Shown here: piece after piece, positions 1 to 64,000 of the stretch
How the letters are laid out: every line of letters begins with the position of its first letter
Numbering within the stretch: the stretch's first letter is position 1
NCBI GenBank assembly: GCA_002841375.1
Contig: PGZO01000008.1
Span: 62,001 to 126,000, forward strand
Direction of reading: 5' to 3'
Source: Firmicutes bacterium HGW-Firmicutes-7
GTDB taxonomy: Bacteria > Bacillota > Clostridia > Lachnospirales > Vallitaleaceae
Length of the DNA stretch: 64,000 nt
Made by a program: the position numbers and the translations under genes
The notes under the pieces: model-generated
Seen by the model: the letters and a program-made list of their open reading frames with translations, nothing else
What the model was told of the DNA's origin: nothing
Database searches by the model: none

Positions 1-501
1 TTTCCATTTATCGATTGTGTAGTAAATAATGCTGGTATTTCACATGTTGGTTTGTTTACTGAAACGACACCCGAGACTTGGAATAAGGTTATTAGCACAA
101 ATTTAACCTCTCTATATAATGTATGTTATCATGCAGTACCTAAAATGATTCATCATCATTCTGGATCAATTATTAATATTTCTTCTATCTGGGGTGTATG
201 TGGTGCATCTTTAGAAGTGGCCTATTCTGCCTCAAAAAGCGGAATTCATGGTTTCACACAAGCACTAGCTAAAGAACTGGGCCCAAGTCATATTAGAGTT
301 AATGCAATTGCCTGTGGTGCTATTGATACCCGTATGAATAACTGGTTAGATGATGAAGAAAAAAAAGCATTTGAAGCTTCTATTTCCCTTAATAGGTTTG
401 GCAAAACATCTGAAGTTGCTGAACTAGCTTATTATCTTGCTTCTGACAATTCAAGTTATTTAACTGGGCAAATTATTAAACTGGATGGCGGCATAGTATA
501 A
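1..501 (+). CDS. Short-chain dehydrogenase/reductase, 5' end outside window
   Basis: Classical SDR oxidoreductase (NAD(P)H-dependent, Rossmann fold), probably a 3-oxoacyl-ACP reductase or sugar/alcohol dehydrogenase type. The frame is open from the first base, so the N-terminal dinucleotide-binding glycine motif lies outside the window. Visible are the NNAGIS structural motif at the start, the catalytic Ser in the INISSIWG strand, the catalytic YSASK (Tyr-x3-Lys) and the closing YLTGQIIKLDGG segment typical of FabG-like enzymes. The substrate cannot be told from this fragment. It converges on the amidase gene and shares a terminator with it. Confidence 0.9.
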   Translation, partial: FPFIDCVVNNAGISHVGLFTETTPETWNKVISTNLTSLYNVCYHAVPKMIHHHSGSIINISSIWGVCGASLEVAYSASKSGIHGFTQALAKELGPSHIRVNAIACGAIDTRMNNWLDDEEKKAFEASISLNRFGKTSEVAELAYYLASDNSSYLTGQIIKLDGGIV

Positions 502-505
502 AAAA

Positions 506-540
506 ACAAGGCGAAAAGGTCATGAACCTTTTCGCCTTGT
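506..540. terminator. Bidirectional intrinsic terminator
   Basis: A perfect 15-bp stem (ACAAGGCGAAAAGGT and its complement) around a 5-nt loop, with an A-run before and a T-run after. It sits between the convergent SDR and amidase genes and can stop transcription from both sides. Confidence 0.92.
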
Positions 541-552
541 TTTTTACAGTTT

Positions 553-2790
553 TTATCTTCTTGTTGGATATTCGGCAAATACTTGTACAATTGAGTTATA
601 TATTGCTTTTGCAGCATTTTTTTGTACGTTCTTGTCTGATATTTTAGCAATATCAATTTTACTTGTTACGAATCCTACCTCTACGATTGCCGCTGGCATG
701 TTGGATCTTCTTAAAATTGATAATGAATTGTTATCTTTGATCCCTCTGTTTTTTAACCCTACCGCATTTACAATGTTTTGTTGAAGTATTGCGGCTAACT
801 CATTTGAATTTAAACCTGATCTATCCGCATCTTTAAAGTAAATTGTTTCAGTACCATTCGCTGTCTCACCTAACGCATTGTTATGTATACTTATTAAGAA
901 ATCCGCCTCCACTTCATTCGCAAAGTCTGTTCTAGCTACAAGTTCTATGAACGTATCATCAAGCCTCGTATAATATACTTTTATGCTAGAGTCTGCATCT
1001 AAATACTCTTTTAAATAGTGTGTAATAGCTAAATTTAAGTCTTTCTCATAGTAACCATTCGCACTTGCGCCTGGATCTTTGCCTCCATGACCTGTATCTA
1101 TAACAACTATTTTAGAATAGATCTCCTTAGGCTTATACGCTTTAATATATAAATTTTCATTATCCGCTTCAAGTCTATAAACATATACAGATTTACTATG
1201 AATTACTAAGCTTGTATTCCCACTATTATTCTTTTTGATTTCAATTTGGCTAATAATGCTATCATCAATATGCATGTTTCCCGTGCCAAAAACATCTTCA
1301 TAATTACCAGGCAAATTAATGATATATTTTTTAGTGTTATACTTATCTTCGTATGTAATCCCTTCAAGGTTTATCCTTGAACCAACATTTTCAAGGGTAA
1401 TTATTGGGATCGTAGTATTTTCATACTTAATGTTATCATATGTTGGTTCATGCATCTGGATTAAAGTAGTTACATTATCGATTTTTGTTATACTGTAATC
1501 TGCATGCCCATCCGTTTCCACCACAACCCTCGCCGTACTGGTTTTAAACTGATCTGTTCTCATAGATAAAATGTACTGTCCTAAAGTGTCGTTCTTCGTT
1601 TGTTTACCTACAAGAGATACCGTCCGCTCCATATCAAAAACAATTCTATCCGGATTGCTTAAGCGAAATGCTGTAACCTCCGGAGCAGATGTTCCAGTTA
1701 ACCTTATATAATCTCCTTTTTCATTTTGACCAAGATGAACTTTGCTCAAGTTATTATCCTTCATAACAAAATTCAATGTTTTTCTATCTCCACTAATTGA
1801 AAGATCATAAGAAGCTGAAGTGCTTTTCAAATCAAAAACTACTCTCGTTACCTTTTTTCCATCTCTATCCTCTTGTTGTCCTGTACGAACAGCTGTTACA
1901 ATAGGATTGTCTGAATATGTTGCATTACCAGCAACCTTGTTTGCATTATAAATATCCACCACATATTTACTATCTGATTCCATAAATGTATTTTCCACGA
2001 AAGAAATAGGTCCACTCGCCTGAATACTAAAGCTTCTACTATCACTCTTATACTCTACTGATGTTATACTTACTAATGAATTATTTTGAGCCGAAATAAC
2101 GCTCTTAGCCGATTGTTCAACAGGTGCTATAATACTTGACCAGGTAACCGGATTGGTTGCTAATTCTGTTGGTAATAATCGATTTGCCTTATCAGAATTC
2201 AGTTCATCCAATTCATCACCATTTTTTATTTCTTCAATTGGCACTTCTGGCGTTTCCTCAACCGGCACTTCTGGATTTTGTGATAGTGATGTAATACTCG
2301 CTGTATAAGAACTCTGATTCCATTCTATTTTATATCCTAAGTTTTCTGTTACAAATCTTAAAGGTATCATTGTCTTAGGATTCTTTTGGCTCGTGTCTCT
2401 AATTAGTTTTGCTGGAACATCAAGCGTTATTGGATTATTATTTACAAATGCTATATTACTGCCTATCTTTAGCACAATTTTTTGATCATTATAGGAAATA
2501 TAAACCTCTTGTTTTTCCCCATTCCAATCAACTTTTGCATTAAATCCAGCTGATTCAAATACTTCACGTGCAGGGACAAGTGTTCTACTATCTATAATAA
2601 TAGCTGGCATTTCTCCGGTGGCAACAGCCTTACCATCAATGTTAAGCGTTACCACATTGCTTGTATACTGATGCACTTTCCCATCGTATTCAATATCAAA
2701 CTTATCCCGAGTTTCTCCTGCATAAACACCTATCGAAAGCTGTAATAGCAAGATACTTACACTAAAAAACAAAGCCATTACTCTCTTCAT
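553..2790 (-). CDS. Secreted N-acetylmuramoyl-L-alanine amidase with stalk and AMIN domains
   Basis: Cell-wall hydrolase of the Amidase_3 family, 745 aa, cleaving the MurNAc-L-Ala amide bond. Order: Sec signal peptide (about 1-24); copper-amine-oxidase-N-like stalk domain (about 40-170, with SRTLVPAREVFE and KTMIPLRFVTENLG repeats); an acidic/proline linker; an AMIN-like beta region (about 240-450) expected to bind the wall; zinc-dependent catalytic domain (about 560-740). Visible catalytic and zinc residues are His in DTGHGGKDPGA, Glu in YEKDLNLA, His in SIHNN and Glu in VEVGF. The SD AAGGAGC lies 7-8 nt before the ATG. It is long for the family because of the stalk and AMIN modules. Likely role in wall turnover or cell separation; the precise role is inferred. 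Confidence 0.93.
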   Translation of the reverse strand: MKRVMALFFSVSILLLQLSIGVYAGETRDKFDIEYDGKVHQYTSNVVTLNIDGKAVATGEMPAIIIDSRTLVPAREVFESAGFNAKVDWNGEKQEVYISYNDQKIVLKIGSNIAFVNNNPITLDVPAKLIRDTSQKNPKTMIPLRFVTENLGYKIEWNQSSYTASITSLSQNPEVPVEETPEVPIEEIKNGDELDELNSDKANRLLPTELATNPVTWSSIIAPVEQSAKSVISAQNNSLVSITSVEYKSDSRSFSIQASGPISFVENTFMESDSKYVVDIYNANKVAGNATYSDNPIVTAVRTGQQEDRDGKKVTRVVFDLKSTSASYDLSISGDRKTLNFVMKDNNLSKVHLGQNEKGDYIRLTGTSAPEVTAFRLSNPDRIVFDMERTVSLVGKQTKNDTLGQYILSMRTDQFKTSTARVVVETDGHADYSITKIDNVTTLIQMHEPTYDNIKYENTTIPIITLENVGSRINLEGITYEDKYNTKKYIINLPGNYEDVFGTGNMHIDDSIISQIEIKKNNSGNTSLVIHSKSVYVYRLEADNENLYIKAYKPKEIYSKIVVIDTGHGGKDPGASANGYYEKDLNLAITHYLKEYLDADSSIKVYYTRLDDTFIELVARTDFANEVEADFLISIHNNALGETANGTETIYFKDADRSGLNSNELAAILQQNIVNAVGLKNRGIKDNNSLSILRRSNMPAAIVEVGFVTSKIDIAKISDKNVQKNAAKAIYNSIVQVFAEYPTRR

Positions 2791-2996
2791 TATGTCAGCT
2801 CCTTATGTTATTAATATTTCTCATTATCTGTAATGCCTCATTCTTTGTTGTCCACTAATTGATATCACATTTATTATAAACAAATTATAGCAAAAAAACT
2901 TCCAAATATAAAGTTATTAAAGTGTTATGTAATATAATTGTAATAATTGTAGATTCTAGTCATATTGAGTTAATAAATATGGTAAAAAAAGACAAC

Positions 2997-3539
2997 TTAA
3001 TGCTCGTTCCTAAATACATTTCTGACAATGTAAGGAATCAACATTTTAACCGTAAACCCGATTATTAAACCTGTGATTAACGCCGAAATAGAAAGCATAG
3101 GTAGAAAGGTAAGTGCTACGCCAATGCTTTTAGTAATAAAAGCAACAACAAATAATTGCCCAATATTATGAGCAAAAGCGCCTGCTACACTAATTCCAAC
3201 TGTGCTTATTTGTTTCCCCATTATAGTAACGCATAAAAACATAATGAAGAAGCTAAGCAAGCCCCCTGATAAGCTGTACCAAAAGCTAATAAAATTTCCT
3301 ACAAACATAGCGTTCATTACAATTCTAATAATAACTAAAGACAGCGTTTCTCGAAAGTTTAAAAAATACAAGGCAGTCAATGTAATTGCATTTGCTAATC
3401 CTAACTTCACTCCTGGATAAGTAGGCAAAGGAATAAATCTTTCAAAATAGCTTAGAACAAGCGCCATTGAGATGAGCAAAGCAATAAAAACTGTTTTTTT
3501 AGTTTTGGATACATTTGCAAATTTATTGTACAATGGCAT
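2997..3539 (-). CDS. Gx transporter family membrane protein (heptaprenyl diphosphate synthase component I-like)
   Basis: A hydrophobic protein of 180 aa with about five membrane segments, matching the Gx transporter / Hpre_diP_synt_I family, which resembles ECF-type S components. The family name from prenyl synthesis is historical; transport of a small molecule is more likely. Key stretch: LPTYPGVKLGLANAITL and the following MNAMFVGNF. The ATG at 3539 is chosen because GGAGG lies 9 nt upstream; a Met codon six residues earlier (3557) has no good SD. It overlaps the end of the NusG-II gene by 17 bp, so the two are translationally coupled. Confidence 0.85.
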   Translation of the reverse strand: MPLYNKFANVSKTKKTVFIALLISMALVLSYFERFIPLPTYPGVKLGLANAITLTALYFLNFRETLSLVIIRIVMNAMFVGNFISFWYSLSGGLLSFFIMFLCVTIMGKQISTVGISVAGAFAHNIGQLFVVAFITKSIGVALTFLPMLSISALITGLIIGFTVKMLIPYIVRNVFRNEH

Positions 3540-3900
3540 CGATCTCATCCTCCACATTTCCTTTTATTTGAACGTGTACCTTATTAGGTAAACATACTAT
3601 ACTTCTATTTGCCTTCTTTATCGTTCCTGTATGCAGGCATATTTTATCTGGACAATCAGCCTCAATCATTGTGACATTTCCTTCATTTACTTCAATTACA
3701 TTTGTACCAATTGTTGTTTCAACAACTACTAGCTTATTTACTTCACGTAGACTTACACTTTCATATAATTCTCCGTCATAATATATTTCTGCAACAAATT
3801 CCTCACCTTCTACACCTTCTTCCTTTATATAATTCCAAATAAAGACGCTTCCAGCAATAATTGCAATGATTCCGGCAATAATCCAATCATTCTTTTTCAT
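3523..3900 (-). CDS. NusG domain II-containing membrane-anchored protein
   Basis: A 125-aa protein: one N-terminal membrane helix (about 7-23), then a NusG domain II-like beta domain facing out, with the family hallmark CPDKICLHTG and CLPNKVHVQI segments holding two conserved cysteine regions. Function is unknown. In Clostridia this family is regularly next to Gx-transporter genes and near ApbE/Rnf genes, so a role in an exported flavin, quinone or redox process is possible but inferred. SD AGGAG lies 7 nt before the ATG. First gene of a two-gene operon. Confidence 0.85.
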   Translation of the reverse strand: MKKNDWIIAGIIAIIAGSVFIWNYIKEEGVEGEEFVAEIYYDGELYESVSLREVNKLVVVETTIGTNVIEVNEGNVTMIEADCPDKICLHTGTIKKANRSIVCLPNKVHVQIKGNVEDEIDAIVQ

Positions 3901-4124
3901 CTATAATCTCCTAATATCCTATTAAAATAATTACATTCGTTTATTATACCTTTACCCTCTACAAACTTCAACAGTTAATCTAGTGTTTATATTTTTGATT
4001 TGGTAAATAATGGTAATTCTTTCCAATGGCTTGTTTTTTTCGTTTAATTTTTTTATAATAGTTTTGTAATACTTAGTTAACAATTTCAAGTTTAACGACA
4101 GCTTTGTGAAAACAGGAGGATATT

Positions 4125-5006
4125 ATGAATAAGAAATGGTTACAGAAAACAGTTTTACTAAGTACGGTTATGGTGTATCTGCTCGGTTCAACCATCCAAG
4201 CAGATACACTCGGCACTGTTACTGCAAATGTATTAAACGTTCGTAGCAACCCATCCACTTCTTCACCGATCATTGCCAAAACCTATGCTGGCAATAAAGT
4301 TTCAATCTTAGCTAAAGAAGGGGATTGGTATAAAATTGAAGTCGAAGGTGCCCAAGTTGCATATGTTTCAAGTGACTATGTAAAAGAAGCTACTGCAGAG
4401 GTTACGCCACTACAAGCAGTTACTGCTACAACAAATTATGGTCGTGTCACTGTTCCAATCTTAAACCTTAGGGCTTCGAATTCTACATCAAGCGACATAA
4501 TCGGTAAGCTTTCTCAATACAATTCAGTAACGATCTTAAGTTCTGAAGGTGATTGGTATAAAGTGGAGGCGAATGACAAGACTGGCTATGTTTTCAATAC
4601 ATATATCGACACTACAACACCTTCTGCATCAACAAATGATGTAAGGTCACAAGTCGTTGCGTATGCAAAGCAATTTTTAGGAAATCCTTATGTATATGGC
4701 GGAAATAGTTTAACAAATGGAATAGATTGTTCTGCCTTTACGCAGCAGATTCTTAGAAAGTTTGGTTATTCAATTAGTAGAACATCTTATACACAAATTA
4801 ATAATGGTACCCGTATTTCAGCTAATGAGTTATTGCCAGGGGATTTAGTTTTCTATGGTTATTCAGGTGTAGTTTCTCACGTAGGAATGTATATAGGAGA
4901 TGGCAAAATAATTCATGCTAGTAGCCCATCAACTGGCATTTTAATTAGTGGTATGTATACACAAGGTAAGAAGCCATATATTGGTAGTGTTAGAATTATT
5001 CAATAA
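4125..5006 (+). CDS. SH3b-SH3b-NlpC/P60 cell-wall endopeptidase
   Basis: A secreted peptidoglycan hydrolase of 293 aa. Signal peptide about 1-26; two bacterial SH3 domains (about 30-87 and 100-157), each with the VLNVRSNPST / ILNLRASNST opening and a GDWYK motif; C-terminal NlpC/P60 domain (about 170-293). The catalytic Cys is in GIDCSAFTQQ and the catalytic His in VSHVGMYIGDG; the third polar residue is probably in KIIHASS. The domain cleaves D-gamma-Glu to diamino-acid links in stem peptides in known family members. SD AGGAGG lies 6-7 nt before the ATG. Monocistronic, closed by a hairpin terminator. Confidence 0.93.
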   Translation: MNKKWLQKTVLLSTVMVYLLGSTIQADTLGTVTANVLNVRSNPSTSSPIIAKTYAGNKVSILAKEGDWYKIEVEGAQVAYVSSDYVKEATAEVTPLQAVTATTNYGRVTVPILNLRASNSTSSDIIGKLSQYNSVTILSSEGDWYKVEANDKTGYVFNTYIDTTTPSASTNDVRSQVVAYAKQFLGNPYVYGGNSLTNGIDCSAFTQQILRKFGYSISRTSYTQINNGTRISANELLPGDLVFYGYSGVVSHVGMYIGDGKIIHASSPSTGILISGMYTQGKKPYIGSVRIIQ

Positions 5007-5036
5007 AAAGTGAAAAATTTGGTTGTACATAAAATG

Positions 5037-5090
5037 AGATGCTGTCTTGAAATAGAATTTAATTCTATGAGGGGTGGCATCTTTTTATTT
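5037..5090 (+). terminator. Intrinsic terminator after the NlpC/P60 gene
   Basis: Outer stem AGATGC/GCATCT and an inner hairpin ATAGAATT-T-AATTCTAT, followed by a T-rich tract from 5082. It begins about 30 nt after the stop codon. Confidence 0.7.
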
Positions 5091-5110
5091 TTGATTTCCC
5101 ATTAAGTTGT

Positions 5111-5281
5111 CGGGTTTTTAGCTTGGGATAGTCACTTGGGGCGTACATATGGGGGGGCGTTACGCGCACCATTGTACCGTCCATGGTTCAAATGGTGCGC
5201 GCTCGCATCCGTGCTCACTGCTCCACGCCCCCCATATGAACTCCCTAGATATGAGTCGCTATTTTTGACGCTAAAAACCCT
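5111..5281. repeat. Nested palindromic element, copy 1 (minus-strand orientation)
   Basis: Three nested stems are visible: an outer 11-bp stem GGGTTTTTAGC (5112-5122) with its complement at 5270-5280; a middle GC-rich stem CATATGGGGGGGCGT (5146-5160) with ACGCCCCCCATATG (5225-5238); and an inner stem GCGCACCATT (5164-5173) with AATGGTGCGC (5191-5200). The GC-rich core stands out in this AT-rich DNA. Read on the minus strand, the apical part carries CATTTG, ATGGACGG and CAATG, shared with copy 2, while the stems differ in sequence. No transposase is nearby. Confidence 0.75.
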
Positions 5282-5568
5282 CGGTACTGTTAGCTTTAGC
5301 ACGGTAAAGGGAACGTTTTATTTGATGGAAATTTGATTTTAAAAAAATCTTTAAAAGATTACGAAGTATTTAGAAGCGATAGCTGGAATGCTTACAAAAC
5401 AAGTGATGTTGTCACTATTTTTTCATCTTAATTGTTAGGACGTCTGGTGATTCTTTTGTTTGATTTCCCCTTAATTGATGAGTTCTTTCTCTTGGGGTCT
5501 TTATGTTTTTTTTGTTCAATTATTAGTCTATTGACGAATTGTTTCTCTTGGATTTTTTTTAATCAATG
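5282..5568. other. Gene-free spacer between the two palindromic elements
   Basis: No coding region is supported here. The stretch is T-rich and holds loosely repeated motifs (TTGATTTCCC with a following TTAA at 5092 and 5460; TTTCTCTTGG-like text near 5487 and 5541). These may be decayed copies of element flanks. I see no promoter or RNA gene I can defend. Confidence 0.5.
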
Positions 5569-5738
5569 CCGTAGTATTTTTATGGAATATTTTACTATAG
5601 ACGCCTAGCAACTTGATATGGGGTTAGTTCTAAGCGTGCAGGAGCGAGCGTTCCCATCATTTGGACATGGACGGCCAATGATGGGATAGAACTAACCCCA
5701 TATCGGGTTGCCAGAACCAATACCTAATAAAAATACGG
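5569..5738. repeat. Nested palindromic element, copy 2 (plus-strand orientation)
   Basis: Same three-level design as the element at 5111-5281. Outer AT stem TATTTTTAT (5575-5583) with ATAAAAATA (5727-5735), flanked by CCG/CGG. Middle perfect 17-bp stem GATATGGGGTTAGTTCT (5615-5631) with its complement at 5688-5704, extended by GCAAC (5608-5612) and GTTGC (5707-5711). Inner stem TCCCATCATT (5652-5661) with AATGATGGGA (5677-5686). The apical loop region contains ACATGGACGG. Stem sequences differ from copy 1 but base pairing is kept. Confidence 0.75.
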
Positions 5739-5839
5739 ACCCAGTTTACACATACATAATCCGATTAAAAACTTTCTTCTAGAAACAAACAAAAAAAAGC
5801 TACCTCAACATAGATAAATCTAATTGAAATAGCCAGCCA

Positions 5840-5995
5840 TATTGTTAAATGATACTCGCCCTCCGCATACGCTACGAGCTCGTAACCTAACGCAAGCTTT
5901 GCTTGCCATCAGTGGGTGCTTAAACACCCACTGATTTTAGAAGTAAGTTACCCCCTCTGAAAAAAGTGAGGGACTTCCTTCGTTAGGTTAAATAT
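5840..5995. repeat. Dispersed repeat, copy A (abuts trxB stop)
   Basis: The left part (about 5840-5886, GATACTCGCC then TCCGCAT and CGCTACGA) and the right part (5971-5995, GGACTTCCTTCGTTAGGTTA then AATAT) both recur at about 17346-17433. This copy has 9-bp inverted ends AACCTAACG (5884-5892) and CGTTAGGTT (5981-5989). It holds two internal hairpins: GCAAGC-TTT-GCTTGC and a strong ATCAGTGGGTG / CACCCACTGAT stem (5909-5936) that could terminate trxB transcription. Its right end overlaps the trxB stop codon. Confidence 0.75.
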
Positions 5996-6896
5996 ATCTT
6001 TCACTCGCGAACACCGCTATTGCGCCATCTGCTGCGGCGGTAATCACCTGCTTGAGGGATTTCTTTCTCACATCTCCGACTGCAAATACACCCTTAATAC
6101 TTGTTTCACAATCTTCATCTGTTAATATCCAGCCACCCGAATCTAATTTTAGCTGATCCTTAACCAATTCCGAATTAGCTGATGTTCCTACTGCAATAAA
6201 AACGCCAGAAACATTCAAGGTGGTTTTTTCACCTGTTTTTTTATTGTAAATCTTTACACCTTCAACTGATGTATCTCCAAATATTTCTTCCAACTCTGTA
6301 TCCCATATAACTTCAATATTTGGCGTTTTTAACAGCTTATCTTGAAGAACCTTTACAGCTCTTAACTCATTTCTTCTATGAACTAACGTAACCTTTTCAC
6401 ACATTCTCGAAAGATAAATGGCATCCTCAACTGCAACATCTCCGCCACCGATTACTACTGTTTGCTTTCCTTTATAAAAAGCACCATCACAAGTTGCACA
6501 ATAGGAAACGCCTAATCCAGTAAATTGATCTTCTCCAGGCACGCCAAGTTTTTTCCATTGAGCACCTGTTGAAAGTATAATCGTTTTTGATTGCAATTCA
6601 CCATTAGAAGTAATTACCTTTTTAATAGGTCCGTCTAAAATCAATTCTATAACATCTTCACTTTTTATTTCTACACCAAGACTGGTTGCATGTTCAGTAA
6701 ACATATTACTAAGATCAAACCCAGAAACATTTTGAATTCCTGGGTAATTATCAACCTCATAGGTATTAATAATTTGTCCACCAGCAAAGGACTTCTCAAG
6801 TATAACAAATTTGAGCATAGCTCTTGTAGCATAAATCGAAGCAGTAATGCCTGCAGGTCCTGCTCCAACAATAACTAAATCATATATTTCACTCAT
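5988..6896 (-). CDS. trxB: Thioredoxin-disulfide reductase
   Basis: FAD- and NADPH-dependent flavoenzyme of 302 aa that reduces thioredoxin in the cytoplasm. FAD-binding GAGPAGITASIYA is near the N-terminus; the redox-active CATC pair is in SYCATCDGAFYKGK (about residue 135); the NADPH-binding GGGDVAVEDA is at about 155-165; the FAD-contacting AVGDVRKKSLKQV is near the C-terminus. The ATG at 6896 is preferred because GGAGAA lies 6 nt before it; the ATG four codons upstream overlaps that SD. It sits 35 bp downstream of an orphan receiver gene, likely the same transcript. The stop codon lies inside a dispersed repeat. Confidence 0.95.
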   Translation of the reverse strand: MSEIYDLVIVGAGPAGITASIYATRAMLKFVILEKSFAGGQIINTYEVDNYPGIQNVSGFDLSNMFTEHATSLGVEIKSEDVIELILDGPIKKVITSNGELQSKTIILSTGAQWKKLGVPGEDQFTGLGVSYCATCDGAFYKGKQTVVIGGGDVAVEDAIYLSRMCEKVTLVHRRNELRAVKVLQDKLLKTPNIEVIWDTELEEIFGDTSVEGVKIYNKKTGEKTTLNVSGVFIAVGTSANSELVKDQLKLDSGGWILTDEDCETSIKGVFAVGDVRKKSLKQVITAAADGAIAVFASERYI

Positions 6897-6931
6897 TTTA
6901 TTCTCCATTATAAATATATTTTACTTTTATT

Positions 6932-7318
6932 CTACCCAATATTCTCATTAATAATTTTCGATAGCTCTTTTATAGAAACGGGTTTTTGAATAAATGCTGT
7001 AATTCCGTCCTCCATTAGTTTTTTTGTCTCGTGTTCCATAGAATAACCTGAAAGTACGATTACTTTCTTGTTGGCATCTATTTTAACGAATTCATGATAT
7101 AGCTGTCTGCCACTTATTTCAGGCATCATCATATCCATGAAAACCAAGGATATTTCATTATGTAGATCGGAAAATAGTTGAATCGCCTCAACAGGTGAAC
7201 CACATAATATCGGCACAAAGCCTAGCATATCTAAAATCTCACCCATTAATTCCCTTATAACGTCTTCATCATCAATTACTAATATCTTTTTTTTCAATTG
7301 TGCTTCGGTGGTAGCCAA
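6932..7318 (-). CDS. Stand-alone response regulator receiver protein (CheY-like)
   Basis: Single REC domain of 128 aa with no output domain. Acidic pair in LVIDDED, phosphoacceptor Asp in VFMDMMMPE, Thr/Ser position in VLSGYS and the conserved Lys in FIQKPVS are all present, so phosphorylation is expected. A TTG start at 7318 is favoured: GGAG is 8 nt upstream, whereas the TTG six codons earlier lies upstream of that SD. It lies directly upstream of trxB with no histidine kinase beside it. The partner is unknown; family members act in phosphorelays or chemotaxis-like signalling. Confidence 0.88.
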   Translation of the reverse strand: MATTEAQLKKKILVIDDEDVIRELMGEILDMLGFVPILCGSPVEAIQLFSDLHNEISLVFMDMMMPEISGRQLYHEFVKIDANKKVIVLSGYSMEHETKKLMEDGITAFIQKPVSIKELSKIINENIG

Positions 7319-7512
7319 AAAGATTGCTCCTTTCAAGTCAAAGGTAAGCTTTAAACTTAGCTTTGGTGTTAATCCATTGTTTACGATGTATTCATTGTAC
7401 TTTCTTTATTTTCCATTATACCAACGTTACTTATAAAATACAATATAATTCTATAAGTCGTTATCACTAAAAGACAACTAAAAACCTTCTATTTCCACAT
7501 AGGTTGAACTTT

Positions 7513-7548
7513 AAAACCCCCTTCACATTAATATTATGAGGGGGGTTT
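7513..7548 (-). terminator. Intrinsic terminator of the glgCD operon
   Basis: Stem AAAACCCCCT with AGGGGGGTTT around an AT loop; on the minus strand it is followed by TTTTAAA. It lies about 40 bp after the glgD stop. Confidence 0.85.
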
Positions 7549-7589
7549 ATTCATCAGCACCTAAATAAAAGCGGAAGACAATACTCCCT

Positions 7590-8711
7590 TTAAATTTGGG
7601 ACTTTTTTCCAACAATCATTGGGTAGTTTAACTCACCTTTTAAAAATTTACCTTCTGTTACGACGACCTCTTTATCTAATATTACATTTTGCAATTGTAC
7701 ATCTTGTTCAATAATCGTATCTTGCATAATAATACTATCCATAACTACTGCACCTTTCTTAACAACCACACCTCTAAAAAGCACGCTATTAAGCACAGTG
7801 CCTTCAATAATACAACCATCCGCTACAATAGAGTTTTTGACATCTGCTTCCTCGTTATATTTGGCTGGGGTTTCATCTTTTACTTTCGTAAATATCCTTC
7901 CACCATCTTCAAATAACTCTTGACGCACTTCTGGTTTTAGCATTTCCATATTACATTGATAAAACAAATTAACCGAACTCATTGAACGCCAATAGCCAGT
8001 AAATTCATACCCAAGAATTTTAATGTTTTGAAGATTTCTAATAATAATGTCCTTTACAAAATCATAATTCCCATGCGCAGCGCTTTGCTCTAATAATGAA
8101 ATTAGTAGTATTCTTTTTAATATGTATACACCTAGAGAAGCTTTTCTTGATTTAGGATGTAGTGGCTTTTCGAGAAAATCTGTTATTCTATTCTCTGAAT
8201 CCATCTCAATAATACCTAAATTCTTTAACTCTTCTTCGTCATAATCGATCATATCTCTATATACAACGGTCATGTCAGCTCCTTTATCAATATGATAAGC
8301 AAGCAAATCATCATAACCCATTTTATAAATACAATTTCCAGTAGCTATAATAACATAATCCTCATGACTACGTCTTAAAAAGGAAAGATTATTGTACATA
8401 CCTTCGGCTGAGCCTCTGTACATACCGATATGATCTCCTTCTAAATATGGAGGAAATACGAAAAGACCATCATTTCTTCTGTCTAAATCCCATTCCTTTC
8501 CTGAACCTAAATGATCCATAAGCGATCTATAGCTGTATTGAGTAACCACTCCTACTTTATTAATTTCTGAATTCACCATGTTAGAAAGGACAAAATCAAT
8601 TGCACGATATTTACCCCCGACAGGTGTAGCTGTAACTGACCGCTTCGAAGCCAGTTCCTTCATAAGATCATTTCTGCCTCCAGTAATAATAATCCCCATA
8701 GTATTATTCAT
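7590..8711 (-). CDS. glgD: Glucose-1-phosphate adenylyltransferase, GlgD (non-catalytic/regulatory) subunit
   Basis: A 373-aa paralogue of GlgC: nucleotidyltransferase fold with an N-terminal [20 protein letters not shown] loop, then a C-terminal left-handed beta-helix of hexapeptide-like repeats (about 290-350). The catalytic [10 protein letters not shown] of GlgC reads [10 protein letters not shown] here, so the Asp that binds the metal is lost. This fits the GlgD subunit that modulates GlgC in Firmicutes. ATG 8711 is chosen since AAGGGGG lies 7 nt upstream; the start overlaps the glgC stop by 8 bp, giving coupled translation. Works in glycogen synthesis. Confidence 0.93.
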
Positions 8712-9987
8712 GTGCAATCCCCCTTTTATATATGCTTTTACCTGAAGGTATTTCTAAGGAATCATAGTCTATTGCTGCTACATCCCGTTCTACAACTACA
8801 TTTTTACCAAGCTCCGCTTTGTCTGGAATAGTTGCTGCTTCACCAATAACTGTAATACCACAATAATAAATAGCTGGTTTGTCTTCGTTAACTACCTCTT
8901 CACCAAATCCAATTTTAACATCTTCTCCTACTATAACTTTCTCGCTTAGAATACTTTTAACAATATGTGCGTTCTTTCCTATTACTGAATTAGACATTAT
9001 AATAGAATCTTCAATAATTGCACCTTCTGAAATATAAACACCTGGAAAAATAATAGAGTTCTTTACAGTACCATAAACCATACAGCCTTCTGCAATAATC
9101 GACTTCTTTGCACAACCTGTTGGTCCTATGTAATTAGCAGGCTTAACTGGATTGGTCGTAAATATTTTCCATCCTCTTTCAAATAAATTAAAGTCTGGAA
9201 CACGTTCAATTAAGTCCATGTTTGATTCCCAATAAGCTTGAATAGTACCCACATCTTTCCAATATCCCGAAAACTCATAGGCATACATACTACAACCTTC
9301 TGCTAACATCATTGGAATAATATTTTTGCCAAAATCATTATGGGAATTTGGATTTTGGTTGTCTCTAATTAAATATTCTCTTAAAACATCCCAAGTAAAA
9401 ATATAAACACCCATTGACGCTAGATTGTTTTTTGGTTCTTCTGGCTTTTCTTCAAATTCAAATACTTTATTGTTTTCATCTGTGTTCATAATACCAAAGC
9501 GACTCGCTTCTTCAATAGGCACTTCAAAAACCGAAATTGTTGCATCTGCCCCGGTTTTCTTATGTGCATCAAGCATTTTCGAATAATCCATTTTGTAAAT
9601 ATGATCACCTGATAAGATGATGACATATTTGGGAGATGATTTGTCTACATAATGAATGTTTTGATAAACAGCATTAGCAGTTCCTTTAAACCATTCACCT
9701 GAATCTGCTTTGAGATACGGGGACAAAATCGTAACACCACCATTATTTCTGTCAAGATCCCATGGTTTTCCAATACCTATATGAGCATTTAGCTCTAAGG
9801 GTTGATATTGTGTAAAAACCCCTACTGTATCGATTCCAGAATTGATACAGTTACTTAATGGAAAATCAATAATACGAAATTTACCTCCATAAGGTACAGC
9901 TGGCTTTGCTGTTAAGTTCGTTAGCACCCCTAATCTGCTCCCTTGGCCACCAGCAAGAAGTAATCCTATCATTTCTTTAGCTACCAT
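8704..9987 (-). CDS. glgC: Glucose-1-phosphate adenylyltransferase, GlgC catalytic subunit
   Basis: Makes ADP-glucose from glucose-1-phosphate and ATP for glycogen synthesis; 427 aa, usual for the family. The N-terminal [15 protein letters not shown] is the nucleotide-binding loop; [10 protein letters not shown] holds the catalytic Asp; FEEKPEEPK and the MGVYIF region bind sugar phosphate; a C-terminal beta-helix spans about 300-400. SD AGGAG is 8 nt before the ATG. First gene of a two-gene operon with glgD. No glycogen synthase or branching enzyme lies in this window. Confidence 0.96.
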
Positions 9988-10198
9988 TAAATCATCTCCT
10001 ATTCAGTTTATTTTCAGAGTAAAAATACTCTTGAATCTACATATACTTACTATACATCTATTTTACCATATTTATGGTTATTGCCCAACATTTAGTTCTT
10101 CTTTTTTGTCATTTTCTTTTTGACAAATTCCCCCTTTGCTACCTAGAAAATTTTTTCTTGTTTTTTTTCATAATAACCATTATGATATTTAAGACATA

Positions 10199-10349
10199 GA
10201 TTCTCGCCCTGAAAGTAAGCATCAATATATTTACCAATAATATATAGTAATCCAGAAACGTTGATATACTATATATTATTGGCAAAAGTGATACTATGTA
10301 CTTTTTGGGCGATAATCATTAGATTCTCACCTAGAAAGTAAGTATCACT
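10199..10349 (+). other. Palindromic folC leader with two mutually exclusive hairpins
   Basis: Within the 385-bp gap before folC lie three related arms. Arm A begins GATTCTCGCCC (10199) and contains AAAGTA and ATCA; arm B (10289-10317) contains GTGATAC, TACTTT and GGGCGATAATC; arm C (10323-10349) is a near copy of A ending GTATCAC. A pairs with B, enclosing a perfect 16-bp stem CCAATAATATATAGTA (10234-10249) with 10267-10282. B can instead pair with C (GTGATAC/GTATCAC, TACTTT/AAAGTA). C ends 12 nt before the folC SD. This may be a repeat cluster or a regulatory leader. Upstream of 10199 (9988-10198) I see only AT-rich sequence. Confidence 0.5.
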
Positions 10350-10372
10350 ATTTGAACTTAGGAGGACATCCT

Positions 10373-11674
10373 GTGAATTATAAAGAAAGCATCAGTTATC
10401 TTGAAAACATTTCTGCACCTATTCATTTGGGTCTCGAGAACATTATGAAGCTTCTTGATAAGTTATCAAATCCCCAAAATCAGCTTAAAGTAATACATCT
10501 TGCAGGAACAAATGGTAAAGGGTCTGTAAGCAATATACTAAAGAGTATTCTAATGGAGGCAAATTATAATGTGGGACTCTATAATTCACCAAGCATTCTT
10601 TCCTATAGAGAAACGATTAGCATAAATTCAAAGATCATTTCAAAAGATGATTTTGCATATGCTACTACAAAGATTTCCAAATATTGCAATGAACTCCTTG
10701 ATGAAGGACACCCCCAGCCTACCATTTTTGAATGCACTACTGCACTTGCACTAGATTTTTTTGCATCGAATAACGTTGACATTGCAATCATAGAAGTTGG
10801 TCTTGGTGGTATTTTGGATGCAACGAATGTTTTTACCACGCCATTAGTTAGCGTTATTACTTCTATAGGCTTCGACCATACCGAATATCTAGGAAATAGC
10901 CTTAAAGAAATTGCTTCTGCAAAAGCTGGTATTATAAAGAAAGAAATCCCTGTTGTTATTGCACCAAATGATGAAGATATATTGGAGGTAATAATGAATA
11001 TTTCCTCTAGTTTAAATGCACCTCTTTACTACAATGCGCCAACAGATATTGTGACTATAATCCATAATAGCACGCTTCAAGGAATAAACTTTTCTATGTC
11101 AACTCCTTATTTTACCTATTCTAACCTATTTACAACGCTTATTGGTGCGCATCAACTTACAAATATTTCTGTTGCGTTAATGACTATTTATGTATTAACC
11201 AAACATTATAATTATATGATTCCAGCTCCAGCAGTAACCAATGGGTTACATAAGACTTATTGGTCTTGTAGATGTGAATATATTGAGACACCTATTAAAA
11301 TGATAATTGATGGAGCCCACAATGAATCAAGCATGGAGAGCTTCACTCACGTTTTGTCTGCTCATTGTACTTCAATACCTATAACCTTTCTGTTTGGTGT
11401 TCTTAAAGACAAGGAGGTATCTATAATGCTAAAAAAAATGGCTCTTTTTTCAAACACTATTTTTATAACCGCACCATTATCCACGAGAAGCTTACCCCTT
11501 CCTGAACTAACTTCTATTGCTAAAGAACATTTTGAAAACGTTTATCCCATTGATGAGCTCTATGAAGCTTATCAAGAAGCTGTGAATTATGCAAAGAAAA
11601 CCAACACTTTGCTCTGTTGTGTTGGTTCCTTATATCTCTCTATTCCATTCCGAGATTGGTTACGTTCTAAATAA
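10373..11674 (+). CDS. folC: Bifunctional folylpolyglutamate synthase / dihydrofolate synthase
   Basis: A Mur-ligase-like cytoplasmic enzyme of 433 aa that adds glutamate to dihydropteroate and folates using ATP. The P-loop is in HLAGTNGKGSVSNIL (about 45-55); the IEVGLGGILDATNVF segment and SIGFDHTEYLG follow; the C-terminal ligase domain has DGAHNESSM. GTG at 10373 is taken as start: AGGAGG lies 7 nt upstream, while an in-frame TTG 21 bp earlier precedes that SD. Its last 15 bp overlap the convergent GAF-domain gene. It has no neighbours from folate synthesis. Confidence 0.93.
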   Translation: MNYKESISYLENISAPIHLGLENIMKLLDKLSNPQNQLKVIHLAGTNGKGSVSNILKSILMEANYNVGLYNSPSILSYRETISINSKIISKDDFAYATTKISKYCNELLDEGHPQPTIFECTTALALDFFASNNVDIAIIEVGLGGILDATNVFTTPLVSVITSIGFDHTEYLGNSLKEIASAKAGIIKKEIPVVIAPNDEDILEVIMNISSSLNAPLYYNAPTDIVTIIHNSTLQGINFSMSTPYFTYSNLFTTLIGAHQLTNISVALMTIYVLTKHYNYMIPAPAVTNGLHKTYWSCRCEYIETPIKMIIDGAHNESSMESFTHVLSAHCTSIPITFLFGVLKDKEVSIMLKKMALFSNTIFITAPLSTRSLPLPELTSIAKEHFENVYPIDELYEAYQEAVNYAKKTNTLLCCVGSLYLSIPFRDWLRSK

Positions 11675-13123
11675 TTCAACAAACTCTTCAACTGAGTTAA
11701 AATCTTTTTTACACTTATATGCCACTACGGTTTCCTCTTTGCTGCTTATGTGATCAACTAATTCGATATCTTCATAATCAGTAGTAAGAATTAGTGTATT
11801 TTGGTTGTCCACAAAATAAATATCTCTAAACTGATCTTGTGCTCTCATTTTGAATGGGTTGTCATGCAGTTCTAGCTTTCCATTATAGCTGACCCAAATA
11901 ACATATAATTCTAGAGAAAATATATCTGCACCCACAATATTTGATTTTAATGCTTCAAGGAAGGCGTGATAATAGTTGGGATGATATTCCTCTTTTATTT
12001 TCTCAACTCTTTTAATATGATATATAATTGGTGCGATATGATTGGCCATAAACTCAAATGCCATAACATGCTCTTCAGCAGCTAAAATGCCTTTTTCTAA
12101 CCCTAATACACCTATTGCTCCAATAAGATTTGTGTCATATTCTTCAATATATATTGGTATAATACATGCTCCTGATGGTGCTTTAATAAATTCTTGTATA
12201 AACATGTCTTCAAAAAGATTACTAACCTTGTGCTCCTCTACTACGATAATTTTCTCTCCAAGCAGAAGCGGAAGCAATGCACCTTTCATTGGTATTTCTT
12301 TAACAACTCCTTTCATATTAATGCTAGCTTCAATATTAAGAACCATTTTGTCACTATCATATAGTGCAATAAATGCTAACTCTGAATTATAAGACACCTT
12401 CAAAGCACTTGCAATTAATGAAATTACTGTATCAATTGATGTCACACTATTTACTATTTTAGCCAAAGCACTTAAATCCATCATTTTCTTTAATTTTATT
12501 TTCAATGTATTTTTTTGTGTTTCTATTTTAGCAAAGTTGCTCGCAGTGTTGAACACAACATACATGGCCTTTCCTAAAGATTCTATAATCTGAAAGATTT
12601 CTTTTTCTTGATGAGCTCCAAAATTTTCATCAAATGTAATAAATCCTCGCAATGAATTTCCTGATTTAATCGCAATTATGTATCTTGGTCTTACCTTGAC
12701 AAATAAATCATTCCCATTGTAAAATTGGTTTTTAATAATATCTCTCTGACTATCCTCTGATACATCAACATATGTTGGCATATATAAAAATCCCTCTTGA
12801 GATGGATATAGAGAGAATTGATGAAGTATTTCTTGTTCATTCTTACATTGATAACTAACCAAATCAAAGTTCCTTGTTATTTCATCTTTCAAAAAAAGCG
12901 TTGTAAATTCGCTCTCAGTAAATTCTGAAAAGCACTTCAATGCTAACTCAGTGATCTTATCCTTAGAAAGTTCTTCAAACATTTTTCCTATTTCTCCATA
13001 TATAAATACCATGTTGCCTATTTTTCTATCTAAAAACTCATTCTCCTTGGTTAATCTTTTAATCATTTTCTCATAATGATTAATTTTATTGATTAGTTCA
13101 TTATTATCTTGATGTATATCCAT
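11660..13123 (-). CDS. Tandem GAF-domain protein without output domain
   Basis: A 487-aa soluble protein of unknown function. An N-terminal coiled coil (about 5-45) is followed by two GAF-like folds (about 55-195 and 215-370, the second reading IASALKVSYNSELAFIALYDSD and ending GVLGLEKGI) and a C-terminal region (about 385-487) I do not recognise. No kinase, GGDEF, EAL or HTH module is visible. It starts 16 bp after the DUF342 gene with SD AAAGGAG, so it is the third gene of a c-di-GMP-linked operon. A role as a small-ligand sensor or scaffold for the two upstream products is inference. Confidence 0.75.
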   Translation of the reverse strand: MDIHQDNNELINKINHYEKMIKRLTKENEFLDRKIGNMVFIYGEIGKMFEELSKDKITELALKCFSEFTESEFTTLFLKDEITRNFDLVSYQCKNEQEILHQFSLYPSQEGFLYMPTYVDVSEDSQRDIIKNQFYNGNDLFVKVRPRYIIAIKSGNSLRGFITFDENFGAHQEKEIFQIIESLGKAMYVVFNTASNFAKIETQKNTLKIKLKKMMDLSALAKIVNSVTSIDTVISLIASALKVSYNSELAFIALYDSDKMVLNIEASINMKGVVKEIPMKGALLPLLLGEKIIVVEEHKVSNLFEDMFIQEFIKAPSGACIIPIYIEEYDTNLIGAIGVLGLEKGILAAEEHVMAFEFMANHIAPIIYHIKRVEKIKEEYHPNYYHAFLEALKSNIVGADIFSLELYVIWVSYNGKLELHDNPFKMRAQDQFRDIYFVDNQNTLILTTDYEDIELVDHISSKEETVVAYKCKKDFNSVEEFVELFRT

Positions 13124-13139
13124 CTATTTGAAGTCTCCT

Positions 13140-14738
13140 TTATTCGCATTTTATTTCGTAATTTATAAGATAATACTTCATAGGGTAATTAACCGAATCA
13201 ATCAGAAGTAATTTTTCATCACTAATTTGAATAAGCACATTAGAAAACACTCTCTTTTTAGCAATTATTTCTCCTTCACCTTTAATCTTAAAGTAAGAAT
13301 GGCATTTTGTTATTTCTGAATTCAATATTTTCAAACTCCTGTTATACTTATCAATTTCTTCTATTAATATCTCATAAATCTTTTTGTTTTCTATGCTTAA
13401 TTCCTGGGATATCGCATAAATAGATAGCTTTCTCTTCACGTTGGTAATTTTCTCTTTTACCTTTACCAATGAGTCTTCAAGTAAATCATATTGTTTTTTC
13501 AATTCACTTCTTTTAAAACCTTTTACAATGGTTTTTGTTTTAGTCCCCATTGCGCTGCCAATTTCACCAACCTCAATTCTCATATGTGCTTCTGTTGTGC
13601 CACCAACTACTTTACTCTTACTCGCTTCAAATACAACTTCCTTCGCATTTATTTTGCAATTAATTGCATAGTATCCAATATTAACAGTTCCTGAACATTC
13701 AATAGTACAATTTGCAGCAAATTTAGTATACAAATTGCCGTTGCAAATAATTTTCGCTTGATCTCTCCCGGCTATTCCACCCCGAATATAAATATTGCCA
13801 TTAATACTTTCAACTGTATTAACAGCACCGATACCTAAATCACCTAAAACTTGTATGTCTCTTTTTGCTCTTACCGAAAACTTGTCTTCAATCGTGTCTT
13901 TAATTTCTACAAATCCATCAAAATCAATGCTTCCTGTATGATAAGATACACTATTTTCAATAATTAATGTTTTACTAATAGAAATAATATCTTCTTCATA
14001 AATTACTGCTCCCGTTATTTTTGCATAAAGGGTAGTTATTCCTTCTTCATTATTACATTGTTCATATATGGATGTTTGATCATACTTAAGTTCTTTATTC
14101 GCTCCCTTTAATGCCGGAATAATTTCTCCGTATACTGTAATGCCTGGGACACCTTCATTTGGTTCAATTCTCTCACCTAGCCAGTCTCCTGCACTTACCT
14201 TGTTTATTAAATCTAACTCATAATAATTAACCGAATCTTCTTCTGAAAGTACAGGCTTTTGACTTTTTATCGTATACATCGTAATGGATGCATCTTTTCC
14301 ATTTTCTGGGATTCTACCACGGGCAATACGAATTTTAACATTATTACCAATACGTTCCATAATATCTTCCCATTCTAAGCCATACACAATTCCACTATTA
14401 TTAGCTTGGGCTAAAACATCATCGAGGTATTCTTGTTTTGTTTTCTTGGAGAATTCCTCATTGTTCATATTAATAATAGCATACGCCTCTAAACGATCCT
14501 TACTTACAGTTATCTCTATTTCATCTTTTAAGGTTCCAATAACTACTGGTCTATTTGATAATCCTAACAATGCATTTTTTAAAAGCACAAAGTTTGTTAC
14601 TGTTACTCTTGGGCACGCCTTTAATACTTCCGAAAAATCATTAAATGAAAATCCTTCTTGTTCTACTATTATCTTAACATCAGAATCTTGTGATTCTAAT
14701 GTAATATACTCATTTGTGAAAAAAACTTCTACCTCCAA
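13140..14738 (-). CDS. FapA / DUF342 family protein
   Basis: A cytoplasmic protein of about 532 aa of the DUF342/FapA family. N-terminal region about 1-130 with alpha/beta character; central beta-solenoid-like part (about 270-400, with repeated G-I-G / I-x-V stretches such as GDLGIGAVNTVESINGNIYIRGGIAG); then a coiled coil (about 405-480). TTG at 14738 has GGAGG 7 nt upstream and is favoured over the ATG at 14756, whose own SD is poor. Relatives affect flagellar assembly or surface polymers, but the molecular role is not settled. It lies 33 bp downstream of a GGDEF-EAL gene, suggesting c-di-GMP-related control. Confidence 0.82.
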   Translation of the reverse strand: MEVEVFFTNEYITLESQDSDVKIIVEQEGFSFNDFSEVLKACPRVTVTNFVLLKNALLGLSNRPVVIGTLKDEIEITVSKDRLEAYAIINMNNEEFSKKTKQEYLDDVLAQANNSGIVYGLEWEDIMERIGNNVKIRIARGRIPENGKDASITMYTIKSQKPVLSEEDSVNYYELDLINKVSAGDWLGERIEPNEGVPGITVYGEIIPALKGANKELKYDQTSIYEQCNNEEGITTLYAKITGAVIYEEDIISISKTLIIENSVSYHTGSIDFDGFVEIKDTIEDKFSVRAKRDIQVLGDLGIGAVNTVESINGNIYIRGGIAGRDQAKIICNGNLYTKFAANCTIECSGTVNIGYYAINCKINAKEVVFEASKSKVVGGTTEAHMRIEVGEIGSAMGTKTKTIVKGFKRSELKKQYDLLEDSLVKVKEKITNVKRKLSIYAISQELSIENKKIYEILIEEIDKYNRSLKILNSEITKCHSYFKIKGEGEIIAKKRVFSNVLIQISDEKLLLIDSVNYPMKYYLINYEIKCE

Positions 14739-14771
14739 CCTATCTCCTCCATTCAATTGTTATATGTAGTT

Positions 14772-17300
14772 CTATCCCTTTAGAAATTGGTTGTTTTGAA
14801 ATACAATGACTTCATTTAGTGTTAACGGCTTGGATATATAATATCCTTGGGCAAAATCACAATTTACACTTCGCAAAAAATCAAATTGCTCTTTGTCTTC
14901 TACCCCTTCAGCCGTAACCGTCATTCCTAGTCCTTTCGCTACAGATAAAATTACATTCACCACCTTCGTGCAATTAATACTTTGTGGCAACTGTTTTACA
15001 AACGTTCTATCAATTTTAACATCATTAATTTCGGTTGTATTTAAATAGGAAAGGGAAGAATATCCCGTTCCAAAATCGTCTAAGTGTACTTTAATACCCA
15101 TTTTTTGTAGCTTCTCTAAGTTTTTATTTGCTTTATCAAAATTATCAAATAAAGTTTTTTCTGTTACCTCAATTTGTATTTTCTTTTTATCTAATCCCAA
15201 TACTTTAATTTGATCTATTTGTTGATTCGAAAACAACTGTTTACTCGAAAGGTTTATAGATACAAAACAATCATTATACGTATGATGACTACTTAATACA
15301 TCCATTGCTAAGGATACTTGTTGTAAAACAAAAAGCCCAATATCCTCCATATGACCACTATCTTCAGCAATAGGCAAAAAATCACTTGGGTCATGATATA
15401 TGCCATCATTATTTTCCCATCTAATAAAAGCTTCAAACCCCACAACTTCATAATCAATTAAAGAAATAATCGGTTGATAACGCACAGAAAACTCTTGATT
15501 GATAGATGCATTTTTTAAACTATTTTCTATAATTCGCTGATTTTCAAGCTTCTCCTCAATCTCTTTTTCATAAAATTTAAAAGCACCTACACCGGACTTA
15601 TTCTTTTTAGCTTCATACATAGCAATATCTGCATCTTTCAATGCAAGCTCACTACTTTGATATTTACTTACTTCATATACTAATCCAATGCTTGAGCCTA
15701 TTACAACACTTGATTTTCCAATTTTAATTGGCTCTGCTATTAATTCTTGTACCCTTGTTAGTATTTTGGATACTTCTGTCTTTGAGATCTGTTGAATTAA
15801 TATTGCAAACTCATCTCCGCCTATTCTTGCAACAATATCCCCATGACGCAATGATTTTAATATTCTCCCCGCAACAGTAAATAACACCTCATCGCCGAAT
15901 ACATGTCCATAGGTATCATTAACTTCTTTAAAAAAGTTCAAATCCAACACTGCTAGAGAATATTTCTTTTCTTCATTGTCGCGTTCTCGTTGTGTAAATA
16001 TCTTTCCATTGACTGTTTTCATAAAAAAATCTCTATTATATAATCCTGTTAAAGAATCGTGATGAGCTAAATAAGTTATCTTTTTAATACTTTCAATCTT
16101 CGTAACACCAATTTTTATTTGATCAGATAAGGCTCTAATAAAAGTAAAAAGGTATTCGACTGACATATCCGTAGTGTCAAAAATAAATATCATGATTTTA
16201 TCATTATAACCTATTACAATCTCAACCTCATTTTCCTTATCTGTAATAATATAATTATTCTTATCATCCTCTTGAACCTGGTGCATAAGTGAATTCATAA
16301 GCTCAATCACATGTTGGTGATCCTTATCCTTTAATCCTTTAATACTTAACAACTTATCCTTGCCATTTATGTACTCTATGTAAACATTATCATAATCTTT
16401 TCCTGCTACGCACATATAATTTGCCGATAGCTCTCTGGAAATAATTTCAAATATTTCTTCATATAGCTGAATAATTGCATCTGATGAATTTACAAGCTTT
16501 GCAACCTCTAACAATACACTATTCATCTTTTCAACTTTTTTCTTACCGGTAATATCTGTTAAAGACATTAGTATTCCAAGTATATTGTCAGAACTATCTT
16601 GAACTGGATAATATTTAACCAGTTTAAATTTATCATTATCAAAGGTCTTTTCAGTAGTATAACCTGCCGCTCCATTATATATTCCCATGGTTTCACAATC
16701 TGGGCAAGGCCTACTTCTACCATATAATTTTTCATAGCATTTGTCATATTTGTTATTGAACTCTTGTCTAATTCTTTCGTTTGTCCATAAAATATTGTAC
16801 TCTCTATCTATAAAAACCAATCCTTCAGAAATACTTTCAAGTATTAGTTTTTTTTCATTTTCAGATTCCTTGAGCTTCATATACAATCGTTCTAACTCTA
16901 GCTCTTGATTGAAGCTATAACAAGCATCCTTAATTACTTGTACAATTTCATCTCTTTTGTAGTTGGTTTTAATAAGTTTGAATATTTTGACAGAGTTTAT
17001 AATATCTTCAGCAGATACTAAATCCATTTTCCTCGTTAACAAAATGACTTTAGCTTTAGAATTTATTTGATTTACCTCTTCAATAAAGTGAAGTCCATTA
17101 TATTCGGGCATGTAAAAGCCAGTTATTAAAACTGCAGTACTAATCCCAATCGCTTCTAATGTTTGAATAACAGCGATCGCTTCACTTGGTTTTTCTGCAG
17201 TTTCAACAACATAATCACTACCAAAATCCTCCAAAGCCAATTGTTCTAGTTGACTAAGAACAATCGGATCCATATCGATACACACTATGGCTTTTTCCAT
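14772..17300 (-). CDS. Receiver-like/PAS/GAF-like/GGDEF/EAL c-di-GMP enzyme
   Basis: An 842-aa cytoplasmic signalling protein. N-terminal receiver fold (1-125), but the phosphoacceptor Asp is replaced: LITGFYMPE has Gly where Asp normally stands. PAS domain (about 150-245) with a CPDCETMG cysteine cluster; GAF-like region (about 265-390); GGDEF domain (about 400-565) with intact GGDEF and an upstream RHGD inhibitory-site match; EAL domain (about 575-835) where the signature is EAF but the metal and catalytic residues in INLSSKQL, IEVTEK, HLDDFGTG, KIDRTF and TAEGVE are kept. Both cyclase and phosphodiesterase activity are possible. GGGAG lies 10 nt before the ATG. First gene of a three-gene operon. 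Confidence 0.92.
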   Translation of the reverse strand: MEKAIVCIDMDPIVLSQLEQLALEDFGSDYVVETAEKPSEAIAVIQTLEAIGISTAVLITGFYMPEYNGLHFIEEVNQINSKAKVILLTRKMDLVSAEDIINSVKIFKLIKTNYKRDEIVQVIKDACYSFNQELELERLYMKLKESENEKKLILESISEGLVFIDREYNILWTNERIRQEFNNKYDKCYEKLYGRSRPCPDCETMGIYNGAAGYTTEKTFDNDKFKLVKYYPVQDSSDNILGILMSLTDITGKKKVEKMNSVLLEVAKLVNSSDAIIQLYEEIFEIISRELSANYMCVAGKDYDNVYIEYINGKDKLLSIKGLKDKDHQHVIELMNSLMHQVQEDDKNNYIITDKENEVEIVIGYNDKIMIFIFDTTDMSVEYLFTFIRALSDQIKIGVTKIESIKKITYLAHHDSLTGLYNRDFFMKTVNGKIFTQRERDNEEKKYSLAVLDLNFFKEVNDTYGHVFGDEVLFTVAGRILKSLRHGDIVARIGGDEFAILIQQISKTEVSKILTRVQELIAEPIKIGKSSVVIGSSIGLVYEVSKYQSSELALKDADIAMYEAKKNKSGVGAFKFYEKEIEEKLENQRIIENSLKNASINQEFSVRYQPIISLIDYEVVGFEAFIRWENNDGIYHDPSDFLPIAEDSGHMEDIGLFVLQQVSLAMDVLSSHHTYNDCFVSINLSSKQLFSNQQIDQIKVLGLDKKKIQIEVTEKTLFDNFDKANKNLEKLQKMGIKVHLDDFGTGYSSLSYLNTTEINDVKIDRTFVKQLPQSINCTKVVNVILSVAKGLGMTVTAEGVEDKEQFDFLRSVNCDFAQGYYISKPLTLNEVIVFQNNQFLKG

Positions 17301-17345
17301 ATCTTTTACACTCCCAATAGAATTTGTGTAAAAATAATTCGACTT

Positions 17346-17433
17346 TATTTGTCAAAGGATACTCGCCTTCCGCATTCGCTACGAACTTATAACCCCAACT
17401 AGTAGCGCGGACTTCCTTCGTTAGGTTAAATAT
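17346..17433. repeat. Dispersed repeat, copy B
   Basis: A shorter relative of the repeat at 5840-5995: GATACTCGCC, TCCGCAT, CGCTACGA and TAAC match at 17358-17392, and GGACTTCCTTCGTTAGGTTA plus AAATAT-type end matches at 17409-17433. The central hairpins of copy A are missing. It lies upstream of the GGDEF-EAL gene, between it and mscS. Confidence 0.75.
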
Positions 17434-17517
17434 TACTATACTATTCAATCCGTGTCAATATTTCCATATATTAATCGTTGAATTTCTAAATAAAATTATA
17501 ATATATAAGAAACTACC

Positions 17518-18342
17518 TTAATCTTCTTTACGGATGTGGATATCCATTTGTGGATATGGAATATTAATTTGTTCATTATCAAATTCAACTTTCACTTGTT
17601 CCATTACATCATAATATATTTTCCAATAATCTTCATTCTTTGCCCAAACTCTAAAGAAGAAATTAATTGCACTTGCATCATATTCTCCCAAAACCACTTG
17701 TGGCGATGGATCTTGTAAAATCAAAGGGTGCTCTGATGCAATTTTTCTTAAAATTTCCTTTACTTTATTCATATCGTCTTCATAACCTACGCCAAAAACA
17801 AAATCTACTCGCCGAGTTGAGTTTGTAGAGTAATTTATAGTGCTACTATTTGATAAATTTGCATTGGGAATTATTACCCTTTTGTTATCTGGTGTTGTTA
17901 AAATTGTATAAAAGATTTGAATCTCCTCTATTGTACCTGCATGTCCTGCTCCTTCTATATAATCTCCTATCTTAAAAGGTTTTAATATTAGAATGAGTAT
18001 ACCTCCTGCAAAATTAGACAAACTTCCTTGCAGTGCTAATCCTATAGCAAGTCCTGCTGATCCAATAACAGCTATAAAAGAGGTTGTTTGCACACCAAAC
18101 ATAGATGCTATTGTTATAAGTAGTAGTACCTTCAAGGATACTTTAATTAAAGATAAGAGAAATGGCCTTAGCGACTTATCAAAATTAAATTTCTCAAATT
18201 TATTATCTGCAATTTTTACAATTTTTTTTATTACTTTCAAACCAATAAGCAATAATATTATTGACAATATCACCTTACCACCATACAAAATTATTGCTCC
18301 ATATAAACCTTCAAAATCAAAGTTAAAATTTTCAAATTTCAT
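17518..18342 (-). CDS. Small-conductance mechanosensitive channel, MscS family
   Basis: A membrane channel of 274 aa that opens under tension to release solutes on osmotic downshock. Three N-terminal membrane helices; the pore helix is the Gly/Ala-rich GLAIGLALQGSLSNFAGG segment (about 90-110); a beta domain with FKIGDYIE and the upper C-terminal alpha/beta vestibule follow (IIPNANLSNSSTINYS, then FGVGYEDD). ATG 18342 has GGAGG 6 nt upstream and is preferred to an ATG eight codons earlier. It stands alone between a dispersed repeat and the Mrp operon. Confidence 0.93.
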   Translation of the reverse strand: MKFENFNFDFEGLYGAIILYGGKVILSIILLLIGLKVIKKIVKIADNKFEKFNFDKSLRPFLLSLIKVSLKVLLLITIASMFGVQTTSFIAVIGSAGLAIGLALQGSLSNFAGGILILILKPFKIGDYIEGAGHAGTIEEIQIFYTILTTPDNKRVIIPNANLSNSSTINYSTNSTRRVDFVFGVGYEDDMNKVKEILRKIASEHPLILQDPSPQVVLGEYDASAINFFFRVWAKNEDYWKIYYDVMEQVKVEFDNEQINIPYPQMDIHIRKED

Positions 18343-18440
18343 TTTATTCCTCCGTTCTTTTATCATAGATGTCTACATAGCCACTATACTATACATCATT
18401 AAAATTATATCATTTATAGGTTGTCTTGAAAAGAATAAGC

Positions 18441-20039
18441 TTATGCTGTAATAATCATCATATATGCTAGAAGCCCTGAAAAAAAGACTACGATTGATAG
18501 GCAAAGAGATGGAAAGCTTAATTCAATATCTCGTATTTTTTTAAACAACGGAATGCGTTTATAGGCATACTTATAGAAAAGGAAACCAACGATCAAACTT
18601 ATTATATAAATTACTGATTTTTGAACGTAACCAGCAAAAGAAACGATTACTGTTACATTAAATAAATACCCAATCATTTTAGCGCCAAAAATCCCTCCAA
18701 GAAAACATATTCCTGCTAGCAAAGATGTGACAACTTTTTGATTAACTGGAATTTTATGAACAGGAGCATCTATAGATCCTTTAAATATTGAGCTGTATTT
18801 TACAAATGACATAACGGTTCCTAAATTAATTATAATAAGACCATATTCCAGCAAGCTTGTAGTACCTCTTTGAATGAAATATTTAGATATACTACCATTA
18901 AAAAGTGGCGCCCCCGTAATGCCAAGTATAGCAATTATTGTGATAATCGATACAAATGGCATCCGCTTAAAAACACCTTGTATTAGACGAATATCTCTCG
19001 TTTGATACACCTCAATAATAATGCCCGCTGTTAAGAATAATACAGATTTAAATACCGCATGATTTAGAATATGATAAATACTCCCCCAATAACTTTCTAT
19101 ATGTCCAATTGATAACCCAAAAATAATTAATCCAATTTGACTCACTGTATGATATGCAAGTATAAGCTTTATATCCGTTTGAGAAAGTGCAAATATGAAT
19201 CCGACTATGGCCGTAAAAAACCCAAGTAACAAAAACAAGCTTTGTGTTTTAAGGGTTGGCTCAAAAATATTTTGTATTCGGATAAATAAATATAGGCCTC
19301 CCTTAACGTACAATCCTGATAGAATCGCTGATACAATAGATGGTGCAGAAGGAGTACCATGGGCTCTTGGAAGCCAACTAAATAAGGGCATAATTGCAGC
19401 CTTTAAGCCAACGGCGGTCATAAGAAAACAGTAAGGCAATATTAAAACCCTAGTATCCGTTACAAGGTTCATTTTTTCTTGAATCAACCCCATATCTAAA
19501 ACACCAAATATTTTATATACATATCCCACACCCAGCAAGAAGAACAACATGGCAACAATATTAACAAGTAAATACACCATGCCATCATATATAGAACGGC
19601 TATCTTTTTTAAACATTATTAATATGCTGACAACAATCGTAGCAAGGTCAATCAAAACATAAAGATTAAATAAGTCGTTAGATAAGAAAATGCCATTTAA
19701 TAATCCTTGTAATATTAGAAATAAAAAAAGGAATAATTTATTCATATAATTTTTATGAATATTAAATACAATCATACATGTAAATAAAAAGATATTTAAA
19801 AGCATAAGCACGGAAGCAATATTATCACAATAAAGCGTTATGCCAATTCCTTGAGGAAATCCACCTAAATTTTCACTGACAGCACCTTGAAGTTTAATAT
19901 TCGAAAAGTTAATAAAAGCCATCGCTAAGAAAAAAGCTTGAAAAAATAATGTTAAGTACTTTGACTTATCGGCACCTAATAGATAAGTTAGAACACCAAT
20001 AAGAATTGGCAATAATACAAACCAAAACAAAGGCATCAT
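18441..20039 (-). CDS. mrpD: Mrp-type Na+/H+ antiporter subunit D
   Basis: Membrane proton-translocating subunit of 532 aa related to NuoL/M/N. About 14 membrane helices. The conserved TM7 Lys region is in KAAIMPLFSWLPRAHGTPSAPS; the KLILAYHTVSQIGLI segment carries the other Lys/His signature. It is the only large antiporter-like subunit in this operon, since no full MrpA is encoded. Last gene of the eight-gene operon; its ATG overlaps the mrpC stop by 4 bp. Confidence 0.93.
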   Translation of the reverse strand: MMPLFWFVLLPILIGVLTYLLGADKSKYLTLFFQAFFLAMAFINFSNIKLQGAVSENLGGFPQGIGITLYCDNIASVLMLLNIFLFTCMIVFNIHKNYMNKLFLFLFLILQGLLNGIFLSNDLFNLYVLIDLATIVVSILIMFKKDSRSIYDGMVYLLVNIVAMLFFLLGVGYVYKIFGVLDMGLIQEKMNLVTDTRVLILPYCFLMTAVGLKAAIMPLFSWLPRAHGTPSAPSIVSAILSGLYVKGGLYLFIRIQNIFEPTLKTQSLFLLLGFFTAIVGFIFALSQTDIKLILAYHTVSQIGLIIFGLSIGHIESYWGSIYHILNHAVFKSVLFLTAGIIIEVYQTRDIRLIQGVFKRMPFVSIITIIAILGITGAPLFNGSISKYFIQRGTTSLLEYGLIIINLGTVMSFVKYSSIFKGSIDAPVHKIPVNQKVVTSLLAGICFLGGIFGAKMIGYLFNVTVIVSFAGYVQKSVIYIISLIVGFLFYKYAYKRIPLFKKIRDIELSFPSLCLSIVVFFSGLLAYMMIITA

Positions 20040-20398
20040 TCTTCCTCACCCCTTTTCTTTATTACCTTTTTCCAATTCGTTGTACCATAACGGTGATATA
20101 AGCTTAAAAACATTGTTAAGGCAACTGCTGTTACAGCTACACCAATCACTATGGTCGTAATCATTAATGCTTGTGGCACTGGATCTACAGTTTTCACAAT
20201 AATATTTGCACCAATCGGTGGTACCGCATCTTCTGTAAATCCAATTGTTAAGAAATATAAAATAACAGCCGATTCAATAATACCTATTGAAATTACAGTT
20301 TTAATAATGTTGCGTCTAGCTAAGAGTCCATAAAGGCCAATGCAAAAAAGAGCAATGGCAACAGCTTCGCCAGCAATAAACTTCGTCATCTTGATCAC
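20036..20398 (-). CDS. mrpC: Mrp-type antiporter subunit C (NuoK-like)
   Basis: A small membrane protein of 120 aa with three helices, matching MrpC/NuoK. The helix-2 region IGIIESAVILYFLTIGF and the loop PPIGANIIVKTVDPVPQAL (typical MrpC DPLPQALVLTAIVI) identify it. It overlaps both neighbours by 4 bp (ATGA), showing tight translational coupling in the operon. Confidence 0.93.
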   Translation of the reverse strand: MIKMTKFIAGEAVAIALFCIGLYGLLARRNIIKTVISIGIIESAVILYFLTIGFTEDAVPPIGANIIVKTVDPVPQALMITTIVIGVAVTAVALTMFLSLYHRYGTTNWKKVIKKRGEEE

Positions 20399-20781
20399 CT
20401 ACTTTCAAAAAGTACAAATCTAAAAAATACAACGCTTAATCCACAGCAAACTTTAATACCAATCAATATATTCATTATAAGTAAATACATCGTCTTGGCT
20501 TCCATAGATAGCCTATCGTTATTGTATAAAACAAAAAAAATCGAAAAACATACAATGGTAAAATAAAGAATTTTTTCAAGTAGCGTTAAGAACGCAAAAC
20601 GTATACTTTTATCTTCTGTAATTAAGTAATGTACGATAAAGACAGAAGCCAATATCGCTCCCCCTTGAAAACCGCCACCTGGAGAGATATGACCATTATA
20701 GATAATATAAATGCCGAAAATAATAATGAACGTATAAGCAGCGCCCATCGTTCTTTTTAATAAAAATGATGTCCCTTCCAT
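20395..20781 (-). CDS. mrpB: Mrp-type antiporter subunit B (MnhB domain)
   Basis: A 128-aa membrane protein with four helices. The family hallmark GHISPGGGFQGGAI is at about residues 28-41. In the Mrp complex it packs between the MrpA C-terminal part and MrpC/D. Its start overlaps the upstream stop by 1 bp (TAATG). Confidence 0.93.
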   Translation of the reverse strand: MEGTSFLLKRTMGAAYTFIIIFGIYIIYNGHISPGGGFQGGAILASVFIVHYLITEDKSIRFAFLTLLEKILYFTIVCFSIFFVLYNNDRLSMEAKTMYLLIMNILIGIKVCCGLSVVFFRFVLFESR

Positions 20782-21038
20782 TAATAATCACCCTCATGTC
20801 TTGAAAAATAAATAATACCAATGACACTAATTAACAAAAGTAGCGTTTCAAACAGCGTATCAAAAATCCGGTAGTTTAAATAAATAGATGTTACGCTATT
20901 AAGTGCTCCTGTATCTTTGGTAAAATTCTGAATATAATAGTCATGTAAAAATGAAGCTGAGCCAATTGGTACAACAGGAGAAGATAAAATACCTATAAAC
21001 ACCGCAACCATCAAGCCGGCTATCAATTTTTTTCTCAT
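20781..21038 (-). CDS. MbhE-like subunit (equivalent to the C-terminal end of MrpA)
   Basis: An 85-aa protein with two membrane helices separated by a short extracytoplasmic part (SASFLHDYYIQNF...GALNSVTSIYLNYRIFDTLFE). It matches the MbhE / hydrogenase subunit E type, which in full-length MrpA is fused at the C-terminus. The NxVTSIYLNYRxFDTLFE stretch is characteristic. It overlaps both neighbours in the Mrp operon. Confidence 0.85.
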   Translation of the reverse strand: MRKKLIAGLMVAVFIGILSSPVVPIGSASFLHDYYIQNFTKDTGALNSVTSIYLNYRIFDTLFETLLLLISVIGIIYFSRHEGDY

Positions 21039-21571
21039 CCGCGATCATCTCCGATTTCACAAAATAACGGGCAATATTCGACAGTCAAGTTTGAATCAGT
21101 GAACCACCTTTTAACCTCTTCAAAATGATAATTGGTTACATCGCCAAATATTGTAAGCTGATTTTGATTTTGTTCTATTACTAAATCATAGGAACTATGT
21201 GTTATCATCTGCGCTGCAGTATTTTTTGAAAGAATAAAATCTAGCTCTAGCTCAATAGACAGCGAGAAATTTGTTAGTGTATGTCGGGTTTTGTTAATGA
21301 TATCATGTTTTTTCTTTGTAGTATCTTCACTGTAACAATAATAGACTTTGTAGACTTTGTATTTTCGTATTGCAACTAAGTATAAAACTGTAGACAACGT
21401 ACAACCAATAACTGCTTCAGCAATTGCGACATCAGGCGCCTTATATAATAAGTAAATAAATGAGCATAACAAAGAATAAATACCCGCATATATTACTGCA
21501 TGTCGTAAAATCCCAGTTTGAATCGCCATAATGGCAAATACAATTGTCATGACAAGAAAAATATTAAGCAT
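21035..21571 (-). CDS. MbhD-like DUF4040 subunit with a soluble extension
   Basis: A 178-aa protein. Residues about 1-75 form three membrane helices with YLLYKAPDVAIAEAVIGCTLSTVLYLVAI, the DUF4040/MbhD signature that corresponds to an internal part of MrpA. The remaining 100 residues are soluble and poorly conserved, an odd extension I cannot assign. ATG 21571 has GGAGG 6 nt upstream; Met/Val codons further up lie within the mrpG gene and lack an SD. It overlaps mrpG by 8 bp. Confidence 0.82.
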   Translation of the reverse strand: MLNIFLVMTIVFAIMAIQTGILRHAVIYAGIYSLLCSFIYLLYKAPDVAIAEAVIGCTLSTVLYLVAIRKYKVYKVYYCYSEDTTKKKHDIINKTRHTLTNFSLSIELELDFILSKNTAAQMITHSSYDLVIEQNQNQLTIFGDVTNYHFEEVKRWFTDSNLTVEYCPLFCEIGDDRG

Positions 21572-21875
21572 TTTTATCCTCCTTTTTTTCACCATGACCA
21601 CTCAAATAAGCACTCCGAACAATGATATGTGTTGCCAAGGGGTTAAGAAGTAGCATCAACATGATAATTATACCAATTTTAAGAGTGAAAAAAGAGACCT
21701 TATGATGCAAAAGAAGGCCCATAGCTACACTAATAAATCCGGCAGTGTCGATGAGTGATGCAATTGTAGCTCTAATATAAAAATCATGATATTTGTGAAG
21801 GCCAATAATGCCAATTGCAATTAGTACAATGCCAAATACCATAAGTATATTCCCTAGTGTTCCGTATATGGACAT
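21564..21875 (-). CDS. mrpG: Mrp-type antiporter subunit G
   Basis: A 103-aa membrane protein with three helices, matching MrpG/MnhG. GIIGLHKYHDFYIRATIASLIDTAG (family RFPDxYTRLHAATKADTLG) and the closing LLNPLATHIIVRSAYLSG are diagnostic. It overlaps mrpF by 1 bp. Confidence 0.92.
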   Translation of the reverse strand: MSIYGTLGNILMVFGIVLIAIGIIGLHKYHDFYIRATIASLIDTAGFISVAMGLLLHHKVSFFTLKIGIIIMLMLLLNPLATHIIVRSAYLSGHGEKKEDKNA

Positions 21876-22129
21876 TAAATTTTCCCCTTTCCCTGAACAA
21901 ACCTTGAAATAAAAACAATACTGATGAAGCCTAATAATGTGTATACAATGACAATATCTAATAAATATGCACGATTATGAAGTGTAGAAAAGAGCATTAT
22001 TAATAAAATCATTATTGAAGAAAATATATTATAGCCAAGTATTCGATCCCAAATACTTGGTCCCTTAATGATAATTAAAAGTACTAATAATGATAATATG
22101 GATAATAATAACATTATAAAACTAATCAT
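21875..22129 (-). CDS. mrpF: Mrp-type antiporter subunit F
   Basis: An 84-aa, three-helix subunit. The GPSIWDRILGYNIFSS motif (family GPTxxDRVxAxD) and the LDIVIVYTLLGFISIVFISRF helix identify MrpF. It overlaps mrpE by 8 bp and mrpG by 1 bp. Confidence 0.92.
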   Translation of the reverse strand: MISFIMLLLSILSLLVLLIIIKGPSIWDRILGYNIFSSIMILLIMLFSTLHNRAYLLDIVIVYTLLGFISIVFISRFVQGKGKI

Positions 22130-22631
22130 TTAGCAAGCTCCTCTCACATAATGCCTTTTCGAATGGTCCCAATATGGCTTTATTCATTTCATTAGGTTCA
22201 TCGCTAGTAGGATATAACCATAACACTATAAGTTCGTCATTAGTAAGATTAAGGGTGACTGTGCCAGGCGTCAAAGTAATCGCGTTAGCAATTAAGCACT
22301 TATGCCATTTATTTATAGCTTTTGTATGAACATGGACAATAGTTGGAGCTGGAGATGGGGACTGAAAAAGTATGATTTTTATGGCTCTTAGTGATGAAAG
22401 ATAAATATTCCAACCTAAGATGATGGTAAGTTTGATTAGCGCAAGAATAGATAGTCTATACGAAATTGATGTCCCTGATTGATCGGCAAAAAGGAAGTAA
22501 ATAAACAAATAAGTAATAACGGAGACAACAACGCCTTCAATCAGTCGATTTAAAGCAAAGCTCTCATTGAGAATGCACCAGAATACCGTAGAAATAACTA
22601 TTGTTTGCCAAGATCTCAGAATATATTTCAT
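22122..22631 (-). CDS. mrpE: Mrp-type antiporter subunit E
   Basis: A 169-aa subunit with two N-terminal membrane helices and a cytoplasmic domain. The ALIKLTIILGWNIYLSSLRAIKIIL segment and the TLTPGTVTLNL motif (family TLTPGTxtvdv) are clear. ATG 22631 has GGAGGG 6 nt upstream; longer N-terminal readings lack an SD. First gene of the operon mrpE-F-G-mbhD-mbhE-mrpB-C-D. Confidence 0.93.
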   Translation of the reverse strand: MKYILRSWQTIVISTVFWCILNESFALNRLIEGVVVSVITYLFIYFLFADQSGTSISYRLSILALIKLTIILGWNIYLSSLRAIKIILFQSPSPAPTIVHVHTKAINKWHKCLIANAITLTPGTVTLNLTNDELIVLWLYPTSDEPNEMNKAILGPFEKALCERSLLND

Positions 22632-22804
22632 AAGCAACCCTCCGTAAATTGTATGATTTATTGTAACAAAGATTGGAAGGAAATTCAAACATTATGTTTT
22701 AAACATGAAAGCAAAAAGAACCCTACATATCAGAGCTATTTATCAATAGTTTTGATTATAAAGTTCTTCTTATATATATTAATTAAATCGGGGGGGCTAT
22801 ATTA

Positions 22805-23635
22805 TTATATTTCTTTACATATGACAGAAATAATATCTTTTATCTTATATAATTCCATGATCATAGCACCTACATTATATTCATCATGGTCATCAATAAT
22901 GGTTACATTAATAACAATGGTTGTTTCTACTTCATTTGCGCCGTTGCTTTCTTGTATAGAAACAACGTGCACTGCTTTTGTTATATACTTATCTACTAAT
23001 TTCTGAATATGATTTATCTCACCAGATAATTTCTTCATAGTTAGAATTATTTCATAATTTATTTTTTCACCTTTTAGTTCATCTAATGAACGCAAATTAT
23101 GTAAAACATAGTAAACGACAATGCTTACGATAATGCTTAATACATACATCCTAGATCCAACCGTAAGGCCTATACAACCAACGACCCATAAACTTGCTGC
23201 CGTAGTTAATCCTTTAACAGAAAACTGATCTCTTATAATCGTCCCTGCTCCTAAAAACCCTATTCCACTAATAACTTGTGCACCCAGCCTTGTAGGATCA
23301 AAATTGGTATAATTATTATACAGTTCGAAAACTTCAAAAGAGGTAATCATTACAATGGCAGATCCAACACATACTAGGGAGTAGGTTCTAAGTCCAGCAG
23401 GCCGATTCCTATTTTCTCTTTCCCAGCCTATAACACTCCCAATTATTGCTGCAAGCAATATCGTAAATGTATTTTGCGTATAATTTCCAAAATCAATATG
23501 ATTACCTATAATTACTAGGTCTGGCAGCTCAAATAGATTCATCAGTCCCGTTATCGCTGTTAATAAAACCATTATAGCAAAGGTTGGTATTTTCCAAATA
23601 TGGGACCTTAAGGTTAACTGACTGTTCTTAATCAT
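22805..23635 (-). CDS. MgtC/SapB family membrane protein
   Basis: A 276-aa protein with about five N-terminal membrane helices containing the family core GSVIGWERENRNRPAGLRTYSLVCVGSA, GAQVISGIGFLGAGTI and GLTTAASLWVVGCIG. A C-terminal ACT-like soluble domain follows (about 195-276). Family members act in Mg2+ limitation survival or membrane-potential control. ATG 23635 has GGAG 7 nt upstream; an ATG two codons earlier is too close to the SD. It follows the pit genes on the same strand. Confidence 0.92.
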   Translation of the reverse strand: MIKNSQLTLRSHIWKIPTFAIMVLLTAITGLMNLFELPDLVIIGNHIDFGNYTQNTFTILLAAIIGSVIGWERENRNRPAGLRTYSLVCVGSAIVMITSFEVFELYNNYTNFDPTRLGAQVISGIGFLGAGTIIRDQFSVKGLTTAASLWVVGCIGLTVGSRMYVLSIIVSIVVYYVLHNLRSLDELKGEKINYEIILTMKKLSGEINHIQKLVDKYITKAVHVVSIQESNGANEVETTIVINVTIIDDHDEYNVGAMIMELYKIKDIISVICKEI

Positions 23636-23671
23636 ATCCATACTCCTTTAAATATAGTCAAAAGTACTCAA

Positions 23672-24733
23672 TTAAATGCTAAATACGGTTTGCATAAATA
23701 CATTTTGCAAGAAAAATAAGGATACAAAGGAAATAATCATTGAACATAAGGGTGTTAATATCCACCCTGCACCTATTCGACCAAGTTGTTTGAAATTTAC
23801 ATTCTTGCCTCCCTTTGCAAAACCTATTCCAATTATAGCGCCTACAACTGCCTGGGACTGGGATACCGGAACAAGTGGAAAGGCTGGTAAATTTCTGGTC
23901 GTTAACCATATATTCAGTCCTTCTGAAGAAAACAAGAACAATACAGTTGAGGTTGCAAGTACTACAATACAAGCGCTTATTGGTGAAAGCTTAAAAATAC
24001 TAGCACCAACTGTCATCATTACTTTTTTAGAATAAGTAAAAACACCAATTGAAATTGCTAATCCGCCTAGTAAAAACAATTGTTGTGTACTTGTTATTTG
24101 TAGGCTGTCTGAAATAACTATCGTTTCAAATGGGGATACGTTAATAAATACGCCCATTACATTGGCTATATTGTTTGCACCTAAGCTATACGCGCCAAAT
24201 GCTCCCGAAATCACTAAGGCTATTCTTGTATACTTATATAATTGTACAATATGTATTTTGGTATTTTCTAGAACTCTCTTAACAATCCAGTAAAATAATA
24301 TGGCGAAAAATGCTGCAAGTATTGGTGTAAATACCCATGTACCCGCAATTTTATATAATACCGCCAGATCCGTATTCGTTCCAGCAAAAAGGTTCCAACC
24401 TATAATGGCACCCACTATTGCTTGTGATGTCGATACAGGAAGCCCCTTACTAGACATGAGCATAACCGTAAAGGCTGCCGCTGCTGATACAGCAAAGGCT
24501 CCTCCTATAGCATTAATTGATCCTAATTCTCCTAATGTATGTGAGGCACCCGAACCACTAGCAACTGCACCTATTGTAATAAAAACACTACAAATGATCG
24601 CTGCCGTTGAAAATTTAACCATTCTTGTTCCAACTGCCGTACCAAATATATTTGCAGCATCATTTCCGCCTAGTGACCAACCCATAAATAAACCTGCTGA
24701 TAAAAATAGCATTGCTACTAATGAACCCTGCAT
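23672..24733 (-). CDS. pit: Inorganic phosphate transporter, PiT family
   Basis: A 353-aa membrane symporter with about 10 helices. Two inverted repeat halves each show the family signature: GWSLGGNDAANIFGTAVGTRMVK near the N-terminus and SLGANNIANVMGVF in the middle, plus two PVSTSQAIVGAI / PVSQSQAVVGAI motifs. It moves phosphate, probably with a divalent metal and H+ or Na+. SD AAGGAGG precedes the ATG. It lies 42 bp downstream of the DUF47 gene, the usual partner of Pit transporters. Confidence 0.95.
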   Translation of the reverse strand: MQGSLVAMLFLSAGLFMGWSLGGNDAANIFGTAVGTRMVKFSTAAIICSVFITIGAVASGSGASHTLGELGSINAIGGAFAVSAAAAFTVMLMSSKGLPVSTSQAIVGAIIGWNLFAGTNTDLAVLYKIAGTWVFTPILAAFFAILFYWIVKRVLENTKIHIVQLYKYTRIALVISGAFGAYSLGANNIANVMGVFINVSPFETIVISDSLQITSTQQLFLLGGLAISIGVFTYSKKVMMTVGASIFKLSPISACIVVLATSTVLFLFSSEGLNIWLTTRNLPAFPLVPVSQSQAVVGAIIGIGFAKGGKNVNFKQLGRIGAGWILTPLCSMIISFVSLFFLQNVFMQTVFSI

Positions 24734-24775
24734 CTATCGTTCACCTCCTTACTTTTTCTAACAAATCACTGGTCA

Positions 24776-25429
24776 TTATATCCCTCGTTTAAACTTAAAT
24801 ACAGATAATTTTATTGCCATTTCCTCGGCGATATCTGATAATCTAGCTGTTTTTTGGGCAAAGTATCTAAGATGCATTTTTTCACTTAAATTTAAACACT
24901 CACTATTTCCGAATATTTTAATCTTGAGTTCATGCTCTAATTTATCTACTTCTGATTCATAGAAATATACTTTGCTAATGTAATCTTCAATCGTTTTTAC
25001 TTGCGTAAAAAAAACTCTAACTCCACCCATTAGCGTTTCTACTGCCTTTAAGGAAATCTTGGCTATCTCTATAAAATCTTCCTTTATTTCGCCTTCTATC
25101 TTGGGCTTTTCAACTTCTAAATCTAATAAAACCTGCTTTGACACGTCTCCAATATCGTCCATTGCATCCATTAATTCTAAAATATCTGCACTTAAATCTG
25201 GAATCAAATTGTATCTATATAAGATAAACTTCAAATTCTTCAAATGCTCATCTGCGTCTCTTTCATGGTCTATTACAACCTTAACTCTTTCTTTAAATCG
25301 TTGATCATTGTTATGAATATAGTCCTTTATCCCTTCATAAAAAGTCATCGCACCATTATGTAAGCAGCATAAATACTGTTCGATTTCGTTTTCCAATTCT
25401 TTATTTCTATCTTGAAATATATCCTTCAT
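24776..25429 (-). CDS. DUF47 / PhoU-like Pit accessory protein
   Basis: A 217-aa, all-helical cytoplasmic protein of the DUF47 (PhoU_div) family. The IDHERDADEHLKNL and DVSKQVLLDLEVE segments carry the acidic metal-binding pattern. The family is coupled to Pit transporters and is thought to regulate them. SD AAAGGAG is near the ATG. First gene of the operon with pit. Confidence 0.92.
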   Translation of the reverse strand: MKDIFQDRNKELENEIEQYLCCLHNGAMTFYEGIKDYIHNNDQRFKERVKVVIDHERDADEHLKNLKFILYRYNLIPDLSADILELMDAMDDIGDVSKQVLLDLEVEKPKIEGEIKEDFIEIAKISLKAVETLMGGVRVFFTQVKTIEDYISKVYFYESEVDKLEHELKIKIFGNSECLNLSEKMHLRYFAQKTARLSDIAEEMAIKLSVFKFKRGI

Positions 25430-25463
25430 TCATTACCACTCCTTTTCTGCTTCATCTTAAAGA

Positions 25464-25491
25464 GGAAGCCCCACTTCTTAGGTGAGGTTCC
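25464..25491 (-). terminator. Probable terminator after the GDPD gene
   Basis: On the minus strand GGAACCTCAC can pair with GTGGGGCTTCC (one bulge, one G-U), followed by TCTTT. It lies between the GDPD stop and the DUF47 start. The tail is weak, so this is tentative. Confidence 0.45.
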
Positions 25492-25516
25492 CTAGATGTT
25501 AAACATCATGTGTTTA

Positions 25517-26224
25517 TTATTTAAACATGATATCCGGATAGTTAGAGAAGATTTCATCAACACCGATTTCTTCAAATCTTTTTGCTGTACGTATATCATT
25601 TACAGTATAAGACAGAACCTTCAACCCATAATCATGGGCATCTTTTATCAAATCTTTGTTTATAAATTCATCAGATTGATTGATGCTAAAGCACTTTAAT
25701 CCTCTTGTGATTAAATACTCTATGGGTTTTATCATATTAGAAGCAATCAAAACACCAACTTTTAATTCTTGCATATTCATAAGCTTCACTAAGCAGGTAT
25801 GGTCAAATGAAGAAAATATTGTTTTATCTACTCTCTTTTTTTCATTAACCAATTCTAAAACGCTCTTTTCAACATCCCGATCTTCATAAACAGCTTTTTT
25901 AATTTCAACATGAATTGTCATATCATCTGGAAGCAAATCTAACACTTCACTGAGCAAGGGAACTTTTTCCCCAATAAAATCATCGCTGTACCAGCGCCCT
26001 GCATCACAGGACCTTATATCTTTTGCTGTTGTATCCATTACATATCCCCTGCCGTTTGTAGTTCTTTCTAAGGTATAATCATGAATCACAACAAGTTCAC
26101 CATCTAGGGTCATTTGAACGTCAAATTCAACTGATTTTGAACCCATTTCAATTGCTTTTTTAAAAGCAGCTATTGTATTTTCAGGTGCATATCCAGATGC
26201 ACCTCTATGAGCAATAATTTCCAA
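25517..26224 (-). CDS. Glycerophosphodiester phosphodiesterase family protein
   Basis: A 235-aa cytoplasmic GDPD that would release glycerol-3-phosphate from glycerophosphodiesters. The TIM-barrel catalytic motifs are complete: AHRGASGYAPENTIAAF at the N-terminus (catalytic His, metal Glu), FDVQMTLDGELVVIHD (Glu/Asp metal ligands and second catalytic His) and HVEIKKAV. The start is TTG, with AAGAAGG about 9 nt upstream. No signal peptide, so it is UgpQ-like rather than secreted GlpQ. It stands between the TRAP operon and the pit operon. Confidence 0.92.
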   Translation of the reverse strand: MEIIAHRGASGYAPENTIAAFKKAIEMGSKSVEFDVQMTLDGELVVIHDYTLERTTNGRGYVMDTTAKDIRSCDAGRWYSDDFIGEKVPLLSEVLDLLPDDMTIHVEIKKAVYEDRDVEKSVLELVNEKKRVDKTIFSSFDHTCLVKLMNMQELKVGVLIASNMIKPIEYLITRGLKCFSINQSDEFINKDLIKDAHDYGLKVLSYTVNDIRTAKRFEEIGVDEIFSNYPDIMFK

Positions 26225-26268
26225 ATTATCAAACCTTCTTTCTAATTATTTATAAGATTCCTAAACCA

Positions 26269-27549
26269 TTATATTAAGTTTGGCAAGAACATTATTAGTT
26301 TAGGAGAAAATGTAATAATTACTAATGCCACAAGTAATGCTAAAATCATAGGCCAACCTTCTCTGACAAAATCCTGTACAGGCGTTTTTGTTATGGTACA
26401 CGTTGTAAACATCATTGATCCAAAGGGTGGTGTAATTCCACCAATCATAATATTAACGATTGCAATAGCACCAAAATGTATAGGATCTACACCCAGTCCA
26501 ACAACCACAGGAACAACGAGGGGTGCAATTAAAATAAGTGCTGCTCCACCTTCAATAAACATTCCCATAACTAGCAATAGTACATTGATGATACCTAGCA
26601 TCAACCATTTATTTGTCGTAACATCAATCAATCCACTCGAAATTACTTGTGGAATTCTTTCCCACGTCATATAATAGCCAAAAACAGATGCAGCAACAAT
26701 TATTAAAACTACAGTTCCTGTACCATAAATTGTATCTTTTAAAATCAATTTAATATGTTCTAGTTTAAGTTGCTTGTAAACAAAAAATCCTATTAAAAAT
26801 GTTACCAAAACTAAAAATGCACCTGCTTCTGTTGGCGTAAAAATACCAAAGCGAAGTCCCACAATAACAACAAGAGGTAATACTAATGCCCATATAGAAT
26901 CAACAAGTTGATGTAGAATTTCATTCATGGTTGCACGTTTTTCTCGTGTAGGTGTGTATCCTCTCTTCTTAGAAATAATAGAAACTGTTACCATTAAACA
27001 AATACACATTATTAATCCTGGCATATAGCCAGCGGCAAACATTTTTCCAACGGATACATTTGCAATTAATGCATAAATAATTAGATCAATACCTGGAGGA
27101 ATAACTGGAGATATGGAGGATGATGCTGCTGTAATTGCAGCAGAAAACGCCCTACTATAACCTCTCTTTTCCATTTCAGGCACTAACATCTTTGATTGCA
27201 TGGCAGCATCAGCATTAGCAGAACCTGAAACACCACCCATTAAGGTACTGAGTACAACATTAACCTGAGCAAGACCTCCGGACATATGACCTGTTAAAAC
27301 TTCTGCCATACTCATTAATTTACTACTTATTCCAGAGTAATTCATAACAGAACCTGCCATGATGAAAAATGGTATTGCTAATAAGGGAAATGATGCCGTT
27401 CCAGTAATAAACTTCTGTAATATTAAATCTGTTGGCATTCCAACATTAATAAATCCAAAATAAAATAATGCTCCGGCAAGTAACGCAAATGCTATCGGAA
27501 TACTAGAAAAATACAACAACAGTACAATGACAATCGGTAAGTATGCCAC
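26269..27549 (-). CDS. dctM: TRAP transporter large permease (DctM type)
   Basis: A 426-aa membrane protein with about 11-12 helices; the substrate-translocating subunit of a Na+-driven tripartite carrier for an organic acid. Family motifs: AIPFFIMAGSVMNYSG, GGVSGSANADAAMQSKML, SSSISPVIPPGIDLIIY and IGGITPPFGSMMFTTC. It follows dctQ with only 2 bp between them. Last gene of the TRAP operon. Confidence 0.95.
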   Translation of the reverse strand: MAYLPIVIVLLLYFSSIPIAFALLAGALFYFGFINVGMPTDLILQKFITGTASFPLLAIPFFIMAGSVMNYSGISSKLMSMAEVLTGHMSGGLAQVNVVLSTLMGGVSGSANADAAMQSKMLVPEMEKRGYSRAFSAAITAASSSISPVIPPGIDLIIYALIANVSVGKMFAAGYMPGLIMCICLMVTVSIISKKRGYTPTREKRATMNEILHQLVDSIWALVLPLVVIVGLRFGIFTPTEAGAFLVLVTFLIGFFVYKQLKLEHIKLILKDTIYGTGTVVLIIVAASVFGYYMTWERIPQVISSGLIDVTTNKWLMLGIINVLLLVMGMFIEGGAALILIAPLVVPVVVGLGVDPIHFGAIAIVNIMIGGITPPFGSMMFTTCTITKTPVQDFVREGWPMILALLVALVIITFSPKLIMFLPNLI

Positions 27550-27551
27550 AA

Positions 27552-28046
27552 TTAGTTTTCCTCCTTATTGATAGGATTTGCAAAAGACTTTATGTCTTCC
27601 GCTAAAAAACGAACAGCATGTAAAGTCATTAATCCAAACCCAACGAGCAAGGCCGAATTAACATATCCTGAAGATATTCCAAGGACTGCAGTTGGTTTGA
27701 TGGAAGCAGTTTTCGTAAATACAATGCTCAAATAAAAGATATATGTGGTAATTACAAATAAAAGTATATCTACAATTAATTTAACAATTCTTTTAACCTT
27801 TTCACTACCTTTGTTAACCAAAACATCAATGCCAATATTCATTCTATGTTTATAAGTGGCACTTGCCCCCATAAATACGCTCCATACAAAGCTTATAGTT
27901 GCTACCTCTTCAGCCCAATATAAGCCTGTATTTAAAAAGTATCTTAGTATAACATTAATGATTACAACAACAACCGTAATACTAATAAATACTCCACTTA
28001 TGATTTCTTCAAGATTTCTTAAAACATGTTTTAAATGGTTTATCAA
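27552..28046 (-). CDS. dctQ: TRAP transporter small permease (DctQ type)
   Basis: A 164-aa membrane protein with four helices. The conserved NVILRYFLNTGLYWAEEVATISFVWSVFMGA region (family RY.....xxwxeEl) identifies DctQ. TTG 28046 has GGAGG 8 nt upstream and is preferred over an earlier in-frame TTG at 28076, which lies upstream of that SD. A hairpin separates it from dctP. Confidence 0.9.
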   Translation of the reverse strand: MINHLKHVLRNLEEIISGVFISITVVVVIINVILRYFLNTGLYWAEEVATISFVWSVFMGASATYKHRMNIGIDVLVNKGSEKVKRIVKLIVDILLFVITTYIFYLSIVFTKTASIKPTAVLGISSGYVNSALLVGFGLMTLHAVRFLAEDIKSFANPINKEEN

Positions 28047-28106
28047 ATCGTCCTTCCTCCAATCAAGTGTGATCAATCTTTAAGTAAATAAGGATATTTT
28101 TTTAAA

Positions 28107-28145
28107 TAAAAGACTCTCTTGTTTTATAAGACAACAGAGTCTTTT
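28107..28145 (-). terminator. Hairpin between dctP and dctQM (partial terminator)
   Basis: 10-bp stem AAAAGACTCT/AGAGTCTTTT with an inner TTGT/ACAA pair, flanked by A/T runs on both sides. Placed just after dctP, it probably ends most transcripts and stabilises the dctP message so that the binding protein is made in excess of the permease. The second role is inference. Confidence 0.75.
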
Positions 28146-28181
28146 ATAACTAATATTTGAATACAAATCTAACTCTAGATT

Positions 28182-29246
28182 CTATTTATTTCTTATTTTA
28201 GCAAGTTCAGCCTGAAGTTGGTTATACATCTCCATATTTACACCAGGTAGTGTTTCATACAAACCTTTAGTGGCTTCCGTAAATGCTTCCATGTCTACTT
28301 CATTAAATTCAACACCGTAGGATTCTAATTCTTTTACAATATCTGCATGTTGAGATTTAAGTAATGCAATGCTGCTTTCTGCTTCGCGAGCAATTTCTTC
28401 TTCCATAATAACGCGATATTTTTCAGGAATAGAATCCCATACTTCGGTAGATATGTAAAAACCACATGTGCCAAGGAAATGGTTTGTAAGTGCAACATTT
28501 TTCTTTCCAGTTTCATAAACTTTTGTTTGAATGTTTGTGAATTCTGAACCTTCTAGTCCATCTACAACACCTTGTTCCAAAGCACTAAAAGTTTCACCCC
28601 ATGGAAGTGGAACAGCATTTGCACCCATTGCATTTAATGTTTCAATGAACAATTGGCTCCCAGGTGTTCTTATCTTAAGACCTTTCAAATCTTCTGGCTT
28701 GGTTACAACTTTATCAGTAATAACACTTCTAAATCCAAAAATAAAATCTAATGCTAAAATCTTAATGCCTTTTTCTTCTGCTTTCTTCTTCCAACCTTCA
28801 ACCATCTCTGTTCTAATTAATTCAACGTATTCATCATAATTGTTATACAACATAGGACCTACCAAAGCCGTAAACTCAGGAACATAATCACCTATGTACG
28901 ATGGGTCTTCTACCGAGATAAAGTTAGCACCACGTACAACTTGTTCTACCCCATCTTTATATGTAGCAATTTGGCCCGATGGAAATGTTTGAATTTCAAT
29001 TGCGCCATTTGTTTTTTCTAAGATGTTTTTGGCGATTGTATTCATGGATATTGTCAATTGTTCTTCTGGATCAAATACGTGACTAAGTCTTAATATTAAT
29101 TTATAATCATCTCCTGCTTCTTCACTTTCCCCATTAACATTAGTTCCTACAACTTCTATTTCTTTTTTTGTACAACCACTAAAGATACTGACAACTAGTA
29201 GTAATGCTAAACATAGTATTCCAAACTTCTTTAAAATATTTTTCAT
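28182..29246 (-). CDS. dctP: TRAP transporter solute-binding lipoprotein (DctP type)
   Basis: A 354-aa lipoprotein: signal peptide with lipobox FSGC (Cys about residue 25), then the DctP fold. Marks are the LRLSHVFDPEEQLTISMN opening, the conserved Arg in LKGLKIRTPGSQLFIETL that pairs with the substrate carboxylate, and VPLPWGETFSALEQGVVDGLEG. It delivers a carboxylate-type substrate to DctQM; the exact substrate cannot be read from sequence. It lies 91 bp downstream of the YesN-type regulator. Confidence 0.94.
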   Translation of the reverse strand: MKNILKKFGILCLALLLVVSIFSGCTKKEIEVVGTNVNGESEEAGDDYKLILRLSHVFDPEEQLTISMNTIAKNILEKTNGAIEIQTFPSGQIATYKDGVEQVVRGANFISVEDPSYIGDYVPEFTALVGPMLYNNYDEYVELIRTEMVEGWKKKAEEKGIKILALDFIFGFRSVITDKVVTKPEDLKGLKIRTPGSQLFIETLNAMGANAVPLPWGETFSALEQGVVDGLEGSEFTNIQTKVYETGKKNVALTNHFLGTCGFYISTEVWDSIPEKYRVIMEEEIAREAESSIALLKSQHADIVKELESYGVEFNEVDMEAFTEATKGLYETLPGVNMEMYNQLQAELAKIRNK

Positions 29247-29337
29247 TTTGTTCCTCCCTGTTATTATTATGTGTCAATTATATCAAGTAAGTTTGAATAA
29301 AGATTATCTATGATTAATATTTATTGTATATTTTCAA

Positions 29338-30939
29338 CTAATTTTTTCTGTTTTCACGATATTCTTTGGGTGTAATGCCTTCAATTTTCTTAAAACACAC
29401 TACGAAGTGCTGTGAATTAATAAATCCTGCTTTTTCACCGATTTCATACAACTTCATATTTGTTGTTTCAATAAGCTTCTTTGCAATATTAATTCTATAA
29501 TTTAATATATACCGCGATATAGTCACCCCAGTCTCTTCTTTAAAAATTCTAGACAGGTATACTTTATGTATATTTAATGCCTCGGAAATATCATGCAAAG
29601 ATATAGCGAGTTCATAATTCTCCTCAATATAAAGAATAGCATCATTAATACGTCGACTATATCTTGTTTTTTCTGAAATAATATATATAGCCTGTTCGAA
29701 GTTCTGTATAAACCATTCAATGATTTCTTCAACTGTGTCAAATTGATCAACCATCTGAACGGGAAGATAATTAATTCCAAAAAGCTCCCCGTATGTAATA
29801 TTATTCTGCTTACAAATATTTGACAAAAGATAGAACAGTTGTCCATTTACTTCCTTCAAAAAATTATATTGCATAAAGCCACTTAAATTTTCCTTATATA
29901 AATCAGTAATTTCTTTTTTCAGTTTACTAATATCGTTATTATTTATATCCTCTATAATTTTATCTATTTTGTTCTTTAATGTCTGCTCAGACATTTTCGT
30001 TAGTTTTGGGATGGACAAATTATAATTCAAGTTCTTTTCTTTCCCTAAAAACAGTCGATACTTTAAGACTTCGTTTGCTTCTACATATCTTTCTTTAAAG
30101 GAATCAACTCCCTGAAAATCTCTGCTTATAGAAATAGATATTGTATGTTGCTGGTCTCGTGTGGAAAATGCTGCACGTAAATTGTTTACAATATTAAAAC
30201 TATTTTTTAGTTTAAAGCTTTCACTAGAATCGCTCGTAATTATAACAATTACTATAAATTTTCCATTTCCAATATAGGCAAAGGTTTGGATTATTTTTTG
30301 TTTTTGTTCATCATTAAATCTCTCTAGCGTAGACGTAAGATTGTTTTTAATCTTCTCTTTCGCATATTCCTTGTAATTCATTTTACTTGAATAGTAATCA
30401 TCAATACTAACAATTAAAACTGCATAGTTAATGTTTTGTTCTAATTGTAAACATTCACTAATACCTACATTATCTTGATTATCTATACACCCTATAAGCT
30501 TTTCATTGTTTTTTATTTGCGCCTTTTCATCTTCTTTCACTCTTTGCTTTACCGCTTGGACTTTATTTACATAAACACTAAGTAAAAGTTGAATGATATC
30601 TTCTTTCTTCAATAAATCTTTTATCAGATAATCTTCAACATTCATGCGAACCGCTTCTCTTGCAAAAGAAAATTCTTCATAGCAACTTAATATAATGAAT
30701 CTCTGCTCGCTATCTGCTTCTCTAATCTTCTTAATCAATTCAAGACCTGTCATTATTGGCATTTGGATATCTGTAATAATAATATCAGGTTTCATTTTGA
30801 TATACATTTCATAGGCTTCCTTACCGTTTTTTGCCTCCCCACAAACTTCAAACCCTAATTCATTCCAATCTATGAGGCGGTTCAGCAATTCTCTTGCAGG
30901 TTTTTCGTCGTCTACAATGAGTACTTTCAAATTAGCCAT
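29338..30939 (-). CDS. YesN-type response regulator (REC + AraC HTH)
   Basis: A 533-aa cytoplasmic regulator. REC domain (1-125): VDDEKPARE, phosphoacceptor Asp in IIITDIQMP, Lys in LIKDLLKK (the usual following Pro is Asp). A long middle region (about 140-420), common in YesN proteins, then two AraC-type helix-turn-helix motifs (about 430-530: DISEALNIHKVYLSRIFKEE and IGEKAGFINSQHFVVCFKK). Its ATG directly follows the kinase stop; the SD AAGGAGGGG lies inside the kinase 3' end. It probably activates dctPQM just downstream. Confidence 0.93.
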   Translation of the reverse strand: MANLKVLIVDDEKPARELLNRLIDWNELGFEVCGEAKNGKEAYEMYIKMKPDIIITDIQMPIMTGLELIKKIREADSEQRFIILSCYEEFSFAREAVRMNVEDYLIKDLLKKEDIIQLLLSVYVNKVQAVKQRVKEDEKAQIKNNEKLIGCIDNQDNVGISECLQLEQNINYAVLIVSIDDYYSSKMNYKEYAKEKIKNNLTSTLERFNDEQKQKIIQTFAYIGNGKFIVIVIITSDSSESFKLKNSFNIVNNLRAAFSTRDQQHTISISISRDFQGVDSFKERYVEANEVLKYRLFLGKEKNLNYNLSIPKLTKMSEQTLKNKIDKIIEDINNNDISKLKKEITDLYKENLSGFMQYNFLKEVNGQLFYLLSNICKQNNITYGELFGINYLPVQMVDQFDTVEEIIEWFIQNFEQAIYIISEKTRYSRRINDAILYIEENYELAISLHDISEALNIHKVYLSRIFKEETGVTISRYILNYRINIAKKLIETTNMKLYEIGEKAGFINSQHFVVCFKKIEGITPKEYRENRKN

Positions 30940-32760
30940 TTAAATCCCCTCCTTAGGTATGATCGGAATTTTAAAACTTATTGTTGTCCCGATATCTAAT
31001 TCGCTTTTTATTTTAAGTTGATATGCTTCCCCGTAGTATAGATTCAAACGGTCATCAATATTTTTTAATCCAATATTGTTAAATCCTTTCTTACAAACAG
31101 AATTTGTTTTCGGCTGCTTTATACTCTGATCAATCAACACCTTCTCAATCTGTTCCATTGACATACCAAGACCGTTATCTTCTACCTCAATTACTATACA
31201 TTCCTCATCACTTCGTGTAACCCGAATTTCAATTTTCCCATCTGTTCCTTTTGGTAGGATCCCATGATAGGCGGAATTTTCAACAATAGGCTGTAAAATT
31301 AATTTGGGCACTTCTATTTGTTTAATATTATCGTGAATTATGATATTGATTTTTATATCAAAATCATATCTGACTTGAAAAATATTCAAAAAACTCTTTA
31401 CGCATTCTAATTCTTCTTCAATAGATATAAAATCTGTATTAACAGACATACTTGACCTTAATAATAAATTAAAAGACTCAATTACACCTACTAATTTCTC
31501 AGCATTTTCTTCAATTGCTAAATACTTAATGGCATTAAGGGTATTATGAATAAAATGAGGATTTATTTGGGATTGTAGTAATTCTAATCGAAGCATTAGA
31601 TTACTAATCTCGTATTTATTTTTCTCGTTTTGCTCTTGCTTTACTTGCTGAAATAATACCTGTACATCAACAACCATCTTGTTAAATCCTTCAACAAGAA
31701 TTTTTAGCTCATCTTGGCTTTTGACTTCGAGTGGACTTGGCCAATTCCCACTTTCTAATTCTTGCATTGCTTTAGATACGCTAATAATTGGTTTCGTAAT
31801 ATGTTGTGATATAAAAAATGAAGTAACAAGTACAAGTAAAATACTAAACAATACGATGGCAAGAATAATTTTACCAATTACCTTGTTTCCCTCATTCATA
31901 GCTTCATAGGATATTCCACCTACAACAGTCCAATCTTTATAATTTTCAAGAGATTGAGTAATAATATATGTATTAAGATTTTGTATAGTTATATTTCGAA
32001 TATCGCCCTCATTTTCAGATACAACCTTTTTTAACTCCTGTTGAGTGAATGGAACATTTCCAACTTCAAGTATTACATTTCCCATTTCATCAATGACCAT
32101 ACCAAAATCAAACTCTTCCTGGCAGGATTTTGTAAATTCTCGGAAGATATAGTCTTTTTTTATATTAAGTAGCAGATATCCTATCTGTATAAAATTGTTT
32201 TCATTAATGTAGGTTGAAAAATAAGTAATTGTAGATTTTGTGTCTGCTGAATTGTTATATTGTCGGTTTGGAAAATCTGTCGGTATAGAAAATCCACTAT
32301 TTTTATTCGTCTTTATAAAATCATTAAAGGATTCAAAGTCTCTTATAATCTGATTGTAAGGCTCAATTTTATAAAAGCGATCCAATATTTCTTTATTCAT
32401 ATCAAAAGCTAAAATCGAGTTAACACGAATATTTTCGTATGCATATTTCCTAAGCAATTCAGAAATAGCCCTCTCATATTTCCCCTGATTGTTTGAATCT
32501 TCGTTACTCCAAATTATAAGCTGCTGTAGTACATCATCATCTTGAATTGTATTTTGAAGTTCTATGACTTTTCCAATTTCTTCCTCAAGATTTTTTACGA
32601 TAATATCCATTTTATGCTCTGTGATAACTACCATGCGCTTCATCAATTCATTTGAATAGATATAACTAATCAACATAGCTGCAACTAAAATAGTACTGAC
32701 GACAACAACTGAAACACTAATGGTGATTCTATTCCTTAGGTGTTTTACTTTAAACCTCAT
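30940..32760 (-). CDS. YesM-type sensor histidine kinase
   Basis: A 606-aa membrane kinase: TM1 about 12-32, extracytoplasmic sensor region (about 33-290), TM2 about 295-318, HAMP about 320-370 (ISQHITKPIISVSKAM), His_kinase domain with QSQINPHFIHNTLNAIKYL, and a HATPase domain with VENSAYHG, DNGLGMS and NIGLKNIDDRL. It begins 4 bp after a solute-binding lipoprotein gene and abuts its response regulator. The binding protein next to it may feed its sensor domain. Confidence 0.93.
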   Translation of the reverse strand: MRFKVKHLRNRITISVSVVVVSTILVAAMLISYIYSNELMKRMVVITEHKMDIIVKNLEEEIGKVIELQNTIQDDDVLQQLIIWSNEDSNNQGKYERAISELLRKYAYENIRVNSILAFDMNKEILDRFYKIEPYNQIIRDFESFNDFIKTNKNSGFSIPTDFPNRQYNNSADTKSTITYFSTYINENNFIQIGYLLLNIKKDYIFREFTKSCQEEFDFGMVIDEMGNVILEVGNVPFTQQELKKVVSENEGDIRNITIQNLNTYIITQSLENYKDWTVVGGISYEAMNEGNKVIGKIILAIVLFSILLVLVTSFFISQHITKPIISVSKAMQELESGNWPSPLEVKSQDELKILVEGFNKMVVDVQVLFQQVKQEQNEKNKYEISNLMLRLELLQSQINPHFIHNTLNAIKYLAIEENAEKLVGVIESFNLLLRSSMSVNTDFISIEEELECVKSFLNIFQVRYDFDIKINIIIHDNIKQIEVPKLILQPIVENSAYHGILPKGTDGKIEIRVTRSDEECIVIEVEDNGLGMSMEQIEKVLIDQSIKQPKTNSVCKKGFNNIGLKNIDDRLNLYYGEAYQLKIKSELDIGTTISFKIPIIPKEGI

Positions 32761-32764
32761 AGAA

Positions 32765-34078
32765 TCACCGCCCTTGATTCAGCATACTATCAAGTATATA
32801 TTGAGCTTCAATTTGTGCTTCTGTCAAAGCTTCCATAGCTGGTACATTTTCAATTAAAACTTTATTTGCTGCAGTTTCTAGTAAATCATATATCTTTCCG
32901 TCTGTTGAATCTATAAAGATTTTTGTACCCAGCTTCACCTGACTTATAGGTATAAAATAATCCGGATTTTCGAGTACAACATCATAGAATGCATCTTCAT
33001 CCATGGAGGACTTTCTTACTGGTAAAAATCCAGTATTTGTTACCCAATGCAAACTTTTTTCTTCATTTGTCAAGTATGTAATCCACTCAAGTGCACCATC
33101 TTTCTTATCCTGTTCAACGTAAAGAGGAATACACAACGAATAAAGATTGACTACGCCTCTTGGGTTTGCTAATTTATTTTCCCATGAGGGTAACATATAA
33201 GTTCCAATAACTCTAGAATCCAGTTCACCTCGGTCTCCACAGGAACCAATATATCCAGCTGCACGTCCTTGCATCAAATCATCAATTGTTGCATACAAAT
33301 AGCTCCAGCTATCAACACCATAGTGCACCTTCATTACGTTCTTATCATGGATTAGCTCCCTAAAAAATTCCCATGCTTCAACCCATTCTTCACTGTTTAT
33401 CATAATCTGTTTTCCGTCATCACTCAAAAAATTACCACCATTACTAATAGCAGCATCAATCAGGTTCTGAGCTCCATACATAATCTCCCAACCGTAAACA
33501 AGGGTTTCCTCATTATTCTTTTGAGTTAGCTTACTTGCGACTTCAGAAACAGCTTCCCAAGTTAATAAATCCACTGGCTTAATATTATGTTGCTTAAAAA
33601 AATCTCTTCTGTAAAAAAGAACTGATGTTGTACCATACATAGGAATTCCCATAATGTCATCTCTTATTTTGTTCTGCTCTAAATAAGATTCTATAAAGTC
33701 ATCTAACTGTTTATCATCAGCGAAGTCATTAAGCGTAAAAATAACCCCTTTAGACGCCAAATAAAATAAATGTTGATTTTCTAATAAAACTACGCTAGGG
33801 ACCCGCTTTCGAGCAATCGATGATTTTAATGCTTTAAATGTTTCTTCATAGCTTGATTGTTCAACACCAACAACATAATAATCGTTTTGTGAATTATTGA
33901 ATTCATCAATATATTCTTTCATTAATTGATTGGAATAACCGCTTAAACCATACCAAAACTCAATCTCAATCTTATTTGTTTTCTTTTCTAGCTGCATCTT
34001 TTCAATATTATAATATGTACATCCCCCCAAACTTATTGCAATAAAAAAAGACAGCACTAACCATCTAGATTTACTCAT
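32765..34078 (-). CDS. Family 1 extracellular solute-binding lipoprotein, likely sensory
   Basis: A 437-aa lipoprotein with lipobox LGGC (about residue 20), followed by the ABC-type binding-protein fold: KIEIEFWYGLSG, AVSEVASKLTQ, and GRAAGYIGSCG regions. No ABC permease or ATPase is encoded beside it; instead it is directly followed by a YesM kinase gene (4-bp gap) and a TRAP system. This suggests that it presents a ligand to the kinase, as in known binding protein/LytS/YesN three-component systems such as XylFII-LytS-YesN. That role is inferred. ATG 34078 is preceded by GGGAG. Confidence 0.85.
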   Translation of the reverse strand: MSKSRWLVLSFFIAISLGGCTYYNIEKMQLEKKTNKIEIEFWYGLSGYSNQLMKEYIDEFNNSQNDYYVVGVEQSSYEETFKALKSSIARKRVPSVVLLENQHLFYLASKGVIFTLNDFADDKQLDDFIESYLEQNKIRDDIMGIPMYGTTSVLFYRRDFFKQHNIKPVDLLTWEAVSEVASKLTQKNNEETLVYGWEIMYGAQNLIDAAISNGGNFLSDDGKQIMINSEEWVEAWEFFRELIHDKNVMKVHYGVDSWSYLYATIDDLMQGRAAGYIGSCGDRGELDSRVIGTYMLPSWENKLANPRGVVNLYSLCIPLYVEQDKKDGALEWITYLTNEEKSLHWVTNTGFLPVRKSSMDEDAFYDVVLENPDYFIPISQVKLGTKIFIDSTDGKIYDLLETAANKVLIENVPAMEALTEAQIEAQYILDSMLNQGR

Positions 34079-34257
34079 TATTTTAACCACTCCCTTCAAT
34101 ACTTTCTACACTAATATTTAATTCTCTAGTCTAGACCCACGGCATTTCCCCCATGAAATAATAAAGGCCTACTTTGAAATTCTAACATATTACCTGCTAT
34201 TTTACCATTATCCATATTCACTTTCAAACGCTTCATCTTCTACAATAACTATACCAA

Positions 34258-36000
34258 TCACAGGTTATTACCCCCTATCGAACAAGGTATTTTTATAATC
34301 ACCTTTGTGCCCTTATATTTTTCACTTTGAATGTCAACACCATATTCATCCCCATAATAAAGTTTAATTCTTTGATCCACATTATATATGCCAATATGCT
34401 GGTCTGTCCTATAATTTGATATTCTCTGAATTTCTTCTCCAGTCATACCAATACCATTATCAAATATTTCAAATTCAAGGCCGTCTTCCTTTAATCGCCC
34501 ATTTATGGCAATAATTCCAACTTGCACACTATTATTTAAACCATGCAAAATTGCATTTTCAATAAATGGTTGTAAAATCAACCTTGGAATCTTATATTCA
34601 AATATCTCTTTTTCTATATCTATTATTACATTAAAAGTATCTATATATTTTATTTTTTGAATGGCAAGATAGCTTTCAATAAAATCTATACTCTTTTTAA
34701 CAGAAACAAACTCTTCTTCACAATCAATACTGTTTCTCAGTATTTTTGCTAAATTTGTTACAACACTAATAACTTCATCTTTTTGTCCAAGCTTCGTACT
34801 CCATTTAATTACATCTAACGTATTGTATAGAAAATGCGGGTTAAGCTGAGCTTGTAACATCTTAATCTCCGTTGTTCTAAGTTCTCGTTGCTTTTCAATA
34901 ACTCTATTCATATATTCTTTAAGACGATCAACCATTCGATTAAAATATTTTCCTAAATCGCCCATTTCATCGTTATTATTAAATTTTGCCTTTACATTAA
35001 AGCTTCCTTCCTCAACTTGCCCCATAATACAAATCAACTCTCTGATTGGATTTGAAATATACCGCGCTATAAGGATAGAAAGGGCACAGCAGATAGATAA
35101 GCTTATCATACACCCTACTAATAATATTACCTGAAGAATACTATTTAGTTGACGAAATATGCTTGAGGGCACATTTGCAGTTGTTGTGATACCCACCACA
35201 TCATCCACATAATGAACTGTTAAATAACTATCCTTTTTTATTTCGTTCCGAATACTTTTAAATTCCATGATTTTCTCGCGATCTAAATAAGAGGCTCTTT
35301 GAAACTTTCCTTCCATACTAGGATTTTGAACATCCAATATTGTATACAGATTTTCATCCAACATAACAATGTGTAGAGGTATTCCACTATTAATCATTCG
35401 TAATTCCTCTAGAAAAATATCTCTATAAATATCAACAACAATGTAACCAATACATTGCCCCTTTTCATTTAAAATTTGATTTCCCAAACTAATTATGCTA
35501 TTACTTCCTCCGGAATATACTATTTGCTGAGGATAAACAACACTACGCCCATCCGCTTTATTAATATCTCTAAAAATCCCCCAACTATTTTTAGAATCTA
35601 CTTCGTATACTTTTGGCATAGGACTTGTAGAAAAAATAAGATCGCCGGATATATTCATAATATGTACGGCGGGCTTAATCTTTTGTTCTTTTATTGTATC
35701 AAAGATTTTTTCATATATTATATTCTCATTAAAATTAACTTCAATCCCATTCGAAAGCACATTAATAATCGTTTCGTCTGTTTGAAGCGCTAAGATAATA
35801 TCCGTATATTCTTCAAGCTTACTATCTATTCTCTCATGAGCAGTAGCTATACTATTATAGGTTTGTTCATACATTATTTTGTTTAAAAAGTTCACTGACA
35901 ACCCATACATCATACCGCTAATAATAACCATGGGAATGGTGCTGCATAGAATAAAGGCAATAAATAGCTTATAAAAAAGTGGAATTCTTATTTTTTTCAT
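34258..36000 (-). CDS. YesM-type sensor histidine kinase (second)
   Basis: A 580-aa membrane kinase with TM1 about 10-32, extracytoplasmic dCache-like part, TM2 about 278-300, HAMP (RYISNPIRELICIMGQVEEG), phospho-accepting His in QAQLNPHFLYNTLDVIKW, and HATPase motifs VENAILHGLNN, DNGIGM and IGIYNVDQRIKLYYG. There is no response regulator of its own beside it; the nearest is the YesN-type gene at 29338. GGAGG is 7 nt upstream of the ATG; it follows a binding-protein gene by 13 bp. Confidence 0.92.
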   Translation of the reverse strand: MKKIRIPLFYKLFIAFILCSTIPMVIISGMMYGLSVNFLNKIMYEQTYNSIATAHERIDSKLEEYTDIILALQTDETIINVLSNGIEVNFNENIIYEKIFDTIKEQKIKPAVHIMNISGDLIFSTSPMPKVYEVDSKNSWGIFRDINKADGRSVVYPQQIVYSGGSNSIISLGNQILNEKGQCIGYIVVDIYRDIFLEELRMINSGIPLHIVMLDENLYTILDVQNPSMEGKFQRASYLDREKIMEFKSIRNEIKKDSYLTVHYVDDVVGITTTANVPSSIFRQLNSILQVILLVGCMISLSICCALSILIARYISNPIRELICIMGQVEEGSFNVKAKFNNNDEMGDLGKYFNRMVDRLKEYMNRVIEKQRELRTTEIKMLQAQLNPHFLYNTLDVIKWSTKLGQKDEVISVVTNLAKILRNSIDCEEEFVSVKKSIDFIESYLAIQKIKYIDTFNVIIDIEKEIFEYKIPRLILQPFIENAILHGLNNSVQVGIIAINGRLKEDGLEFEIFDNGIGMTGEEIQRISNYRTDQHIGIYNVDQRIKLYYGDEYGVDIQSEKYKGTKVIIKIPCSIGGNNL

Positions 36001-36013
36001 TTATTATCCTCCA

Positions 36014-37051
36014 CTACTGATTCATGACTATTAATTCTTTCCAAATATTCAAGACGTATGTTTTTTTTGAATACGTATCTAAATTTTTCACATCATAAAT
36101 ATTAATCTCCTCCATTGGAATTAATCCTTCAGGAACAGCAATATCTGTCCTAATAGAACGCAGATAAAAATAATCCACCATGTAGGTTTGAACTTTTTCA
36201 CTAAGCACAAAATCTATAAATATCTTCGCATTTTCTTTGTTTTTAGCATCCTTCATAAGTGCAATCGAATCTGTTATTACCGGTGTGCCTTCCTTTAGAT
36301 ACACAACGTTCACATCTGCTCCTTTATGTAAATATTGCACGACTGCTTCCTCCATTGTTATCCCTATTGCAAAATCACCATTTGCTACACTGTCATAGGT
36401 TTCTGATGACTTCGCCAATACCTTACCGTCTAAATTATCAATAAAGCGTTCTATATTTCTCCAATTATATCCCGAGCCAGAATTATTTAATTGCAGAAAA
36501 AAAGACAGTGCTAAATACGCTGATCCGGAATTATTCGGGTCAGCAAAAGCAATCTTTCCTTTCCACTTTGGGTCTAATAAATCCATCCATGAATTTGGCA
36601 CCTCTTCTGGTGTCACTAATTTGGTGTTATACATCAAAACAATTGGGAGCAAATTAAATCCCGAAAAGTAGTTCTGATTATGCTTATATGTATCTTCTAT
36701 TTTATCATCATAACTTGTTACATAGGGTTCAAATAAATCTAAATAAATTTCTAAATATTCTCTGCTCCCCCCCCACATTACATCCATTAAATATTTATCT
36801 TCTTTTGTATCTAATAACTTAAGCAACTCCATTGTACCTGCAGACAAATACTCAACTTGTATTCCTGTCGTTTCCTGAAATTCTTTTATTATAGGAATAA
36901 TGATTCCTTCATTTAAAGGACTATATATGGTAAGTACATCACTATCTATTTCTTTATTTATTAATGAGAGGAATTTATGACTTGGAAATTGCATTATCAA
37001 TATGAGCGATATCACACAGCAGATCAACAATATCAAACCTGGTTTTTTCAC
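36014..37051 (-). CDS. Membrane-anchored family 1 solute-binding protein (Fe/AfuA-like)
   Basis: A 345-aa protein with one N-terminal hydrophobic helix and no lipobox, then a binding-protein fold (VLTIYSPLNEGIIIPIIKEFQETTGIQVEYL, typical of iron/2-aminoethylphosphonate-type binding proteins; PNSWMDLLDPKWKGKIAFADPNNSGSAYL). GTG 37051 has GGAGG 8 nt upstream; the ATG five codons earlier overlaps that SD. No transporter is adjacent; a YesM kinase follows 13 bp downstream. Likely a tethered sensor for that kinase (inference). Confidence 0.83.
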   Translation of the reverse strand: MKKPGLILLICCVISLILIMQFPSHKFLSLINKEIDSDVLTIYSPLNEGIIIPIIKEFQETTGIQVEYLSAGTMELLKLLDTKEDKYLMDVMWGGSREYLEIYLDLFEPYVTSYDDKIEDTYKHNQNYFSGFNLLPIVLMYNTKLVTPEEVPNSWMDLLDPKWKGKIAFADPNNSGSAYLALSFFLQLNNSGSGYNWRNIERFIDNLDGKVLAKSSETYDSVANGDFAIGITMEEAVVQYLHKGADVNVVYLKEGTPVITDSIALMKDAKNKENAKIFIDFVLSEKVQTYMVDYFYLRSIRTDIAVPEGLIPMEEINIYDVKNLDTYSKKTYVLNIWKELIVMNQ

Positions 37052-37135
37052 AATTTTATCCTCCATTTTTGTAACATTGTATCATAGGTTACAATAATTC
37101 AGCAAGACATAAATATTTTTTGTCTATTTTCACTA

Positions 37136-37192
37136 AAAAAATAACCCTAAACTAAATCTATAGAAGATCGTGTTGATTATAGGGTTATTTTG
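37136..37192 (-). terminator. Intrinsic terminator after the unknown surface protein
   Basis: AAAATAACCCTA pairs with TAGGGTTATTTT across an AT-rich loop of about 30 nt; the 3' arm overlaps the stop codon. The T-run on the minus strand fits a terminator for the 37185 gene. Confidence 0.65.
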
Positions 37193-38231
37193 TGTTTTCT
37201 ACCTTAAAGCTGTATCCACCAGACCAGTTAGTAGTCTTTCCTGATTTCAACGTCAGTGGAATGCCATCAATTAAATTAAAATAGGATTTATGATATTGCG
37301 TAGTGAACGCTTTAGGCTTATCTAAAGAAAGGTAATCAAAAGATGATAAAGTTCCTTCAGAATTAATCCATGCTTTGAGTAAAAAGGGATGGTTATTACT
37401 CGATAGTTCAAATGCCATTACTTTACTTTTATTATCTATACCGGAATCATTTTCATTATCCAAGCTTTTAGTCATAAGACTACCGTCTTCATAGAAATAC
37501 TGAATCGTTTTATCAAACTTATTGTTTTGGGTCTGTAGTCCATAATACCTTAAAATCATTATATCTTCAAGTGCTAAGATCTCCACCTTTACATCTACCT
37601 GACTACCATGAATGGTATAAGTAACCGTTTCTTCAAGAATATAATTGTCAGTATTGTAACCCTTAATGTGATTCTTTGTGACAATACGAATGTTATTTGC
37701 TTGTCCACTTTCTTCACTTGTAATTTCTTTTCCGTCAGCAAATATGGTATATGCTTTTGAACAAGCCGTTGCTTCAATTCTTGCATATCCATTGGTTCCA
37801 TGCCATCCACCAGTAAAGTCTTTATTTTCTATGTCACTATCTTGATCTATAGCCTTAACGATGTAAGGACCAATCCAATCCGTACAAGATTCGATTAAAA
37901 TATCATTTTCATCATTTACTAATTTAATTTTATCAATAGCAAAAAGGTTATTAACTCCGCATTGGCTAAAATATAGCGATAGCGTCATATTGTTTTCGAT
38001 GCTATCAATACTTAAATCACCTGTATAGTTGTAGTCAAGTACATTGGTTGGCTCATTAATTATTTCATATTGTTCTATATCCTCAACAGTCAACGCTACC
38101 ATTTGATTTTCTAAGGTATTTGTCTTTCCACTTTTTACATTTCCTATATCTCTATAACCGATGATCCTATATCCAATTCCATAGCTCAAAATTATTAAAA
38201 TCAGAAAAGCAAAAACAACTTTAACTTTCAA
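37185..38231 (-). CDS. Unrecognised secreted or membrane-anchored protein
   Basis: A 348-aa protein I do not recognise. One N-terminal hydrophobic helix (about 5-22) suggests export or anchoring without a lipobox. The rest looks beta-rich, with aromatic and Asn/Asp-rich stretches such as FTGGWHGTNGYARIEATACSKAYTIFADGKEI, which recalls carbohydrate-active or jelly-roll proteins but shows no catalytic motif I can name. It has its own terminator and lies upstream of the binding-protein/kinase run, on the same strand, so a shared physiological role is possible. Confidence 0.75.
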   Translation of the reverse strand: MKVKVVFAFLILIILSYGIGYRIIGYRDIGNVKSGKTNTLENQMVALTVEDIEQYEIINEPTNVLDYNYTGDLSIDSIENNMTLSLYFSQCGVNNLFAIDKIKLVNDENDILIESCTDWIGPYIVKAIDQDSDIENKDFTGGWHGTNGYARIEATACSKAYTIFADGKEITSEESGQANNIRIVTKNHIKGYNTDNYILEETVTYTIHGSQVDVKVEILALEDIMILRYYGLQTQNNKFDKTIQYFYEDGSLMTKSLDNENDSGIDNKSKVMAFELSSNNHPFLLKAWINSEGTLSSFDYLSLDKPKAFTTQYHKSYFNLIDGIPLTLKSGKTTNWSGGYSFKVENTK

Positions 38232-38379
38232 TTTTTGTCATTCCTCTCTTTATGTCTATTATAATGATATGATATACTATAATATACTAAATAACGCTTA
38301 TTTACAAATACTTTTTACAAAAAAACAAAAAAACCTCCACAGAACATTGTTCTGAAAGAGATTTTGAATAAAAATATAT

Positions 38380-38408
38380 GGCAAATAGTAGTAAAGCTAC
38401 TATTTGCC
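38380..38408 (-). terminator. Terminator after the Csp-like gene
   Basis: 12-bp stem GGCAAATAGTAG/CTACTATTTGCC with a 5-nt loop; on the minus strand it is followed by an AT tract ending in TTTTT. A smaller hairpin CAGAACATTGTTCTG lies at about 38339-38353. Confidence 0.75.
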
Positions 38409-38433
38409 TAAACACAGACTAAATGGTTAGAAC

Positions 38434-38781
38434 TTACATCATAGCCATTTTTCTACATTCATCTGAACACATACGGCAGATATCTGCACATTTTTGGCAA
38501 TGCTCATCTTTAAACATCGCACACTCAGGTGCACATTTTTCACAAACCTTCGCACATAATTCACAATGTTCTTTAGAAAATTGTCCACTCATTGACATCG
38601 TGGCTGCTGACATTTGGCACATCATTGCACATTCCACCAGCATACTTATACAGCTTTTTCTTGCATTCAAATCAGGTTCCTCAAGACACGCACTAAAACA
38701 TTCATAACATGCTTGTGCACATTTTACACAAGCATCTATACATGCTTGATGTTTATCTGTTTTGTTTGTAACAATACCCAT
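38434..38781 (-). CDS. Four-helix bundle copper-binding protein (DUF326 / Csp-like)
   Basis: A 115-aa cytoplasmic protein very rich in cysteine arranged as helical CxxC and CxxxC repeats: CIDACVKCAQACYECFSAC, then CELCAKVCEKCAPEC and HCQKCADICRMCSDEC. This pattern matches four-helix copper-storage proteins, which hold many Cu(I) ions inside the bundle. No signal peptide, so it would be a cytosolic store. SD GGAG is 9 nt before the ATG. It is monocistronic, with no copper ATPase or CsoR in the window. Confidence 0.88.
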   Translation of the reverse strand: MGIVTNKTDKHQACIDACVKCAQACYECFSACLEEPDLNARKSCISMLVECAMMCQMSAATMSMSGQFSKEHCELCAKVCEKCAPECAMFKDEHCQKCADICRMCSDECRKMAMM

Positions 38782-38875
38782 ATTATTTTACTCCTTCATA
38801 TAAATCATTTATATTCTATGGCATAGTAATTGTATTGTTTGCAAATCAAACATTCTTTATACCACAAAAACAAAA

Positions 38876-38905
38876 GCCGTTTTAGGCATTTCTACCTAAT
38901 CCGGC
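38876..38905 (-). terminator. Terminator after the SPFH-NfeD operon
   Basis: GCCG-TTTTAGG pairs with CCTAA-T-CCGGC around an 8-nt loop; on the minus strand it is followed by TTTTGTTTTTG. It lies about 60 bp after the SPFH stop codon. Confidence 0.75.
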
Positions 38906-38963
38906 ATATCTGTTTTTACCTTCTTATTATAACCCCAACATCTTTTACGGCAATATTTTTGCT

Positions 38964-40349
38964 CTATTCTTCTGTTTTAACTTCATTATCTTTTTTCTCG
39001 TTACCTAAATACTTAGGTAAATCCATCCCAGCCATATTAAATAAATCATTCATCGGAGGAATAGACTTCATCAAACCTGCTAGAAAATTAGAGGTTGATG
39101 TACCGTTTTGTTCTGATCCTGCACTATCCCAAACAGTAATCTTATCAATCTTAATATTCTTTATTGCTTCAACTTGAGTTTTAACAAGATCTTCCAACTT
39201 ATCAGCAATAATCAATTTAATTGCATCTTCAGAATTACCACCAGCAGCGCTAACAATTTCTTTAAACCCAGCTGCTTGTTTGCTTAGTATTTCTTGAATA
39301 CCACGAGCCTCTGCTTCCATCTTCGAGTAGATGGCATCCGCTTCACCTCTAGCTCTTCTTCTCAATTGCTCAGCGTCTGCTTCTGCAGTAATTTCAGCTC
39401 TACGTTTATCTATTTCCGCATTAATAATGACATCTGCTTCTTTCGTCGCTTGTTCAAGACTTGCTCTCGCTTTTTCAGCTTGTTCTTCTGATTTGTATGC
39501 TTCTTCAAGTGCTTTTGCGCTTTGTACCTTTTCAGCCGCAGTTGCTTTTCTCAAAGCCTCTGCTTCCTTTTCACGACGTAGAGATTCAGAGTTTGCAATA
39601 ACCACTCTAGATTCGTTTTCGCCTTGAACAGCTAAGGAGTTTGCCTCTGCAACTTCAATTCTTTGATCTCTTTGAGCATTTGCTTCACCAATAGAGCCAT
39701 CTCTATTTTTTTCAGCAACCGTTTTCTTTGCGTCATTAATTGCCTTCGCAGCAGCTTCCTTACCTAACGCTTCTATGTAGGCAGATTCATCCTTAATATC
39801 TGTAACGTTAACGTTAATTAGTCTTAACCCGATTTTCTTAAGCTCTGATTCAACGTTTCTTGAAACCGCTGCTAAGAATTTATCTCGGTCCGTATTAATT
39901 TCTTCAATATCCATAGTTGCAACCACTAAACGTAATTGACCAAAAATAATATCTTTTGATAATTCTTCAATTTCAGCTTGCTTTAAGCCAAGAATACGTT
40001 CCGCTGCATTTTGCATAACACCTGGTTCAGTTGAAACACCAACTGTAAATCTTGAAGGAACATCAATACGTATATTCTGCTTACTGAGCGCCCCTGTTAA
40101 ATTAACAACGATAGATATTGGTGTAAGGCTTAGAAAATGATAACTCTGGATAATGGGCCATATAAACGCCGCCCCACCATGTATACACTTTGCACTATTG
40201 TGATCACCTGCTGAATTCTTACCAACTTTACCATAAACAACTAAAATTTTATCGGACGGACACTTTTTATAACGGGTAAACAACCCAATTATCGTACCAA
40301 ATACCAACAAAGTAATTACCACTATTAAAACCAACATATTCAAACCCAT
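38964..40349 (-). CDS. SPFH-domain flotillin-like protein
   Basis: A 461-aa protein with one N-terminal membrane helix (about 5-22), an SPFH/band-7 domain (about 30-200, PSDKILVVYGKVG, LRLINVNVTDIKDESAYIEALGKEAAAKAI), then a long Ala/Glu-rich coiled coil (about 200-370) and a flotillin-type C-terminal tail ending in DLPKYLGNEKK. Flotillins organise membrane microdomains. Cotranscribed with the NfeD-like gene 20 bp upstream, the usual pairing. Confidence 0.93.
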   Translation of the reverse strand: MGLNMLVLIVVITLLVFGTIIGLFTRYKKCPSDKILVVYGKVGKNSAGDHNSAKCIHGGAAFIWPIIQSYHFLSLTPISIVVNLTGALSKQNIRIDVPSRFTVGVSTEPGVMQNAAERILGLKQAEIEELSKDIIFGQLRLVVATMDIEEINTDRDKFLAAVSRNVESELKKIGLRLINVNVTDIKDESAYIEALGKEAAAKAINDAKKTVAEKNRDGSIGEANAQRDQRIEVAEANSLAVQGENESRVVIANSESLRREKEAEALRKATAAEKVQSAKALEEAYKSEEQAEKARASLEQATKEADVIINAEIDKRRAEITAEADAEQLRRRARGEADAIYSKMEAEARGIQEILSKQAAGFKEIVSAAGGNSEDAIKLIIADKLEDLVKTQVEAIKNIKIDKITVWDSAGSEQNGTSTSNFLAGLMKSIPPMNDLFNMAGMDLPKYLGNEKKDNEVKTEE

Positions 40350-40369
40350 TTTTTTCTCTCCTATCTAAT

Positions 40370-40969
40370 TTATTCTTTTTCTCTTTCCACTACAAAAATT
40401 GTTCCATTAAAAATATCCACTACCCTAACAATTTCGCCAGTCTTTAGCGCCTCTTCACCATGCGTAATTGCATCAGCTTCTATGAGTCGACCAGACACAA
40501 GAACTTGAACCTTACCAATACCTGTATTATTCGCAGATATCGGTATATAAACCTCAGCAAAACCACCAATAGCTTTTTTATAATCTAAGTTTCCACTGGA
40601 CTGAAGTTTTGAAATTGCATAAAACATATAAGCTACAAACCCCATTGCCAAAAATCCAGATAACGTTGCAACAACAAAAGCGATTGCTATATTTGCATTA
40701 TCGGAGGATAAAACTGCACCTACCCATCCAAATATTGTCAAAAATGCAATAATACCTCTGAAACTTACAAATCTAAAATCTGTTGCCTCTGTAGGTGCCG
40801 AAATATCTTGATCCATCACGTCAACATCTGAATCCAAGTCTATATCTCCACTCTCACCAACTCCTATAAAGGATAGTATAAACTGGAGCACCATTATAAT
40901 GGTTGAAGGTATCGAAACAAAATAAAAAAACTTCTGTACAGCGCTTAGCGTCTCCCACCACTCGTTCAT
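40370..40969 (-). CDS. NfeD-like membrane protein
   Basis: A 199-aa protein with one helix near 13-33, two to three further helices (about 68-125) and a C-terminal OB-fold domain (about 130-199: GGFAEVYIPISANNTGIGKVQVLVSGRLIEADA, KTGEIVRVVDIFNGTIFVVE). The order matches NfeD proteins that partner SPFH/flotillin proteins; the protease domain of long NfeDs is absent. First gene of the operon, driven by a sigma-A-like promoter at about 41028-41056. Confidence 0.85.
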   Translation of the reverse strand: MNEWWETLSAVQKFFYFVSIPSTIIMVLQFILSFIGVGESGDIDLDSDVDVMDQDISAPTEATDFRFVSFRGIIAFLTIFGWVGAVLSSDNANIAIAFVVATLSGFLAMGFVAYMFYAISKLQSSGNLDYKKAIGGFAEVYIPISANNTGIGKVQVLVSGRLIEADAITHGEEALKTGEIVRVVDIFNGTIFVVEREKE

Positions 40970-41027
40970 ACCAAAACCTCCTTTGCAACCACATATTATA
41001 ATATTTAGGGTAAGTATTATTTACTTT

Positions 41028-41056
41028 ATTGTATGACATTGTTAGAGATTTGTCAA
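41028..41056 (-). promoter_or_regulatory. Sigma-A-type promoter for the NfeD-SPFH operon
   Basis: On the minus strand TTGACA (41056-41051), a 17-bp spacer, then TACAAT (41033-41028). Start of transcription is expected near 41021, about 50 nt before the NfeD-like ATG. Confidence 0.7.
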
Positions 41057-41125
41057 TAGATAATCCAATTTAATCGGTTATTATTGCAAATTCAGCTCTA
41101 AAATATGCATATCGACAAAATTTAC

Positions 41126-41173
41126 TTGTAATCGCCTCTTATATCCGTTATAATGAGGTAAATTTAATTTACC
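41126..41173 (+). promoter_or_regulatory. Sigma-A promoter and palindromic operator for the HTH-TPR gene
   Basis: TTGTAA (41126-41131), 17-bp spacer, TATAAT (41149-41154). Immediately after the -10 box lies a perfect palindrome GGTAAATT-T-AATTTACC (41157-41173) covering the expected transcription start, 17 nt before the ATG. This is the position of an autorepressor site. Confidence 0.7.
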
Positions 41174-41189
41174 CTTCGGAGGTGAGAAA

Positions 41190-42089
41190 ATGCGTGAAAT
41201 GACATTAGGTCATAAAGTAAAGGAAGCTAGAATTGCCAAACAAATGACACAGAAGGAACTTGCTGGTGATTTTATCACAAGAAATATGCTCAGCCAAATT
41301 GAAAATGATAATGCAGCCCCTTCCATTAAAACGATTGAATACATTGCCTCAATCTTAGATAAACCAATCAGTTATTTTATGGACAGTGAACAAAGTGATC
41401 AAGGTTCCATTATTGAAGAATTATTAACTATATATGAAGATCATAATTATAATGAATGCATTATAAAAATCGAAAAAACCTTTGCAATAGAATCTGAATA
41501 TCATAATCATGATTTAATTAAAGATATTTATATCAACTGCTGTATAAAAGCTGGAATTATTTATAAAGATATGGGCAACTATGAAAACGCTCAAACAGTC
41601 TTAAAAAAAGTGCTTGTTTTTGAAAAGAATATGATTTTTGATTCAAATGTTATTTTATATACTGTATATAACTTATTGGCAGAAATAAATGGTTATTTAA
41701 AAGATAGCGAACTATCGAAAGAATATAATCATAAGGCAACTACAATTATCAATAAAATGCTTGCTTCAAGAACTGTCCAAAGCATTAGTATATCCCTAGT
41801 GGAGGGTAATTATGATGATGCGATTAGCAGAATTAATTCATTAGATATTGAAGAATTAGATCCCTATAACAAAGGTCGTTATTATATAATACTTGGTTCA
41901 GCCCACTATTATAAAAAAGCATATCTAACAGCAATTCCTTATTTAGAAAAGGCAATACCCTTTTACAATGATATGCCTAATAATGGTGTTCTTATTACAA
42001 TATATGAACAATTAAGCAAAAGCTATTCTCATATAGAAGAATATAAAAAAGCTTATCAATTTCTAGAATTAACTAAACTGAATAATTAA
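41190..42089 (+). CDS. XRE-family HTH regulator with TPR-like repeats
   Basis: A 299-aa protein. N-terminal HTH_3 domain (about 5-65: LGHKVKEARIAKQMTQKELAG, then TRNMLSQIENDNAAPSIKTIEYIASIL), followed by about five TPR-like helical pairs (about 75-299). This layout is that of RRNPP-like or RapA/PlcR-type sensors, where the TPR part binds a peptide or protein. No small peptide gene is visible next to it. SD GGAGGTGA is 5-9 nt before the ATG. Convergent with the sigma-54 activator gene, overlapping by 4 bp. Confidence 0.9.
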   Translation: MREMTLGHKVKEARIAKQMTQKELAGDFITRNMLSQIENDNAAPSIKTIEYIASILDKPISYFMDSEQSDQGSIIEELLTIYEDHNYNECIIKIEKTFAIESEYHNHDLIKDIYINCCIKAGIIYKDMGNYENAQTVLKKVLVFEKNMIFDSNVILYTVYNLLAEINGYLKDSELSKEYNHKATTIINKMLASRTVQSISISLVEGNYDDAISRINSLDIEELDPYNKGRYYIILGSAHYYKKAYLTAIPYLEKAIPFYNDMPNNGVLITIYEQLSKSYSHIEEYKKAYQFLELTKLNN

Positions 42090-44770
42090 ACTTTTTCTAT
42101 TTTCTGAGGTTCTGAATAAAAATACTTAATGATATAGCATATTTCATCATCTGTTACTTCTATAGAATATTTGTTGTTAATATGCTTAAAGTTTACTTTT
42201 ATGATATCATAAATAGCCTTATTTTCACGCAAATAAAGTTCCTTATCATTAAAATCAACTAATAGCTCCGCCTTAGTCAGCCGGCTGATTACATACGCTA
42301 GATGAAGGATTAGTCCTATGTAGCTATTATCACTTAATTCAATACATAACTTGTCCTTGACTGTTCTGATAAAATAATCAATCTCATGGAAGAGTTCTAT
42401 CCCATTTATATTTTCAATGTTTTCATCTAATATAAAGGGCATGTTGATAAGTGTATTTTTCAAATCAATGCTTTCTTGTAACTCATCAATTACCTTCATA
42501 TTTAAAACATCGTACATGCTGTATTGCTTGATATCCATATCAATAGGAAATGAAGATACAATAAAAAGAATCTCCATATCTTCTCTTATTTTATTAATTT
42601 TCTGTTTGAAATAATTTTTATCTAAACAATTGAGTACAATGATATCAAAAATATCTTTATTGAGCTTAAGATGATTGCTTAGAAAGCTTTTTAAGGCCAT
42701 TGAGCCCCCTTCTCCAGTTAAACAGGCTGTTATGATCGCTACTTTCTTTCGATCAAATCGCTCGACCTTTACATTTTTATACAATTCCATATATGAATTA
42801 ACACTTAGCACATCATTATATATATTATCAAGCTCTAGACCAACAGAAGCTTTTCTTGTTGCTTCTAATACGTGTAAGGTTGAAACAAGAGATATAGACT
42901 TCGCCGGAACACCTAATTCATTTTCAATCACTTCAGCAAAGGTAGTTAAAGAGCCCATATCAACCAATAGCAGAAAGCCTTTGGTGCTAAAGTTTTCTTT
43001 TGCTACCTTGATTAATTCCTCCAAAATAGTAACTGGATTTAATTCTAGTGGTGCATTGATCCCAATTGCATAATCCTCACCCAATAAGTTGTTAGCGACT
43101 TCAGCCATAGAGGTGGCAGTCGTTGCACCATGTGCTATGATAATCACTTTTACTTTATTATTGTTTAACTCTTTTAAATTGTTTTCTGGTAGTAAGAATA
43201 TTGTTAAATACGCTGCTTCATCCAATGGAATGGAATGCTTGATATGGTTCTCAATGATTGTTTTTACATTTAGTGCCACTTGAAACTCCTTTGGATAAAG
43301 TTCTTGAATTCTATCTAATTCAGGATTTACAATAGTCTGTCGATTACTAACTCTTTTAATCAATGTATCGATATGCAATGCAATTGCTGTATACATGTTA
43401 TGATTGAAATTCATTTTCAGCTCAGAATTAATGATCTGTACAACATCATCAATGCAATCCATTGTATCCTCATCAATAATTCTCAACAAGTTCTTTCTGC
43501 TCAATTCCTCAGATACTCCATTAATATGCTTTTCAAAGTATCTGGAGATATCTTTTTCCAATATACTTTCAATTGCTATTTCTGAAATTCCTTGAGACTT
43601 AAGCTTTTCCAGTCTTTCTTTTATAATAGCATAAATATTATTGTCCTCAATTGCAAATCTAAAATCATCGTCTTGAGCACTGCTTGAAAATTTGAAAAAT
43701 TCAATCTCTTCTCCGACCAAGCGATTCCAAATTACACGGTGCTCCTTCTCTTTATAGAGTCCATCTTTAATATATTTGGGGATATTTATGCTGACAATTC
43801 TAACATCACGTTTTATTTTAGTTAAAAAATCAGAATATGCCTTTGCACAAGTGAGCTGGATATCACTCTTTAATTGCCCTATGTTGTTTGGGCAATCATA
43901 AGACAAAAAGGCTCTAATCGTATTCAACGAAGCGTAGATCTCTCTGTCTATACGTATACTTTCAAGCTTAAAGAAATTCTTAATCAAGTATAGCCTTTCT
44001 TCTAATGTCCTGTCTTTGAGAGATGGGATTTTAATGACCATCGGTAATCTTCTTGTAAATGTCTTTAATAACGCAGATTTAGGATCCTCTGTAGTCGCAC
44101 AAAATATCTGCACATGAGATGTACGGGTTTCCGAATCTCCCATCCTCCTAAATAGATTGGTATCAAGAAATATAAATAGAGATTCCTGACCTTCTGGAGG
44201 CAATCTATGTACTTCATCAAGAAATAAAATTCCCCCATCGGCTTTCTCAATTAGTCCGTCTTTATCAGAATCAGCTCCTGTGAAAGCACCTTTTTTGACC
44301 CCAAAAAGCTGAGAAGTGAGAAGCTGTGGATTATTGCTATAGTCCGCACAATTAAAGGTTAAGAATGGTGAAGTTTCAACTTTCATCCCCATGTCAACAG
44401 CATAGTCATGCATTAAGGAAGCAAACATAGATTTTCCAACACCTGTTTCTCCTAATATCAAACAGTTCATACCATTTGGAGGGTATAGGATCGCGGTTTT
44501 TGCCTGATCAACGGCTGCCTTTAAACTAATACTGTTTTTAGACAACTCTTCCAGTTTTGAGAGCTTCGAAGATGATTTGTTATTGCTAACATAAAATAGT
44601 ACCGGACGTCCTCCAATTTTCCCAACTTTACCTTCCTTTACCAAGTTATTTAATTCATGGCTGACATTTGCTCTTGATAAACCAATCAAATCGGCTAATT
44701 CCTGTGTGTCAATACCATTTGGATTATTGATTTCAATCAATTTTTTATAGATCAAGTCTTTTCTTTGCAT
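42086..44770 (-). CDS. LevR/CelR-type sigma-54-dependent PTS operon activator
   Basis: An 894-aa regulator. N-terminal HTH (about 5-60, TQELADLIGLSRANVSHELNNLV); AAA+ sigma-54 activator domain (about 85-310) with Walker A GETGVGKS, the sigma-54-contacting GAFTGA loop and GGILFLDEVHRLP; first PRD (about 430-535); EIIA-Man-like domain (about 545-660, KVIIIAHGATTATSMAE with the phosphorylatable His); EIIB-like domain (about 690-790); second PRD (about 795-890, FHEIDYFIRTVKDKL). ATG 44770 has GGAGG 5 nt upstream. It is divergent from the PTS operon and should open its -24/-12 promoters according to PTS phosphorylation state. Confidence 0.95.
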   Translation of the reverse strand: MQRKDLIYKKLIEINNPNGIDTQELADLIGLSRANVSHELNNLVKEGKVGKIGGRPVLFYVSNNKSSSKLSKLEELSKNSISLKAAVDQAKTAILYPPNGMNCLILGETGVGKSMFASLMHDYAVDMGMKVETSPFLTFNCADYSNNPQLLTSQLFGVKKGAFTGADSDKDGLIEKADGGILFLDEVHRLPPEGQESLFIFLDTNLFRRMGDSETRTSHVQIFCATTEDPKSALLKTFTRRLPMVIKIPSLKDRTLEERLYLIKNFFKLESIRIDREIYASLNTIRAFLSYDCPNNIGQLKSDIQLTCAKAYSDFLTKIKRDVRIVSINIPKYIKDGLYKEKEHRVIWNRLVGEEIEFFKFSSSAQDDDFRFAIEDNNIYAIIKERLEKLKSQGISEIAIESILEKDISRYFEKHINGVSEELSRKNLLRIIDEDTMDCIDDVVQIINSELKMNFNHNMYTAIALHIDTLIKRVSNRQTIVNPELDRIQELYPKEFQVALNVKTIIENHIKHSIPLDEAAYLTIFLLPENNLKELNNNKVKVIIIAHGATTATSMAEVANNLLGEDYAIGINAPLELNPVTILEELIKVAKENFSTKGFLLLVDMGSLTTFAEVIENELGVPAKSISLVSTLHVLEATRKASVGLELDNIYNDVLSVNSYMELYKNVKVERFDRKKVAIITACLTGEGGSMALKSFLSNHLKLNKDIFDIIVLNCLDKNYFKQKINKIREDMEILFIVSSFPIDMDIKQYSMYDVLNMKVIDELQESIDLKNTLINMPFILDENIENINGIELFHEIDYFIRTVKDKLCIELSDNSYIGLILHLAYVISRLTKAELLVDFNDKELYLRENKAIYDIIKVNFKHINNKYSIEVTDDEICYIIKYFYSEPQKIEKV

Positions 44771-45030
44771 TTTTACCTCCAAAGATAAATGGGATAGGTT
44801 TAAAATTTTTATGAAAAAATACCAATCGTGCCCATTAAAATCAGCTTATTATGTAACATACTACCATATGGCATTTAACCATGTCAAACACAAGTATGAA
44901 ATCTAACCAAAATAAAAACTAATTTAAAACACTATGTGATTTCCGTAAAACACAAGGAAACATATATTGAGTTGATGCTGTTTAAGCTAAAAAATACTGC
45001 GTTAATAAGCATTAATTAAAACTCATGTGT

Positions 45031-45048
45031 TTGGCATCATATTTGCTA
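45031..45048 (+). promoter_or_regulatory. Sigma-54 promoter P1
   Basis: TTGGCATCATATTTGCTA: the GG (45033-45034) and GC (45045-45046) elements are 12 nt apart, the strict -24/-12 spacing. Start expected near 45058, directly before a hairpin and terminator unit rather than the PTS genes. Confidence 0.8.
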
Positions 45049-45057
45049 GTATTATTA

Positions 45058-45163
45058 TGAGGGTAAATACCTCTTTGTTCTATACTGTGTAGGAAAATAG
45101 AACCTTACTACTGGACATGAATAGAAAAAGCCGTATCAGGCCACTGATCGGATACGGTTTTTT
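45058..45163 (+). ncRNA. Candidate sigma-54-dependent small RNA or attenuated leader
   Basis: The unit from P1 to a terminator spans about 106 nt with no supported ORF. It has hairpin 1 GAGG/CCTC (45059-45073), hairpin 2 GTTCTAT/ATAGAAC (45077-45103), a single-stranded stretch, and a terminator. It matches no RNA family I recognise. It could act in trans, or be a conditional leader of the PTS mRNA if the terminator can be read through. Confidence 0.5.
45125..45163. terminator. Intrinsic terminator between P1 and P2
   Basis: Stem CCGTATC/GATACGG extended by AAAAA/TTTTT pairs, with an inner ATCAG/CTGAT alternative; T-run 45158-45163. It separates the P1 transcript from the PTS operon. Confidence 0.85.
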
Positions 45164-45215
45164 CACCTCCCAAATACATGCAATTTTTATATTAAACTAG
45201 TGCATTTGTTAGTGT

Positions 45216-45232
45216 TTGGCATGGTTATTGCT
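45216..45232 (+). promoter_or_regulatory. Sigma-54 promoter P2 of the PTS operon
   Basis: TTGGCATGGTTATTGCT: GG at 45218-45219 and GC at 45230-45231, exactly 12 nt apart and close to the TTGGCACG-N4-TTGCW consensus. Expected start near 45243, about 33 nt before the IIA ATG. The P1 and P2 regions share GTGTTTGGCAT and a similar TTGCTA downstream part, so one may be a duplicate. Confidence 0.88.
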
Positions 45233-45275
45233 AATAATTATAGATGTAAACAAAAAACTATTATGAGGTGACAAA

Positions 45276-45611
45276 ATGGAAGAAACGAATCCGATGGAAA
45301 TCGTCATTATGCAATTAATCGTCAATGCAGGCGCAGCAAAGAATCATGCATATGCTGCTCTTGCTAAAGCGAACGAAGGAAATTATATTGGGGCGGAAGA
45401 AGAGATGCAAAATGCTGAGAATGCGATAGCCGTTGCACATGAATCCCAAACGAGCTTGCTTACAAAAGAGGCCTCCGGAGAAAAGGTCGAAATATCAATG
45501 CTTTTTGTTCATGCACAAGATCATTTAATGACAGCTCTCACAGAAAAAAATCTAATTGAACAAATTATTGAATTAAGAAAAGTCGTCAACAAATTAATCA
45601 GTGCAAAGTAA
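45276..45611 (+). CDS. PTS lactose/cellobiose-family IIA component
   Basis: A 111-aa cytoplasmic phosphocarrier of the Lac family: three-helix bundle with the phosphorylated His in MLFVHAQDHLMTA (about residue 80) and the NAGAAKNHAYAAL / NAENAIAVAHESQT segments. It takes phosphate from HPr and passes it to IIB. First gene of the sigma-54 operon; SD GAGGTGA precedes the ATG. Confidence 0.95.
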   Translation: MEETNPMEIVIMQLIVNAGAAKNHAYAALAKANEGNYIGAEEEMQNAENAIAVAHESQTSLLTKEASGEKVEISMLFVHAQDHLMTALTEKNLIEQIIELRKVVNKLISAK

Positions 45612-45698
45612 AATAAGTAACAAGTAACCACATACCACTTCAAAATCTATTTAAATGTAATAGATGGTAGAACACACTATATAAAGGGAGGAATACAC

Positions 45699-46007
45699 AT
45701 GGTTAAAATAAGATTGTTTTGTGCAGCGGGCATGTCAACAAGTGTTTTGGTAAACAAAATGAGAAAGGTAGCAGAGGCAAAGGGGATCGAAGTAGAAATC
45801 GATGCACATCCTGAAGGTCAAATGACCAAATTACTTGATGGCGTAGACGTAGCATTGCTCGGACCACAGGTAGGCTATACGCTTTCTAAAGCAAAAAAAA
45901 TCTGTGGAGAAAAAAACATACCGATAGAAATCATCCCAATGATGGATTACGGTATGGTAAATGGAGAAAAGGTTCTGGATCTAGCTCTTAAGCTTGCTGG
46001 TAAATAA
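45699..46007 (+). CDS. PTS lactose/cellobiose-family IIB component
   Basis: A 102-aa cytoplasmic domain. The phosphorylatable Cys is in RLFCAAGMSTS at the N-terminus (P-loop-like), followed by VALLGPQVGYTL. It transfers phosphate from IIA to the incoming beta-glucoside bound by IIC. SD GGGAGG is 8 nt before the ATG. Confidence 0.95.
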   Translation: MVKIRLFCAAGMSTSVLVNKMRKVAEAKGIEVEIDAHPEGQMTKLLDGVDVALLGPQVGYTLSKAKKICGEKNIPIEIIPMMDYGMVNGEKVLDLALKLAGK

Positions 46008-46152
46008 AGAACGAGTACCCCACATTAAAAAGGTGACTTATCAGGGACACGATGTTTAATTAACAATGAGGCACTCACTACATATTATAACTTTTTCGAA
46101 AAACCAATGCAATCAAAATAAAATTTTTATAGCCTAAAAAGGAGATTTAATT

Positions 46153-47466
46153 ATGTCAACAAATTTCAAAGATACTATTATAAATAGCGTTATGAAGGCA
46201 GTCAACACAAAAGGTGTCTTAGCTTTAAAAGAAGGAATCCTTTATACCTTACCATTAACGATGGTAGGTTCCATATTTCTATTACTTGCACAGTTACCCA
46301 TTAAAGCACTTAACGATTGGTTTACAAGCATCTTTGGCCCTGCCTGGACTGAACCTTTATTTCAAGTCTATAATGCAACCTTTGCAATAATTGCATTAGT
46401 ATCTGTAATTACAATCGCCTATGCATATGCCAAAAACAGTGGTCATGACGGCTTAATGGCTGGTATTTTATCGCTTGTCGTATTTCTCATTACGACCAGT
46501 TCAAGTGTCACAGATGCTGCTAGTGGCGTTACCATTGGTGGTGTTATTCCTAGAGCCTGGACTGGTGGGCAAGGTATGGTAACAGCGATCATTATAGGTT
46601 TGATCGTTGGGGCTCTTTACTCAAAGCTTTTAGATAAAAACTTATCCATTAAAATGCCCGATGGTGTACCTGAAGGTGTTACAAAGCAGTTTGCTGCTTT
46701 AATTCCAGCTGCCATAATTTTTACTGGTGCTATGCTTGTTTATATATTCTTCAATGTTGCTTTAAAAACAACGTTTATTGAATGGATTTATATGGTTATT
46801 CAATATCCACTTCAAAACCTTACAGATTCATTGCCTGCCATCATGTTGATTTGTGCAATTGCACCTTTCTTATGGGTCTTTGGCGTACATGGTACATCCA
46901 TTGTAACTGGCGTCATGGATGGAATCTTTTTAGCTAATACAATGGCTAACCAAGCAATTATTGACAGTGGCTTAGCATTAACCCTTGAAAATGGCGCTAA
47001 AATTGTAACAAAACAATTTTTTGACAACTTTATCATTATGACTGGTACTGGTATTACCATTGGATTGGTTGTTGCAATGATTATTGCAGGAAAATCCGCT
47101 CAGTCTAAAGCCCTTGGTAAAATCGCAATATTCCCTGCAATCTTTAATATCAACGAACCCGTCACCTTTGGGTTCCCAATTGTTATGAATCCCCTTACCT
47201 TCGTGCCCTTTGTGCTGATTGGGCCTATTGCTGCATTGATTACCTATACAGCAATAGCGATAGGTTTTATGCCCCCCTTTGGCGGCGTTATGGTACCATG
47301 GACGACTCCACCAATCATCTCTGGTTTTATAGTCGCCGGCTGGCAAGGTGCTTTAGTCCAAATCATTCTCTTAGCAACGTCTGTATTGATTTACTTCCCA
47401 TTCTTTAAAAAACAAGATGCAATTCATTTAAAGAATGAGAATGAAGCGAGTGGCGAACTTATTTAG
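46153..47466 (+). CDS. PTS lactose/cellobiose-family IIC permease
   Basis: A 437-aa membrane permease with about 10 helices. Family marks: LYTLPLTMVGSIFLL near the N-terminus, FLWVFGVHGTSIVTGVMD in the middle, and NINEPVTFGFPIVMNPLTFVPF with the conserved NEP and GxP parts. Imports a beta-glucoside such as cellobiose as its 6-phosphate. A 145-bp gap from IIB contains no ORF. Confidence 0.95.
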   Translation: MSTNFKDTIINSVMKAVNTKGVLALKEGILYTLPLTMVGSIFLLLAQLPIKALNDWFTSIFGPAWTEPLFQVYNATFAIIALVSVITIAYAYAKNSGHDGLMAGILSLVVFLITTSSSVTDAASGVTIGGVIPRAWTGGQGMVTAIIIGLIVGALYSKLLDKNLSIKMPDGVPEGVTKQFAALIPAAIIFTGAMLVYIFFNVALKTTFIEWIYMVIQYPLQNLTDSLPAIMLICAIAPFLWVFGVHGTSIVTGVMDGIFLANTMANQAIIDSGLALTLENGAKIVTKQFFDNFIIMTGTGITIGLVVAMIIAGKSAQSKALGKIAIFPAIFNINEPVTFGFPIVMNPLTFVPFVLIGPIAALITYTAIAIGFMPPFGGVMVPWTTPPIISGFIVAGWQGALVQIILLATSVLIYFPFFKKQDAIHLKNENEASGELI

Positions 47467-47488
47467 CAACATAGATTCGTATAAAAAA

Positions 47489-47567
47489 AGCAACCTCAAT
47501 GAGGGTGAAATAATCACAATTTCTCCTTCATTGATGCTTACTAACAGATTAATAAAATTGTGAGGTT
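47489..47567 (+). promoter_or_regulatory. Structured IIC-GH1 intercistronic region
   Basis: TCACAATTT (47514-47522) is fully complementary to AAATTGTGA (47555-47563), and AACCTCA (47492-47498) to TGAGGTT (47561-47567). Both pairings would cover the GTGAGG SD of the GH1 gene. A competing stem (CAATGAGG with CCTTCATTG) is also possible. Translational control or mRNA processing is inferred. Confidence 0.4.
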
Positions 47568-47574
47568 ATAACAT

Positions 47575-48996
47575 ATGAACTATTCAAAACTAAAACCATT
47601 TAGTGATCATTTTTTATGGGGAGCTTCCACCTCTGCTTATCAATTTGAAGGCGCATGGAATGAAGATGGAAAAGGTCCGTCTGTCATGGATATGGGAAAT
47701 CACGCTAAAGATATCTCTGACTTTAAAGTAACAAGTAATCATTATCATAACTACAAAGAGGATATTGCATTGCTTGCTGAAATGGGCTTTAAAACCTATC
47801 GTTTTTCGATTGCATGGACTAGAATATTTCCCCACGGAACAGGAGAAATCAATCAAAAAGGAATAGATTTTTACAATAGTTTAATTAATGAACTATTAAA
47901 ATACAATATAGAACCCATTGTAACAGTTTACCATTTTGATCTACCTTATGCGTTGCATTTAAAAGGCGGCTGGTCCAACAAAGAGACCATAGATGCCTTT
48001 GTTAACTATGTAGATGTACTTTATTCTCATTTTAGCGATAGAGTTAAATATTGGTTAACGATTAATGAGCAAAATATGATGATTCTTCATGGCGCTGCAA
48101 TCGGGCTTGTCAATCCAAACTCAAAGAATCAAGAAAAGACGCTTTATCAACAAAACCACCATATGCTCCTTGCACAAGCAAGAGCGATTAAGCTCTTTCA
48201 TGAAATATGTCCAAGTGGAAAGATCGGGCCCGCGCCCAATATTACAGCTATCTACCCCGCCAGTTCAAAACCTGAAGATATTATTGCAGCTATGAACTTA
48301 ACGTCTATACGAAACTGGCTCTACCTTGATATGGCTGTATTTGGCACTTACAATGATATTGCTTGGAGTTACTTGGAAGAAAAAGGTTATACTCCAATAA
48401 TCGAAGAAGGAGACATGGAAATTTTAGGAGATGCGAAAGCCAAACCTGATTTTATTGCCTTCAACTACTATGCCTCCAGTACCGTATCAGCAAGCAAAAA
48501 TGATGCTACTGATAAAGGTACGATCGGAGATCAACAACTTTCTTTAGGTGAAATTGGTGTTTATCGTGGCGAATCCAATCCAAATCTAGAAAAAACACCT
48601 TTTGGATGGGAAATTGATCCAATTGGATTCCGCACGACTTTACGAGAACTCAATGATAGATATCATCTACCACTCATTGTGACCGAAAATGGTTTAGGTG
48701 AGTATGACAAGCTTGAAGCTGGTGACGTTGTTAATGATGATTATAGAATCAATTACTTACGTGACCATATTCAACAAGCTCAATTAGCTATCGGTGATGG
48801 TGTGCAACTATTTGGATATTGTCCTTGGTCTGCAATCGACCTTGTGAGCACTCATTCAGGCTGCAGCAAACGTTATGGCTTTGTATTTGTAAATCGAGAT
48901 GAGCACGACTTAAAGGATTTGAAACGTATAAAAAAGAAAAGCTTCCACTGGTATAAAAAAGTAATTGAAACAAATGGTAAGGATTTAAGTTCATAA
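47575..48996 (+). CDS. GH1 6-phospho-beta-glucosidase
   Basis: A 473-aa cytoplasmic (beta/alpha)8 glycosidase that would cleave cellobiose-6-phosphate type products of the PTS. Acid/base Glu in WLTINEQN (about residue 165), nucleophile Glu in LIVTENGLG (about 370), N-terminal FLWGASTSAYQFEGA. The C-terminal STHSGCSKRYGF holds the Ser, Lys and Tyr pattern that binds the 6-phosphate, which separates it from plain beta-glucosidases. Confidence 0.94.
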   Translation: MNYSKLKPFSDHFLWGASTSAYQFEGAWNEDGKGPSVMDMGNHAKDISDFKVTSNHYHNYKEDIALLAEMGFKTYRFSIAWTRIFPHGTGEINQKGIDFYNSLINELLKYNIEPIVTVYHFDLPYALHLKGGWSNKETIDAFVNYVDVLYSHFSDRVKYWLTINEQNMMILHGAAIGLVNPNSKNQEKTLYQQNHHMLLAQARAIKLFHEICPSGKIGPAPNITAIYPASSKPEDIIAAMNLTSIRNWLYLDMAVFGTYNDIAWSYLEEKGYTPIIEEGDMEILGDAKAKPDFIAFNYYASSTVSASKNDATDKGTIGDQQLSLGEIGVYRGESNPNLEKTPFGWEIDPIGFRTTLRELNDRYHLPLIVTENGLGEYDKLEAGDVVNDDYRINYLRDHIQQAQLAIGDGVQLFGYCPWSAIDLVSTHSGCSKRYGFVFVNRDEHDLKDLKRIKKKSFHWYKKVIETNGKDLSS

Positions 48997-49051
48997 GGTT
49001 AAATACCAATTCTCAAAAAAACAATACGCAACAATAAAGGAGAGATCAAAT

Positions 49052-49315
49052 TTGGTTACTCAAAGCATCGTCATTGAAAACAAATCAGGTCTTCATGCAA
49101 GACCAGCTAGTAATTTAGTAACTGCAGCTTCCAAGTTCAAGTCAGCAATTTTTATTAAAAAAGGCGAAAAATCCTTTATAGCTAAATCGATTTTAAGCGT
49201 TATGAGTGCGGGAATCAAGAGAGATACCGAAATTGAGCTCATCTGCGATGGTGAAGATGAATCAGATGCATTAAAAACATTAGTCAGCCTTATTGAATCA
49301 GGTTTAGGAGAGTAA
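49052..49315 (+). CDS. HPr family phosphocarrier protein
   Basis: An 87-aa protein. Active His in SGLHARPASNLV and the regulatory Ser region in AKSILSVMSAGI are both present, so it can take phosphate from enzyme I and may also be a target of HPr kinase. TTG start with AAGGAG 9 nt upstream. Being inside the sigma-54 operon, it is probably an operon-specific HPr in addition to a housekeeping copy elsewhere. Confidence 0.94.
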   Translation: MVTQSIVIENKSGLHARPASNLVTAASKFKSAIFIKKGEKSFIAKSILSVMSAGIKRDTEIELICDGEDESDALKTLVSLIESGLGE

Positions 49316-49351
49316 GTAGAATCATCCAAAGAAGGAAGGCGCTGAAATAGT

Positions 49352-50770
49352 ATGAAAATGGAATTTAATCAAGAGATGGCTTTAAAACAAAATCTTGTTA
49401 TTACCCAAGAGCTCCAACAAGCCCTTAAAATACTTCAGCTTCCCCTTCAAGACCTTCATCAGGAAATATATCAGGAGTATCAAGAAAACCCGCTACTAGA
49501 AGTGGCAGATATGTCTGATCAACAAGATGCCGACGGTTTAGACGAAGTCTTAACATGTGGTATTTCATATAAAGAGTTGATACGTCAATTCGAGGATGCC
49601 TCTTACACAAATATAAGCTACACATCAGAGCAAAAACAGGATGATCCTTATTGTTTTGTTTCACAAAGGATACGTCTCATTGACTATATATATGAACAAA
49701 TTCAGGATTTTCAGTTAGATAAAAGCTGGTCTACACTCTGTTATTTCTTAGCTGAAAACCTTGATGAACGTGGTTATTTTGATGAAAGCCTTGAGGACTT
49801 ATCTTTAGAAATTGGGTTAGAAAAAGCGCATTTAGAAAAAGCGCTATTCATTCTACAAACGCTCAAACCCGATGGCATTGGTGCTAGAAATCTTAAGGAA
49901 TGTCTTATCATACAACTCAAAAAGAAAAAAATAACTGATCACAATCTTTTTCGTATTATTGAAGACCACCTTGAATTTCTTGGTGACTTTAAACACAAGA
50001 AAATAGCTTCTGAAATGAATCTAGAATTAGAAACAATAGTGCGATATCACTCTATCATCAAATCCTTGGAGCCCTATCCATCAAGGGGCTTTTACACTGG
50101 TGAAGTTGATCAATACATCGCACCAGAAGCATACATACGGGAAATGAATGGACAATTTATCATTTTAATGAACGATAGATTTATACCTACCTTAAAAATC
50201 AATGCAATCTATAAAGAAATCCTTACTCAAAAAACCAATAAAGAAACGAACGACTACATAAAGGACAGATTGAAGCGCGCTCAAAACTTTATTAAGAACA
50301 TAGAAAATAGAAACAGAACCTTATATCGCGTAATAGAGGCTATTGTTGAACGACAGCAAAAATATCTCCAACTAGGGCATGAATACCTTAATCCTATGTT
50401 AATAAAGGATATCGCATTAGAACTTAGTTTACACGAATCTACTGTCAGTAGAGCCATTAAAGGAAAATACGTCTATACACCTCACCACTTAATTCTTATC
50501 AAAGATCTGTTTACAATAGGAATAGCTACTGACAACGCTAACATAACGTCTACAAATATAATTAAGAAAGCAATTGCTCACCTTATCAATGATGAGAATA
50601 CGTCAAAACCCTTGTCAGACCAAGACCTGAGTAATCTTTTAGAAAGTCAGAATATGCCTATTTCCAGAAGGACAGTAGCAAAATATCGCGAAGAGATGAG
50701 CATCTTAACTTCATCTAAAAGAAAGGCCAATGCTTCAATACAAAAAAATCAACAAACCATATGTAATTAG
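49352..50770 (+). CDS. rpoN: RNA polymerase sigma-54 factor
   Basis: A 472-aa alternative sigma factor. Region I is Gln/Leu-rich (MALKQNLVITQELQQALKILQLPLQDL); core-binding region about 95-290 (GARNLKECLIIQL); HTH about 345-375 (HESTVSRAIKGKYVYTP); RpoN box near the C-terminus (SRRTVAKYREEM), which reads the -24 GG element. It lies inside the operon that begins with a sigma-54 promoter and next to a sigma-54 activator, so it likely increases its own expression. Confidence 0.96.
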   Translation: MKMEFNQEMALKQNLVITQELQQALKILQLPLQDLHQEIYQEYQENPLLEVADMSDQQDADGLDEVLTCGISYKELIRQFEDASYTNISYTSEQKQDDPYCFVSQRIRLIDYIYEQIQDFQLDKSWSTLCYFLAENLDERGYFDESLEDLSLEIGLEKAHLEKALFILQTLKPDGIGARNLKECLIIQLKKKKITDHNLFRIIEDHLEFLGDFKHKKIASEMNLELETIVRYHSIIKSLEPYPSRGFYTGEVDQYIAPEAYIREMNGQFIILMNDRFIPTLKINAIYKEILTQKTNKETNDYIKDRLKRAQNFIKNIENRNRTLYRVIEAIVERQQKYLQLGHEYLNPMLIKDIALELSLHESTVSRAIKGKYVYTPHHLILIKDLFTIGIATDNANITSTNIIKKAIAHLINDENTSKPLSDQDLSNLLESQNMPISRRTVAKYREEMSILTSSKRKANASIQKNQQTICN

Positions 50771-50811
50771 GATATATATACAGATCAAGAAAATTAGAAC
50801 AGGAGATTATT

Positions 50812-52128
50812 ATGAAGAAGTTAAAAATCGTAACAATTGGTGGTGGCTCGAGCTACACACCAGAATTACTTGAAGGCTTTATTAAAAGATATCACGAACT
50901 ACCAATTACTGAGCTTTGGCTTGTGGATATTGAGGAAGGAAAAGAAAAGCTTGAAATCGTGGGTAGCCTTGCAAAAAGAATGGTAGAAAAATCTGGCTTA
51001 CCAATTCAAATATATACGACCTTAGATAGAAGAGAAGCACTTAAGAATGCAGATTTTGTAACAACCCAATTGAGAGTTGGTTTACTAGAGGCAAGAATTA
51101 AGGATGAACGTATCCCACTATCCCATGGTTATATAGGTCAAGAAACAAATGGTGCTGGAGGTCTATTCAAGGGACTTAGAACAATTCCAGTTATTCTTGA
51201 TATTGACAAAGACATGAGTCAACTCTGTCCAGATGCTTGGCTGATCAACTTTGCAAACCCATCTGGTATGGTTACTGAAGCACTCCTTAAATATGGCCTG
51301 AACAAAAAAATAGTGGGTCTATGTAATGTTCCTATCGGCATGGAAATGGGCATTGCAAAAGGCTTAGCCGTTGACTCAAGTCGTATTCACATTGATTTTG
51401 CCGGTCTTAATCATATGGTTTTTGGTCTAAAAGTTTTTCTAGACGGAGACAACATTACCAAAGAAGTCATAGAAAAGATTGGGTCAGGAGAAATTAATAT
51501 ATTTGTTAAAAATGTTAAGGATATTGCTTGGTCAAAAGAATTTATTGAAGGCTTAGGGGTTATCCCTTGTCCTTACCATCGCTATTACTTCCAAAAAGAA
51601 AAAATGCTTGAAGTAGAGCTTGAAGAATATAGTAAGGGCGAAACAAGAGGAGAGGTTGTAAAACGCTTAGAAGCAGATCTGTTTGATCTTTATAAGGATC
51701 CTCATTTGAATGTGAAACCACCTCAATTAGAAGAAAGAGGCGGAGCCTACTACAGTGATGCGGCATGCCGCCTGATCAGCTCAATTTACAACGGAAAAGG
51801 AGATATCCAGCCTGTCAATGTAAGAAATAATGGTGCTATCTCCTCCTTACCATCAGATGCTGCAGTAGAAGTGAGTTGTATGATTACAAAGGATGGTCCT
51901 GTTCCACTGACAATGGGTGAGCTTCCCAATGCTGTCAATGGTCTCGTCCAAGAAATAAAAGCCTTTGAAAGAGCAGCAGTTGACGCAGCAGTGACAGGAG
52001 ATTACAGTAAGGCTCTTGTCGCAATGACAATCAATCCACTTATTCAGTCCGAAAAAATGGCAAGGATATTATTGGATGAATTATTAGAAGCTCATAAAGA
52101 ATATTTGCCACAATTCAACCTAAAGTAG
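50812..52128 (+). CDS. GH4 6-phospho-beta-glucosidase
   Basis: A 438-aa NAD+- and Mn2+-dependent glycosidase that uses a redox-elimination mechanism. N-terminal Rossmann motif TIGGGSSYTPELLEGF; GLCNVPIGM holds the metal-binding Cys typical of the phospho-beta-glucosidase branch; FAGLNHMVFG holds the metal-binding His; NPSGMVTEAL is also conserved. Last gene of the operon, giving it two unrelated phospho-glucosidases (GH1 and GH4), perhaps for different aglycones. Confidence 0.94.
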   Translation: MKKLKIVTIGGGSSYTPELLEGFIKRYHELPITELWLVDIEEGKEKLEIVGSLAKRMVEKSGLPIQIYTTLDRREALKNADFVTTQLRVGLLEARIKDERIPLSHGYIGQETNGAGGLFKGLRTIPVILDIDKDMSQLCPDAWLINFANPSGMVTEALLKYGLNKKIVGLCNVPIGMEMGIAKGLAVDSSRIHIDFAGLNHMVFGLKVFLDGDNITKEVIEKIGSGEINIFVKNVKDIAWSKEFIEGLGVIPCPYHRYYFQKEKMLEVELEEYSKGETRGEVVKRLEADLFDLYKDPHLNVKPPQLEERGGAYYSDAACRLISSIYNGKGDIQPVNVRNNGAISSLPSDAAVEVSCMITKDGPVPLTMGELPNAVNGLVQEIKAFERAAVDAAVTGDYSKALVAMTINPLIQSEKMARILLDELLEAHKEYLPQFNLK

Positions 52129-52165
52129 TACCACAAATTGCTTAGGCATGCCACTGTTATCCTAT

Positions 52166-52225
52166 AATAGAGAGGGCAAATGAATTTTTCGGAAACTTCC
52201 CGATCATTCATTCACCCTCTCTATT
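52166..52225. terminator. Terminator at the end of the PTS operon
   Basis: 11-bp stem AATAGAGAGGG/CCCTCTCTATT with a further inner AATGAA/TTCATT pair. It lies between the convergent GH4 and HIT genes. Confidence 0.85.
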
Positions 52226-52258
52226 TGCTTTAAGTACACTTTTTTTGTGGACTTTCCC

Positions 52259-52681
52259 TTAAAGATTACTTTTTATAGCTTCAATCATACTACTATATTC
52301 ACCCTCTGATAGATACACTTTACCAGGATTCATTTCAAATGTAGATCCCCACATTTCTTTGCCTTCATACTTAGGAACTAAGTGCATGTGTAGATGTGGC
52401 ATTTTATCCCCGTAAGCACAATAATTCATTTTATTCGGGCTAAATGCTTTAAACACTGCACCAGCGGCTCTTGAAACATCTTTCATAAAAACAGCAAGTT
52501 CTTCATCCTTTAGATTAAAGAGCTCTGTTTCATGACGATCAAAAGCAACGATCACTCTTCCTTTATGTGTTTGTTCTTTAAATAAGAAAAGTGTTGAAGC
52601 CTCTAATTTACAAATTTCAATCATAAGATTGTCAAGTCTTTCATCCTTCATACAATAAAAACAATTCGTGTCTACTGCCAT
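52259..52681 (-). CDS. HIT family nucleotide-binding protein
   Basis: A 140-aa cytoplasmic protein of the histidine triad superfamily. The triad HLHMHLVPKY is at about residues 98-107; an N-terminal CFYC pair may bind zinc. Family members hydrolyse nucleoside phosphoramidates or dinucleoside polyphosphates; the substrate is unknown here. Monocistronic; SD AAGGAG precedes the ATG. Confidence 0.9.
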   Translation of the reverse strand: MAVDTNCFYCMKDERLDNLMIEICKLEASTLFLFKEQTHKGRVIVAFDRHETELFNLKDEELAVFMKDVSRAAGAVFKAFSPNKMNYCAYGDKMPHLHMHLVPKYEGKEMWGSTFEMNPGKVYLSEGEYSSMIEAIKSNL

Positions 52682-52779
52682 AATTATATCTCCTTAAAGT
52701 TAATAATTTATGATGATTATAGCACATCAAATCCATCCATTGCAAAAGCTAATGGACGAGTTTTTTATTTATTTCTTAC

Positions 52780-53559
52780 CTATCGTATATATTCTTGTAA
52801 TTCTTCTCTTTGCAGAATCTCCTCGGCTGCTTCTTGATCTAACACAACGGTAACATCGTTGTGCAATTGAAGTATAGATGCTGGCACATTCGGAGAAATA
52901 TCTCCAAATAAAGTTTTAGAAATAATATTAGCCTTACTTTTACCGCTTGCGATCAATAGTATTTTTCTTGAATGCATAATGTTGCCAATGCCCATGCTTA
53001 TTGCTTGTCGAGGCACTTCTTCTTCTGATTCAAAAAAACGGGCATTTGCTTCTATCGTCTCTTGATCAAGATTAACCAAATGCGTTCTTGCTTCAAAACT
53101 AACATCAGGTTCATTAAAGCCTATATGTCCATTATTACCTATCCCTAATACCTGTAAATCAATTCCTCCACAACTGTATATTTGTTCATTATAGCTTTCA
53201 CATTCTTCTTTAGTATTAACATTTTCTCCATTAGGTATATGAATATTCTCGGAACTAATATTAATGTGATTAAACAATTTCTCATTCATGTAATAAGCGT
53301 AGCTTTGCTCATTATCTTTTTTAATCGGGAAGTACTCGTCTAAGTTAAAAGTTTTCACTTGAGAAAAATCCACACCATTACTTTTATATCCATACACCAT
53401 TTCTTTGTATAATCCAATTGGTGTACCACCCGTAGCTAATCCCAAAATACTATTTGGCTTTATCGTCACTTGAGCTAATACAATACTTGCAGTTTTCTTA
53501 CTCATTTCCTCATAAGATTCAGTAATATAAATTGTTATTCCATTTAATTTTAATCTCAT
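52780..53559 (-). CDS. nagB: Glucosamine-6-phosphate deaminase
   Basis: A 259-aa enzyme converting glucosamine-6-phosphate to fructose-6-phosphate and ammonia. Motifs: GLATGGTPIGLY (phosphate loop), FNLDEYFPIKKDNEQSY, and GIGNNGHIGFNEPD with the catalytic Asp/His region. Length is close to the short Gram-positive form. It lies 67 bp downstream of the ROK regulator gene and is probably transcribed with it. Confidence 0.95.
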   Translation of the reverse strand: MRLKLNGITIYITESYEEMSKKTASIVLAQVTIKPNSILGLATGGTPIGLYKEMVYGYKSNGVDFSQVKTFNLDEYFPIKKDNEQSYAYYMNEKLFNHINISSENIHIPNGENVNTKEECESYNEQIYSCGGIDLQVLGIGNNGHIGFNEPDVSFEARTHLVNLDQETIEANARFFESEEEVPRQAISMGIGNIMHSRKILLIASGKSKANIISKTLFGDISPNVPASILQLHNDVTVVLDQEAAEEILQREELQEYIR

Positions 53560-53626
53560 TTTTTTGTCCTTTCATTTTATAATCAAATACTATAAGGTGC
53601 TTATTATATATAGCAAATCACTTAGC

Positions 53627-54754
53627 TTATTTTATTAGTGATTTAATAACTTCTTGCGTCCCTAGATAAATACATCCTTTTAGCGCCGGTTGTTCAAGTT
53701 CAGATTTGATGATTTCTGCTTTCAACGGTGAAGTCTGATTCACCAATGCCTGAATGTCCATAGCCATTGAAGGATTAATATTAAGTACTGCTCCTGCAAT
53801 GATCACATTCTCTATATCTAAGATAGCCGTTACATTACTGATAGCGATACTTATGGTTTCAACAATTTCATGATAAAGCCGTTGTGCAATTTCTTCTTTT
53901 TTTAACAGTTTTTTCTTAAAGGTTTCAATACTGATCTCGTCATCTGTTAAGCTTTTATATCGCTCAAGAATTGCATTAATACTTACTAATTCTTCTAACG
54001 TTTTATATGTTGTGGTTGTTTTTATTTGGCTAGGAATAATAAATCCAACTTCTCCCGCTGCATTACGATCACCTTCATAGAGCTGACCGTTTATCATAAT
54101 TCCTGAACCTACGCCTGTTTCAAAGCTTATATAATATAAATTCCCTTTGATAATCTGATGGTTATACGCTTTTTCTGCAATAAGGGCCAAGTTAATATCA
54201 TTTTTAACTATAATTTCACAATTGAATTGGCATTTGATATAATCTAGAAACCCTTTCATCTTCACTTCTTTTTGTTTTAGGTTTGACAAATAATACTGCC
54301 CATTATGTCCTACTACACCTGGATATGCAATAATAATCTTTAGAATTAAATCCTTAGAAACCTTGCTTAAATCCATAATACTTCTAAGAATATGTTCATC
54401 TTCTATGTCAATGTTATAACTATACTTTTGAAAACCTTTGGTCTCACCTGTCAAGTTATTAACAGAGAGCCTCATAGAATTTTTGGATAAATCAATAGAG
54501 AGAATATATCCATATTCTTTGTTAATATCTATAAAGGTACCCTTTTTACCTAGTTGATTATCTGCTTTCCCAAGCTCTACTATAATGTTTTGTCTAATTA
54601 ACTCATCCACATTTTTTGATATCGTCGGTTTTGAAGTATTTAGAGCTTTTGCAATATCTGCTCGTGAAGCAGGGCCTTTGCTCAATAAGTATTCAATAAT
54701 TAACTTTTGGTTATTTATTTTCACGTCAATTTGTGTGTTCGCTGATAATAACAT
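53627..54754 (-). CDS. ROK family transcriptional repressor
   Basis: A 375-aa protein: N-terminal winged HTH (about 10-75: GPASRADIAKALNTSKPTISKNVDELI) and a ROK sugar-binding domain (about 85-370). Two features are unusual. The zinc-binding cysteine motif of typical ROK proteins (CxCGxxGC) is absent, and the sugar/zinc-binding GEIGH reads GEVGF. Ligand recognition may differ from NagC/XylR. It heads the nagB operon and has an autoregulatory operator at its promoter; amino sugar control is inferred from nagB. Confidence 0.9.
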   Translation of the reverse strand: MLLSANTQIDVKINNQKLIIEYLLSKGPASRADIAKALNTSKPTISKNVDELIRQNIIVELGKADNQLGKKGTFIDINKEYGYILSIDLSKNSMRLSVNNLTGETKGFQKYSYNIDIEDEHILRSIMDLSKVSKDLILKIIIAYPGVVGHNGQYYLSNLKQKEVKMKGFLDYIKCQFNCEIIVKNDINLALIAEKAYNHQIIKGNLYYISFETGVGSGIMINGQLYEGDRNAAGEVGFIIPSQIKTTTTYKTLEELVSINAILERYKSLTDDEISIETFKKKLLKKEEIAQRLYHEIVETISIAISNVTAILDIENVIIAGAVLNINPSMAMDIQALVNQTSPLKAEIIKSELEQPALKGCIYLGTQEVIKSLIK

Positions 54755-54779
54755 ATTACATCTCCCAACACTAATATAG

Positions 54780-54828
54780 TTAGTTAAGTTTATTTACTAA
54801 TTATATTCTATAAATATATTGCTGTCAA
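54780..54828 (-). promoter_or_regulatory. Consensus sigma-A promoter with ROK-type operator
   Basis: On the minus strand TTGACA (54828-54823), 17-bp spacer, TATAAT (54805-54800). Overlapping the last -10 base and covering +1 is an imperfect palindrome (54780-54800) with half-sites TTAGTTAA and TTTACTAA separated by 5 bp, resembling XylR/NagC-type ROK operators. It gives a simple model of autorepression. Confidence 0.85.
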
Positions 54829-54863
54829 GTAAGTAATCGCAAATTATGAGCGTTCGAAAAAAA

Positions 54864-54891
54864 TTCCCTAAAACGCCTTTGTCTTAGGGAA
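54864..54891 (-). terminator. Terminator of the permease-ferredoxin operon
   Basis: 8-bp stem TTCCCTAA/TTAGGGAA with a 12-nt loop; on the minus strand a run of seven T follows. It lies just past the stop of the gene at 54908. Confidence 0.88.
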
Positions 54892-54907
54892 TAACTTCTG
54901 TACATTA

Positions 54908-55642
54908 TTATGTTGTTTTATCACCATAAAAAGTAATGGCTTTGGTCGGACATTTCTCAATAGATTGTTGTATAGCTTCTATATATTTTCCCTTCACAGG
55001 CAAGGCCTTGACCTGTGCTTTGTTTTGATTCAACTCGTAAACATCTGGTAGCAATTTCACACAAATACCACATCCGATGCAGTATTCTTTTTTCACCTCA
55101 AGCCATTCTTTTTCATGGTCTTCAATTGATACAGTCATATTTTCCTTTTTTATCAATCTTCCTATGATATAAGCCATTAAAAAAATTGCAACAACTGTCA
55201 GTATCCATCTTACTGCCATAAATTGAACACCTAAAAATTTGGCTTCATTGGCAAGCATAGGTACTTTAATAACCGCCCAAGAACTTAAAACAATGACCAC
55301 ATTTGCAACACTTGCACCCTTTGAGAGCAGCATTTTGCTGATAGGAAATGCTGCATAGATAGGACCCGCAGAAATACTTCCAAGCATTAATGATAACATA
55401 TTACCCATAAATCCTGACTTTTCTCCAAATCGCTTTATAATAACTTCTTTAGGAATCCATGCTTCAATTATCACCGTTAAAATGAAAATTACCGGCAATA
55501 CTTCAAACATTTCTACTAAATAATAAACGCTATTACTCACAGCCTTTGATGCTTGCTGCGGATAAGTTGCAAATAAAGTAGCATAAACAACGCCAACGAT
55601 GATCAATAAACGGTTCTTTTTCATTATTTGTATCGCGCTCAC
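54908..55642 (-). CDS. ArsP/UPF0718-type permease half with C-terminal ferredoxin domain
   Basis: A 244-aa protein. Residues about 10-165 form five membrane helices of the PF03773 permease type, with the signature GSISAGPIYAAFPISKMLL. A cytoplasmic domain (about 180-240) has CIGCGICVKLLPDVYELN and a later KCPTKAI, i.e. four Cys for one [4Fe-4S] cluster. Its ATG overlaps the upstream permease half by 4 bp. Substrate is unknown; relatives export organoarsenicals or other ligands. The ferredoxin suggests redox-coupled or redox-gated function. Confidence 0.85.
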   Translation of the reverse strand: MSAIQIMKKNRLLIIVGVVYATLFATYPQQASKAVSNSVYYLVEMFEVLPVIFILTVIIEAWIPKEVIIKRFGEKSGFMGNMLSLMLGSISAGPIYAAFPISKMLLSKGASVANVVIVLSSWAVIKVPMLANEAKFLGVQFMAVRWILTVVAIFLMAYIIGRLIKKENMTVSIEDHEKEWLEVKKEYCIGCGICVKLLPDVYELNQNKAQVKALPVKGKYIEAIQQSIEKCPTKAITFYGDKTT

Positions 55643-56121
55643 AAAATCACCCCCATGACCATTGCAATGAATAATGCTGCTACAAAGCTCAAAACATTTC
55701 TTGTCATTGCAAATTTAAAACCGAATTCTTTCTTCTCCAACGGAAATGTCACCACGCCTACCATCGTTAATGTCGTCAAGAACGCAACCGCTGGCACAAT
55801 GCTTGCGCCTACGTCTACAAAAGATCCCACCAATGGAAACGCTAGGAAAGCAGGAATTAGTGTCACACTACCAGCAACTGCAGCAACGATGGTTGCAAGT
55901 ATGGTATTGGATGACCCTAATACACTTTTAATTGATTCAGGTGGTATTAGTGTAAGAACTAACCCAATAATAAAGATGATCGCAATAATTTCACCTAACA
56001 TATTCCCCATCATCCTTTTTGTTTTTTTCATGGCTTCAAAGGTCTTTCTTTTGCTTTTTATAAAAGAACTAACAATAAGAATAAGAGAGACCCCCCAAAA
56101 TGACATTGTGAAAATATCCAT
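55639..56121 (-). CDS. ArsP/UPF0718-type permease half (N-terminal partner)
   Basis: A 160-aa membrane protein with four to five helices. The signature AGSVTLIPAFLAFPLVGSF is the counterpart of GPIYAAFP in the next gene, so the two proteins correspond to the two repeats of a normally single permease. It is first in the operon, divergent from a Crp/Fnr regulator with a shared control region. SD AAAGGAGG is followed by the ATG. Confidence 0.83.
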   Translation of the reverse strand: MDIFTMSFWGVSLILIVSSFIKSKRKTFEAMKKTKRMMGNMLGEIIAIIFIIGLVLTLIPPESIKSVLGSSNTILATIVAAVAGSVTLIPAFLAFPLVGSFVDVGASIVPAVAFLTTLTMVGVVTFPLEKKEFGFKFAMTRNVLSFVAALFIAMVMGVIL

Positions 56122-56137
56122 AATATCCTCCTTTTGC

Positions 56138-56194
56138 TTGCTATATAAGCATTATACAATTATACTAATAAAAAAGGTGTTACCTAGGTAACAC
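56138..56194. promoter_or_regulatory. Divergent promoter region with an 18-bp perfect palindrome
   Basis: Plus strand: TTGCTA (56138-56143), 17 bp, TATACT (56161-56166) for the Crp/Fnr gene. Minus strand: a TATAAT -10 box at 56156-56151 for the permease genes, with no clear -35. Palindrome GTGTTACCTAGGTAACAC (56177-56194) has its centre at 56185.5, which is exactly -41.5 from the inferred permease start (56144) and just downstream of the regulator's own start. This fits class II activation of the permease and autorepression. Confidence 0.7.
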
Positions 56195-56211
56195 TATGTG
56201 GAGGTTATTAT

Positions 56212-56877
56212 ATGAATGCTATTCAAGCTGCCCTGAAAAATTCACATTTGCTAAGTAGTCTCTCCTCAGAAGATATCAATACCTATATCCATAATAATCA
56301 ATTTAATATTATTCATTACGGAAAAAACAATATAATCCATTTTGACGGGGATGCATGCCATCATTTAGAAATCCTTCTATCTGGTAAAATTGTTGTAGAA
56401 CGTATCGATGAGGTTGGAAACTTGATGATAATTGCTGAATTCTTCCCAGATGATGTTCTTGGTGGAAATCTTCTCTTTTCAAAGAATTCTACCTATCCCA
56501 TGACAGTAACTGCTCAAACGGCTGTGACCATACTAGAAATTAATAAAAATCTCCTTTTTGAACTCTGCTTTATTAATAGAGACTTTCTTAAAAGTTTTCT
56601 TGAAATTATATCAGACCACACCATATTATTAGGAGATAAGATCAAATACTACGTTAATCGTTCCATACGTGATAGTATCATTGCTTTTTTAAAAACCGAA
56701 TACCTCAAACAAAACACTTTAAAAATAATACTTACAACAACAAAAAAAGCTTTAGCTAATCGCATCGGTGTCCAGAGAACTTCCCTTTCTAGAGAACTCC
56801 AAAAAATGAAGCAGGAAGGCCTCTTGCTTGTAGATTCTGCGAGTATAACCATTTTGGATCCTCTGATTTTAAAATAA
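56212..56877 (+). CDS. Crp/Fnr family transcriptional regulator
   Basis: A 221-aa regulator: cNMP-type beta-barrel sensor (about 20-125), a long helix, and a C-terminal winged HTH (about 165-210, TKKALANRIGVQRTSLSRELQKMKQEG). There is no N-terminal Fnr-type cysteine cluster, so the signal is not read by a classical Fe-S Fnr site. It is divergent from the permease-ferredoxin operon, its likely target. Confidence 0.92.
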   Translation: MNAIQAALKNSHLLSSLSSEDINTYIHNNQFNIIHYGKNNIIHFDGDACHHLEILLSGKIVVERIDEVGNLMIIAEFFPDDVLGGNLLFSKNSTYPMTVTAQTAVTILEINKNLLFELCFINRDFLKSFLEIISDHTILLGDKIKYYVNRSIRDSIIAFLKTEYLKQNTLKIILTTTKKALANRIGVQRTSLSRELQKMKQEGLLLVDSASITILDPLILK

Positions 56878-56901
56878 TTAGGTATCCCAAAATGAATAAT
56901 G

Positions 56902-56955
56902 AACCTAACCATAAAAAAACTTAAATAAGTTAGGGACTTCTTTTGTTAGTTTAAA
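56902..56955. repeat. Degenerate copy C of the dispersed repeat
   Basis: AACCTAAC (56902-56909) and GGGACTTCTTTTGTTAGTTT (56933-56952) match, with changes, the inverted ends of the repeats at 5884-5995 and 17409-17433. It lies between the Crp/Fnr gene and the membrane Fe-S gene. Confidence 0.5.
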
Positions 56956-56956
56956 A

Positions 56957-56997
56957 GTGATTACGTCACAGTTTTCACCTTCTTTTTCTGTTACAAT
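56957..56997 (+). promoter_or_regulatory. Candidate Crp/Fnr-type site and -10 box for the membrane Fe-S gene
   Basis: GTGA-TTACG-TCAC (56957-56969) has its centre at 56963, and TACAAT (56992-56997) places a start near 57004, so the site is centred at about -41. No -35 box is obvious, as expected for an activated promoter. The half-sites differ from the palindrome at 56177, so the same regulator need not bind. Confidence 0.4.
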
Positions 56998-57073
56998 CTA
57001 AATCTATCAATTATGAGGCTTGTGTAATTCAGTCTACATGATAGATTACTACTATAGACAACTGAGGTGAAAT

Positions 57074-57637
57074 ATGCGTAATCATAAATATCTATTTTTA
57101 ATCACTCTGTTCTATTTTGCTATGGGATTTGTAAACATCAATTTATCATTATTTGGTCTAGCTTGTATGTTTTTCCCATTTATTCTATTGTTAAAGAATA
57201 AGAAAAAAACTTGGTGTCAAGGCTATTGTCCTAGGGCAAACCTTTATACCTCATGTGCAAAATTAAAGAAAGATCCATCCCGTAAAACGCCACAATTTTT
57301 TATTTATGGCAATATGAAGTTGATTATGTTATCCTATTTTGGAATTAGTTTATTTTTTATTATTATGACAACCTTAAGAGTTGCGAACAATTTAATGGTA
57401 CCTATGGAGTACCTAAGATTCTTCATTATTATTCCAATTCCTTTAGAATTGCCCCAACTCTTAACCTTCAGCACCATCGCGCCATGGATTACTCATCTTT
57501 CTTATCGGTTTTATTCCTTGATGATGACATCTACTATACTTGGTTTAATTCTTGGATTGGTATATAAACCGAGGACTTGGTGTACGATTTGTCCCATTGC
57601 AACTATTTCAGATAAACTACTTGAAAAGGTTCGATGA
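57074..57637 (+). CDS. Membrane protein with NapH-like cysteine motifs
   Basis: A 187-aa protein with about four to five membrane helices. Two cysteine segments face the same side: TWCQGYCPRANLYTSC (about 46-61) and TWCTICPIATISD (about 168-180). This is the half-cluster pattern of NapH/RdxA-type 4Fe-4S membrane proteins, but with fewer cysteines and no separate ferredoxin domain. Electron transfer across or at the membrane is likely; partners are unknown. It lies between two Crp/Fnr genes. Confidence 0.75.
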   Translation: MRNHKYLFLITLFYFAMGFVNINLSLFGLACMFFPFILLLKNKKKTWCQGYCPRANLYTSCAKLKKDPSRKTPQFFIYGNMKLIMLSYFGISLFFIIMTTLRVANNLMVPMEYLRFFIIIPIPLELPQLLTFSTIAPWITHLSYRFYSLMMTSTILGLILGLVYKPRTWCTICPIATISDKLLEKVR

Positions 57638-57668
57638 GTTAGCGTGCCTTGATTAAATCTTATTATGG

Positions 57669-57700
57669 AGTAATACTTTTTAGTATTACTTTTATTTTTT
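57669..57700 (+). terminator. Terminator after the membrane Fe-S gene
   Basis: Stem TAATACT/AGTATTA with a short T loop, followed by CTTTTATTTTTTTA. Confidence 0.8.
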
Positions 57701-57708
57701 TATGTTAT

Positions 57709-57828
57709 GGTTATAGTGTCAAAATGATATAGTTGTTCTTTTTTACAGAACATATAGTGTATGGATGTTTTAACCATCGCTATATGTTCTGCAAAAATTA
57801 GAACGAACTTACTTTTGACGCTACAACC
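57709..57828. mobile_element. MITE-like 120-bp element
   Basis: Terminal inverted repeats begin GGTTATAGTGTCAAAA on the left and, on the complement of the right end, GGTTGTAGCGTCAAAA. An inner stem CAGAACATATAG/CTATATGTTCTG adds to an almost full-length hairpin. The element is flanked by a 7-bp direct repeat ATGTTAT (57702-57708 and 57829-57835), as expected of a target-site duplication. It encodes no protein. Both ends carry TTGAC-type outward -35-like boxes. Confidence 0.75.
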
Positions 57829-57864
57829 ATGTTATTATAGTAACAATAGGATAGGAGGTTTCAT

Positions 57865-58539
57865 ATGCTAAAAAACAAAGAGTTGTCATTTATTAAATCA
57901 CATTTAGACTTTTGGGATCAACTGAATCCTAATGAAAAAAATACAATTGAAAATAATATTACCAAAATGAATTACACTAAAGGATATAATCTTCATAGTG
58001 CCGATAGCGAATGTCTTGGTGTTTTACTCGTTTTAAATGGTGAATTACGTGTTTATATATTGTCAGAAGATGGGCGTGAAGTAACCTTATTCAGACTAAA
58101 TGCAGGCGATACTTGTGTACTTTCAGCCTCTTGCGTTCTAAATACCATTACGTTTGATGTACACATTGATGCTGAAATGGAAACTGAAGCTTATGTTCTT
58201 AATATTGGTGCCTTTAGCACACTAGCTAACCAAAACATTTATGTTGAAAATTTTGCTCTAAAAAAAACTGTCGAAAGATTTTCTGATGTAATGTGGGCCT
58301 TAGAACAAATTTTATTTATGCGCTTTGATAAAAGGCTTGCGGTTTTTCTGTTAGATGAAATGTCCAAAACCAATTCAACCATAATTAATCTTACCCAAGA
58401 ACAAATAGCAAAATATATTGGTAGTGCACGAGAAGTTGTTTCGCGGATGCTAAAGGTTTTTCAATCGCAAGGAATTCTCGAACAGTCAAGAAGCTTAATT
58501 CGCATTACAGATAAAGAAAAATTAAAAAAGCTCCTATAA
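57865..58539 (+). CDS. Crp/Fnr family transcriptional regulator (second)
   Basis: A 224-aa regulator with a cNMP-binding-like barrel (about 25-125; LYFxxG-like GVLLVLNGELRVYILSEDGREVTLFRLNAGDTCVLSAS) and a C-terminal HTH (about 170-215, TQEQIAKYIGSAREVVSRMLKVFQSQG). The GDTCVLSASC segment with two cysteines recurs in many clostridial Crp/Fnr proteins linked to redox or NO stress. GGAGG lies 6-7 nt before the ATG. It starts 36 bp after the MITE-like element, whose end may supply a -35 box. Confidence 0.92.
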   Translation: MLKNKELSFIKSHLDFWDQLNPNEKNTIENNITKMNYTKGYNLHSADSECLGVLLVLNGELRVYILSEDGREVTLFRLNAGDTCVLSASCVLNTITFDVHIDAEMETEAYVLNIGAFSTLANQNIYVENFALKKTVERFSDVMWALEQILFMRFDKRLAVFLLDEMSKTNSTIINLTQEQIAKYIGSAREVVSRMLKVFQSQGILEQSRSLIRITDKEKLKKLL

Positions 58540-58547
58540 ACACAAAA

Positions 58548-58583
58548 AGATCTGCCCAAGATACAATAATTGCAGGCAGATCT
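58548..58583 (-). terminator. Terminator after the MarR/OhrR-like gene
   Basis: 9-bp stem AGATCTGCC/GGCAGATCT with an 18-nt loop; on the minus strand it is followed by TTTTTGTGTTT. It separates the convergent Crp/Fnr and MarR genes. Confidence 0.82.
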
Positions 58584-58607
58584 CAAAATAACATTTCAAA
58601 AGATATA

Positions 58608-59039
58608 TTAGGTTATTTTATTTAAGAGCTTCGCAAGGCTATCTTTAAGCAACACAGCTTCTTCTATATTTAGCTGTGTCTCACAAAATATTTGATTTGG
58701 AATTTCTACTGCTCTATTCTTCAAGTTTATTCCACTTTCGGTAAGCGTAACAATCATTATTCTTTCATCTAATTCCGATCTTTTTCTTACTATAATCTGT
58801 TTTGCTTCTAGTTTTTTTAAAACCGGAGTCAATGTACCTGAGTCGAGATATAATTGATCCCCTAATTCCTTAACCGAAATTGCATTTTTCTCCCAAATAA
58901 CAAGTAAGGTTATATATTGAGTATACGTTAAATCAAGCTTACTTAGGTAAGGTTTATATAACTTTATTATTTCTCTTGAGCAAGCATATAACGTAAAGCA
59001 TAGCTGGTTATCTAGTTTAAGACCCTCATATTCATCCAT
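58608..59039 (-). CDS. ohrR: OhrR-like MarR family repressor
   Basis: A 143-aa winged-HTH repressor closely matching OhrR: NQLCFTLYACSREIIKLYKPYL has the peroxide-sensing Cys at residue 14, LDLTYTQYITLLVIWE carries the tyrosines that bond with it, and LYLDSGTLTPVLKKLE and KRSELDERIM form the recognition helix and wing. It should release DNA on reaction with organic peroxides. No ohr peroxidase gene is in the window; autoregulation from the upstream palindrome is likely. SD AAGGAG precedes the ATG. Confidence 0.9.
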   Translation of the reverse strand: MDEYEGLKLDNQLCFTLYACSREIIKLYKPYLSKLDLTYTQYITLLVIWEKNAISVKELGDQLYLDSGTLTPVLKKLEAKQIIVRKRSELDERIMIVTLTESGINLKNRAVEIPNQIFCETQLNIEEAVLLKDSLAKLLNKIT

Positions 59040-59055
59040 AATAAAACTCCTTATA

Positions 59056-59121
59056 TTAATTTTCCAATAGTTGGTTCCATATCCATAGGCTCAAAAAAAG
59101 ATTCAAATCGGTGAACCTCAC
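59056..59121 (-). CDS. Possible short leader ORF upstream of ohrR
   Basis: A 21-codon GTG-started frame with AGGAGG 8 nt upstream, peptide VRFTDLNLFLSLWIWNQLLEN. The same SD also precedes an ATG-TGA start-stop overlapping it by two bases. A second open frame through the same DNA ends MDMEPTIGKLI. It may be a leader peptide, a gene remnant or chance; no family is recognised. Confidence 0.25.
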   Translation of the reverse strand: MRFTDLNLFLSLWIWNQLLEN

Positions 59122-59156
59122 ATGTTATTCCTCCTGAATACCCTTTAATTTAAATT

Positions 59157-59197
59157 AAGCTCAATTAGATTTTAAACAATCTAATTGAGCTTGTCAA
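59157..59197 (-). promoter_or_regulatory. ohrR promoter with overlapping 15-bp palindrome
   Basis: On the minus strand TTGACA (59197-59192), 17-bp spacer, TAAAAT (59174-59169). A perfect inverted repeat AAGCTCAATTAGATT / AATCTAATTGAGCTT (59157-59171 and 59178-59192) covers the spacer and -10, an ideal operator for the OhrR-like protein. It may also end mutY transcription as a hairpin. Confidence 0.75.
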
Positions 59198-59226
59198 TAT
59201 TTTCTTTCTATTTAATTCCTTTATGA

Positions 59227-60282
59227 TTACTTTCTCTCAAACAAATACTTTACATATGCTTTAAATGCTGTGGGAATAGAATACTTTTTCTTAATTTCAT
59301 CATTTGTTACCCAAACAAAATCACTTTCTTCAATATTATCTATAAGTACAAAATATCCCATTAAGTGCCATTCAAGATGTGTAAAAATATGTTTACAATT
59401 ACTCATTGGGGTAATTGTTTGGGCAGAAATATTCCACTTTCTTATTACTTCCTCACATTCTTCTATAGATAAATGTCCTTCTATATGAGGAAACTCCCAA
59501 AGGTTTGATAGTAAACCCACTTCTGATCTTTGCCTTATGGCAGTACGGTTATTAGAATGCAATACAAAAACAGTTTTTTTCTGAACTTTTCTTGTCTTTT
59601 TCTTCGCTTTTAATGGTAGCTCTGTAGCAATTCCTAATTTATATCCTTGACAAATTTCTTGAATTGGACAAATACTGCACTTAGGTATACCCGTGGGTAA
59701 ACATATCGTAGCCCCTAACTCCATTAATGCCTGATTAAAATCTCCAACCCTTTGGACTGGTAAAACTCTATTTACAAATTCTGCTATCTCTTTCTTCACA
59801 ATCTGATTTGTAATATCTCCTTTGTTTGCCATAACGCGTGCAATCACCCTAAGTACATTACCATCAATAGCGGGAATCTTTATTCCAAAAGCAATAGAAG
59901 CAATTGCTCCCGATGAATAAGGTCCTATTCCTGGCAATGATTGTAAGGCTTCAACATTAGATGGAATTTCACCATCATAATTTGACAAAACCATATTGGC
60001 CGCTTTTTTTAAATTCCTTGCACGCGTATAGTAACCCAAGCCCTCCCAAAGCTTTAATAATTTATCCTCTGTAATAATTGCAAGTTCTTTTATTGTAGGA
60101 ACTTCTTTCATGAATTTCTCAAAATACGGCTTCACGGTATCAACCCTTGTCTGTTGCAACATAATTTCAGAAATCCATACCCTATAAGGTGAAGGATTGT
60201 CTCTCCAGGGTAAAATACGTGCGTGATTATCATACCATTCTAACAGCTTATCTTGAAATATTTTAGTTATTTCTAGCTCCAT
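59227..60282 (-). CDS. mutY: A/G-specific adenine glycosylase
   Basis: A 351-aa DNA repair enzyme that removes A opposite 8-oxoG. Helix-hairpin-helix and catalytic part: WISEIMLQQTRVDTV (catalytic Glu), LPGIGPYSSGAIASIAFG, and the catalytic Asp in PAIDGNVLRVIAR. The Fe-S ligands are in CLPTGIPKCSICPIQEIC, with seven residues between the first two cysteines where many family members have six. C-terminal NUDIX-like 8-oxoG recognition domain about 235-350. Single gene. Confidence 0.95.
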   Translation of the reverse strand: MELEITKIFQDKLLEWYDNHARILPWRDNPSPYRVWISEIMLQQTRVDTVKPYFEKFMKEVPTIKELAIITEDKLLKLWEGLGYYTRARNLKKAANMVLSNYDGEIPSNVEALQSLPGIGPYSSGAIASIAFGIKIPAIDGNVLRVIARVMANKGDITNQIVKKEIAEFVNRVLPVQRVGDFNQALMELGATICLPTGIPKCSICPIQEICQGYKLGIATELPLKAKKKTRKVQKKTVFVLHSNNRTAIRQRSEVGLLSNLWEFPHIEGHLSIEECEEVIRKWNISAQTITPMSNCKHIFTHLEWHLMGYFVLIDNIEESDFVWVTNDEIKKKYSIPTAFKAYVKYLFERK

Positions 60283-60422
60283 ATATTCATCACCATAGTA
60301 AATTTATTTTCTCCATTCTTTTATTCTATCAAAGCCTAGAATTATCTAAGTCTTCTCAAATTTATTGATAAAATGCAATACTAAGTATATATCAAAGATC
60401 GAATGTTGTGAACCTTTACAGC

Positions 60423-61205
60423 TTATATTCTTCGTTTCACAAATCCTGTTGGTGACATTGTAGTATATCGTTTAAACACAGTACAAAAATGCTTGTAATC
60501 ACTAAATCCTGTCATATCCGATATTTCACTAACACGGTATCCACCTTCATTTAACAATTTAATTGCTTGTTGAATTCTATAACCATTTAATAAATCTAAA
60601 AAAGAATGATTCGTTACATCTTTAAATTTACGGCTTAAATAACTCGCACTAACACCGAGTTCTTGTGCAATAGACTCAACACTTATCTTTTGGGCATAAT
60701 CATCTTGTATGGTTTGAATTGCTTTATCCACGTATCCATTGTCAGTATTCCCCAGCTTCATATAATAATTAAAATCAAACTTATTCGTAAGATTTCTAGT
60801 ATTTCCTAAAACAAATTCTACTTCTTTATCATTCTCCAATTCCTCATGAAGGACTTCCATAATCTTTTTCAACTTATCTTCATCTACCGGTTTAATTAGA
60901 TAATCAAACACTTTTAACTCAATTGCCTTTTTTGCATATTCAAATTCCGTGTAACTTGTCAAAATCAAGCATTTGAACTTTACTATTTCTAACGCTCTAC
61001 GAAGCATCTCAATGCCATCCATCCTTGGCATCCTAATATCTGTAATTACAACATCTGGTTGAAATTCTAATATTTTTTCCAGACCTTCTTTACCATCGGC
61101 GGCATCCGCTACGATAACACAATCCATACTTAACCAATCTATCGTATATACTAATCCTTTTCGAATGAAATCTTCATCTTCTACTATAATTATTTTTAAC
61201 ATCAT
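60423..61205 (-). CDS. YesN-type response regulator (REC + AraC HTH)
   Basis: A 260-aa regulator: REC domain 1-120 (IVEDEDFIRKG, phosphoacceptor Asp in VVITDIRMPRMDG, Lys in LIKPVDED) and two C-terminal AraC-type HTH motifs (about 160-255, IAQELGVSASYLSRKFKD and ISDMTGFSDYKHFCTVFKR). It lacks the long middle region of the other YesN gene. The ATG lies within the kinase stop (ATGA overlap). It likely controls the ABC system at the right end. Confidence 0.94.
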   Translation of the reverse strand: MMLKIIIVEDEDFIRKGLVYTIDWLSMDCVIVADAADGKEGLEKILEFQPDVVITDIRMPRMDGIEMLRRALEIVKFKCLILTSYTEFEYAKKAIELKVFDYLIKPVDEDKLKKIMEVLHEELENDKEVEFVLGNTRNLTNKFDFNYYMKLGNTDNGYVDKAIQTIQDDYAQKISVESIAQELGVSASYLSRKFKDVTNHSFLDLLNGYRIQQAIKLLNEGGYRVSEISDMTGFSDYKHFCTVFKRYTTMSPTGFVKRRI

Positions 61206-62914
61206 TGCCCTCCCCTACTATCTTTATATCTCACTGGCAAAACAACGCTTGAGTATGTCCCAATACCTAGCTCACTTTCAATTTGAACGCCGTATTCTTG
61301 ACCATATTTTAGTTGAACCCTTCTATGTATATTGAATAATCCTGAGTGATTACTTTTATTCGTATTCTGCAGGATAATTTCTTTTATTTCTTTCAATACT
61401 ACTGCATTCATACCTGCTCCATCATCGTAACAAACCAATACCAATTTACTGTTTTCAATATAACCACTGATTTTTACTGTTAACTGATCTTTTCCTTCAA
61501 AACCATATTTGATGGCATTTTCTATCATTGGTTGAATGATTAGTTTAGGAATAATACACTGTTCTACTGCACTTGGCAAATCGATATTATAATGAAAGCG
61601 TTGGTTAAAACGATATTTCAATATACTCATATAATTTTCCGTGTAAAAAACATCTTCTTTCACCGTTACTTCTTCCTGAGCATTACTAATACTGTATCGC
61701 AACAAGGTTGATAGATTGAAAATCATTTTACTTGCTGAAATCGCATCTAACTTACACATAAATCTAATGTTTTCTAAAGTATTAAATAGAAAATGCGGAT
61801 TAAACTGTGATTCTAACTGCTTGGCTTGCGAAGTAACAACTAGTCTTCCCATCTCTTTATTTGTATCAATTTGTTCTTTTAAACTATCTAACATCAAGTT
61901 GTATGATTCGCCTATAATCGCCCATTCATCATTACTTGATATTTCTATATGCGTATTTAAATCTCCTTCTTTAACCTTTTCAAAAGCTTTCAATATTGTA
62001 TAAAGATCTTTTGTTTTTTTGATAGCCATTGTATTCGTACTACTGAACACGGCCAAAATCATCGTTGCAAACACAAAAAGCAGAATAATTATTATTGACC
62101 AGAATACTGACGCTAGATTACCAAGGGCAGAAATAGAATAAACCTGAATACGATTATCAAATATTCCACTTGAGGTTAAATAGTATTTTCCCAATTTGTT
62201 TCTAATGTTGCCATTTGTTTTTTGCCCTTTTAAATCAAACCGATTCATTCTGTTTAAAAAGGTATAGTTATTAGAAATATACACCCAGCCATAGTCATTT
62301 GTAATAACCGTTTGTGATTCCATATTTGCAAGTTGAACTTGAAACTGTTTGCTATCTAATACAAAGACAATATATCCTGTAATGACGCCCTCTTTTATGA
62401 TCGTCTTGCCTATAACAAGCTGTCTCGTATCCGAATATTCATCTATTACAAGCTTCAATGCAATTTCCTCTGGATCCTGGTTCATAATTCTAAAAACGCC
62501 CCAATTGGCATAGTAGTTGCCATCCAAAAAATCAGGAATTTTCTTCGTACCCGATATAATAGATTTTAATTCATGGTCAAATACATACAACTCTGCTTTT
62601 CGGTTTAATCTATTAGAAACTTCATAAACACTTTCAAATATTTCTACTCTTGCACGGACATCTAGCTCACTATCTAAAATATTTTTTTGTTGTGATAGCT
62701 TCTCTGATACTTCTATATATGAATTAATTGTTGTTTCTAAATCAGTGATTATGCGTTGATTGTCTTGTTTATTTGTTTTTTCTAACGTATATCGCCAGGA
62801 TCCCCAAAAAATAAGCAGAAAAACGAAAGTTAAAAGTACAACAGGAACTATTGCATAAAACAAAAATATTCGGCGTATATCGTCCTTAAAATAACTTTGT
62901 TTATCATTTTTCAC
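61202..62914 (-). CDS. YesM-type sensor histidine kinase (third)
   Basis: A 570-aa membrane kinase: TM1 about 15-37, extracytoplasmic sensor region to about 270, TM2 about 273-295, HAMP (about 297-350), His_kinase motif ESQFNPHFLFNTLENIRFM, HATPase motifs IENAIKYGF, DDGAGMN and SGLFNIHRRVQLKYGQEYG. Overlaps its regulator by 4 bp and lies 36 bp downstream of an ABC permease gene, so the ligand is probably related to the transported solute. Confidence 0.93.
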   Translation of the reverse strand: MKNDKQSYFKDDIRRIFLFYAIVPVVLLTFVFLLIFWGSWRYTLEKTNKQDNQRIITDLETTINSYIEVSEKLSQQKNILDSELDVRARVEIFESVYEVSNRLNRKAELYVFDHELKSIISGTKKIPDFLDGNYYANWGVFRIMNQDPEEIALKLVIDEYSDTRQLVIGKTIIKEGVITGYIVFVLDSKQFQVQLANMESQTVITNDYGWVYISNNYTFLNRMNRFDLKGQKTNGNIRNKLGKYYLTSSGIFDNRIQVYSISALGNLASVFWSIIIILLFVFATMILAVFSSTNTMAIKKTKDLYTILKAFEKVKEGDLNTHIEISSNDEWAIIGESYNLMLDSLKEQIDTNKEMGRLVVTSQAKQLESQFNPHFLFNTLENIRFMCKLDAISASKMIFNLSTLLRYSISNAQEEVTVKEDVFYTENYMSILKYRFNQRFHYNIDLPSAVEQCIIPKLIIQPMIENAIKYGFEGKDQLTVKISGYIENSKLVLVCYDDGAGMNAVVLKEIKEIILQNTNKSNHSGLFNIHRRVQLKYGQEYGVQIESELGIGTYSSVVLPVRYKDSRGGQ

Positions 62915-62950
62915 TCAATTATCCTCCTATGTACCCTAAACCACTTATCG

Positions 62951-64000
62951 TTATAAGCTTACCTCCTTTTTACCAGATAATTTAAAAAATATCAATAGGG
63001 AAATAATTGTTGTCAACGTTAAAATGCTTGCTAATGCTGCTGCCGTACCGTAACTTGCTCTAATAACTTCTGTATATATTGCAACTGACATTGTTCTAGT
63101 TTTACCTGTATAAAGGATAACAGAGGCGCTTAATTCATTAATAATTGTAATCCAGCTTAATATTGCTCCAGATAAAACGCCGGGCATCATCATAATAGCA
63201 GTTACTTTGAAGAAAGTCTTCACCGGTGAATCACCAAGACTAATAGCAGCTTCTTCCATACTAGGACTTATTTGATACAAAATGGCTGCACTAGACCTTA
63301 ATGTGTAGGGCAAGCGTCGAACGACAAAAGCAATAATAATAATCATTGCCGTACCACTTAATAACATTGGTTGATCATTAAATGCAAGCAGCAACGTGAT
63401 CCCTAGTACTGAACCTGGAATAATATATGGAAACATTGTCATTGAATCAATAATATTTGTAAGCCAACTTTTTCTTCTTGTTGTTATATACGCAATAAAC
63501 ATCGCCATAAAAATAATAATTATAATTGAAATAAGGCCAAATTTATACGTGTTAATAATAGGATTTCTTAGATTTTCAAAAACTGACTTATAACTTTCCA
63601 GAGAGAATCCCTCTATAAATATCGAACCCTTTGTGGCTTTAAATGAAGTATATACCACTGTAATCTGTGGAAGGATTGATAAAAACACAATAAAATATAT
63701 AGATAAATGTAATAGCACGTTCTTCATACCATATAATTTTTTAACTTGAATGGGGCGAAGAGAACTCATTGTAAATGATTTCTTGTTTACAACATACTTC
63801 TGCCCCAGAAACATCACACCTGTAATAATAACTAGAATAACTGCTAGTGCTGCTGCAAAATTAGCTTTTCCACCCATCTCACTAATAAATTCACTATAAA
63901 TTAATACGGGCATTACTGTGTAGCCTTCCCCTATTAACATTGGTGTACCAAAATCAGCTAAAGCATTCATAAACACCAATAATGAGCCTGCCAAAATTGT
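62951..64000 (-). CDS. ABC transporter permease, FbpB/iron-2-AEP type, 5' part outside window
   Basis: The frame is open to the last base (TIL then AGSLLVFMNALADFGTPMLIGEGY), so about 350 C-terminal residues of a longer permease are seen. The visible part has about nine membrane helices and covers the end of the first BPD_transp_1 domain and the whole second one, whose EAA loop reads EEAAISLGDSPVKTFFKVTAIMMMPGVLSGAI. The two-domain form is typical of Fe(III), thiamine or 2-aminoethylphosphonate importers. Associated ATPase and binding protein are not in the window. Confidence 0.9.
   Translation of the reverse strand, partial: TILAGSLLVFMNALADFGTPMLIGEGYTVMPVLIYSEFISEMGGKANFAAALAVILVIITGVMFLGQKYVVNKKSFTMSSLRPIQVKKLYGMKNVLLHLSIYFIVFLSILPQITVVYTSFKATKGSIFIEGFSLESYKSVFENLRNPIINTYKFGLISIIIIIFMAMFIAYITTRRKSWLTNIIDSMTMFPYIIPGSVLGITLLLAFNDQPMLLSGTAMIIIIAFVVRRLPYTLRSSAAILYQISPSMEEAAISLGDSPVKTFFKVTAIMMMPGVLSGAILSWITIINELSASVILYTGKTRTMSVAIYTEVIRASYGTAAALASILTLTTIISLLIFFKLSGKKEVSL

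Follow-up and report, generated by a model that had tools for sequence, protein, structure and literature searches.

The window, the whole 64,000-nucleotide (64 kb) stretch of DNA analysed here, contains a cel locus in which the gene for a CelR/LevR-type sigma-54 activator lies divergent from the operon IIA-IIB-IIC-GH1-HPr-rpoN-GH4. This operon content had been proposed in a sequence-only reading of the DNA, and every gene lies where that reading placed it and carries the expected Pfam domains, with matches over the cut-off apart from the weak N-terminal HTH of the activator. The features are as follows, with some genes compared with their counterparts in G630, a Clostridiaceae-type genome that encodes a full-length CelR-type activator.

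42086..44782, minus strand: CelR/LevR-type sigma-54 activator, 898 aa (Pfam, motifs)
44858..44887, minus strand: candidate sigma-A promoter for the activator gene, TTGACA-N18-TAGTAT, its -10 preceded by TG (10/12 consensus, a level of match common by chance)
44926..44935, no strand assigned: weak candidate activator-binding site, AAAACACTAT (single exact copy in the window; motif picked by eye, post hoc, after comparison with the G630 intergenic sequence)
45031..45047, plus strand: sigma-54 promoter P1, TTGGCATCATATTTGCT (exact -24/-12 match)
45124..45164, plus strand: terminator-like hairpin between P1 and P2, with 14-nt arms, a 13-nt loop and a T run (inverted repeat)
45216..45232, plus strand: sigma-54 promoter P2, TTGGCATGGTTATTGCT, 44 nt before IIA (exact -24/-12 match)
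45276..45611, plus strand: PTS lactose/cellobiose-family IIA (PF02255, 7e-33; 64% to G630)
45699..46007, plus strand: PTS lactose/cellobiose-family IIB (PF02302, 2e-21; 69% to G630)
46153..47466, plus strand: PTS IIC, lactose/cellobiose family (PF02378; TIGR00410 over cut-off)
47575..48996, plus strand: GH1, likely 6-phospho-beta-glucosidase (PF00232, 8e-150)
49052..49315, plus strand: HPr with GLHARPAS active site (PF00381, 6e-29; sequence)
49352..50770, plus strand: accessory rpoN (sigma-54), Clostridiaceae type (AID/CBD/DBD; RpoN box; tree)
50812..52128, plus strand: GH4 glycosidase (PF02056 and PF11975; 56% to the GH4 near the G630 activator)
52129..52258, plus strand: region 3' of GH4 with a strong hairpin and T run (fold -39.6 kcal/mol)

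The intergenic gaps of the operon measure 36-145 nt. Its sixth gene, rpoN, follows HPr after 36 nt, a gap without a strong hairpin, and precedes GH4 by 41 nt. The operon likely ends at the hairpin after GH4, which is missing from our terminator scan list; the next gene is on the opposite strand. Lac-family IIA, IIB and IIC together with a phospho-glycosidase are the content of a lactose/cellobiose PTS operon. IIC matches the lacE model TIGR00410 over its cut-off and the cellobiose equivalog TIGR00359 below it, and the best NCBIfam matches of GH1 are 6-phospho-beta-glucosidases, every one below its own cut-off. The family of IIC, together with GH1 and GH4, points to cellobiose or another beta-glucoside as the likely substrate. 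The operon HPr carries AKSIL, which we take to be the Ser46 site, and no EI gene is present in the locus. A search for RNA families in the locus gave none, the sole match up to E 5 being to SNORD48, at chance level, on the opposite strand within GH4, and CcpA (cre) sites in the window (13 versus 7.35 +/- 3.1 expected, with at least 13 in 7 of 100 shuffles) are without clear enrichment.

In Pfam, the activator consists of an N-terminal HTH (HTH_Crp_2, below cut-off), an AAA+ domain (Sigma54_activat, 6.5e-43) and two PRD stretches on either side of an EIIA-Man domain. Walker A is at residue 111 and GAFTGA at residue 165. Domains and coordinates thereby confirm the LevR-type activator with GAFTGA and PTS-regulated domains, divergent from the operon, that had been read from the sequence. 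The protein is 60% identical to the G630 activator over residues 5-887, and His470, His551 and His827 are also histidines in this one relative compared; an AAA+ domain with both motifs, followed by PRDs and EIIA-Man with conserved histidines, characterizes the LevR/CelR type. The ORF starts at a TTG, with an ATG four codons downstream. Activators of this kind sense PTS phosphorylation, according to the available text of PMC3162934.

P1 and P2 contain the sole zero-mismatch matches to TGGCAYN5TTGCW in the 64 kb, at 45032-45047 and 45217-45232. With up to one mismatch there are 11 matches versus 4.47 expected, a count reached by none of 100 shuffles. The single exact -24/-12 promoter of the sequence-only reading was thus right in its exact match but not in number, two tandem sites being present instead of one. 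These lie 185 nt apart and are 25-nt repeats of each other with 80% identity; P1 is overlapped by a 10/12 sigma-A-like site at 45031. Between 45058 and 45170 the sequence folds at -30 kcal/mol (z -2.6, with folds equally good in 2 of 200 shuffles), and its terminator-like hairpin stands outside the terminator scan list, the loop limit of the scan being 8 and the hairpin loop 13 nt. Given this hairpin, RNA from P1 may largely end before P2. The activator locus of G553 likewise has two -24/-12 sites, 181 nt apart, and the stretch between them folds without a terminator-like hairpin.

The sequence-only reading had further proposed positive feedback on rpoN, naming a strong sigma-A site directly upstream of the gene as one observation that would speak against it. 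No such strong site was found there. A 9/12 sigma-A-like site, TTGAAT-N18-TAGAAT, occupies 49293-49322, ending 30 nt ahead of the rpoN ATG, and same-strand 10/12 candidates lie at 45031, 46060, 46345 and 48326, in a scan that is uninformative, with sigma-A-like sites slightly above chance in the region (61 versus 47.6 +/- 7.1 in shuffles). Positive feedback is plausible, given the place of rpoN as sixth gene in a tightly spaced operon behind P1 and P2, and the lack of a strong sigma-A site just before it. At the level of sequence, a -24/-12 site ahead of an rpoN-bearing operon is also one feature of nifU2-rpoN-type autoactivation.

Sigma-54 is usually encoded by one chromosomal gene serving many activators. 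A search of this genome for a second rpoN and a second ptsH, as suggested earlier, found both. The second rpoN (C3) lies directly before the gene for a DhaQ-type activator (HPr, PAS and sigma-54 interaction domains) and beside the row dhaL-dhaM-HPr-EI-dhaK, named by Pfam from Dak2, EIIA-Man, HPr, PEP-utilising (EI) and Dak1 domains; -24/-12 sites precede dhaL and dhaK. This resident RpoN and the cel RpoN share about 31% identity, with the RpoN box RRTVAKYR and the HTH core HESTVSRA identical in both. The cel RpoN has high-scoring AID, CBD and DBD, an open frame and an intact RpoN box, as befits a sigma-54, and more than one RpoN in a genome is a feature of cognate pairs of the C. sphaeroides type. 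Four sigma-54 activators give strong matches and share the two sigma-54s; six further weak matches are, as far as scores tell, AAA+ cross-matches. Thirty of the 32 -24/-12 sites in the genome were examined: 5 are intergenic, 24 lie inside ORFs and 1 lies in the end of the EI gene before dhaK.

The genome has 11 HPr-domain matches, including the operon HPr and the HPr domain of the DhaQ-type activator. The description of the locus as 'self-contained' therefore needs qualifying: activator, promoters, PTS, HPr and rpoN do lie together, but there is a second rpoN, there are ten other HPr-domain matches, and the locus has no EI. Without an EI gene the cel locus depends on the host PTS, and it may depend on host sigma-54 as well; an acquired sigma-54 cassette using host EI is better supported. 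Nor is there an indication that the operon HPr phosphorylates the activator locally, as had been suggested, given the number of HPr-domain matches, the nature of HPr as a soluble carrier, and an EI encoded elsewhere.

In a tree of 65 RpoNs (rows hand-picked from 145 distinct ORFs, with five long-branch rows removed after the first tree and one row added), the cel RpoN falls inside a 14-row Clostridiaceae-type set (SH-aLRT 100), beside G608 from another family (support 88). The resident RpoN groups with its own family, in a set of 7 rows (SH-aLRT 99). An origin of the cel rpoN as a duplicate of the resident gene is ruled out by the low identity of the two proteins and their separate tree positions. 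The end branch of the cel RpoN measures 0.98 versus a median of 0.33; this length could reflect decay. Its nearest relatives are Clostridium sigL, with best matches of 43-45% identity. Identity did not exceed 45% for any relative in 391 genomes from the class, or in the 80 loci retained from 338 relatives in a named genome collection, where relatives were found by a pattern search that can miss some. The plasmid collection likewise gave no close relative, the best among the matches listed being 34.6%. The cel RpoN apparently derives from a Clostridium-like bacterium. A gap-like ORF lies within 4 kb after rpoN in 30 of the 31 first named loci (L116-L146, mostly Clostridium). The two genes after rpoN in C. 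intestinale are CggR and GapA (Pfam). The rpoN of G630 (L265) precedes, by eye, a CggR/gap-like row.

Comparison within the family bears on how the locus arose. RpoN scores over the cut-off in 12 of 22 family genomes, and three (G000, G002 and G006) have two matches above 100 bits. Eight of the 12 RpoN-bearing genomes have rpoN beside dhaQ-dha genes; in G012 the contig ends beside rpoN. The CelR-type activator finds two long matches (27% and 25%) and one in pieces (G019) in the other 21 family genomes, with exact GAFTGA absent from these matches, and it is absent from the one same-genus genome compared. In that genome, the DNA to the left of cel aligns at 81% as far as window position 42081, with different genes beyond, and parts of the right flank of cel match elsewhere. 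GC3 is 0.31 in the 8 cel genes versus 0.26 in 47 other window ORFs (p 2e-5; non-cel ORFs below 120 aa and one doubtful ORF at 55628 excluded). From the tree, the absence of a CelR-type activator from the same-genus genome, the flank break and GC3 we conclude, on comparison of sequences, that the cel cassette was acquired.

We infer that operon and rpoN were transferred as one unit. CelR-type loci elsewhere also allow another history: rpoN was seen in none of 16 such loci from other families (8.3-19.5 kb each, chosen from a longer match list) by ORF reading and tblastn with both RpoNs, so operon and rpoN may have come separately. Genes in these loci were found as longest ORFs with BLAST to window and own-genome proteins, by which small or divergent genes may be missed. 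The 19.5-kb neighbourhood of the G630 activator, for example, holds IIA, IIB, IIC, GH1 and GH4 and no rpoN. Identity to the nearest relative is only 45% for RpoN and 60% for the activator. An HPr gene was seen in 4 of the 16 loci, once with EI, which makes the operon HPr ordinary.

The promoters offer a further comparison. TTGGCATN5TTGCT occurs three times in the genome, as P1, as P2 and once inside an ORF, so that only P1 and P2 lie outside ORFs. Sites in the family loci comprise 22 TGGCAC, 3 TGGCAT (two near the extra rpoN of G002, the third within its dhaQ gene) and, within genes, 2 sites of other TGGC forms. G002 also has two TTGCG sites, one of them covered by two overlapping loci. The 16 CelR-type loci of other families give 14 TGGCAT, 1 TGGCAC, 1 TGGCAA and 1 TGGCTT, the last inside a gene, with no sigma-54 site seen in two of these loci. 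Across whole genomes, TTGGCAT:YTGGCAC is 77:29 in 15 Clostridiaceae-type genomes versus 12:25 in 10 rpoN-bearing family genomes (Fisher p 2e-5), counts that exclude G000 and G002, use patterns asymmetrical in the first base and are confounded by operon type; 7 family genomes without rpoN give 8:5. The dha and C74 activators have TGGCAC sites next to them, as is usual in the family, and no -24/-12 site was found beside the C63 activator. The promoter class fits a matched sigma/promoter pair. With identical RpoN boxes and a T at -11 in both the cel and the resident promoter sets, the resident RpoN may serve the cel promoters as well.

CelR/LevR operons of Clostridium, Bacillus and Listeria resemble the cel locus in activator architecture, lactose/cellobiose-family PTS, glycosidases and a -24/-12 promoter, and differ from it in that here rpoN is inside the operon. 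In the available text of PMC6615313, CelR operons are listed for Clostridiales with targets that do not include sigL, and each of 57 Clostridiales genomes has a single sigL; multiple rpoN copies occur in about 5% of organisms, according to the available text of PMC12316311. Autoactivated rpoN operons and cognate RpoN/activator pairs are already known in alphaproteobacteria. The nifU2-rpoN operon of R. capsulatus, as outlined in PMC6925177, likewise has rpoN behind a sigma-54 promoter and is driven by its own sigma-54 and activator; it differs in its single rpoN, its role in nitrogen fixation and an extra constitutive promoter before rpoN, which solves start-up. Cereibacter (Rhodobacter) sphaeroides, like the present genome, has several RpoNs per cell (RpoN1/2/3), each studied one paired with an activator and regulon (available text of PMC11999139). 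There the -11 base discriminates, whereas here both promoter sets share T at -11 and may differ in the base that follows TGGCA.

Plasmid records match the cel RpoN in 232 cases and the L. paracasei RpoN in 225, with Rhizobium the commonest genus in both. Among eight Bacillota plasmid records, five have rpoN next to the genes for a mannose-family PTS and a sigma-54 activator. Two of these are from L. paracasei and one each from L. sakei, L. curvatus and Aerococcus tenax, whose large record (592 kb), like that of E. faecalis (748 kb), may not be a true plasmid. In the L. amylovorus record rpoN neighbours a SIS gene and an IID fragment, and the listing shows no activator; the Priestia and E. faecalis records have an rpoN site without PTS transporter or activator. 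The clusters of L. paracasei pLPCN-2 and p1CACC566, L. sakei p1_WK95 and L. curvatus ZHA1, on plasmids typed as mobilizable or conjugative, are like the cel locus in bringing activator, PTS, rpoN and sugar-catabolic genes together. They differ in their mannose-family PTS and in having no HPr in the listed neighbourhood, for which gene tables are incomplete; the p1CACC566 RpoN, at 31% identity, is not closely related to the cel RpoN. On conjugative pLPCN-2 the order is activator, -24/-12, IIA-IIB-IIC-IID-GH-GH172-rpoN-ROK, which, judged by gene order, is the same design as the cel locus built of only distantly related parts. These clusters are known as annotated records, and we found no functional study of them. 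The available text of PMC3162934 gives sigma-54 among L. casei only for strain BL23, and that of PMC3954586 reports two L. rhamnosus isolates whose newly found genes include RpoN and mannose-PTS genes; the two observations are consistent with an accessory rpoN in lactobacilli.

On balance we think it somewhat probable that the cel locus is a sigma-54 cassette for a cellobiose-like beta-glucoside, gained by horizontal transfer, with positive feedback through rpoN, primed by the resident RpoN or by leakage. The CelR-type activator would probably be made from its own sigma-A promoter and gated by PTS phosphorylation of its PRD/EIIA histidines. Sugar would drain phosphate from IIA/IIB, upon which the activator would drive P1 and P2 with sigma-54 holoenzyme. 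Transcription of the operon would then provide the transporter, both glycosidases and HPr, together with the accessory RpoN of Clostridiaceae type; this RpoN would raise the supply of matched sigma-54 and so close a positive feedback. The resident RpoN of the dha locus, or weak leakage from sigma-A or internal promoters, could start the first round, and the cassette would still use host EI. We infer induction by cellobiose and a preference of the cel activator for the cel RpoN; since a resident rpoN exists, the operon need not depend on its own RpoN.

Indeed, the resident RpoN might drive the cel promoters by itself, leaving the cel rpoN redundant, under relaxed selection and a source of at most some extra sigma-54. 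We consider this unlikely. The presence of an intact resident RpoN, the identity of box and HTH core, and the long end branch of the cel RpoN would all agree with such a passenger, but its three high-scoring sigma-54 domains and open frame, its close fit between HPr and GH4, and the similar rpoN/PTS packages on several plasmids, which suggest retention for a reason, argue against it. That the cel RpoN is an extra general sigma-54 for the dha, C74 and C63 activators, and that cellobiose raises the whole regulon, appears very unlikely: four strong activators do share two sigma-54s and the RpoN box is conserved, yet the dha and C74 sites have the usual family form and the genome has no further TTGGCATN5TTGCT site outside ORFs.

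A third account retains the operon and dispenses with feedback, rpoN being expressed mainly from a constitutive internal promoter, as in part of the R. capsulatus arrangement, and its operon position being incidental. The 9/12 site shortly before the rpoN ATG and the 10/12 sites further upstream (46060, 46345 and 48326) would suit it; against these stand a frequency of sigma-A-like sites barely above chance and an HPr-rpoN gap without a strong hairpin, and we regard this account as very unlikely.

The acquired cassette with feedback can be extended to a broader reading, which we put forward tentatively, as possible and short of probable. Activator, matched RpoN and promoters would move together as a private, transferable sigma-54 channel, insulated from the host and self-amplifying, and such packages would have been assembled repeatedly, in Clostridia and on lactobacillus plasmids. 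The whole switch may thus be able to move between bacteria as one package. If this reading were true, an accessory rpoN would be a mobile part and not a housekeeping gene. An operon equipped with its own sigma-54 suggests a way for a pathway that depends on this factor to function in a new host, and the cel locus offers a compact natural setting in which to ask if RpoN/activator pairs can be mutually insulated and if rpoN feedback renders sugar use all-or-none. Titles and abstract openings, with few subscription journals among them, mentioned no rpoN inside a cellobiose operon and no plasmid-borne rpoN/PTS cassettes. The available text of PMC2405797 describes rpoN clustered with PTS genes in Proteobacteria, in a different arrangement. 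One of the 80 named RpoN loci, L158 from an Angelakisella MAG, combines rpoN with a LevR-type activator and a sorbose-family PTS no more than a few kb away.

Second rpoN genes, or genes resembling rpoN, are found in three of the compared genomes.

L073 9542-10882, second rpoN of G002 (same genus as the source)
L263 15280 and 18810, two -24/-12 sites near the second rpoN of G002
L079 4282-5574, second rpoN of G006 (same family)
L079 4209, -24/-12 site TTGGCACGAATCTTGCT of G006
L262 977-5663, second rpoN-like gene of G671, in one row with genes for a histidine kinase and for a sigma-54 activator

In G002, the second rpoN is preceded, at a distance of about 7 kb, by its own response-regulator-type activator, and both nearby sites end in TTGCG (-11 = G) rather than TTGCT. 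From these sequences, the gene and its sites possibly constitute a third sigma-54/promoter pairing. In G006, the site starts 73 nt 5' of the second rpoN reading frame, a placement that suggests autoregulation of this gene.

LevR-like proteins are encoded in three genomes of the family, G003, G015 and G019 (L276, L277 and L278, respectively), two of which (G003 and G019) have no RpoN over the cut-off. The exact GAFTGA motif is absent from all three proteins, and the G003 protein has GNPTGA. In an Angelakisella MAG, rpoN, sorbose-family PTS genes, a LevR-type activator and an IIA-like gene preceded by a -24/-12 site all fall within 9 kb (L158 3274-12143).

Three further elements are found within the cel locus itself.

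44876-44891, inverted near-copy of the P2 promoter region, oriented towards celR
45048-45171, leader of P1, about 105 nt long from its inferred start site
47467-47574, strong hairpin in the IIC-GH1 gap, -22 kcal/mol

The P1 leader is closed by a terminator-like hairpin, directly 3' of which CACCTC is complementary to the GAGGTG preceding the IIA start codon (inverted repeat I6). Judged from this arrangement, the leader could yield a small RNA or a read-through message silenced in translation; the complementarity may also be due to chance. The inverted near-copy is 94% complementary to the P2 region over 16 nt and overlaps the TTGACA of the candidate sigma-A promoter of celR. The IIC-GH1 hairpin has no T run and is a possible processing or stability element.
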